From positions 1-33,804 of the forward strand of contig JAFQAZ010000012.1 of assembly GCA_017416855.1 (NCBI GenBank): a DNA stretch of 33,804 bases. Direction: 5' to 3'. Below, one piece after another: positions 1 through 33,804 of the stretch. The notes under the pieces are model-generated. The model had not been told where the DNA came from. It ran no database searches and saw only the letters and a program-made list of their open reading frames with translations. A program made the position numbers and the translations under genes. The first letter of the stretch is position 1. Every line of letters starts with the position of its first letter. This stretch comes from Clostridia bacterium. GTDB taxonomy: Bacteria > Bacillota > Clostridia > UBA1381 > UBA9506.

Positions 1-141
1 CCTTATTATGTATAGTCGAAGTTCTTTCTCGATTCTCGCTTTGCTCGACTCGCAGAAAGAACAACTGAGTTAGGGAAAGTCGCCAAACGAAAGTTTGTCG
101 CCATTCTCCTACCTCATGTCCCGCCCGGCAGGGCATAAAAA
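1..141 (-). repeat. Terminal inverted repeat, left copy
   Basis: These 141 bases are the exact reverse complement of 33664-33804; identity stops at 142. The unit contains a GCCC-TGCC-GGGC mini-hairpin, a CAAAC-GAAA-GTTTG stem with a GNRA-type loop, and a longer stem whose arms are GTTCTTTCT and AGAAAGAAC. Partial relatives of its TATGCCCTGCCGGGCG end lie near 495 and 970. Because it occupies both contig ends, it is most simply a multi-copy repeat that broke the assembly. Confidence 0.9.
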
Positions 142-167
142 ACTCAAAGTCTTTTTATGTTGTTTTT

Positions 168-188
168 TATGTTATTATTTATAACATA
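168..188. promoter_or_regulatory. Palindromic operator candidate upstream of the RHH gene
   Basis: A perfect palindrome with 8-bp arms, TATGTTAT and ATAACATA, separated by five bases. It sits 22 bases before a -10 box (TATAAT, 210-215) and overlaps the expected -35 region. Ribbon-helix-helix repressors commonly bind inverted repeats in their own promoters, so autoregulation by the gene at 234 is a reasonable inference. Confidence 0.45.
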
Positions 189-233
189 TTTTCATAACTT
201 TTGTCAAGATATAATATATGTGAGGTGAATGTT

Positions 234-422
234 ATGGAAGATAAATTAATTATAAACAAAAAGAATTTAAAAGGCGAAGACGGATACAAAACATTTTCTG
301 TACGTATAAAAGAAGAAACCGTAGCAAAATTAAATAAGTTATCAGAAGAAACAAACAGGTCAAGAAACGAATTAATTAATATTTTATTAGACTATGCCAT
401 TGACAACAGCAAAGTAAAATAA
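234..422 (+). CDS. Small ribbon-helix-helix (CopG/Arc-type) DNA-binding protein
   Basis: This 62-residue protein has the ribbon-helix-helix pattern: a short strand (KTFSVRIKEE), a helix ending in KLSEETNRS, and a second helix starting RNELINILLDYAI. Such proteins act as dimeric repressors, often as antitoxins or copy-number regulators. The start at 234 is chosen because AGGTGA lies seven bases upstream; an in-frame TTG at 201 would overlap the -10 box. No toxin partner is seen. The gene is enclosed by repeats (1-141 and 462-605), so it may belong to a small mobile element. The fold is fairly clear; the role is not. Confidence 0.7.
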   Translation: MEDKLIINKKNLKGEDGYKTFSVRIKEETVAKLNKLSEETNRSRNELINILLDYAIDNSKVK

Positions 423-461
423 TACCTTGATAAAATAAAGTTCACAGCTCAACTATTCTTT

Positions 462-605
462 ATGTAGCGTTTTAACCGCTACATTTTTCTTTTTATGCCC
501 TGCCGGGCGGGCCTACTTTTGTTAGACAAAAGTAGCAAAAACGCGGGGGATTTCGATTTCCCCCGCACCCCTTAAAACGACACAGGGGCGTTGCCCCTGG
601 ACCCC
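462..605 (+). repeat. Array of four or five short hairpins in repeat DNA
   Basis: Consecutive perfect stems lie at 462-469/477-484 (loop TTTTAAC), 513-521/527-535, 543-550/559-566 and 583-589/593-599, with GCCC-TGCC-GGGC between the first two. The first hairpin plus the GCCCTGCCGGGC unit recurs at 33640-33680 with a different stem (TATCG/CGATA) but the same TTTTAAC loop, and in decayed form at 945-990. This is repeat DNA rather than coding sequence; the first stem may also end transcription of the RHH gene. Confidence 0.7.
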
Positions 606-697
606 GCCCTTGCCGGTAGAAAAGTGATTATCTCATTTTATTATTTAGCAAGTGTTTACGTTATTGCACAAACTGACTGCATCGTTATGCGCGTGTA

Positions 698-920
698 TTT
701 TAATTGGCGAATAAATACAAGCGAAGAGAAAAAAATCCTATCGCAAAACAAGGGTTATCAGTTTCCTTTGCGGTACCCTTGTTTTAGTGTGCGCGACAAG
801 CTGAGTGCTTGACGGCACACGGCGATAAAGGATTTTTGAAATGAGCTTTGTCATTTATCCAATTAAAATTCTTGCGACGGCAGGGGATTCGTAAAGGGGA
901 TGAGCGGTCATCCCCTTTAC
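698..920 (+). other. Folded element, left copy: long stem, three-way junction and hairpin
   Basis: A long imperfect stem (698-707/859-868, 711-716/853-858, 731-744/822-837) closes a three-way junction. Stem 1 is 745-755/775-785 and stem 2 is 787-792/815-820, with an inner hairpin at 797-811. A two-base AA bulge (828-829) and single-base linkers (A786, G821) complete the junction. A 13-bp hairpin with loop GCGG follows (891-903/908-920). The copy at 33392-33611 keeps the architecture, linkers, bulge and TTCCTTTGC loop while several stem pairs differ in a compensated way. It could be a structured RNA or a DNA fold used by a mobile element. Confidence 0.75.
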
Positions 921-944
921 ATAATAAGATAACTTGTAACATTT

Positions 945-1034
945 CTTTTTAACCCTTACATTACGTTTTAATGCCCTGCCGGGCGAGACATGAATCAGAA
1001 GCAAGCCCCTGGACCCCACCTTTGCCGGTAGATA
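945..1034 (+). repeat. Decayed third copy of the GCCCTGCCGGGC repeat end
   Basis: The run TTTTAACCCTTACATT followed by ATGCCCTGCCGGGCGAGACATGA matches the repeat ends near 470-510 and 33645-33695 with changes. It is followed by CCCCTGGACCCC and TTTGCCGGTAGA, near-copies of 594-619. Together with 462-620 it brackets the folded element, as if the whole 462-1034 block were one composite repeat unit. Confidence 0.55.
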
Positions 1035-1051
1035 ATCAAAAGCAATAGAAC

Positions 1052-1095
1052 AGAAAAAGGACTGTAAAAAATTAGTTTTTTACAGTCCTTTTTCT
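1052..1095. terminator. Strong bidirectional hairpin
   Basis: A perfect 20-bp stem (1052-1071 with 1076-1095) with a TTAG loop and A/T runs inside the arms. It lies about 210 bases beyond the stop of the phosphohexomutase gene on the minus strand, and at the edge of the repeat block on the plus side. Confidence 0.6.
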
Positions 1096-1099
1096 TGGG

Positions 1100-1300
1100 A
1101 ATAGGAAAAAACGTTCCAGAATGGACAAACTGAACCCGACGCTGTACAGCCGTCAACGTCAGCCACTCACGCTTTCAGCGTTTGTGGGACGTTTTGCCAT
1201 AGGCATTGTTACCCAAAACAAGTTTTGGACAATGCTCTAAAAGGTACTGCGAGTGGTGAAGTTTGTGCATAGCGAAGCGGTCTGGACTTTTTTTACATTC
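1100..1300. repeat. Gene-free, hairpin-rich spacer
   Basis: No reading frame of interest. The segment contains a stem GCATTGT/ACAATGC enclosing CCAAAAC-AA-GTTTTGG (about 1204-1236), a CGCTTTCAGCG hairpin, an imperfect palindrome around GCTGTACAGC and a distant CCACTC/GAGTGG pair. It looks like another repeat rather than unique spacer. Confidence 0.4.
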
Positions 1301-1305
1301 CCTTC

Positions 1306-3054
1306 TTATGCCAATGCTTCTTTTGCAGCTTTGCGTAAAGCTGCAAGTTTTGCCTCTGCATCAGCGCCATCTGTTCCCACAACGGAGAAATAGAGCTTAA
1401 TCTTCGGCTCCGTGCCTGAGGGACGCAGAATGAAGAAGCCGCCACCTGCCGGTTCAAAATAAAGCACATTAGAAGGTTCTAATAGCAGTTCTTCCTTCTC
1501 TCCAGTTTCAAAATCATAGCGAATACCTTCTTTGTAATTTCTGAAGGCGGCAATTTTTATATCCCCCAACTGACGGAAGGGATTCTGAGAAACCTTGTCT
1601 AACAATGCTTTCATCCGTTCCATACCGTCAATGCCTTCCATATATAAAGACTCGGTATGTTCCAGATAATAACCATATTTTTTCTGTATAGCCTGCAGGG
1701 CATCATAAAGGGTTAATCCCTGTTTTTTATAATAAGCCGCAGCTTCACAAACTAAGAGTGCCGCGCTGACTGCATCCTTATCCCGGGCATAGATACCGGG
1801 CAGATAGCCAAAACTTTCTTCAAAGCCAAAATAGTAAGAACCCCCATCAGGATTGATTTCATGGTCTTTGATGATGCCGGCAATAAACTTAAAGCCGGTA
1901 TATACCTGATATAGCTTCACACCATAAGCTGCCGCTATCTTCTCTACCATACCCGTAGATACCACAGTGCTGACAATATAATCCTTATCGCAAAGGCCTT
2001 TCTTTGCCTGCTGTGACAGCACATATTCTGTGAGCAGCACACCGGTCTGGTTGCCGTTTAATGCTGTGTAGCCAGATGCTGTTTTACACAAAACGCCGAT
2101 TCTGTCAGAATCCGGATCGGTGCCGATGATGATATCCGCATCCTTTTCCTTTGCCAGCTCAATGCCCATTGCAAAGCCTTCGGGATCCTCCGGATTAGGA
2201 GATTTTACTGTTGAAAAATTCGGGTCGGCAACTGCCTGCGCTTCAACAGGATATACCTCTGTAAAGCCAACCTCTGAAAGAGCCCGCATCACCGGTTTGT
2301 AGCCGGTGCCATGGAAGGGGGTGTACACAATCTTGAGCTGACCGCCCATTTCCTTAACCAAATCCGCATCCTTCACGCAGGCTTTAACTGCCTCCATATA
2401 GGGTGTCAATACATCTTCATTAATCACTGTAATGAGTCCGGCTTTTTGTGCTTCTTCTGCATCCATAGTCTTCACGCCGGAGAAAATATCTGTCTTTTCA
2501 ATAAAGGAAAGCACAACGTTCGAATCTGCCACATTCATCTGGGCACCGTCTTCGCCATACACCTTATAGCCGTTATAATTAGCCGGGTTGTGGCTGGCGG
2601 TAATCATAATACCGGAAAATGTATTCAGATACCGAACTGCAAAGGAAAGCGCCGGAGTAGGCTGCATTTCAGAATAAATAAACACCTTGATGCCATTGGC
2701 CGCTAAAACCGAAGCCGATTCCCAGGCAAATTCTTTAGAAAAATGACGGCAATCATAAGAAATTGCCACACCGCGTTTTGCCGCTTCACTACCCTTTTGC
2801 AAAATATAAGAAGCAAGACCTTGGGTTGCCCGTCTCACTGTATACACATTCATCCGGTTACTGCCGGCACCTAAAATTCCGCGCAAGCCGGCGGTGCCAA
2901 ACTCTAAATCCTTATAAAACCGTTCTTTGATTTCATTGTCATCAGCCATCGAAAGCAATTCTTTTTTTGTTGCTTCATCTGCTTTCTGACACCAATTGTC
3001 GTATTGTTCCCGATAATTATGCATGCTTCTATCATTCCTTTCCTGTTTGTCCAT
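1306..3054 (-). CDS. pgcA: Alpha-D-phosphohexomutase (phosphoglucomutase/phosphomannomutase)
   Basis: A 582-residue cytosolic enzyme that interconverts hexose 1- and 6-phosphates, feeding glycogen, envelope sugar and glycolytic pools. All four family signatures are present: the phosphoserine loop TASHNP (152-157, Ser154), the Mg-binding loop DPDSDR (313-318), the sugar-specificity loop GFEES (410-414) and the phosphate-binding loop RPSGTEPK (544-551). The length matches the long Bacillus PgcA type. It follows the penicillin-binding protein gene by eight bases on the same strand, so co-transcription is likely. The start is uncertain: the ATG at 3054 has GAGGA inside the upstream stop region, while the ATG at 3024 (Met11) has AGGAAAGGA before it. 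Substrate preference cannot be read from the sequence. Confidence 0.93.
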   Translation of the reverse strand: MDKQERNDRSMHNYREQYDNWCQKADEATKKELLSMADDNEIKERFYKDLEFGTAGLRGILGAGSNRMNVYTVRRATQGLASYILQKGSEAAKRGVAISYDCRHFSKEFAWESASVLAANGIKVFIYSEMQPTPALSFAVRYLNTFSGIMITASHNPANYNGYKVYGEDGAQMNVADSNVVLSFIEKTDIFSGVKTMDAEEAQKAGLITVINEDVLTPYMEAVKACVKDADLVKEMGGQLKIVYTPFHGTGYKPVMRALSEVGFTEVYPVEAQAVADPNFSTVKSPNPEDPEGFAMGIELAKEKDADIIIGTDPDSDRIGVLCKTASGYTALNGNQTGVLLTEYVLSQQAKKGLCDKDYIVSTVVSTGMVEKIAAAYGVKLYQVYTGFKFIAGIIKDHEINPDGGSYYFGFEESFGYLPGIYARDKDAVSAALLVCEAAAYYKKQGLTLYDALQAIQKKYGYYLEHTESLYMEGIDGMERMKALLDKVSQNPFRQLGDIKIAAFRNYKEGIRYDFETGEKEELLLEPSNVLYFEPAGGGFFILRPSGTEPKIKLYFSVVGTDGADAEAKLAALRKAAKEALA

Positions 3055-3062
3055 CGAAAATT

Positions 3063-5375
3063 CTATTCCTCATCGCCCCACCAGAACTGAGATTCATCAT
3101 CCGTTGCCGGGGCTTCAGCTCCACCGGTAGATGTCTGCTGGGATGTTTCCTGCTGAACTGTTTCACCCTCTGCCGGGGCATTGCCTCCTTCAACACCGGT
3201 TGTCCCTTCCTGTGCTGCCTGTTCTTCCGAAGTGAGTTCTTCACCTACTTCTCCTTCAAGCTCCTCCTGATGAGAGGTACACAAGGTTCCCGGTTGTGTG
3301 CCCGATTTAAAGTAATCTGTCCGCACGCTGTCCGCACACTCTTCTGTCGCAATTTTACCACTCACCTGACAAATGGTACGGGCAACCATATTCTGTGGCG
3401 GTGTTAATTTTTTAATTGTTATCCCTTGATGGATGGAATCCATGACTTTTTTCCACAGAGAGAGACACGGATTACCCAAGCCGCTCATCGGCTTTGGAGA
3501 GTCATAGCCAAACCAGACAACACCGGCATAATTCGGTGTAATACCGGCAAACCAACGGTTTGTATCGTTATCTGTAGTACCTGTTTTACCGCCGGCAAAA
3601 ATACCGCCGGCAAGTCTTGCACCGGAACCGGTACCGTAATTGACAACGCCGGAAAGCATTTGTACCATGGTATAAGCCGTTGTTTCACTCATGGCCCGTT
3701 TGCTTTCAGGTTTGTTTTCTAAAATAACCCGTCCATTCGCATCAACTACCTTACTATATGTCGTAGGCTCGGTATATATGCCACCATTCACAAACGTTGC
3801 ATAGGCCGCTGTCATTTCCATAACAGAAACACCGTCTGTCAGGCCGCCCAATGCCAGAGAACTCAGATTCTTATCTGAATATACTTTATTATCTGCACGG
3901 GTTTCACTTTTAACCAACGATGTAAAACCAAGGTTGTTTTTCATAAAATCAAAGGAACGATCCACCGTCAGTTCATTAAGAACACGAACCGCCGGAATAT
4001 TTCTTGATTTTTCCACAGCAACCCGCGCTGTAATAGGACCCATGAATTTCCAGTCTGCATTTTTAGGAGACCAGTCGCCGATGGTTAAGGGCGTATCATC
4101 TATCAGTGTCCCCGGCGTGATTAAACCGTATTCAATAGCAGGGGCATATACAGCCAGCGGTTTAATGGATGAACCTGGCTGACGCAATGTGGTGGTGCGA
4201 TTCAGCACACGGTTACCGGGTTTCTCTCCGCGACCGCCTACAATACCCTTCACCTGACCGGTATAAGGATCAATTACAACCATAGAAGACTGCGGCTTAT
4301 TGCCGGCTGCTCCCGGAAAATTATTTTCGTTTTCAAAAACGGTTTCCATGGCATTCTGCACTTTAGGATCAATGTTTGCATAGATCTTCAGGCCGCCTTT
4401 AAAAACAGCTTTTGTGGCCGCACTTTCTGACATATTCTTTTTCGTCATCAGATCATGCATAACCTCTTCCACGACTTTATCCACATAATAAGACTGTACG
4501 GCTGCCCGGTCTGTTTTCACTGTGCCCTTCGCAAGTTGCAGTTCTTCGGCAACAGCTGCATCGTGCTCTTCTTGTGTAATATAACCCAGTTCCAGCATTT
4601 TACCCAGCACCAATTCCTGTTTGTTCTTATGTGCTTCATAATTCACCAGAGGGTCATATTTGCTGGGATACTGCGTAATACCGGCAATGGAGGCACATTC
4701 TGCCAGGTCCAGTTCCGATACATCCTTGCTGAAATAGATGTTTGCCGCTGTTTGCACACCGTGACATCCCTGCCCCAAATAAATGGTGTTCATATACATT
4801 TCAATAATCTGGTCTTTAGACATCTTCTTTTCCAGATTTAGCGCGCGGATGATTTCCTGAATTTTACGGATAGGAGAACGGTCATCATCCCCGGTAATAT
4901 TCTTAATCAGCTGCTGGGTAATGGTAGAACCGCCATAGGAACTGTTACCTTTAAAAATATAGCCAATAGTTGCACCAAAGGTACGTTTCCAGTCCACGCC
5001 GCTATGACTTTCAAAGCGCTCATCCTCAATGGAAATAAAGGCCTTTTTCAGCATTTCCGGTGTGTTCTCAAGATCTACCCAAACACGATTCTGCTCTGCA
5101 TACAACCGTTCTAATTCGGCCGGTTGCCCGGAAGCATCCGTATAATACACCACAGAAGAAAAATCAAGATTATATTCCTGAGCAATCAGATCTGTACTGT
5201 TATCAATAAAGCCAAGAGCCGCACCGGCAACAACTGCGGCCAACAGAACAATAATGATGCAAAAAATGATAAGTACACGTTTAACCTTCTGAAAAAAAGT
5301 TCTTTTTTTCTTTGTGTTATGTTTTTTCAGCTTAACTTCCTGGGTGTCGCCTAAATCAGCTTTCCCTTTTCGCAT
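3063..5375 (-). CDS. ponA: Class A penicillin-binding protein (PBP1A-type transglycosylase/transpeptidase)
   Basis: A 770-residue bifunctional peptidoglycan synthase anchored by one membrane helix (about 33-57) after a basic cytoplasmic tail. The GT51 transglycosylase domain shows EDERFESHSG (Glu117) and GGSTITQQ (148-155). The transpeptidase domain has SSIK (402-405, nucleophile Ser402), SRN (457-459) and KTGT (597-600). After about 670 the tail is low-complexity, rich in Glu, Thr and Gly, which is common in clostridial class A PBPs. AAAGGACG precedes the start. The pgcA gene follows immediately, which joins a wall polymerase to a sugar-phosphate supply enzyme. The symbol is by family analogy. 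Confidence 0.93.
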   Translation of the reverse strand: MRKGKADLGDTQEVKLKKHNTKKKRTFFQKVKRVLIIFCIIIVLLAAVVAGAALGFIDNSTDLIAQEYNLDFSSVVYYTDASGQPAELERLYAEQNRVWVDLENTPEMLKKAFISIEDERFESHSGVDWKRTFGATIGYIFKGNSSYGGSTITQQLIKNITGDDDRSPIRKIQEIIRALNLEKKMSKDQIIEMYMNTIYLGQGCHGVQTAANIYFSKDVSELDLAECASIAGITQYPSKYDPLVNYEAHKNKQELVLGKMLELGYITQEEHDAAVAEELQLAKGTVKTDRAAVQSYYVDKVVEEVMHDLMTKKNMSESAATKAVFKGGLKIYANIDPKVQNAMETVFENENNFPGAAGNKPQSSMVVIDPYTGQVKGIVGGRGEKPGNRVLNRTTTLRQPGSSIKPLAVYAPAIEYGLITPGTLIDDTPLTIGDWSPKNADWKFMGPITARVAVEKSRNIPAVRVLNELTVDRSFDFMKNNLGFTSLVKSETRADNKVYSDKNLSSLALGGLTDGVSVMEMTAAYATFVNGGIYTEPTTYSKVVDANGRVILENKPESKRAMSETTAYTMVQMLSGVVNYGTGSGARLAGGIFAGGKTGTTDNDTNRWFAGITPNYAGVVWFGYDSPKPMSGLGNPCLSLWKKVMDSIHQGITIKKLTPPQNMVARTICQVSGKIATEECADSVRTDYFKSGTQPGTLCTSHQEELEGEVGEELTSEEQAAQEGTTGVEGGNAPAEGETVQQETSQQTSTGGAEAPATDDESQFWWGDEE

Positions 5376-5451
5376 TTTATCACGTCCTTTTCTGCAAATC
5401 CGATTTCAGATTGCATAATACAGGTTGTAAACACAATATCTTTCCATTGTT

Positions 5452-5480
5452 ATTATAATCAAAATACTTTACAAAAGTAT
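5452..5480 (-). promoter_or_regulatory. Probable promoter of the PBP gene
   Basis: On the minus strand TATAAT occupies 5457-5452. The hexamer 17 bases upstream (ATACTT, 5480-5475) is a poor -35. It lies about 77 bases before the PBP start. The -10 match is good but the assignment is tentative. Confidence 0.4.
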
Positions 5481-5621
5481 TACAATTCCCTTCTTTTTAT
5501 ATTAAAATAAAAAGACAAATGAACAAATACAGCACCCTTAAGCCAAAAACCGCCCTTTTACGACATTTTTTCAAACTTTTCACCTTTGCAAAAAAATTAA
5601 AAATATTCCTTAAAAAAAAGG

Positions 5622-5650
5622 TTGACAAATGCATAATTTTATAGTAAAAT
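5622..5650 (+). promoter_or_regulatory. Promoter of the tRNA-Met gene
   Basis: TTGACA (5622-5627), a 17-base spacer and TAAAAT (5645-5650), ending 16 bases before the mature tRNA. This is a standard vegetative promoter for a single tRNA unit. Confidence 0.8.
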
Positions 5651-5666
5651 AACTTATGTTGTGTAT

Positions 5667-5743
5667 GGCGGCATGGCTCAGCTGGCTAGAGCAATCGGTT
5701 CATACCCGATAGGTCGGTGGTTCGAGTCCACCTGCCGCTACCA
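5667..5743 (+). tRNA. tRNA-Met (CAT), elongator type
   Basis: A 77-nt cloverleaf with a seven-pair acceptor stem (the first pair is G-U), anticodon stem ATCGG/CCGAT around loop TTCATAC, T-loop TTCGAGTC and encoded CCA. The anticodon stem lacks the three G-C pairs typical of initiators, so elongator Met is favoured. A CAT anticodon could also be a lysidine-modified Ile tRNA. Confidence 0.92.
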
Positions 5744-5778
5744 AAAACCATCGGTTTTTAACCGGTGGTTTTTTATTT
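5744..5778 (+). terminator. Terminator of tRNA-Met
   Basis: Stem ACCATCGGT/ACCGGTGGT (one G-U pair) followed directly by a T run: a typical intrinsic terminator immediately after the CCA. Confidence 0.85.
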
Positions 5779-5780
5779 TA

Positions 5781-5816
5781 AAAAGCTCAGGTCGAAAAAA
5801 TTCGACCTGAGCTTTT
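5781..5816. terminator. Bidirectional terminator between tRNA-Met and the GH39 gene
   Basis: A perfect 15-bp stem (5781-5795 with 5802-5816) with A runs on one side and T runs on the other. It serves the minus-strand glycosidase gene ending at 5829 and insulates it from the tRNA unit. Confidence 0.85.
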
Positions 5817-5828
5817 TACTGATAAAAC

Positions 5829-7130
5829 TTATTTTTCTTTAATCATCAAACAGGTGTTGGGCTTCATGGTAAAGGTTAAATCACCGGTGGTGTCAATGAG
5901 CTCTGCATCGTGGGTTTCATCTAAAAGATACACCTCGTATTCACCTGTCTTTCCAAAATCAACCGTAAAGGTTTTATCCGCTGCTTCTTCCTCTTTTTCG
6001 TGATAGTAGGTAATGATGGTCATGGTTTTATCCTCATCATCCACACCGCAGAGGGTATAAAGATGATCAATTTGATCCTCACAAAGGATTTCTGCTTTTC
6101 TTTGATACATCCAGCTATACCAAAGGAAAACATAATAGGTTTTTAAAGGCCCAAGTGTTAAATGGTCAAACAAACCATTGAACAAACCAGGTCTTAAATC
6201 ATAATACATCATCATATCAATGGAAGAATGCTGACCGGCAGTCATACAGGCTAAAGTAAAGGCTGCACCCTTCATGGAAAGAACCACCTTAAAGGATTCT
6301 ACTATAGGCAAATCCCAAGATTTTACATAGTTCCACTCGTTGAAAATGTTTTCTACGTGACCAAAACCGTTGTCATTCAACAACTTTTGAATGCGGTTAT
6401 TCTTTTCAATAATTTGTTCCGGGTTGGGGCGATAGGTATGCCAGGAGAAAAAGTCTAAGGGTGCATTTCTTTTCTTCATTTCCGACAAAAATCTGGAAGC
6501 CCATTGTTCATCCCAGCCCAAGGCAGGGCCACCAATTTTCAAATGTGGAAAACAGCTTTTTAAATGCTTAGCCGCAACTTCATATAAATCAAAGAACTGT
6601 TCTTCCGTACCCGTCCAGGTGGTACCATCCCCTAAATCCGGCTCATTCCAAATTTCCCAATATTGCATATTATAATGAAAGCCCTCCGCCCAGCCTTCGT
6701 TATAGTGACGGATAATGTGCTCACAGATAACCGCCCATTTTTTAAAGTCCTTGGGAGGGTGAACATTAAACTTTTTAATATAATGCTCAATTTTTTGACC
6801 CAACCGATAAAACATTTCTGTTCCGGCATCACGGGTTATGGAAACATATTCATCCGTACAAACAAAATCATAGGATTCGGGGTCATAGGGATCCGCATCA
6901 AAATTAGGGAAAATCGCCGTAATATCTACAGTATGCTCACCACCGTAAGCGGAACAGTGTGCCGCATCGTGGTTGCGGGCATAAGGAATATTCAACGCTT
7001 TATATAACTCAAAATTACTGCGCACACCCTGACCGTTGCCATGACGGCGACCAATAGGCCCATTATTAACCGCATGCATAATTTTAAAAGCACCCTGTTT
7101 TTTCGATATATCAAACCGCAAAGTATCCAT
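5829..7130 (-). CDS. GH39-like glycoside hydrolase (beta-xylosidase family), copy 1
   Basis: A 433-residue protein without a signal peptide, so probably acting on imported oligosaccharides in the cytoplasm. The clan GH-A pattern is clear: WEIWNEP holds the acid/base (Glu163), and IFNEWN holds the likely nucleophile (Glu265). A beta-sandwich-like tail follows the barrel, as in GH39 beta-xylosidases. AAAGGAG precedes the ATG at good spacing, and a TTGCAA-17-TATAAT promoter lies upstream. A paralog at 31700-33058 shares the HPPKD..KW..ICEHIIRHYNEGWA block. No sugar transporter is adjacent. Substrate could be a xyloside or another beta-linked sugar; the family call is good, the substrate is open. 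Confidence 0.82.
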   Translation of the reverse strand: MDTLRFDISKKQGAFKIMHAVNNGPIGRRHGNGQGVRSNFELYKALNIPYARNHDAAHCSAYGGEHTVDITAIFPNFDADPYDPESYDFVCTDEYVSITRDAGTEMFYRLGQKIEHYIKKFNVHPPKDFKKWAVICEHIIRHYNEGWAEGFHYNMQYWEIWNEPDLGDGTTWTGTEEQFFDLYEVAAKHLKSCFPHLKIGGPALGWDEQWASRFLSEMKKRNAPLDFFSWHTYRPNPEQIIEKNNRIQKLLNDNGFGHVENIFNEWNYVKSWDLPIVESFKVVLSMKGAAFTLACMTAGQHSSIDMMMYYDLRPGLFNGLFDHLTLGPLKTYYVFLWYSWMYQRKAEILCEDQIDHLYTLCGVDDEDKTMTIITYYHEKEEEAADKTFTVDFGKTGEYEVYLLDETHDAELIDTTGDLTFTMKPNTCLMIKEK

Positions 7131-7174
7131 CGTTCTATTCTCCTTTAGCTATGTAAAGTCTGGTTTACAATCCT

Positions 7175-7203
7175 ATTATACGACCCGCAGCCGTAATTTG
7201 CAA
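7175..7203 (-). promoter_or_regulatory. Promoter of the first GH39-like gene
   Basis: On the minus strand TTGCAA (7203-7198), a 17-base spacer and TATAAT (7180-7175), about 45 bases before the start codon. Confidence 0.7.
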
Positions 7204-7256
7204 GCGTTTTTAGCCGAATTTAATTCGTTTTTTCTCTATACAACACCCTGCTTTTA

Positions 7257-7265
7257 TGATACAAT
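7257..7265 (+). promoter_or_regulatory. Extended -10 promoter of the DUF2500/trmO pair
   Basis: TGATACAAT matches an extended -10 (TGn plus hexamer), which can work with the weak -35 seen here. Transcription would begin just before the ribosome binding site, giving a very short leader. Confidence 0.5.
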
Positions 7266-7283
7266 AAAAATGAGGTGATGATG

Positions 7284-7631
7284 ATGGGAAATACCATTGG
7301 CTTTATCATAAATATTGTCTTCTGGCTTTTGGGGCTAACGGTTGCTATAGCAATGCTGATTCGGTTCATCCGTCAGCAAAAGGCTAAAACAATCACCCAA
7401 AAAGCAACTGTGGTTGATAAACAGGTGTATAAAAGAGAAAAATTCAGCAAGTCAGAAGCACCCCAGACAGAAACCATTTACACCGTTACTTTTCTTTGTA
7501 ACGGCAGGGAACTGACTTTTTATACCAGTGCTGAAACCTATGACGCCTGCCGCATCAAGCAAAAAGGCCTGCTGACCTATAAAGGCCTGCAATTTGTGGA
7601 CTTTGCCACCAAACAAAAGGAGCAAGCATGA
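7284..7631 (+). CDS. DUF2500-like small membrane protein
   Basis: A 115-residue protein with one N-terminal membrane helix (about 3-27) and a soluble beta-rich domain whose pattern (KATVVDKQVY, then YTVTFLCNGRELTFYTSAETYD, then KGLLTYKGLQFVDF) resembles the DUF2500 family of uncharacterised bacterial membrane proteins. Several start codons are stacked (7275-7284); 7284 is preferred because GAGGTGAT ends at optimal distance from it. It overlaps trmO by four bases (ATGA), implying translational coupling. The function of the family is unknown. Confidence 0.65.
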   Translation: MGNTIGFIINIVFWLLGLTVAIAMLIRFIRQQKAKTITQKATVVDKQVYKREKFSKSEAPQTETIYTVTFLCNGRELTFYTSAETYDACRIKQKGLLTYKGLQFVDFATKQKEQA

Positions 7632-8308
7632 ACAAACAGTACACATTAGAGGTCATTGCCCATATTCATAATGATTTCCACGAAAAATTCGGCATCCCCC
7701 GTCAAAGCGGCTTGGCCGATGTGGAATCGTATATTGTTTTTGAAAAATCCTATTCTATGCCCGAAGCCTTTCGTGGTCTGGAAGATTATTCCCACCTGTG
7801 GCTCATCTGGCAGTTCTCGGAATGTGCCGATGCCGGCTTCCGCCCCACCGTCCGTCCGCCTCGCTTAGGTGGCAACAAACGAATGGGGGTTTTCGCCACA
7901 CGTTCACCCTATCGCCCCAACAGCTTAGGCCTCTCTTCTGTGAAATTGGAAAAAGTGCTTCAAACAGAAGAACACGGCACCGTGCTGGTGGTCACCGGCG
8001 CCGACTTAATGGACGGAACACCCATTTTCGACATTAAGCCATACCTCGCCTATGTGGACAGCCACCCCGAAGCAAAAAGCGGTTTTGCCGAAGACTTTGT
8101 GAATTACGCCCTGACAGTGGAATGCCCGCCTTCCCTGCTGGATATAGTCCCCAAAGAAAAGCAAGCACCTTTACTGCAGGTCCTTGCTGGCGATCCCCGC
8201 CCGGCATACCAGCACGACGAAGAGCGGATTTACAAAATGACCTATGGCTATTACACCGTTCACTTTAAAGTAAAAGACCAAACGCTGACTGTAACAGCAA
8301 TAGAATAG
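7628..8308 (+). CDS. trmO: tRNA (t6A37 N6)-methyltransferase TrmO
   Basis: This 226-residue protein belongs to the TsaA/YaeB/UPF0066 family, which adds a methyl group to t6A37 in certain tRNAs with S-adenosylmethionine as donor. Family signatures are visible: a first strand with an IHNDF..KFGIPRQ segment, YSHLWLIW, then RPPRLGGNKRMGVFATRSPYRPN and DGTPIFDIKPYLAYVD. The length of about 230 residues is normal for the family with its C-terminal extension. It begins inside the last codons of the membrane protein gene and ends before a bidirectional terminator, so the pair forms a two-gene operon. Confidence 0.93.
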   Translation: MNKQYTLEVIAHIHNDFHEKFGIPRQSGLADVESYIVFEKSYSMPEAFRGLEDYSHLWLIWQFSECADAGFRPTVRPPRLGGNKRMGVFATRSPYRPNSLGLSSVKLEKVLQTEEHGTVLVVTGADLMDGTPIFDIKPYLAYVDSHPEAKSGFAEDFVNYALTVECPPSLLDIVPKEKQAPLLQVLAGDPRPAYQHDEERIYKMTYGYYTVHFKVKDQTLTVTAIE

Positions 8309-8313
8309 ACAAA

Positions 8314-8350
8314 AAAATAAGATGCACATTAAAAATGTGCATCTTATTTT
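8314..8350. terminator. Bidirectional terminator between trmO and HU
   Basis: A perfect 17-bp stem (8314-8330 with 8334-8350) with a three-base loop and A/T-rich bases. It lies between two convergent genes. Confidence 0.9.
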
Positions 8351-8364
8351 ATGCTTTTTATTCC

Positions 8365-8640
8365 TTATTTTGCAATAGCATCTTTCAGAGCTTTACCAGC
8401 TTTGAAAGCAGGAACAGTGGTAGCAGCGATTTTGATAGCAGCACCGGTCTGAGGATTCTTACCCTCACGAGCAGCTCTCTTTCTGGTTTCGAAAGTACCG
8501 AAGCCGATCAGAGCGATTTTTTCACCCTTCTTCAGTTCGTCGGTAACAGTTGCGGTGAAAGCAGCTAAAACTTTTTCAGCGTCTTTCTTAGAAACCTCTG
8601 CTTTTGCAGCGATTGCAGCAACTAATTCTGCTTTATTCAT
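8365..8640 (-). CDS. hup: HU family nucleoid DNA-binding protein
   Basis: A 91-residue histone-like protein that bends and compacts DNA as a dimer. It carries the HU signature GFGTFE..KRAAREGKNPQTG and the N-terminal NKAELV..IA pattern. The start at 8640 is set by GGAGG eight or nine bases upstream; the frame can be extended to a TTG at 8649 but that would destroy this spacing. A consensus promoter lies upstream and a strong terminator downstream, so it is a single-gene unit, probably highly expressed. Confidence 0.96.
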   Translation of the reverse strand: MNKAELVAAIAAKAEVSKKDAEKVLAAFTATVTDELKKGEKIALIGFGTFETRKRAAREGKNPQTGAAIKIAATTVPAFKAGKALKDAIAK

Positions 8641-8680
8641 TGTACACAACCTCCAATTTTTTATTTTTTCCTATGTTCTT

Positions 8681-8709
8681 ATTATAACCCTCTGAAAACC
8701 ATTTGTCAA
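8681..8709 (-). promoter_or_regulatory. Consensus promoter of the HU gene
   Basis: On the minus strand TTGACA (8709-8704), exactly 17 bases, TATAAT (8686-8681): a perfect sigma-A promoter, fitting an abundant nucleoid protein. Confidence 0.92.
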
Positions 8710-8904
8710 TGCTGTTTTTACCATATTTTGTGTAGTTTTCAAATAAATTTTATTAAATTCCCCATTTTCTCCAAAAACAGACTGTCATTTTCCGTCATTT
8801 TTACTAAAAACAGTCCTTTTTATGTGCATCTTCGCACCACAAAAGAGGAATTTTCTCCTTATTTTTTACCTCTTTTGCTCCTCGAAAGTCAAAAATTTGT
8901 CGTT

Positions 8905-9540
8905 TTAAAGTGCCAAATCCGGAATTTCATTTAAAGAATCAATGATAAAATCCGGAGCCTCTTCCGTTAACTGTTCCCTGTTAAATGATGTCGTCACCGC
9001 GGCACAACGCATTCCGGCCGCTTTTGCTGCCTGAATCCCGTTAATTGCGTCTTCAATCACAAGACAGCGGGAAGCCTCTGCCTCAAGCAGTCGGGCAGCA
9101 GCCAGAAAAATATCCGGGAACGGTTTTTTGCGCTCTGCATCGTCCCCGCACACCAGGGCATCAAACCAGTCAAGAGGAATATCTGCCCCTTTCATATTGG
9201 CTTCAATCTTAATAAAATCAGCGCTGGAACACAAAGCTACTTTGTGACCTCCTGCTTTTAACGTCGCCAGCACTTCCTTTGCACCGGGATATACCGTTAA
9301 TCCCTCTTTCACATATTCCACATATTTAGCATAGGTTTTATCTTTCATAGCCGGTTCATAGGGCACACCGTATTTTTCTGCCACACCGCCTACAAACCGC
9401 GCTTCACCGGCACCAATAAAGGGGCGAAAATCCTCCAGTTTTGCCTGTATCCCGTATTCTGCCAAAACCTCTATCGCCGCACGCTTTGTTACCGGTTCGG
9501 AATAAACCAGTACCCCATCCATATCAAACAAATAATTCAA
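8905..9540 (-). CDS. HAD-superfamily phosphatase/phosphomutase (beta-phosphoglucomutase-like)
   Basis: A 211-residue HAD hydrolase. Motif I is FDMDGVL (Asp6 nucleophile, Asp8), motif II sits in ALCSSAD, the Lys of motif III in KKPFPDIF, and motif IV in CLVIEDAINGI. The cap after motif I is of the small helical type used by beta-phosphoglucomutase and sugar phosphatases. Translation probably starts at the TTG at 9540: GGAGGAAGC is correctly spaced before it and overlaps the stop of the upstream isomerase-like gene, whereas an upstream TTG at 9558 would include the Shine-Dalgarno in the protein. The arrangement suggests coupling with that gene. The substrate is unknown. Confidence 0.85.
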   Translation of the reverse strand: MNYLFDMDGVLVYSEPVTKRAAIEVLAEYGIQAKLEDFRPFIGAGEARFVGGVAEKYGVPYEPAMKDKTYAKYVEYVKEGLTVYPGAKEVLATLKAGGHKVALCSSADFIKIEANMKGADIPLDWFDALVCGDDAERKKPFPDIFLAAARLLEAEASRCLVIEDAINGIQAAKAAGMRCAAVTTSFNREQLTEEAPDFIIDSLNEIPDLAL

Positions 9541-9551
9541 TGTGCTTCCTC

Positions 9552-10301
9552 CTAACAACCGGATGTAAAAATATCACTCATCCATTCACGCATCAATGCG
9601 CATTCTGAGTCAAACTCCGCTATGTCACAATCCTTAAACAAAAGGGTACCACTTGCCTGTCCCTTCAAAACTTTTAAATATTGCTGCCACTCATCTTTTC
9701 CTTCCATAATGGTGCTGCAACCTTCCGATGACTCTTTATAGGAAACGTACACGTGATGTACATAGGGAGCCAGCATTTTCAAATCAAAAATATTATAAAT
9801 TAAAGAAGATGTCCGGTTCGGCTGCCAGATCAACCGTACATTCTTCCGATTAACCGTTTCTAAAAACCGACCGGTTTTGATGTAATCTTCTAAAAGGGTA
9901 TCCCGATGATAGGCAAAACATACCGTTATATTTCTTGCCGCAGCTAAATCAGCCAGACTCTGCACTTTCTCTGCGAGACTCATCAGCAAATCCTCTGTTC
10001 CGTTTCCTTTTGTTCCCAACGAAAGCACCACCGCATCTGTATGCAAGGCCTCCGCCACTTCCAGCACCTGAGAAAATGTCCATTCCGATGCCTTTTGTAC
10101 ATCAAATACGGAATGATAGGCTGCTATCTGAATCCCTTTGGCCGCCGTTTTCTCATAAACGGCTTCTGCTCCCGGAGCGTCTCCCCGTTTAATATGAGCT
10201 TCATCCCATTCAATGACAGTCAGGGAATTTTTTTCTGCCAGTTCTAAAATGTTTTCTACTGAAAGGTCCGGCAAAGTTACCGATGTTACGCCAAGCAGCA
10301 T
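9552..10301 (-). CDS. Sugar phosphate isomerase/epimerase-like TIM-barrel protein
   Basis: A 249-residue protein of the xylose isomerase-like/AP endonuclease 2 family. The barrel pattern is seen in VTSVTLPDLSVENILELAEKN, IEWDEAH, IAAYHSVFD, VVLSLGTKG, CFAYHRDT, RLIWQPN and HHVYVSYK. Candidate metal or substrate residues are the Glu and Asp of the second strand and the His residues of AYHS and AYHRD. It stops at the Shine-Dalgarno of the HAD gene, so the two form a pair, perhaps a phosphorylated sugar pathway. A hairpin (10339-10368) precedes it. Reaction and substrate cannot be assigned. Confidence 0.72.
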   Translation of the reverse strand: MLLGVTSVTLPDLSVENILELAEKNSLTVIEWDEAHIKRGDAPGAEAVYEKTAAKGIQIAAYHSVFDVQKASEWTFSQVLEVAEALHTDAVVLSLGTKGNGTEDLLMSLAEKVQSLADLAAARNITVCFAYHRDTLLEDYIKTGRFLETVNRKNVRLIWQPNRTSSLIYNIFDLKMLAPYVHHVYVSYKESSEGCSTIMEGKDEWQQYLKVLKGQASGTLLFKDCDIAEFDSECALMREWMSDIFTSGC

Positions 10302-10338
10302 ATGTTCACGCCTTTCCGCCCGTAAAATTGAACTGATA

Positions 10339-10368
10339 TTTTTCTGTTTCCGGGCCCAAACAGAAAAA
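10339..10368. other. Hairpin upstream of the isomerase-like gene
   Basis: An 11-bp perfect stem (10339-10349/10358-10368) with loop CCGGGCCC, 38 bases before the start codon on the minus strand. A/T runs close the stem on both sides, so it may be a terminator or a leader structure. Confidence 0.4.
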
Positions 10369-10425
10369 CCAAATACACTCTACTATATGTTGTATTATAT
10401 TGTACCCGATTCTGGAAAAACAAAC

Positions 10426-10497
10426 AAGACGCATATATACCAATCTTTTTTTCGATTATTTGTGTAATCTACTCAAAAACCGCTATATATGCGTCTT
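10426..10497 (-). terminator. Inverted repeat downstream of xerD, possible terminator
   Basis: A perfect 14-bp inverted repeat (10426-10439 and 10484-10497) encloses a 44-base loop with a smaller AATC/GATT hairpin around an A run. It starts 27 bases after the xerD stop and is followed on the minus strand by a T-rich stretch, so it may end the spoIIM-xerD transcript. The loop is longer than usual for an intrinsic terminator. Confidence 0.45.
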
Positions 10498-10523
10498 TCA
10501 GACAAAAATATGTTAAATATTTC

Positions 10524-11405
10524 CTATGCCCGGGGGTGCGCTTTAGCATACACTTCCTGCAGCTTGCTGTTTACCAGATGCACATAAATCTGGGTGGTGG
10601 ATACATCTGCATGTCCCAGCATGGATTGAACAGAATGTAAGTCTGCACCGTTTTCCAGTAAATGGGCCGCAAAAGAGTGCCGCAAGGTATGTGGCGTGAT
10701 GGACTTTTCAATGCCGGCCTCTTTGGCATACTGCTTTAACAGCTTCCAAAAACCCTGACGGGACATCCTCTGACCGGATAAATTAAGAAACAAAGCCTGT
10801 TCTCCGGGAGTTGCAGCAAGCAAGGGTCGTGCCTTTTGTACATAAGCCGTCAACGCCTCGGTACACAGTTTTCCGAAAGGAATAATCCGATCAGTACCCG
10901 TTTTTTCGCAATGAATAAACCCTATTTCCAGATTCACTTCATTAATATCCAGTTCCAATAGCTCTGTCACCCGTATACCCGTGGCATATAAAAGCTCCAG
11001 CATTGCTTTATCCCTGATTCCCTTTAAGTCGCTGGGAACAGGTTGTTCCAACAACCGCTCCATCTCACCTGGAGAAAGCACCTGCGGCAACTTTTTCTCC
11101 ACCTTGGGCAAATGAATCCCCAGCGTGGGGTTGCTGCCAACCTTGCCACTTTCCAATAAATAGGCATAAAAATTCTTTAATGATGCCAATTCACGACAAA
11201 CGGTAGAGTTGGCACGACCGGCTTTTTGAAGAAAAGAAAAATAGGATTCTAAATTCTTCTGCTCGGCTGTAAGCGGATCAACCCCCTCTTTTGCAGCATA
11301 CTGCAAAAAGGCGCAGATATCGTGCTGATAAGAATCCAGGGTGTTTTTCGTCAGTTTCTTCTTTTTATCCAGATACTCAATAAAACTGTGTACTGTTTCC
11401 AACAT
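10524..11405 (-). CDS. xerD: Site-specific tyrosine recombinase XerD
   Basis: This 293-residue protein resolves chromosome dimers at dif together with XerC. The N-terminal SAM-like core-binding domain covers about 1-90 and the catalytic domain about 105-290. The active-site set is complete: Arg145 (ATGIRVTE), Lys168, His239 and Arg242 (HTLRHSF), His265 (LGHADVSTTQIY) and Tyr274. GAAAGGAAC precedes the ATG. It lies just downstream of spoIIM, the order seen in spore-forming Bacillota, which supports a housekeeping XerD rather than the integrase of the nearby island. Confidence 0.93.
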   Translation of the reverse strand: MLETVHSFIEYLDKKKKLTKNTLDSYQHDICAFLQYAAKEGVDPLTAEQKNLESYFSFLQKAGRANSTVCRELASLKNFYAYLLESGKVGSNPTLGIHLPKVEKKLPQVLSPGEMERLLEQPVPSDLKGIRDKAMLELLYATGIRVTELLELDINEVNLEIGFIHCEKTGTDRIIPFGKLCTEALTAYVQKARPLLAATPGEQALFLNLSGQRMSRQGFWKLLKQYAKEAGIEKSITPHTLRHSFAAHLLENGADLHSVQSMLGHADVSTTQIYVHLVNSKLQEVYAKAHPRA

Positions 11406-11443
11406 AACTGTTCCTTTCTTATGTATACAGTCGCTCTTGCCGC

Positions 11444-12097
11444 TTAAAACAAACCGGCAATCAAACGGATCAAAACAGGCTCAACATACGACTGCATCAA
11501 TACCGACAACACCGTTATTGCATAAAATACCAGTAGTTTTCCTGAAAATAACGGTAGTTTTCTGGTGAATAATAATTTTTCTTTCGTCAAAGATAACGAA
11601 AACGAGAGGCAAGCAACACACAAAGCGAGATAACAAGGCGCCAGCAACAAATAGTGAGGTAGCATCCCCGCTACTAAAAACAAAACAGCCTTTGCTCCAT
11701 ACAAGCGAAACATAAAAAACAAAGTAAAGCAATGCATAAATCCCTGCACAGATGCAAAACCAGCCACAAACGGCGCCCCGATTACCATTACTGAAAGCAT
11801 AAACAAAAGACACACATTTTGCAGATTCTGCCGAAGCCCGGTGAAAAAAACCACTTTAGCATCTGCACCCTGAACGCTCATATTATGAAAAAAATCATTC
11901 ATATATAAAAGCAGTTCCTCACAGGAAAGCTCAGACATTGTAAAAACAAACACCGCAGCCAGAATACCCCCTGCCAGAAACGAAGCCAGTACCGTAATAT
12001 ACAGAGCCCTTTCTGCCTGTATGCAGTTTACAATATACTTGAGCCAATGATTCGATTGCTTCAAAACATTCCCTCTTTTCTTATCAAACGGTTTCAT
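11444..12097 (-). CDS. spoIIM: Stage II sporulation protein M
   Basis: A 217-residue polytopic membrane protein of the SpoIIM/DUF95 family, part of the SpoIIDMP machine that drives membrane migration during engulfment. About five hydrophobic segments can be seen (roughly 35-58, 85-110, 110-135, 135-165 and 185-210). The phrase APFVAGFASVQGF and the large loop between the first two helices fit the family. The ATG at 12097 is chosen over the GTG at 12100; AGGAT lies upstream. The adjacent xerD confirms the usual clostridial neighbourhood and indicates a sporulating ancestry. Confidence 0.87.
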   Translation of the reverse strand: MKPFDKKRGNVLKQSNHWLKYIVNCIQAERALYITVLASFLAGGILAAVFVFTMSELSCEELLLYMNDFFHNMSVQGADAKVVFFTGLRQNLQNVCLLFMLSVMVIGAPFVAGFASVQGFMHCFTLFFMFRLYGAKAVLFLVAGMLPHYLLLAPCYLALCVACLSFSLSLTKEKLLFTRKLPLFSGKLLVFYAITVLSVLMQSYVEPVLIRLIAGLF

Positions 12098-12384
12098 CAC
12101 TTTTATCCTATGATAAGAAAGAGTAAAAAATAACCACTTGTCCTTTTTTGAGGAAAAAAAACCGGCTCCATCACAAGACGAAACCTGTTGTCAAAAAAGT
12201 GTTACCATAACATTATAACGAATGTATTTCCAAAAATCAAGGATAATTTTTTGAAAAAAACAACTTTTTTTAGTGCTCTTGTTGTCCTAAAAAAAACCAT
12301 CACAAGATATTGTGTTTTCCACATTTTTCACAAAAAAATCGAAAAAAAGTTTAAAAATTTTTCTCGATTTCTTAAAAAAATCTA

Positions 12385-12413
12385 TTGACAAACGCACTTT
12401 TAACTGCTATAAT
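12385..12413 (+). promoter_or_regulatory. Promoter of the tRNA cluster
   Basis: TTGACA (12385-12390), a 17-base spacer and TATAAT (12408-12413), 29 bases before the first tRNA. The 12098-12384 stretch upstream is A/T-rich and I see no gene in it. Confidence 0.92.
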
Positions 12414-12442
12414 AGCTTAGTCGGTATGTGTAGGCGACATCT

Positions 12443-12516
12443 GCGGGTGTAGTTCAATGGTAGAATCTCAGCCTTCCAAGCTGATTGTGTGGGTTCGATT
12501 CCCATCACCCGCTCCA
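12443..12516 (+). tRNA. tRNA-Gly (TCC)
   Basis: A 74-nt cloverleaf with acceptor GCGGGTG/CACCCGC, anticodon loop reading TCC, T-loop TTCGATT and encoded CCA. First gene of the six-tRNA operon. Confidence 0.95.
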
Positions 12517-12541
12517 CAGCTTAAAAATACCTGTCGAATAT

Positions 12542-12618
<77 letters not shown>

Positions 12619-12631
12619 CTTTTGCTTATAT

Positions 12632-12709
12632 GGTGGGTATAGCTCAGTTGGTTAGAGCGCTAGATTGTGGCTCTAGAGGTCGTCGGTTCGACTCCGATTA
12701 CCCACCCCA
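12632..12709 (+). tRNA. tRNA-His (GTG)
   Basis: A cloverleaf with acceptor GTGGGTA/TACCCAC, the extra 5' G (12632) opposite discriminator C that marks tRNA-His, anticodon GTG and encoded CCA. Confidence 0.95.
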
Positions 12710-12758
12710 GATACATATTTTCTCATTTTGGGGAAACACTTTAATTATTCGGCAATAT

Positions 12759-12835
12759 TGGGATGTCGCCAAGTTGGTAAGGCACCGGATTCTGGTTCCG
12801 GCATTTCGAGGGTTCGAGTCCTTCCATCCCAGCCA
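12759..12835 (+). tRNA. tRNA-Gln (CTG)
   Basis: A cloverleaf with acceptor TGGGATG/CATCCCA, anticodon CTG in stem CCGGA/TCCGG, encoded CCA. A near-duplicate with TTG follows 27 bases later. Confidence 0.94.
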
Positions 12836-12862
12836 ATTACAATTTCATTTGTCTTGGGATGT

Positions 12863-12939
12863 TGGGATGTAGCCAAGTCGGTAAGGCACCAGACTTTGAC
12901 TCTGGCATTTCGTAGGTTCGAGTCCTGCCATCCCAGCCA
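12863..12939 (+). tRNA. tRNA-Gln (TTG)
   Basis: The same acceptor as the preceding tRNA-Gln; anticodon stem CCAGA/TCTGG with TTG; encoded CCA. The bases just upstream repeat CTTGGGATG, a trace of tandem duplication of the Gln tRNA. Confidence 0.94.
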
Positions 12940-12942
12940 TAT

Positions 12943-13018
12943 GGGCCATTAGCTCAGTCGGCAGAGCACTTGACTTTTAATCAAGGTGTCCGCGGTTCGA
13001 ATCCGCGATGGCTCACCA
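12943..13018 (+). tRNA. tRNA-Lys (TTT)
   Basis: A 76-nt cloverleaf with acceptor GGGCCAT/ATGGCTC, anticodon TTT, encoded CCA; last tRNA of the operon. Its final seven bases and the following terminator are copied at 18630-18679, so this is the left edge of the catabolic island. Confidence 0.95.
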
Positions 13019-13061
13019 AAAACCGCTTAAATCTTAGGATTTAAGCGGTTTTTTCTATGTC
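13012..13061 (+). repeat. 50-bp direct repeat, left copy (tRNA-Lys tail plus terminator)
   Basis: Fifty bases identical to 18630-18679, starting in the tRNA-Lys acceptor stem (CTCACCA) and running through the terminator to CTATGTC. Weaker similarity continues for about 20 bases. Such a pair is what integration next to a tRNA would leave, though unequal recombination could also produce it. Confidence 0.85.
13019..13056 (+). terminator. Terminator of the tRNA operon
   Basis: Stem AACCGCTTAAATC/GATTTAAGCGGTT with loop TTAG, followed by TTTTTT: a textbook intrinsic terminator directly after tRNA-Lys. Confidence 0.92.
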
Positions 13062-13137
13062 CGGAAAGTGTTTTGCTGAGCACTTGATTTTTGGCAAAAA
13101 AATCAAAAATCAAGGAGACAGAAAAATGAAGAAAATG

Positions 13138-13170
13138 ACAAAAGGGGACGTACCTTTTTGTCCCTTTTGT
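13138..13170. repeat. REP-like GGGGACG hairpin, left edge of island
   Basis: Arms ACAAAAGGG and CCCTTTTGT flank a core with GGGGACGTACC. The style matches clostridial REP-type repeats built on AGGGGACG...TGTCCC. It ends three bases before the stop of the dehydrogenase gene and may also act as its terminator. A related tandem pair stands at 18472-18500. Confidence 0.6.
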
Positions 13171-13172
13171 CC

Positions 13173-14345
13173 TTATTTATTTAAAACCACTTCATTATAG
13201 GCCTCTTCTATATACTCTTCCAGCAAATCGTTTTGGTAGAGATATTCAAGCAGTGTATATCTGACACGGAATGTTCTGCCGCGCAGGCAGCCTTCAACAA
13301 ATTTATCATATTCAGGCGCTGTCATTGGAAGTTTGAGAGTTTTCTGCAAATCAAGAATACGCTCAAATGCAGGAAGATACTTTTCAATAAGCTTCTTAAT
13401 CTCCATATCATCTGTTTCTTTGTATAGCTTTTTATACATCGAGATTGCCACAAAGGTTGCTGCACCTACATCATGTCCGTGAAGTTGCAGTTCTCTGCCG
13501 TTTTCAAGATCCATTATCTCCCAGGTTTGTCCTATCATATGTTCAGTACCTGATGCAGGACGCGAACTACCGCTGTAAGCAATACCCATTCCGGAGGTGA
13601 TAAGACCGTTTACTATTTTTTCAATAGAGTCCGCCTTTCTCTCAAAAAGAGAGTATGCTTCATCAATACATTGGCTTGTAACATTGAGCACCATGTCTGC
13701 AATTTTTTCGCAATAATACTCACCCGTATGCATTGCAGAAAGCTCCCAATCAAGAATAGCAATATATTTTCCTATCATATCGCCAACGCCTGCTGTAAGA
13801 AGCTCGTATGGCGCATCTTTGCAGATTGCAGTATCAATAATTATATGACGTGCTATTGAGCACTGATACACAATCTTTGTTTTTCCAACTAAAAGTGGCG
13901 CAACAACAGAAGCATAACCATCCATAGAGGGAGCAGTTCCTACTATGCCATACTCAACACCGAGTCTGTAGCTTACCATACGGCATATATCATTTACTGA
14001 TCCGCTTCCAACAGCGAGGATATAATCGGGAAGGTCGCTCATTGCGTTTATGTCATATAATTCCCTATCAATACCTGCTTCAATTAAAACTCGTCCTATA
14101 TTGGTATCAGTGGGGTGTGCAGGACTTTTTAGAATGAATTTGTGTGAAAGACTTCCTGCTTCTTTAAGTAGCTGCTCCACTCTCTTCCCTGCCACTTCAT
14201 ATGTATTTTCATCAGAAACCATAAAAATTCTGTTATAGTTTTTTAAGATATCTGCCACCTTTTCCACTGCACCGGCAGACACTTCAATGCACTCAACCGG
14301 CGCTGTATGCACCTTTTGAGTACATGTGCAATCCATTTTCATCAT
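13173..14345 (-). CDS. egsA: sn-glycerol-1-phosphate dehydrogenase (AraM/EgsA-like)
   Basis: A 390-residue iron-type alcohol dehydrogenase relative that would reduce dihydroxyacetone phosphate to sn-glycerol 1-phosphate with NAD(P)H. The nucleotide-binding GSGS (113-116) is followed by the AraM-like GTAPSMDGYAS, and the metal ligands are expected at Asp189 (GVGDMIGK), His269 (SGTEHM) and His289 (LHGHDVG). Translation starts at 14345: AAGGAGG lies eight bases upstream, while the longer frame to 14372 would run into the upstream stop. It is the last gene of the island operon. Bacterial AraM genes often sit in sugar operons; a sugar-derived dehydrogenase role is also possible here. Confidence 0.85.
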   Translation of the reverse strand: MMKMDCTCTQKVHTAPVECIEVSAGAVEKVADILKNYNRIFMVSDENTYEVAGKRVEQLLKEAGSLSHKFILKSPAHPTDTNIGRVLIEAGIDRELYDINAMSDLPDYILAVGSGSVNDICRMVSYRLGVEYGIVGTAPSMDGYASVVAPLLVGKTKIVYQCSIARHIIIDTAICKDAPYELLTAGVGDMIGKYIAILDWELSAMHTGEYYCEKIADMVLNVTSQCIDEAYSLFERKADSIEKIVNGLITSGMGIAYSGSSRPASGTEHMIGQTWEIMDLENGRELQLHGHDVGAATFVAISMYKKLYKETDDMEIKKLIEKYLPAFERILDLQKTLKLPMTAPEYDKFVEGCLRGRTFRVRYTLLEYLYQNDLLEEYIEEAYNEVVLNK

Positions 14346-14361
14346 AAGAGGTTCCTCCTTG

Positions 14362-15423
14362 TTAATCATCAATTTCTATTTCTGTTATTCCGTTTTTATA
14401 TGCTTCAACAAGCGCAAGCATAATACAACCGTAGGAATGAACCTCATCATCCTGAGGAAATTTCTCTGTAATATACGCTTTGGGAGTGCCCTTTTCTTTT
14501 CCTGTTCCGGGACAAAGACATCCAGGGCAGGACATACGAGTCATAAAATCACTTGTAATACAATATTTTGAAAGAGCATCTATTCCTTTTTTAAAGGCTT
14601 GTATATAACGCTCTCCCTTTAGAATCCCACACCTTATGCCAACTCCTAAGCCGTAAAGTATAAGTCCTGTACCTGATGATTCATACCATGCAAGCTCCTC
14701 GGGAATTTCCTGCCTCCATAAGCCTCTCTCAGTCTGATTTTCAACAAGAGCATCGCTATGAGCTATGTAATACACGAGAGCTTTTTCTTTATATGGAGAA
14801 TTATCGGGAAGATGCTGAACAAGTTCTGTTATACCCACATATCCCCATCCGTTTCCCCGGCTCCAATGATCACCTGAAACTCTTCTCGGGTCTTGCAAGA
14901 AACCTTTTGTCTGGTGAAGAAGTCCGTTTGTTTTATCCATAAATATATCATATGATTTAAAGCATAATTCTGCAGCATAGTCAATATATTTCTGCTCTCC
15001 GAGGGTTTTTCCTATGTAGAGCATAAAAGGAGTTACAAAAGCAACTGTATCAATCCAGATAAGGTTGCTATATAAAGGATTCGAAAGTATTCCTTCCTCA
15101 CTATGAGGGGAATTCATTGTTATTTCAGCATATTTGCGAAGCTCTTGAGCCGTATTAGGCATATAACCGTTACAGAAAAGCCATGCCTTTGCAATTCCGC
15201 CTACTCTGTATGCTTCAAAATTATATTGGGGATGGTCAAATTTATCGGGATATAGATTTAGATAATTCCTGCATTTATTAATTAATTCTTCATTTTTTTC
15301 AGCATCCGCGGTCTGAGCCAGGGCATAATATGCCAGAATTCCATAGTAATGCTCAATAACACTATGCCTTGCTTCGTAACGGTTAAAAATCTTTACTGCC
15401 GCTGTGAGTGAATTTACTAACAT
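14362..15423 (-). CDS. GH88/GH105-like unsaturated glycuronyl hydrolase
   Basis: A 353-residue alpha/alpha-barrel protein. HWSRGNGWGYVGI (186-198) is the hallmark of unsaturated rhamnogalacturonyl and glucuronyl hydrolases, and WIDT (Asp125) fits the catalytic aspartate. These enzymes hydrate the unsaturated uronic acid left by polysaccharide lyases and release the next sugar. There is no signal peptide, so it probably acts in the cytoplasm on imported disaccharides. The start at 15423 follows AAAGGCGG; the frame could extend to 15465, but that would overlap the preceding gene. It is followed after 16 bases by the dehydrogenase gene. No lyase or transporter is present in the island. Confidence 0.85.
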   Translation of the reverse strand: MLVNSLTAAVKIFNRYEARHSVIEHYYGILAYYALAQTADAEKNEELINKCRNYLNLYPDKFDHPQYNFEAYRVGGIAKAWLFCNGYMPNTAQELRKYAEITMNSPHSEEGILSNPLYSNLIWIDTVAFVTPFMLYIGKTLGEQKYIDYAAELCFKSYDIFMDKTNGLLHQTKGFLQDPRRVSGDHWSRGNGWGYVGITELVQHLPDNSPYKEKALVYYIAHSDALVENQTERGLWRQEIPEELAWYESSGTGLILYGLGVGIRCGILKGERYIQAFKKGIDALSKYCITSDFMTRMSCPGCLCPGTGKEKGTPKAYITEKFPQDDEVHSYGCIMLALVEAYKNGITEIEIDD

Positions 15424-15442
15424 TGCTTTTACCGCCTTTCTT

Positions 15443-16138
15443 TTATAATTCTGTGCTGAACACACATTTTAAATCTGAACAATCATATAGTTTTATGTAT
15501 CTTCCTTCCATAGCAATTTCCCATCCGCCACCCTTTGACGGCGGTTCTACCTTGTAGCCTTTATCGGTTTTAATATAATGCCATCCTACGATTTTTTCAA
15601 CTGTGTCTGTGCAAAATCCGAAACAAGCGATATGTTCCTTTCCAAAGCTATACAAGCCCTCATACATAGAATATATCACATCACTGCATTTTGTCACAGA
15701 CTGCGGCATCATAAGTCCCGTCTTATCCATAATACAATTGCCGTCAATCTCCGAAAACAGTCTGAAATGCTTTGCTGCACACTTTGCATTTCGGATTACC
15801 AGTTTATTTTTCTCTGCAATATTACAGGATGCACTTAAGTCGCTGTTTGCAATTACAAAATCGGTATAGATACAAATATCCTTCTCGGATTTGATAAAAT
15901 CGCATATAAATACAACGTTTTCGTCTGCACTGAGATAAACCCTCTTCGCAAAAAGAGTATTTTCGTTGTTTTTATAGCTGTGCAAAGTAAACGATATTTC
16001 TCTGGTTTTACTTTCTGTTTTAAAAAGCTGCAAACTTGTATCATAAACTTTTTTATCTGCCGCTTTAAAATGCCACGGATTTTTGATTTCAGTATATACA
16101 ACGCAATTTTGATTATAGTTTACACCGAAAGCATTCAT
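15443..16138 (-). CDS. Protein of unknown function in the catabolic operon
   Basis: I do not recognise this 231-residue protein. It is rich in short alternating hydrophobic segments (for example VVYTEIKNPWHF, REISFTLHSY, NVVFICDFI, ICIYTDFVIA), which suggests a beta-sandwich fold such as the C-terminal domains of heparinase-like lyases or carbohydrate-binding proteins. No signal peptide or membrane helix is seen. It begins one base after the SDR stop, with GGTGAG inside the SDR end, so it is translationally coupled. Position beside a GH105-like enzyme suggests a role with uronic-acid sugars; it may also be the remaining part of a larger lyase. Confidence 0.6.
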   Translation of the reverse strand: MNAFGVNYNQNCVVYTEIKNPWHFKAADKKVYDTSLQLFKTESKTREISFTLHSYKNNENTLFAKRVYLSADENVVFICDFIKSEKDICIYTDFVIANSDLSASCNIAEKNKLVIRNAKCAAKHFRLFSEIDGNCIMDKTGLMMPQSVTKCSDVIYSMYEGLYSFGKEHIACFGFCTDTVEKIVGWHYIKTDKGYKVEPPSKGGGWEIAMEGRYIKLYDCSDLKCVFSTEL

Positions 16139-16139
16139 A

Positions 16140-16838
16140 TTAAAATCTCACCGCACTTTCAAAATAAATATCGTGTATCTGCACATTAGGATTGGAAGTA
16201 AGTACAAACATAATAATATCTACCACATCCTCTGCCTGAAGCAACTTTGTGCGATCAACCGCTCTCGTTCCCCAAAATGGTGTATCTGCACCACCCGGGT
16301 TAACTGTTGTTACGCGAATTTTCTTGCTTCCTACCTGAAGGAGAAGACCTCTTGAAAGCATATTTACAGCAGCCTTTGCAGTGCAGTAAAGCGGGGCGTT
16401 TCCGTTTGCGTTGCGTGCAGCCATACTGCCAATATTTACAATAATTGAAGGCTCTGCCGCATTATGTGCAAAGTATTTGCAGCAAAGGAAAGTTCCCTTA
16501 ACATTCACGTCCATCATAAGGTCATATGCACCCTCCTCCGTTTCGGGGATCTGACCAGGGATTGAAAGACCTGCAAGATTTGCAAGTGCATAAAATTCTC
16601 CATTTTCTTTGTACGCTTCCTCAAAAAACTCTTTAACTGCCGCCTCATCTGCAATATCAAAAGTTTTTGCGAAGACTTTTGTTTTTGAGGAAAGCTCTTT
16701 TGCAAAATCAAGAACTGCCTCATCATTGGAACAGATGGAAAGCTTTGCACCCATTTCAGCAAGTCTGTCACAAAGAATTCTGCCCATGCCGCCACTTGCA
16801 CCTGTAATTATAATATTTTTGCCATTATAGTTTATCAC
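16140..16838 (-). CDS. Short-chain dehydrogenase/reductase
   Basis: A 232-residue NAD(P)-dependent oxidoreductase of the classical SDR type. The cofactor motif TGASGGMG lies at 12-19, NLAG at 87-90, and the catalytic Ser138, Tyr151 and Lys155 (YCTAK) are all present. The start is the GTG at 16838: AAGGAGG stands eight bases upstream, whereas the longer frame to a TTG at 16856 would translate through the Shine-Dalgarno. It follows the RraA-like gene and precedes the orphan gene by one base. In this setting it probably oxidises or reduces a uronate- or deoxysugar-derived ketone; the exact substrate is not visible. Confidence 0.88.
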   Translation of the reverse strand: MINYNGKNIIITGASGGMGRILCDRLAEMGAKLSICSNDEAVLDFAKELSSKTKVFAKTFDIADEAAVKEFFEEAYKENGEFYALANLAGLSIPGQIPETEEGAYDLMMDVNVKGTFLCCKYFAHNAAEPSIIVNIGSMAARNANGNAPLYCTAKAAVNMLSRGLLLQVGSKKIRVTTVNPGGADTPFWGTRAVDRTKLLQAEDVVDIIMFVLTSNPNVQIHDIYFESAVRF

Positions 16839-16856
16839 TGAAAATTCCTCCTTCAA

Positions 16857-17564
16857 TTAAAAGTAACCGCCGTTATCAACCACCTGTGTTGGCGTCATAC
16901 CACTGTTAACCATTTTCTTTATTTCTATTTCATTATCACGTATTTCCTCAGAACGTATTAAAACTTCATAAGCAATTTCTCTCGGGATAACAATACACCC
17001 GTCTATATCAGCGAGCACAATATCTCCTGGATATACCATAACTTTCCCCATTGTAATAGGCATCTGGTAACCGATTGTACGGAAACGTCCAAGCATACCG
17101 TTAGAAGTTCTGTATTTGCAGAAAACGGGGAATTTCTGTTCAAGCACTTTGTTGGTGTCTCTTACTCCACCATCTACAATAGCACCTCGACAGCCCTGCT
17201 TGCGTGCTGCCATTGTCATAATTTCTCCCCACTGTGCTGATTCATCGTCCTCTGATGTATCCCAAACACATACACTATCATTGGGAATGGCTTCGAGCAT
17301 TTTCGCACGCTCAACCATTTCGTTTTCAAGGCTCAGATTCTTTGAACCTTTAATCGTGAAAACAACACCTGCAACCTTCATTTCCTCACGAAGGGGAAGA
17401 ATGTTTGTGGGAAGTGTCTGGTAAAGATAGCGCATTTCTCTGAGCACATCATTTACCATAGGTGTAGTTACCTGCTCGTAGCGGTCACACAGCTCCTTTT
17501 CGCTAATAGGAAAAGATTCAGTTTTAATCTGTCCTCTCTCCTTTGTCAAATCTTCAAGATTCAT
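16857..17564 (-). CDS. RraA-like / HMG aldolase family protein
   Basis: A 235-residue member of the RraA/4-hydroxy-4-methyl-2-oxoglutarate aldolase family. The signature GCRGAIVDGGVRDTN (about 124-138) contains the Arg and Asp that hold the metal and keto-acid substrate, with WGE (112-114) upstream and GDIVLADIDGCIVIP downstream. In catabolic operons such proteins act as aldolases or decarboxylases on 2-keto acids; RNase E inhibition is unlikely here. The ATG at 17564 is preceded by AAAGGATGG. It is the first gene of the five-gene operon, divergent from the AraC regulator across about 140 bases. Confidence 0.82.
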   Translation of the reverse strand: MNLEDLTKERGQIKTESFPISEKELCDRYEQVTTPMVNDVLREMRYLYQTLPTNILPLREEMKVAGVVFTIKGSKNLSLENEMVERAKMLEAIPNDSVCVWDTSEDDESAQWGEIMTMAARKQGCRGAIVDGGVRDTNKVLEQKFPVFCKYRTSNGMLGRFRTIGYQMPITMGKVMVYPGDIVLADIDGCIVIPREIAYEVLIRSEEIRDNEIEIKKMVNSGMTPTQVVDNGGYF

Positions 17565-17657
17565 ATGCACACCATCCTTTCAGCTATAGAGTAGCATTAA
17601 CACGCCTTTATAACAATATAGAAATAGCTTTTTATTTGTATAAATCGCTCGTATTGG

Positions 17658-17686
17658 TTGACACCGATAACCTGATATGTTATACT
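17658..17686 (+). promoter_or_regulatory. Promoter of the AraC-type regulator
   Basis: TTGACA (17658-17663), 17 bases, TATACT (17681-17686). Transcription would begin near 17693, leaving a leader of about 11 bases that is mostly Shine-Dalgarno (AAAGGTGAT). Confidence 0.8.
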
Positions 17687-17703
17687 CTTCAAAGGTGATA
17701 AAA

Positions 17704-18510
17704 ATGTATGATATAGACTTTATCATAACACGCTTAAACCGTGTTATAAGGCGGAAGCCAAATCTGCACTGGCATAATAGCAGGCTATATTATGAAAGCG
17801 AATATAATATGGTTATAGTCCTTGGCGGCAAGGCAAAATACATAATAAATTCTGAAGAAATTTATCTAAAGAAAAATGATGTAATAATTTTTCCGCCGGG
17901 AATTGTCCGTGCAGGATATACAGATAAGAGTGACCCGTGGGAATTTATAACAATCAATTTTAATTTAGAGCTTAATGAGGATGGAAAAGAGTTTTTTGAT
18001 AAAAAATATCTGCTTTTTAATAACATTGGCACAAATATTCGTGACAAATTTCTTGATATTGCTTACTTATGGGAGGGGAAAAATCCTCTCTTTGCAGTAA
18101 AATGTAAAGCTTTAATTTCCGATATTCTCTATGAGCTTATTCGCAGTTTCCTTCCACATAGTAAAATGCCGCATTCAGAAGAACTAGAAGCTGTGCGTAC
18201 ATATATTCAGGCAAATTTCAGAGAAAAATTAAGCATTGAAGCTTTAGCGGAGCGTATGGAGTTAAGTGTGTCATATTTCAGGAAGCTTTTTACCCGTGCT
18301 TATGGACAGTCCCCTCAGCAATACATTATAAGCCTACGGATAAATACTGCATATGACCTTCTTGAATCCGGAGAAGCAAACGTAAGCGAAGCAGCAATCC
18401 TCAGCGGGTTTGAAGATATCTATTATTTTAGTACACTGTTTAAAAAACAAACCGGTCTCTCCCCCTCGCAGGTGACAAGGGGACGTGTGACAAGGGGACG
18501 GTTCTGTTGA
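17704..18510 (+). CDS. AraC family transcriptional regulator of the island operon
   Basis: A 268-residue regulator with an N-terminal cupin-like sensor half (LHWHNSRLYYESEYNMVIVLGGKAKY, then KKNDVIIFPPG) and a C-terminal AraC double helix-turn-helix (about 165-258; LSIEALAERMELSVSYFRKLF and VSEAAILSGFEDIYYFSTLFKKQTGLSPSQ). The start at 17704 follows AAAGGTGAT; the frame extends to 17677 but that codon lies in the promoter. It is divergent from the catabolic operon and probably activates it when the sugar is present. The last dozen residues, containing VTRGR twice, are encoded by tandem REP-like repeats, so the natural end has probably been replaced. Confidence 0.9.
   Translation: MYDIDFIITRLNRVIRRKPNLHWHNSRLYYESEYNMVIVLGGKAKYIINSEEIYLKKNDVIIFPPGIVRAGYTDKSDPWEFITINFNLELNEDGKEFFDKKYLLFNNIGTNIRDKFLDIAYLWEGKNPLFAVKCKALISDILYELIRSFLPHSKMPHSEELEAVRTYIQANFREKLSIEALAERMELSVSYFRKLFTRAYGQSPQQYIISLRINTAYDLLESGEANVSEAAILSGFEDIYYFSTLFKKQTGLSPSQVTRGRVTRGRFC
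18472..18500 (+). repeat. Tandem REP-like GTGACAAGGGGACG repeats, right edge of island
   Basis: Two exact copies of GTGACAAGGGGACG, at 18472-18485 and 18487-18500, followed by GTTCTGTTGACAC. They form the end of the AraC reading frame and are related to the GGGGACG hairpin at 13138-13170. Confidence 0.75.
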
Positions 18511-18629
18511 CACACCATCTTTTCCGCCGGTGCAATACTTATGGTACGCTTCCCTATAACACATGCGTGCTGTTTCAGGCACCGCCAAAAGCGATCGAAA
18601 CAGGAGGAAGCGCACCGTATTCACGATAA
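18511..18629. other. Gene-free junction with possible transposon relic
   Basis: No convincing gene. A short minus-strand frame (to 18624, reading VRFLLFRSLLAVPETARMC) ends in the REP-like repeats and might be a remnant of a REP-associated element, but I cannot assign it. A CTGTTTC/GAAACAG inverted repeat is present. The segment separates the AraC end from the right direct repeat. Confidence 0.3.
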
Positions 18630-18679
18630 CTCACCAAAAACCGCTTAAATCTTAGGATTTAAGCGGTTTTTTCTATGTC
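18630..18679 (+). repeat. 50-bp direct repeat, right copy
   Basis: Identical to 13012-13061: the last seven bases of tRNA-Lys, the terminator stem and T run, and CTATGTC. No tRNA precedes it here, so the terminator is orphaned. It would still stop transcripts coming from the island. Beyond it, 18680-18833 shows no gene. Confidence 0.85.
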
Positions 18680-18833
18680 TGGAAAGCTTTAGCTCAGCAC
18701 TCAATACTTGATATAAGAATCAAAGCTATCGATATAGAAAATACCTTTCGTAGTGGGATGAAGATATTTCTTTTGGCCAATTTGTAAGCTTTCGACATAA
18801 TTAAATATAAATCATCAAAAGGCGATAAAATGA

Positions 18834-18862
18834 TTGCTTTTTCATAGGTGCTGTGATACAAT
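18834..18862 (+). promoter_or_regulatory. Promoter of the FtsK-type operon
   Basis: TTGCTT (18834-18839), 17 bases and an extended -10, TGATACAAT (18854-18862). A second TATAAT at 18885-18890 lacks a good -35. The first gene starts at 18913 behind AAGGAG. Confidence 0.55.
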
Positions 18863-18912
18863 AAAAATAAGAATGTGCATTTTCTATAATCGCACTGTAA
18901 AAGGAGAAAAAT

Positions 18913-20544
18913 ATGGAATTTTGTGGGATTTGTGGAGACCTTATTACAGAGAATCATGCCGAGTGTAGTCGATGCGGTGCTACGCTTCGCGGAAAAACAT
19001 GTTCTCTTCTTTCTGAAAATTTTGATGACATTGAAAATGCTGCCTTCGAAGGCGACTGCGAGGCAATGTTTTTGCTGTATTGCGCATATAAAGAAGGTGT
19101 CGGAACGGATAAAAATGAGTTCTCTGCTTTTTACTGGCTGAAAGAGGCAGCAGACCATGGATGTATAAAAGCCTACTATGATTTGAGTTTAGCTTATGCA
19201 AACGGTTTGTCTACACCTGTTAATCCGATCGAAGCCAAAAAGTGGATGGATTTGTTCGAAAGCAATGTGAATCAGGAGATTTCCTTAACCAATAACACGA
19301 TAAACAATATACCAACCGATAACAATGATGCATGTTCCCCCAAAAACAACCCATCTGAAAGTTCGGAAGAAATATGGTTTGACGATAAGGTTGAAGAGGA
19401 TTTTGATTGCGAAAATAATGAAGAATATACAGACGATGAAGATGATAACGAGTTCTATATAGAAGATGACAATGAAGAAGATGAAGATGACGATGATTCC
19501 GTGTATCTGGGCGATTTAGATTTTAAAGAAATTTATGACGGCGCAGTACAAGGGGATTGCGATTACGCTGCGGAGCTCGCGGTCCGTTATGCAAAAGGTG
19601 AGGATTGCGATCAGGATTTAAATATGGCTTTTTTCTGGGCGGAGAAAGCAGAAAGCATATGCGATTCAAATTTGTGCCGTGAGATTTTGTGTCATTTTTA
19701 TGCGATTAATAAAGATGTGGAAAAATGCAACGAATTGTTACACGACATTGAAGCAGAAGATGAATTCTATGCAGCTCAGGTTTGTGCATGGTATTATGAA
19801 CTGCTCTTTGAAGAAAAAGCCTTTAGAGAATTTACAGAACAGGATTTCGAAGCACATTTAAAGCTTTTAAAAAGTGTGAAAATGATAGCAGAGGATGATA
19901 TTGAAGAAGGTCTTGAAGATACAGAAACCGTTAAACAGTATTTGGATTTGTTAGAAGTTTATATGCAGGATATCAACAGCAAACAATTCAGCAGAACAAA
20001 GGCACAGGATGAGTGGTTGTATTTTGCTCAAAAACTGGTTGATTGCGGTGAAACGGATATGGCAGAAAAACTTGCCGATCAATACGATAGTTTACGGGAT
20101 GAAGATGTAAAGTATGCGAAAGCGGCTTTGGCATTGTATGAAGAGTTAGGCGAAAACGGCAATGTTGAAGCGCAGTATATGGCAGGCATTTACCATGAAT
20201 TTGGCATTGGTACAAAAGTTGACCATATGGCGGCAAATCAGTGGTATGAAACTGCGGCAAGGGCCAACCATTCAGAAGCCTGCACGAATTTTGCCTATAA
20301 TCTGCATAATGGTATCGGTGTTGGTCAAAATCATAATTTGGCAGTTGAATATTACCTGAAAGCTGCAGAGCAAGGGCATCCCAGAGCCATGTATAATCTT
20401 GGGTGCCATTATGAAGATTACAGAGATTATGTTGAAGCCGCACGATGGTATAAACGGGCAAAAGAATGCGGATATGAAGATGCCAAACAGGCATATAAAA
20501 ATATTATAAAAAATGTACCCAAATTATCCCGTATGTTTTTATAA
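18913..20544 (+). CDS. Zinc-ribbon protein with SEL1/TPR-like repeats
   Basis: A 543-residue soluble protein opening the seven-gene operon. Residues 4-21 form a zinc ribbon with two CxxC pairs (Cys4, Cys7, Cys18, Cys21). SEL1-like repeats follow (about 42-120), then a very acidic, Asp/Glu-rich linker (about 150-200), another SEL1-like repeat (about 210-250), a helical middle region, and a C-terminal block of three or four SEL1 repeats (about 400-530, for example AQYMAGIYHEFGIGT and AVEYYLKAAEQGHPRAMYNLG). Such repeats bind other proteins, so a scaffold or adaptor for the membrane complex encoded downstream is likely. AAGGAG lies six bases before the ATG. Its function is not known. Confidence 0.75.
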   Translation: MEFCGICGDLITENHAECSRCGATLRGKTCSLLSENFDDIENAAFEGDCEAMFLLYCAYKEGVGTDKNEFSAFYWLKEAADHGCIKAYYDLSLAYANGLSTPVNPIEAKKWMDLFESNVNQEISLTNNTINNIPTDNNDACSPKNNPSESSEEIWFDDKVEEDFDCENNEEYTDDEDDNEFYIEDDNEEDEDDDDSVYLGDLDFKEIYDGAVQGDCDYAAELAVRYAKGEDCDQDLNMAFFWAEKAESICDSNLCREILCHFYAINKDVEKCNELLHDIEAEDEFYAAQVCAWYYELLFEEKAFREFTEQDFEAHLKLLKSVKMIAEDDIEEGLEDTETVKQYLDLLEVYMQDINSKQFSRTKAQDEWLYFAQKLVDCGETDMAEKLADQYDSLRDEDVKYAKAALALYEELGENGNVEAQYMAGIYHEFGIGTKVDHMAANQWYETAARANHSEACTNFAYNLHNGIGVGQNHNLAVEYYLKAAEQGHPRAMYNLGCHYEDYRDYVEAARWYKRAKECGYEDAKQAYKNIIKNVPKLSRMFL

Positions 20545-20586
20545 CAAACGAAGCGAAAATATTATTTTTAAAGGAGAATGAATCAT

Positions 20587-20892
20587 ATGGACGAAGTAAC
20601 AAAGCAGGACATTCTGAACACGGAAGAATCTGTTGCAATAGCTGAAGACCTTGTTGATGCACCGCAGGAGGACTTTGATGAAGAAACTGATGCTGTTGCC
20701 GAAGAAGAACTCAAAATGTTTAAAAATGCTTATTATGACCTTGTAGAAGATACGTATCCTGAGGATAGCGAAATCTGGAGCGATTTTAAACGATATTTAA
20801 AATCTCCCAGAAATATGCAAATCAATACGGAAAGCATTGTGATTGGTGCTATGGCAATTATGTTTATTGTTGCCTTGTTTTTAGTAAGATAG
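20587..20892 (+). CDS. Small acidic tail-anchored membrane protein
   Basis: A 101-residue protein with an acidic N-terminal half and one hydrophobic helix at the very C-terminus (IVIGAMAIMFIVALFLV), so most of it should face the cytoplasm. The ATG at 20587 is preferred to that at 20578, which is too close to the AAGGAG. It sits 42 bases after the SEL1 gene and 13 before the coiled-coil membrane protein. It may recruit the SEL1 protein or the ATPase to the membrane. No family is recognised. Confidence 0.6.
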   Translation: MDEVTKQDILNTEESVAIAEDLVDAPQEDFDEETDAVAEEELKMFKNAYYDLVEDTYPEDSEIWSDFKRYLKSPRNMQINTESIVIGAMAIMFIVALFLVR

Positions 20893-20905
20893 GAGGAGTA
20901 CTGAG

Positions 20906-23149
20906 ATGAATTACGAAGCAGAACTGACTGAGCAGTTACAGTCTTCTACAAAGACAGAGCTTTACAGCAAATTATATAATACATATCTTGATACAGAAAA
21001 CGAAATTTCTTCAATTCAAAATGGAAAAATTGCAGCATGTAAGAGAAAATTAAAATCCATAGAGGATGCTCTTAAAGAAATTGAAAATGAAGAGGCATTG
21101 CTTGCAGACAGTGATAAACTGCGTGCGCAATATCTGGGACAAATCAGAGCCTCCGAAGAAGAGAACATTAAGCGCAAGTTTTCTCTGCAGGGTAAGGAAA
21201 TCAAAGAGAAAATTAGTCAGTTACAAAGGGATATAGAGGAGGAAAATTCAGCGATAGCATCTCGCCAGATCGAGGACGAAGCAAAACGCTTCAACACTTT
21301 AATTGGTAAAACAAAGAGTATGTTTGCTATGACCAGCGACGAAAGAACATCGGTGGAAATCGCTGCCTCCAACGAGCCTGGTGCAAGCCTTCGAAAAGAC
21401 TATGAGCAATATAGTGACGATTTCTTTGAAACCCTTTTTAAAGGGCAGAAAAACTTTAAACAATATATCAACTTGTTTGATAAGGCTTTGAGCATTTTTC
21501 AGCCAAAAAAACATTTTGCAAACCTATCATTAATCATTATATTTGTGTTAATCGAAGTTTTAATTCAGCTTATTGCTGCTGTCTTTATGGATGGTGTATT
21601 TTTCAAAACCATTCTATTGTGTATCGGATTTTCCTGCACCGGTCTTGCCGTTAATGAGCTGATACGATATGCATTATTGGATTTAAGAGAAGAAAAGAAC
21701 AAAAAATCAACAAGAGCCATCATTGACATTGTGTTGCTTGTGGTTGCCGCGGCAATGTTGTGGCTTTCCTGCTCATTTTTGGTGTCCACCTTTAAGAGAA
21801 AGTTATTTAAAGGTATTTGCGGATTGATTTTTGGTGCTGCTGCAGTATTTTTCGGGTCTGTTATATATGATGAGATATTTGCAAACGGAAAATTTATTAT
21901 GCCCTTAACTGCCAAAGAAAAAGATAACATTGTTATTTGGCATGCTATGATGGATATAACGGGCGATATTGACGATGAATTATCCAAAATTTTCTGCGCC
22001 GTTGATGTATTTAAAGAAAAACAGGCGGATAAAAAACAGTTTACCCACATTATGAATATTATTGCACAAGATGACTCTCCGGTGATAGAGCAAATTCGTC
22101 AGGACTTTTATAGTGACTTGTTTGGCGAAGGCGGAATGGTCTCCAATAAGCTTTTGAGCTTGCAGAAAAAAATGTCAGACCTTAACCAAAAATTATCAGA
22201 CCTGGATGCAGAACGTAATAAAGCTATCGCACAAGTTAAAAATGAATCTTTTGCAGAACAAGTAGATGCAAAGTTACATGAACACAAAGAAGCCATTAAA
22301 GCATCTATTGCGGCTAAAAATAAGGGCAAGCTACTGGAAGACAAACAGGACCAGGAAGCAAATATTAATTATTTTAACGAACAAATCAAAACAATGAAAG
22401 CCAGCGAAACCGATGCGATTCAGAAAATGCAGGAATTAAAAGAGATTTTCAGCAAAAAAATTGATACCCCGGTTGCCGCTAAAATTGATAACAGACTCCC
22501 GTTAGGCTTTGCTCAAACAAGTACAGGCACAGATGCACTGATTCACATTGAGCATAATATGAAGCCGGTTGTTATTAAATGTACCGATGTGCAGGCAGAA
22601 AACAACGGTAATGAAATGTCTGAAATTGAGGAGTTTGTCTGTCATGCATTTTGGGGCTGTGTGTATAACAATATGAAAGAAACAGCTCTTCATCTTTATG
22701 ATGAACGTGCAGCGTTTTCTAACCTGTTCTATGACAGAAATGTTGCAGCAGCATCCCAGAATCGCTATATTGTTCATAAGATAGATGCCAACGATGTCAG
22801 CCGTGATATTGCGGAAATCATTGAGAACAAATCAAGACTGACCGGTAAGATTGAGGATTATAACAGAATCTGTCTTACAGAAATGAGAAACATCATTAAG
22901 TATGACATCATCTTCATTTATGGTCACAATAAGCTATTAAATGATAAAGACTTTATCAGAATATTAAACAACACCGAAAACTGGGGTATTGTTCCTGTTT
23001 TAATCATAAACGAAAACAATTATGCTGAAAATGCCGACAGTGAGTTTATTAAGGCCGCTGTTAAAAACAATGCCGTATATAGACTCAATAGAAGTGCATT
23101 TGCAGATAAGTTTGTTGTTGAACAGAACTACATAGAAAAAGTTTTATAA
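20906..23149 (+). CDS. Coiled-coil membrane protein with a degenerate FtsK-type ATPase domain
   Basis: This 747-residue protein has an N-terminal coiled coil (about 30-130), four membrane helices (about 205-228, 231-252, 270-292 and 303-322), a second coiled coil (about 410-515) and a C-terminal alpha/beta domain (about 528-747). The last domain follows the order of an FtsK/SpoIIIE motor: a strand at PVVIKC where the Walker A loop should be, a DANDVSRDIAEIIENKSRL..IEDYNR helix pair, then YDIIFIYG at the Walker B strand. The GxxGxGKS loop and the DE pair are missing, so it should not hydrolyse ATP. It resembles the inactive motor domains of type VII secretion EssC/EccC, but on a separate chain. 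The domain match is by eye. Confidence 0.6.
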   Translation: MNYEAELTEQLQSSTKTELYSKLYNTYLDTENEISSIQNGKIAACKRKLKSIEDALKEIENEEALLADSDKLRAQYLGQIRASEEENIKRKFSLQGKEIKEKISQLQRDIEEENSAIASRQIEDEAKRFNTLIGKTKSMFAMTSDERTSVEIAASNEPGASLRKDYEQYSDDFFETLFKGQKNFKQYINLFDKALSIFQPKKHFANLSLIIIFVLIEVLIQLIAAVFMDGVFFKTILLCIGFSCTGLAVNELIRYALLDLREEKNKKSTRAIIDIVLLVVAAAMLWLSCSFLVSTFKRKLFKGICGLIFGAAAVFFGSVIYDEIFANGKFIMPLTAKEKDNIVIWHAMMDITGDIDDELSKIFCAVDVFKEKQADKKQFTHIMNIIAQDDSPVIEQIRQDFYSDLFGEGGMVSNKLLSLQKKMSDLNQKLSDLDAERNKAIAQVKNESFAEQVDAKLHEHKEAIKASIAAKNKGKLLEDKQDQEANINYFNEQIKTMKASETDAIQKMQELKEIFSKKIDTPVAAKIDNRLPLGFAQTSTGTDALIHIEHNMKPVVIKCTDVQAENNGNEMSEIEEFVCHAFWGCVYNNMKETALHLYDERAAFSNLFYDRNVAAASQNRYIVHKIDANDVSRDIAEIIENKSRLTGKIEDYNRICLTEMRNIIKYDIIFIYGHNKLLNDKDFIRILNNTENWGIVPVLIINENNYAENADSEFIKAAVKNNAVYRLNRSAFADKFVVEQNYIEKVL

Positions 23150-23167
23150 TCTTTGGAGGGATTACAT

Positions 23168-23896
23168 ATGCAGTCAAGAATATCAGTCAATGTTGAAGCA
23201 CAAGAAGAAATTATAGCCGTCTTACAGAAATGCTCCTGTGATATCGGCGAAAATGCCAGCGAATTGGTTCAGGCATTCAAAAATCTTGCTGCCGACAGCC
23301 ATTATGAACATCTGGTGAAACAATCCAATACCATTATTGCTTTTTATAATGAGGTTATTGTATCTAAAATTCTGGAAATTTGTGAAGATTGGTCAAATTC
23401 AAATCAATCTATTGCATCCTATTGTGAGATTGCACGTGCCGGTGAAAATGCTTGTGAAACGGCACGTCAGCTGATGAAGGATATGATTCTCACAATCGAA
23501 GACAATTTGCCTAAGATTATGGAAATTGACGATGTTGATACATCTGAGTTTTCTATGTCTGAAGAGCTTTATGAAGACCTGAAAAAAGAAGCTGCAACAA
23601 GATTGGATAACATTAAAGATGCTTATATGAATTCTAAAAAGGAAGCAGAAGATATTGAACAGAACAACGCCATGGCCGGCGGTTTATATGCTCCCATTGA
23701 AGCAATTGGCATCAGTATCATCAATCCTTTTGAAGAAATTGTAGACAGAGTGATTGACAGCATCAGAGAAGAATTTGTAGAAATCAATGCCAGCATCAGA
23801 AATATGTCTTCGGCAGCGGCTGAGGAAGTCGCAAGCGAATCTTCCAATGTCAACGCAGATGAACTGATGGGTGAATTACTTTCTGATATAATGTAG
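23168..23896 (+). CDS. Helical protein of unknown function, possibly WXG-superfamily-like
   Basis: A 242-residue, nearly all-helical, acidic protein. The N-terminus (ISVNVEAQEEIIAVLQKCSCDIGENASEL) has the strand-then-long-helix start seen in WXG100-type proteins, but no W-x-G turn is visible. Two further helical segments follow (about 85-120 and 130-165) and a Ser/Ala/Glu-rich tail ends in ADELMGELLSDIM. The start at 23168 follows TGGAGGG; the frame could extend to a TTG at 23153, which would translate the Shine-Dalgarno. It lies directly before the ATPase gene (11 bases). It may be a substrate or structural partner of the motor; that is inference. Confidence 0.5.
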   Translation: MQSRISVNVEAQEEIIAVLQKCSCDIGENASELVQAFKNLAADSHYEHLVKQSNTIIAFYNEVIVSKILEICEDWSNSNQSIASYCEIARAGENACETARQLMKDMILTIEDNLPKIMEIDDVDTSEFSMSEELYEDLKKEAATRLDNIKDAYMNSKKEAEDIEQNNAMAGGLYAPIEAIGISIINPFEEIVDRVIDSIREEFVEINASIRNMSSAAAEEVASESSNVNADELMGELLSDIM

Positions 23897-23907
23897 GTGA
23901 ATGTTTT

Positions 23908-26211
23908 ATGAATTTCAAGTTTAATGTAAAAGGAAGCTCCCAAGGCTCATCCTCCAATGAATTTATGGACTTTTTTGAGCCTCAGAAGCAGGTTTTTGCA
24001 TATTCTGATTTTCTTGATGTTTTCTCAAAATACTTTGAGCTGGGAAAAGAAAAAAATCTGTCAGCGATTGATTATGGCGAGGGACAGTATGTGACCATTT
24101 GTCCCGAACCCATTACATTCATGGAAAATTTTTATGATGCACAGACGACAGATGCCAGCAGAAAAATTTTTGAAGAACTAATGGAAAGCTTTAAGCAAAT
24201 ACCTCTTTCCGAAACACCGGATAACGGGATATGGTTTAATAAAACATTAAATGGCATTAACTTAAGACCAGGACGGAGCGACCCGCCTGTGGATGTTGCT
24301 GCGGTTGAACTAGGCGATCACAGCGTGCATGGCATGATTGTCGGTAGAACCGGTTCAGGTAAATCTGTATTTTTAAACAATCTGTTATTTAATATGATGA
24401 CAGAATATCCACCATGGGAACTGGATTTATATCTTGCTGACTTTAAAAAAGTGGAACTCAGCCGATATATGACCTGTGATTTTGGTAGTAGTCCTCATGT
24501 GCGTGCTTGTGCTGCAACCAGCGAGATTCGCTATGTGGTGTCCTTACTTACCTATATTACAGAGTGCATGCGTGCCCGGGAAAACTTCCTGAAAAAAATG
24601 GGCTTCACCAAAATTGCCGATTTAAGAAATTATTATAGCGAAAAAAATCTTGTACTGCCCAGAGTGTTGCTTTTAGTTGATGAATTTCAGCAAATGTTTT
24701 TAGAGGCAACATCACGAGAAGCTCTGATGATTGAAACCTTGCTGACAACAATCACCAAGCTTGGTCGTGCAACCGGGTTTCATTTACTGTTTGCCAGTCA
24801 GGAAATGTCTGGGACATTAAGCGGCAAAGCTTTTGCCAACTTTAAGGCAAGATTTGCCCTGCCCTGCGATGCAGAAATTTCAACTGCAATCTTAGGCAAT
24901 TCCGCAGCTGCAGATATCTTTGAAAAGGGTGTCGTAATTGTCAACACAAAAGCAGGGGCAAAAGAAGATAATATTAAATATAAAGTTCCCTTTATTTCCG
25001 ACGATGTTAATTCCTTGACGGCAAATGATGTGAGCTTTTATGATTATCTCAAGTTCCTTGTCACGGCTGCACAAAAGTATGAATTTTCGAAAGTTCAGAA
25101 ATTCTATGATGAAGATGCAAAAGAGAACATAGCAGCCGTTGAGGATTTAAGAAAGAATCCGGCATATGTTTCTCAAATGAATCTTATCATCAAAAATAGT
25201 TTTGAGGCTTATGAATCCTTGCTTTTGGGCCGTCCCGTTGTGTTTAACTCAAAAAAAGTTGATTATGAAACTGTATTTTTAGAAAGAGGCAAAAAGAAAA
25301 ATATCAGTATCATTTGCAACAAAACGGAAGATGCGGCCTACGTTACCAAGCTCTTAGCAGAAAATTTCAAGACTTCAATAAAAAGAGACCATTATGTACA
25401 TTACATTGTACAGAAGAATCCGATTTTAGAATCAGTCTATTCTCTTGCAGATGATATGGGCATACCGGAGGAAAACATTGACAGATATGGCGAAAGCCTT
25501 GAAAAGTATATTACAAGATGCGAGTGCAATAAATATTTGTTTGCTATTTTACAGAAGTATAACGACATAGCAAGCTTTTTGGCAGCGGCATCTAAAAGTA
25601 TTGTAAAACAATACAGAATCAAGGCAGAATCTGTTAAAAAGGTTGATAACGGAAAAGTCTCTGAACAAATCAACAAGCTTGCCGATCAGATAGACGGATA
25701 TACACCTGAGACCTTCCGTAAGCTTCTTGAACCCTTTGACGGGGGAAAAACAGAACAGAATTTGCGGGATTTCTGCAATCATGATAACCACAACAAAACC
25801 TACCAAAGCTACGTGGATGCCTTTATTAACTACAGAATAAAGAAACTGCCTTTAGCTGATTGCATCCCTATGTACGTGGTGTGGATTTTGGGTCTTGAAA
25901 ATGTGGAAAGTCTCAGCAGACAATTTTTAAATAGTACAACGGACAGTTTGTTTTATAACGTTTTGTATATTTTTTGTTGTGCAACTGATGATGGCGTTAG
26001 CGACTATATTAAACAGTGTGATTACATTTTTATTAATACACCTGATGAAAGAGTTTACAACAGATATAAAATAAACTACACGCAAAAGAACGAAAACTCA
26101 ATCGCCATTGATTTTAAAGTGAGAAGTGCAGAAACAGAACGTGCATTCAAAAAGTTTCATTGTACATTTAAAGATTATTATGTACCGTTTATTGATTTCG
26201 ATAAATTTTAA
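23908..26211 (+). CDS. FtsK/SpoIIIE-type ATPase with one intact and one degenerate motor domain
   Basis: A 767-residue soluble protein. The first motor domain has a perfect Walker A (GRTGSGKS, 146-153), the FtsK-type DLYLADFKK strand, the RARENFLKKMGFTKIADLRNYY helix region, Walker B (LLLVDEF, Asp258, Glu259) and the ASQ sensor strand (296-298). A second domain starts near 438 (LGRPVVFNS) and has strands at the right places, but ISIICNKTEDA replaces the Walker A loop, so it is probably inactive. The paired active/inactive motors recall type VII EssC/EccC, but there are no membrane helices and no forkhead domain; the membrane part would come from the coiled-coil protein. AGGTGA lies upstream. 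Cargo, whether protein or DNA, is unknown. Confidence 0.82.
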   Translation: MNFKFNVKGSSQGSSSNEFMDFFEPQKQVFAYSDFLDVFSKYFELGKEKNLSAIDYGEGQYVTICPEPITFMENFYDAQTTDASRKIFEELMESFKQIPLSETPDNGIWFNKTLNGINLRPGRSDPPVDVAAVELGDHSVHGMIVGRTGSGKSVFLNNLLFNMMTEYPPWELDLYLADFKKVELSRYMTCDFGSSPHVRACAATSEIRYVVSLLTYITECMRARENFLKKMGFTKIADLRNYYSEKNLVLPRVLLLVDEFQQMFLEATSREALMIETLLTTITKLGRATGFHLLFASQEMSGTLSGKAFANFKARFALPCDAEISTAILGNSAAADIFEKGVVIVNTKAGAKEDNIKYKVPFISDDVNSLTANDVSFYDYLKFLVTAAQKYEFSKVQKFYDEDAKENIAAVEDLRKNPAYVSQMNLIIKNSFEAYESLLLGRPVVFNSKKVDYETVFLERGKKKNISIICNKTEDAAYVTKLLAENFKTSIKRDHYVHYIVQKNPILESVYSLADDMGIPEENIDRYGESLEKYITRCECNKYLFAILQKYNDIASFLAAASKSIVKQYRIKAESVKKVDNGKVSEQINKLADQIDGYTPETFRKLLEPFDGGKTEQNLRDFCNHDNHNKTYQSYVDAFINYRIKKLPLADCIPMYVVWILGLENVESLSRQFLNSTTDSLFYNVLYIFCCATDDGVSDYIKQCDYIFINTPDERVYNRYKINYTQKNENSIAIDFKVRSAETERAFKKFHCTFKDYYVPFIDFDKF

Positions 26212-26225
26212 CAAGGGTGATGATT

Positions 26226-27596
26226 ATGGGAATATCTTTTACAGATGTTGCAAAAAGTGAAATTAAAGATCACATAAGCATAAAAGCACAAGGCTATGCC
26301 GGATTTATCAACAATATTTATGACAAGATTAATGCAAAAGCAGAAGAAACGCAGTTTAAACCCATTAAAGATATTGCGGACAAGCTATGCATTTTGTTAC
26401 CGTCAAAATTCTTTGCTACGTTTACAGAAAAGTCCGTTGACTTACTAAGACAAAGCAGGCTTTCTTTCAAAAACGTGGTTTCAACTGTCAAAGCAGGAGA
26501 AAAAGCCGAAGATGCTGCCGATGATTTTACCGGCGAGGTGCAAACCGCTACAGAAAGTAGTTTTGTGCTTCAAATGCATGAACCAACAGGCAGTTACAGT
26601 GAATTTAACGTTGATGAAGAAGATTTAAATCAGCTGTGTAACGACATTGCTGCTGAAATTGCAGAGCTTAAAGTATATGCAAAACAGACAGAAGACGAGA
26701 TTCTGGAAAAAATGCAGGAAAATACAATGTATGTAGCGGTACTTGTTTTGAATAAAGCAAGAAGTGCTATGACCATTGCTATGTGCGAAGCTATGTACGC
26801 AACAGTAAAAAAACTGACAGATTTGTACATGGATAGGGTTGAACTGATCAGAAAAACGCAAGCAGATATTTCCCCGAACATTTCCCTAGAAAACATTCTT
26901 GCTCTTGGTTTGTATGGCGGTTTTAAAAACATGGATGGTTGTGCAGGCAATGGCGGATACCGCGCAGGAAAAGAAGGCGTTGGCACCATCCCGGTTCCGC
27001 CTGAGATGCAGGGCGGAGATGAGGAAGATAATCCGTTTGATATGAATGTGGATGGTCAATGCTTTAATCGCGAAGAGCAATTCAAGTATTTTGGGTTTAA
27101 TTTTATTGATTCACGGGCGGTTACAACAGATGACGATGGCTCTGTCAGTGCTATGGATGAGTTTGGCAGATGGCTTTCCTCTTCTATGCAGACTAAAAAG
27201 ATATCCTGTCAGGATGTCCTTGACATTTTGCCAGCTTACAGTGAAAGCTTACTGTGTACAGCAGCAGACCATTTTGCTTCAAATGACTTTTTGGCAACGG
27301 CGAATTCCAAAGCTTTGTTTGGTGATGCTGTTCCAGCCGATGGCACGACAGCCCTTTCGGAACTTTTAGAAAAAACGCGTAAATATTGCGAAGAGATTAA
27401 GCTCGATAAAGCAGCAGAGTGTATGATGCAGATTACATCGTTTGCTGACGGATATAACTGTGAGGATGTACAAGCCTATCATCATGCATGCGATGTGATG
27501 AGTCAGACTCTGTTCTCTATGATCGGTGCCGAAGTTGACTTTGATGATTATATCGATTATAAAATTATGAAGGGGGATATAGCAAGTGGAGAATAA
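26226..27596 (+). CDS. Large helical protein of unknown family with a glycine-rich hinge
   Basis: A 456-residue protein following the ATPase gene by 14 bases. The N-terminal 215 residues are mostly helical, with an amphipathic repeat around AELKVYAKQTEDEILEKMQENTM. A glycine- and proline-rich hinge (about 225-270, for example GCAGNGGYRAGKEG) leads to a C-terminal helical domain (about 300-456). No signal peptide, membrane helix or catalytic motif is seen. The ATG at 26226 is chosen because AAGGGTGAT is correctly placed; GTG at 26217 is too close. It may be a structural or exported component; no family is recognised. Confidence 0.55.
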   Translation: MGISFTDVAKSEIKDHISIKAQGYAGFINNIYDKINAKAEETQFKPIKDIADKLCILLPSKFFATFTEKSVDLLRQSRLSFKNVVSTVKAGEKAEDAADDFTGEVQTATESSFVLQMHEPTGSYSEFNVDEEDLNQLCNDIAAEIAELKVYAKQTEDEILEKMQENTMYVAVLVLNKARSAMTIAMCEAMYATVKKLTDLYMDRVELIRKTQADISPNISLENILALGLYGGFKNMDGCAGNGGYRAGKEGVGTIPVPPEMQGGDEEDNPFDMNVDGQCFNREEQFKYFGFNFIDSRAVTTDDDGSVSAMDEFGRWLSSSMQTKKISCQDVLDILPAYSESLLCTAADHFASNDFLATANSKALFGDAVPADGTTALSELLEKTRKYCEEIKLDKAAECMMQITSFADGYNCEDVQAYHHACDVMSQTLFSMIGAEVDFDDYIDYKIMKGDIASGE

Positions 27597-29256
27597 TACT
27601 TTAGATTATTGTGTTACCCCTCAACTGGCCTCAGAAATAGAGCAACATGTAACGACAATCGCTAAAATGACAGAATATAAAATGATTATCTACAATCTGA
27701 TTGTGCAAATTGTTGTTAAAGACAGTGCCATCTTTAAAATGCTGGAAGTTCTGACATCGCCTAAAAAGCTTATCTGTGCCATTCCGTCAGCCTTAAAAAA
27801 TGTTTTTAAGCGCGTCAAGTATAACAAAGAAGATTTAGATGACATTCAGGCTATGGAAGATTTACTGGATACTCTGGAAAAAAACTACGAGGATTTAACT
27901 TCAGGAAAGTTCCTACCCTGCTTGAATGCAGTCTATCAAAACGGAATTAAAGCACTTGAAAGCTGTATTATCCTTCTGGAAAGACAACAAGTTCCAAGTG
28001 TCAGCAAGTTGATGTACCATGTTGAGTTTGTTAGAAATATGAACAGAATTCTGTTGGCTGTTCAGTCCTTTTTAAAAGGAGATATTTTAGAAAAAATCAG
28101 CTTTGTTATTGACAACGCTGAGAACATTGCAGAAGCAGCTGCAGAAGGAAACGAAGAGGCAATTGAGAGCTTTGTTGCCAGTCATCCAGACGTCATAGAA
28201 AACTGCAAGACTGCACTTGCGGCCTTAAGAGGCATTATGAACGTTACAACGACATTTAATCCCGACTTAGCAGACAATTATAAGGACCTTGTGAGCGGAA
28301 ATCTGAGCGATACCTTAAATGGCGGATTGTCTATTTTGGGGAATGTAACAGCAGCAATGTCAGAAGTTGCTCAAGGTACAAATGTAGAAAATAATTTGAA
28401 AAAAGCAAGTGACTGCATCGAAAAATTAAAAGAGATGAGTGGTCTGTTCAGTGGCAATATGCAGGATACCATCAACAGCGCCATCAGCACGGTGGAAAAT
28501 GCAATTGATGAAATGGGCAAAGGTGCCAAAACTGAAATTGGAAAAAACAATGCCGGCACAGCGCGTACAGCCGTTGAACTGTTAAAAGGTGTAACAAAGG
28601 ATGTATCTCAGGTGGGCGAATGGGTCGCAACCTGTGCTGCTGGTGGTTTGGGCATTGTTACATCCAGTGTGGACTTTTTACAAATTAAGGGCGTGCACAG
28701 AGGTCTTTCACATTTTTATAAAAAACTCTTATTGAAGACCATGGGCCCCATTGAAGACCCTGAAGATCAGGCGATTTTCGATGAAGTCTTTGGTTATGAG
28801 TGGGCAAAATATGACCATGAAATGCATGCTTCCGGCGATTTTGGTATCAGACAAAAATCTGCTTATACACCTCTCCTGAGATTCATAGAAACCTTTGATT
28901 TATCGCCAATGGCAGGGGATGAGTTTGCGTTTCTTACCTTACATGAATTTGTTGAAAAACACGGTGTTGACTCAAAAAATTATAAACAAAAACGGCAGGA
29001 GATTATCAATCAATCAACAGAAACACCCCTTGCGGAAATTGAACTGGCCTTTTTATGTACACATCTGTTTTGGTGCAGAAGCAATTATGGGGACGTGGAT
29101 GAGGCAGATAAATGCATTAAGTTCCTTTCTATTATGAACGGCTTTTTACAACGCATTGCACCTGATTTTGCTGAAGAGGCAAAACCGATGGTGTTTGAAA
29201 AAATGAAAGAATTAATTGCACGTTGGGATGATAAACATATTGTACAGTTTTCTTAA
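27586..29256 (+). CDS. Large helical protein of unknown family, last gene of the operon
   Basis: A 556-residue protein starting at GTG behind AGGGGGATATAG and overlapping the preceding gene by 11 bases, so the two are translationally coupled. The first 200 residues are helical; about 200-330 is rich in small and polar residues (LNGGLSILGNVTAAMSEVAQGTN, NMQDTINSAISTVENAIDEMGKGA), like a flexible helical rod. A mildly hydrophobic Gly/Ala segment (WVATCAAGGLGIVTSSV, about 345-361) may touch the membrane. The C-terminal 180 residues form a distinct domain with several Trp and His. No known effector motif is seen. Confidence 0.55.
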   Translation: MENNTLDYCVTPQLASEIEQHVTTIAKMTEYKMIIYNLIVQIVVKDSAIFKMLEVLTSPKKLICAIPSALKNVFKRVKYNKEDLDDIQAMEDLLDTLEKNYEDLTSGKFLPCLNAVYQNGIKALESCIILLERQQVPSVSKLMYHVEFVRNMNRILLAVQSFLKGDILEKISFVIDNAENIAEAAAEGNEEAIESFVASHPDVIENCKTALAALRGIMNVTTTFNPDLADNYKDLVSGNLSDTLNGGLSILGNVTAAMSEVAQGTNVENNLKKASDCIEKLKEMSGLFSGNMQDTINSAISTVENAIDEMGKGAKTEIGKNNAGTARTAVELLKGVTKDVSQVGEWVATCAAGGLGIVTSSVDFLQIKGVHRGLSHFYKKLLLKTMGPIEDPEDQAIFDEVFGYEWAKYDHEMHASGDFGIRQKSAYTPLLRFIETFDLSPMAGDEFAFLTLHEFVEKHGVDSKNYKQKRQEIINQSTETPLAEIELAFLCTHLFWCRSNYGDVDEADKCIKFLSIMNGFLQRIAPDFAEEAKPMVFEKMKELIARWDDKHIVQFS

Positions 29257-29323
29257 TTATGCAAGAAGACTTTATATCTTTGGTCTTGACCAACGGTAAA
29301 TGTAGTAATTCTTTAATACCAAA

Positions 29324-29361
29324 AAAAGAAACGACGATTTTATGGAATCGTCGTTTCTTTT
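29324..29361. terminator. Bidirectional terminator ending the FtsK-type operon and madLM
   Basis: A perfect 16-bp stem (29324-29339 with 29346-29361) rich in AAACGACGATT, with A and T runs at its ends. It lies between the convergent operons. Confidence 0.9.
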
Positions 29362-29379
29362 TGTATCTATTCTCTTACA

Positions 29380-30153
29380 TTAAGGCAGGAATATTTTCAT
29401 AATGAAATATAACACTGACGGGCAAAGCAGGCAGCCAAGACCTGTATAGAAAGTAGCAACCATTGCGCCATAAGGAACCAGCTTCGGGTCTGTTGCCGCA
29501 AGACCGGCAGAAGTGCCGCTTGTGGTACCCATCAGACCGCCAAACACCATAGCCGCTCTGGGTGTGGTAAGGCCAATCTTTTTGGCAACCATTGGCGTTA
29601 AAAGCATAACGGTAATGGATTTCACCACACCTGCCGCGATTGAAAGCGCAATAACGGCTGAATCTGCACCAACAGCTGCGCCCGTAACAGGACCAACAAC
29701 AAAGGTAACTGTTCCTGCTGCGATGGTTGTAACGCTTGCCGCATCATGATAGCCAAAAGCAATGGCAATTAAGGCGCCCACAAAGAAGGTTCCGATAACG
29801 CCGATTAAAAGTGCCACAACACCAATAACGCCACACTTTTTAATTTCAGAGAACTTTGCACCATAAGATGTTGAAATGATAGCAAAGTCACGAAAAGACG
29901 AACCGCCAAGAATGCCTATACCTGCAAAGATGGGCAAATCGGAAAGGCCCTTTGAACCGCCTGTCGCTCTGCCGCCAACATAAGCCAGAATAAGACCAAG
30001 AAAAATAGCAATAGCCGAGGAATGTATTTTCCCGCGGGTAAGCTTGTCAGCAACAAATTTAGAAAACAACGAAATGATGCCGACAATCAGAAAAGACATA
30101 ACAAATGCATTATCTATAAACAGTTCTACAAAAATGTTTGCTATTGCTTTCAT
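29380..30153 (-). CDS. madM: Malonate transporter, MadM subunit
   Basis: A 257-residue membrane protein with about eight hydrophobic segments and the Gly/Ala-rich MadM pattern (GILGGSSFRDFAIISTSYGA, AAGTVTFVVGPVTGAAVGADSAV, FGGLMGTTSGTSAGLAATDPKLVPYGAM). MadL and MadM together form the sodium-dependent malonate uptake carrier known from Malonomonas. Its start overlaps the MadL stop by four bases. No malonate decarboxylase genes are in the window, so the imported malonate must be used elsewhere, or the true substrate differs. Confidence 0.88.
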   Translation of the reverse strand: MKAIANIFVELFIDNAFVMSFLIVGIISLFSKFVADKLTRGKIHSSAIAIFLGLILAYVGGRATGGSKGLSDLPIFAGIGILGGSSFRDFAIISTSYGAKFSEIKKCGVIGVVALLIGVIGTFFVGALIAIAFGYHDAASVTTIAAGTVTFVVGPVTGAAVGADSAVIALSIAAGVVKSITVMLLTPMVAKKIGLTTPRAAMVFGGLMGTTSGTSAGLAATDPKLVPYGAMVATFYTGLGCLLCPSVLYFIMKIFLP

Positions 30154-30539
30154 ACCTCTACCTCCTCACTCACCTTGTCTTCCGCCTTTTGGGGTATCAG
30201 CTTGTTAAGCAGGGGAATCATCAACATCATAACCACCACAACGCCGACACCTGCCAGCAAAGCAAGAAGGCCGCCGTCAATAGCGCTTGCAACATTTTGT
30301 GATGCAGAAAGCGCAATAATTACAGGAATAAACATTTCTTTCCAGAATTCAACGCCTTTTGTATATCCTGCCGGCATAATCTTGTTGACAGTTTTGGAAT
30401 TGGTTGCAAGTAAAAGCAAAATCATTGCAAATCCAACACCACCGATGTCAGAATTAAGGCCTGTTAGTATACCCAACAAGTTCCCTACGAATGAACCTGC
30501 AAACATACAACCGGCCAGCAAAGCCACACCATAAATCAT
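30150..30539 (-). CDS. madL: Malonate transporter, MadL subunit
   Basis: A 129-residue membrane protein with four hydrophobic segments and the MadL pattern (MIYGVALLAGCMFAGSFVGNLLG, then DIGGVGFAMILLLLATN). It is the first gene of the madLM operon, preceded by AAGGGTGG, and its stop overlaps the madM start. A divergent LysR-type regulator lies 156 bases away, the usual arrangement for control of a transport operon. Confidence 0.87.
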   Translation of the reverse strand: MIYGVALLAGCMFAGSFVGNLLGILTGLNSDIGGVGFAMILLLLATNSKTVNKIMPAGYTKGVEFWKEMFIPVIIALSASQNVASAIDGGLLALLAGVGVVVVMMLMIPLLNKLIPQKAEDKVSEEVEV

Positions 30540-30573
30540 AAAAATCCACCCTTCTTATTTTATATTCCTCATC

Positions 30574-30602
30574 ATTATAAAATGAAAAAGGTATATTGTA
30601 AA
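30574..30602 (-). promoter_or_regulatory. Promoter of madLM
   Basis: On the minus strand TTTACA (30602-30597), 17 bases, TATAAT (30579-30574). Confidence 0.7.
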
Positions 30603-30621
30603 TAATGAAATATAATGCACC

Positions 30622-30640
30622 TACTATACATTTTATAGTA
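30622..30640. promoter_or_regulatory. LysR-type operator candidate
   Basis: A perfect palindrome TACTATA-CATTT-TATAGTA, located between the two divergent -35 boxes (30597-30602 and 30649-30654). Size, the T-N11-A pattern and position fit a LysR regulator site that can repress its own gene and activate madLM. Confidence 0.65.
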
Positions 30641-30648
30641 AAGCAGTA

Positions 30649-30677
30649 TTGACAAACATCTCATTTTTTTATACAAT
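30649..30677 (+). promoter_or_regulatory. Promoter of the LysR-type regulator
   Basis: TTGACA (30649-30654), 17 bases, TACAAT (30672-30677), nine bases from the palindrome at 30622-30640. Confidence 0.8.
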
Positions 30678-30695
30678 TAAAACGAGGTGAGAAGA

Positions 30696-31568
30696 ATGGA
30701 ACTTTTACAACTTCAATATTTTTGCAATGCGGCTGAAACAGAAAACCTTTCTGAAACTGCAAGACATTACGGTGTGCCCACATCAAACATCTCCCAAAGC
30801 ATCCGCCGGCTTGAAAAAGAGTTAAACACTACCCTGTTCGACCACGCCTCCAATAAGGTTGCTCTGAACGAACAGGGAAAATTACTGTATACCAATGCTA
30901 AAACGGCTCTGATGCTGATTCACGAAGCAAAAATCAAGCTTTGCGATGATGAAAAAATTTCCGGTGAAATTAAAATTCTTGCAGAAACCAACAGACGTAT
31001 CGTAACGAAAGCAATAGAGACCTTTCAAAAAAGCTATAGCGATGTCGTTTTTTTCATCAATCATTCGGCTGACAATTCAATCGATGGGTATGATTTGATT
31101 ATTTCAGATAGAATTCTTGAGCAAAAAAAATTCAAAAAGCATTTACTGGTTGTGGATGACCTGCTATTGGCCATGAAAAAAGATAATCCCTTGGTCAACA
31201 ACCCCCGGATTTCAGTAAAGGATTTAGAAAATGAAAAATTCATTACCATGAATAACAAAAGCGGACTATATAAGCTGACAAATGAAATTTGCCATGCAGA
31301 AGGCTTTGCCCCGAACATCGTCATTCAGAGTGACGACCCCAACTACATCAGAAAATATATTGAAATGGGCCTTGGCATTTCTTTTGTGCCCTCTCTTTCC
31401 TGGAAAGGTACCTTCTCCGAAAATGTGGAATGCAGGCAGATTTTTAAAACAAAAAGATATACCTTTGCCTATCTCAACACGCAAAAGTATCTCTCGAAAG
31501 CCACTCATTCCTTTTTAGATACATTGTTGGCAGTAGCAGGGGAATATGCCCGGGAAGAGCGCGAATAA
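30696..31568 (+). CDS. LysR family transcriptional regulator, probably of madLM
   Basis: A 290-residue regulator with the N-terminal winged helix (LLQLQYFCNAAETENLSETARHYGVPTSNISQSIRRLEKELNTTLFDH, about 2-50) and a periplasmic-binding-like effector domain (about 85-285). The start at 30696 follows GAGGTGAGA; a GTG at 30687 lies within that site. It is divergent from madLM with an operator-like palindrome between them, so it most likely senses malonate or a related acid. The effector half is somewhat divergent from typical members, and no terminator follows it. Confidence 0.9.
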   Translation: MELLQLQYFCNAAETENLSETARHYGVPTSNISQSIRRLEKELNTTLFDHASNKVALNEQGKLLYTNAKTALMLIHEAKIKLCDDEKISGEIKILAETNRRIVTKAIETFQKSYSDVVFFINHSADNSIDGYDLIISDRILEQKKFKKHLLVVDDLLLAMKKDNPLVNNPRISVKDLENEKFITMNNKSGLYKLTNEICHAEGFAPNIVIQSDDPNYIRKYIEMGLGISFVPSLSWKGTFSENVECRQIFKTKRYTFAYLNTQKYLSKATHSFLDTLLAVAGEYAREERE

Positions 31569-31646
31569 CAAAAGCGAAACCCTGTATGGTGCGCTTAGAT
31601 TATCATAGCACTTTCTGGAAAATTTTTATCTCACTCTTCGCCATCG

Positions 31647-31675
31647 TTGACTCAAAGCTTCACGTATGATATGTT
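31647..31675 (+). promoter_or_regulatory. Promoter of the second GH39-like gene
   Basis: TTGACT (31647-31652), 17 bases, TATGTT (31670-31675) with an extended TG two bases before. The start codon lies 25 bases downstream. Confidence 0.6.
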
Positions 31676-31699
31676 TTAATGTAAAAGGAGTTGAAGGAC

Positions 31700-33058
31700 A
31701 TGGCAAATATTAACGTTGATTTTGAACGAATTACAGGTAAAATCAAGCCTATGCACGCGGTGGGTCAACCGCCGTTTATCCATAAATCTGAAGCATTGGA
31801 TTTTTCACCCATGCAGATTCTCACGGATGCCAATATTCCCTACTCCCGTCTCCACGACGTTGGCGGCCCCTATGGTAGCTACCGTTATGTGGATATCCCC
31901 AACATTTTCCGTGATTTCGATGCAGATGAAACCGATCCCGAAGCATATGACTTCGCTTTTACGGATGAGCTGTTAAAAGCATTACACGAATACGGTGTAG
32001 AGCCTTACTTCCGTCTGGGCGTTACCATTGAAAACCAACGGTACATCAAGGCATATCGCATTCATCCCCCAAAGGATTACAAAAAATGGGCACGCATTTG
32101 CGAACATATCATAAGGCACTACAATGAGGGTTGGGCAAACGGCTTTCACTACGGTATCACATACTGGGAAATATGGAACGAGCCGGATAACCGTCACACT
32201 CCGGAGAGAAATAAAATGTGGACGGGCAGTGCCGAACAATATTATGAGCTGTATGATGTTGCGGCAAGGCATCTGAAACAATGCTTCGGCGACTCAATCA
32301 AAGTAGGCGGTTATGCCGCTACCGGTTTTTACGGCATTTTTGCAGACCCCGAGAAATACGGAATGGACATCGAAAAGCGTGACGACATCCGCTATAGCGG
32401 TCCCAAAGAACAATACCGTATGCAGTTTTTATATGGATTTTTAGACTACATAAAAGAGCACAACTCCCCCATGGACTTTTTCTCGTGGCACTCCTATTCC
32501 ACCGTGGATGTTGTTACTGTTTTAGCCGATTTTATTGATAAGGTGCTGACCGAATATGGCTACGGTGATGTTGAAACCCACTTAAATGAGTGGAATAATT
32601 CCCACAACAGAATACTGAACAGAACCTCCTCTTTTGCTTCTGCAAATGTGACGGCAACCATGTGTGCCCTGCAGAACAAAAAAACAAGTATGCTCATGTA
32701 TTACGATGCAAGATATGTGGCATTGGGTGCATACGCCGGTTTTTATGATGTGAATACCTATGAGCCCTGCTGTGTGTATTATGCTTTTAAAGCCTTTGGG
32801 GTTCTGTACGCTATGGGAAACCAGGCAAAAGCAGAATGTGATGCCGAGGGAATTTATGTTGTTGCGGCGACAGACCAAAATGAAAAAGGTGTTCTGCTCA
32901 CAAACGCTACGGATTGTGATCAAACAATTAAAACCAATCTTACCGAAAACTTTGAGGCTTTTCTCATTGATGAAAACCATTTGATGACGAAAGCAAAGAT
33001 AAACCCTGCTACCTTTGTGCTAAAAGCAAACCAGATTATTCTTTTGAGACAAAAGTGA
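31700..33058 (+). CDS. GH39-like glycoside hydrolase, copy 2
   Basis: A 452-residue protein, paralogous to the gene at 5829-7130. It shows the same motifs: WEIWNEP with the acid/base Glu161 and HLNEWN with the likely nucleophile Glu297. Compared with copy 1 it carries an extra stretch of about 30 residues before the nucleophile (around 208-240, YGIFADPEKYGMDIEKRDD), which would reshape the active-site surface and may change substrate. There is no signal peptide. The start at 31700 follows AAAGGAG; a TTG at 31691 is also in frame. Its own promoter and terminator make it a single-gene unit. Confidence 0.82.
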   Translation: MANINVDFERITGKIKPMHAVGQPPFIHKSEALDFSPMQILTDANIPYSRLHDVGGPYGSYRYVDIPNIFRDFDADETDPEAYDFAFTDELLKALHEYGVEPYFRLGVTIENQRYIKAYRIHPPKDYKKWARICEHIIRHYNEGWANGFHYGITYWEIWNEPDNRHTPERNKMWTGSAEQYYELYDVAARHLKQCFGDSIKVGGYAATGFYGIFADPEKYGMDIEKRDDIRYSGPKEQYRMQFLYGFLDYIKEHNSPMDFFSWHSYSTVDVVTVLADFIDKVLTEYGYGDVETHLNEWNNSHNRILNRTSSFASANVTATMCALQNKKTSMLMYYDARYVALGAYAGFYDVNTYEPCCVYYAFKAFGVLYAMGNQAKAECDAEGIYVVAATDQNEKGVLLTNATDCDQTIKTNLTENFEAFLIDENHLMTKAKINPATFVLKANQIILLRQK

Positions 33059-33065
33059 GATAAAT

Positions 33066-33111
33066 AAAAAAGAAACGGCCATTTTTTCTTCTGAATATGC
33101 CGTTTCTTTTT
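33066..33111 (+). terminator. Terminator of the second GH39-like gene
   Basis: Stem AAAAGAAACGGC/GCCGTTTCTTTT with a 19-base loop and a T run, starting shortly after the stop codon. Confidence 0.85.
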
Positions 33112-33172
33112 GTTTTTTTCTCATTACTTTTACCTCCTAATTAAAAAAAGCACACCCCGAAGTATGTGCCGA

Positions 33173-33302
33173 AAAAGTGTTTTCCATCGGTTTTGCTACC
33201 ACACTACACCAATAATTAATCCATAATAAAAGGTAGAGAAAACACCTTTTACCAAGGTAATTTTCCCTTATTATGTATTAATTATTTAAATGTAGTATGG
33301 TA
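33173..33302. repeat. Imperfect inverted repeats in a gene-free stretch
   Basis: The arm 33197-33233 is an imperfect reverse complement of 33265-33302 (shared core AATAATTAAT.CATAATA). A second pair, 33173-33186 with 33238-33251 (AAAAAGTGTTTTC and GAAAACACCTTTT), crosses the first. The 13-mer at 33266-33278 equals the first 13 bases of the window. It looks like a decayed miniature element. Confidence 0.5.
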
Positions 33303-33391
33303 AGATAAATAATTTAAAGGGTTAAAACTATTTTGCGTTCTCCCATGATAAACATTTATGTAACTAATTGCGTGAAAATCACCGTGTATTT

Positions 33392-33611
33392 AAAATTCCG
33401 ATAAAATCCCCGTGAAAGTTTTGCAAAATCATCGTAAAACAAGCTGTTTCGACTTCCTTTGCTGACAGCTTGTTTTAGTGCACGGGAGACATAAGTTGCC
33501 GACTGTGCACGACGATAAGATTTTGCAAAAATAAGCGGTTGGATTTTTAGAATTTTGAATACTTAGTGCGGCAGGGGATTCGTAAAGGGGATGAGCGGTC
33601 ATCCCCTTTGC
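33392..33611 (+). other. Folded element, right copy: long stem, three-way junction and hairpin
   Basis: The long stem pairs 33392-33398/33550-33556, 33403-33409/33541-33547 and 33419-33435/33512-33530. Stem 1 is 33436-33447/33465-33476 and stem 2 is 33478-33483/33505-33510. The AA bulge is at 33517-33518 and the linkers are A33477 and G33511. The hairpin 33582-33594/33599-33611 has loop GCGG. Every feature corresponds to one in the left copy (698-920), although the stems differ in sequence. Confidence 0.75.
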
Positions 33612-33663
33612 ATATAATAATTAAATTAATAATTGAATATATCGTTTTAACCGATACATTTTC

Positions 33664-33804
33664 TTTTTATGCCCTGCCGGGCGGGACATGAGGTAGGAGA
33701 ATGGCGACAAACTTTCGTTTGGCGACTTTCCCTAACTCAGTTGTTCTTTCTGCGAGTCGAGCAAAGCGAGAATCGAGAAAGAACTTCGACTATACATAAT
33801 AAGG
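33664..33804 (+). repeat. Terminal inverted repeat, right copy
   Basis: The exact reverse complement of 1-141. It follows the TATCG-TTTTAAC-CGATA hairpin (33640-33656), which pairs the repeat with the folded element upstream, so on this side the full unit appears to span at least 33392-33804. Confidence 0.9.

Follow-up and report, generated by a model that had tools for sequence, protein, structure and literature searches.

A covarying three-way junction that may form the arm of a small palindromic mobile DNA element in Clostridia

The structured repeat that occurs twice in the window, by which is meant the whole 33,804-nucleotide stretch of DNA analysed here, is best read as a member of an undescribed family of small mobile DNA elements in gut-type Clostridia. 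Its arms keep the same three-way-junction shape despite differences in their letters, its copies are dispersed and usually lie in inverted pairs, and it is present at some genomic sites and missing from their orthologues. On balance we favour a non-autonomous palindromic element whose arms would fold as single-stranded DNA and be moved in trans by a recombinase or transposase. The window is contig 11 of its source genome (G000; 2.37 Mb in 32 contigs), which holds four full junction copies in two sequence types and another cut by a contig end. The sister species G004 also has four junction copies; in the rest of the genus, no genome has copies above chance level. No description of this element was found in a literature search. 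The features of the two window copies, W1 and W2, are collected in Table 1.

Table 1. Features of the two junction copies and their surroundings, in window coordinates
Feature	Position	Strand	Remarks
W1 long outer stem, main stem and three-way junction	697..868	+	fold z -8.8
W1 main stem	731-744/822-837		AA bulge at 827-828
W1 stem 1	745-755/775-785		whole stem 745-785
W1 linkers	786; 821		A at 786; G at 821
W1 stem 2	787-820
W1 3' part, AGGGG-ATT-hairpin	881..921	+	GTAAAGGGGATGA GCGG TCATCCCCTTTAC; hairpin 891-920
Candidate left arm of W1 element	495..607	+	from sequence; assignment to the W1 element putative
Left-arm GCCCTGCCGGGC hairpin	~495-511	+
Left-arm T-hairpin	512-534	+	CTACTTTTG-TTAGA-CAAAAGTAG
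Left-arm G-hairpin	541-566	+	CGCGGGGG..CCCCCGC
Left-arm box	583-601	+	CAGGGGCG..GCCCCTGG
W2 outer stem and three-way junction	33392..33563	+	core 33418-33530; fold z -10.2
W2 3' part, AGGGG and hairpin	33571..33611	+	hairpin 33582-33611
Small ribbon-helix-helix (CopG-family) regulator gene	234..422	+	Pfam RHH_1, E 5.6e-6

The three-way junction that the sequence-only reading had proposed for both copies was borne out by folding against shuffled sequences. None of the shuffles folded as well as the whole elements, and the cores of W1 and W2 gave z-scores of -5.8 and -6.1. The covariance model R3 matches W1 at 729-837 (93.5 bits; E 4.5e-22, E-values being rough here) and W2 at 33420-33527 (83.6 bits). 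That reading had placed the core correctly and drawn the element too small, as the outer stem begins at 697. The AGGGG-ATT-hairpin part is near-identical across all copies of the window's genus, and the order AGGGG-linker-GGGG..CCCC recurs in other families. The GCGG loop, put forward as a shared feature, is present in the element and is conserved solely within the window's own genus.

Paired changes in the stems, the observation on which the earlier claim of a preserved fold was built, are found in 29 of 78 pairs among four copies, each altered on both sides. The proposed A and G linkers hold in 100% and 97%, respectively, of 116 copies. Across 111 distinct copies, compensatory changes occur in 39 of 40 pairs and 86% of cells pair; the covariation score is 0.773, compared with 0.19 for shuffled alignments and at most 0.118 for slid controls, on an alignment fitted to the structure and thus favourably biased. 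The family itself is no artefact of such fitting, because the first distant matches came from a model trained on two sister species alone. The unpaired letters that are conserved are the linkers A and G, a T(R)AGT pentaloop, and the loop AT(C)A..TTYCC..TGC. Independent relatives strongly support the claim that what is preserved is the fold and not the sequence. Comparison with the Rfam 15 covariance models, as a test for an already described RNA, gave no match at the element above the gathering score.

With the core covariance model, R1, distant copies came to light in two further families, and improved models recovered the same junction in families f1, f19, f20, and f54, all in the window's class. 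Carrier genomes usually hold 4-12 copies, counted in what are mostly draft assemblies with frequent contig breaks within the element. To call the element duplicated was thus an understatement: both window copies are real, and they belong to a multicopy family. Among 398 genomes sampled from the phylum, only the window's own had copies, and plasmids, phages, and viral contigs held no junction copies. Two viral pattern matches were discarded as they do not fold like the junction, and an R1 match in G006 proved to be a terminator-like hairpin instead.

In relatives, the complete element is palindromic and about 0.7 kb long, and the junction makes up half of it. Its order is outer hairpin, T-hairpin, G-hairpin, junction (-), short centre, junction (+), G-hairpin, and T-hairpin. 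Junction pairs in f19, f20, and f54 are divergent in 28 cases, 25 of these with a gap of 54-152 nt, versus a single convergent pair. The compact f54 form consists of a T-hairpin (CTTTTG..CAAAAG), a G-hairpin beside CCCCT, a GCCCC box, junction (-), the centre, and junction (+), followed by the mirror image; in compact copies such as L103, the centre between the outer stems is about 28 nt. The copies read, other than those in the window, have mirrored outer hairpins around a short non-coding centre, the arrangement expected of a miniature inverted-repeat element (MITE). The ends differ between families, and no single end sequence is shared. W1 and W2 are not inverted pairs. L103 and L101, both inverted-pair elements, begin on the left with a module ordered like that at 495..607 and very close to it in letters. 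By eye, W1 has the T-hairpin, G-hairpin, and box on its 5' side (512-607) and a single junction with the AGGGG-hairpin on its 3' side, and so looks like a left outer arm joined to a right junction. W2 consists of the junction and hairpin only, without left-arm hairpins. Both appear to be rearranged or partial forms that keep the right-hand junction. Just 5' of the GCCCTGCCGGGC hairpin lies a further small hairpin, at 462-484 and 33637-33659, whose paired differences (GTAGCG-TTTTAAC-CGCTAC versus TATCG-TTTTAAC-CGATA) mark it as another structure-conserved module.

Orthologous sites without the element show that it inserts as a unit. L076 in G370 is filled while its orthologue L214 in G474 is empty, and the same holds for L105 in G370 against L216 in G474, and for L083 in G370 against L234 in G475. 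A further site, L024 in G004, is filled relative to L157 in G000; here a different repeat module surrounds the insertion, and the two sites could also have come to differ through recombination between repeats. Where L138 in G386 has the whole element, the orthologous L228 in G475 (~14041-14262) has only T-, G-, and T-hairpins and is an internal-deletion form. G004 carries a 1327-bp unit, G4C153, made up of an XRE gene, a further, unassigned gene, and a 3'-terminal junction; its sister species G000 lacks the unit, an absence that deletion in G000 might also explain. At the orthologous site L041/L103 the element aligns better in reverse, which suggests from the alignment that it was inverted or re-inserted. 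TA flanks the element on both sides in one f20 genus (L129, L134, L052), and no clear target-site duplication is seen elsewhere. One apparent case, C30 and G4C80 as a single XRE-junction unit at two sites, was dropped as evidence of movement since the flanks point to one orthologous locus beside a chromosomal rearrangement.

The earlier reading left open whether the structure was an RNA or a single-stranded DNA fold recognised by a transposase. The evidence leans towards DNA, as the end structure of a mobile element. The mechanism we propose is that each window copy represents one arm of the palindromic element. Once exposed as a single strand, each arm would adopt the conserved junction fold along with the terminal hairpins, and a recombinase or transposase supplied in trans would recognise the folded arms at both ends, with a centre able to carry small regulator genes (XRE, AbrB-like). 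The sharper version, in which the terminal arms are aptamer-like junctions read in single-stranded form by a recombinase in trans and regulator genes are possible cargo, is tentative and falls short of an even chance.

The strongest competitor is a structured non-coding RNA, about 230 nt long with the GC hairpin at its end and carried on a mobile repeat, that would itself act, for example in regulation or as the guide or cofactor of a trans-acting protein. Such an RNA would account for the unpaired bases conserved on one strand (the pentaloop, the TTYCC..TGC loop, and the linkers) and for the excess of G-T over A-C mismatches (17 events versus 5). Taken together, these two features indicate a definite strand, and they would do so for RNA and single-stranded DNA alike. 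A promoter-like site, TTGACA-17-TAAAAT, also faces the element from the divergent XRE gene at C30 and its orthologue. Against this, promoter matches around W1 and W2 do not exceed chance expectation, L100 and L101 have terminator-like hairpins separating the junction from the cargo genes, and there is no Rfam relative. The symmetry of inverted pairs, the centre of about 28 nt, which has no space for two divergent promoters, and the near-absence of G-T pairs all argue for DNA: stem 1 is almost purely Watson-Crick, with 8 G-T among ~1200 cells, and G-T makes up 4.7% of minimum-free-energy pairs versus 9.9% in tRNAs. We lean moderately towards single-stranded DNA over RNA, and an RNA role seems rather unlikely.

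The arms are almost perfectly Watson-Crick paired and contain few G-T intermediates, a state that could also arise passively. Long hairpins are substrates for template-switch correction, which would keep palindromes perfect and produce paired changes by a mutation mechanism instead of selection on the fold. Across four families, however, the shape of the junction, its linkers, and its loop letters are conserved, and the junction keeps to one orientation with respect to the ends of the element, making this explanation improbable. Least credible of all is a structured recombination site of an integron-like cassette, a small gene with a folded single-strand site, for which the G4C153 insertion might speak, as the copies are dispersed rather than arrayed, inverted pairs dominate, no integrase lies next to the copies read, and no GTTRRRY boxes are seen at the stem base.

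The transposase half of the earlier suggestion found no counterpart: no copy contains a transposase, and the search for a mobilising enzyme found none. No parent insertion sequence (IS) sharing the element ends was found. The distribution of Y1 transposases does not track the carriers. IS200/RAYT was considered as the mobiliser and is unsupported, with no Y1 gene in G000 and with RAYT loci that have other repeats and no solid junction match, save a marginal R3 hit of 22 bits next to the gene in G358. At L184, L188, L190, and L191, the RAYT-type Y1 genes have palindromes of their own on both sides, either GGGGACGGTTC-type or ACACATTGGGGACTGTCCCCAATGTGT. Separately, an identical IS-like sequence with an ORF start abuts the element arm at two contig ends, in L100 (3395-3505) and L102 (1985-2092), which suggests, from these shared letters, that an IS targets the element hairpins.

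The regulator gene upstream of W1 is possibly cargo or a neighbour. Several other copies adjoin XRE or AbrB/MazE-like genes, some of which lie between the two arms (L100, L101). An XRE gene is within reach of 10 of 84 element loci versus 2 of 120 control windows, an enrichment biased upward by a search profile built partly from element loci; at that frequency, XRE genes are rejected as obligatory cargo. Elsewhere in the window, a perfect 141-bp inverted repeat beginning with a TATGCCCTGCCGGGCGGG hairpin occupies both contig ends (1-141 and 33664-33804), the contig probably having been cut off at a dispersed repeat. A 71-bp direct repeat, 92% identical, lies at 12998-13068 and 18616-18686 and contains a perfect terminator-like palindrome. 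Two related inverted genes, 5829-7130 (-) and 31691-33058 (+), share 73% DNA identity over 128 bp and look glycoside-hydrolase-like. The gene run at 18913-29256, with an FtsK/SpoIIIE-like ATPase (P-loop MIVGRTGSGKS, 23908-26211) and several uncharacterised proteins, is possibly a secretion-type cluster.

Covariation is the usual hallmark of a functional RNA; here it would mark the end structure of mobile DNA or, failing that, a family of structured repeats not described before, and RNA-discovery pipelines may pick up such elements. With many copies, empty sites, and a covariance model, the family also offers a test system for the recognition of folded single strands in transposition. Among known systems, integron attC sites work as folded single-stranded DNA in which structure is conserved over sequence, a likeness to the element described here. 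They belong to arrayed cassettes with an integrase and have no junction of this shape, whereas the element occurs as single dispersed copies or inverted pairs, with no cassette arrays among its copies. REP/BIME repeats, associated with RAYT (TnpA-REP), are likewise dispersed, intergenic, non-autonomous hairpins, often in inverted pairs and with a short 5' tag before the hairpin. REPs, however, are single hairpins of 20-40 nt as opposed to an arm of ~230 nt with a conserved three-way junction, and the RAYT genes of the genomes analysed here have GTGTCAAGGGGACGGTTC-type repeats of their own on either side. MITEs are also small, non-autonomous, palindromic, intergenic, and structured when single-stranded, but their ends follow those of the parent IS and their core is not structurally conserved (PMC10969869), in contrast to the conserved internal junction and fixed loops seen here. 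The STAXI motif also covaries, and a role as single-stranded DNA has been considered for it; it lies near DNA-handling genes and is made up of tandem pseudoknots whose loops are UUCG (PMC2864571), unlike the paired three-way junctions of this element.
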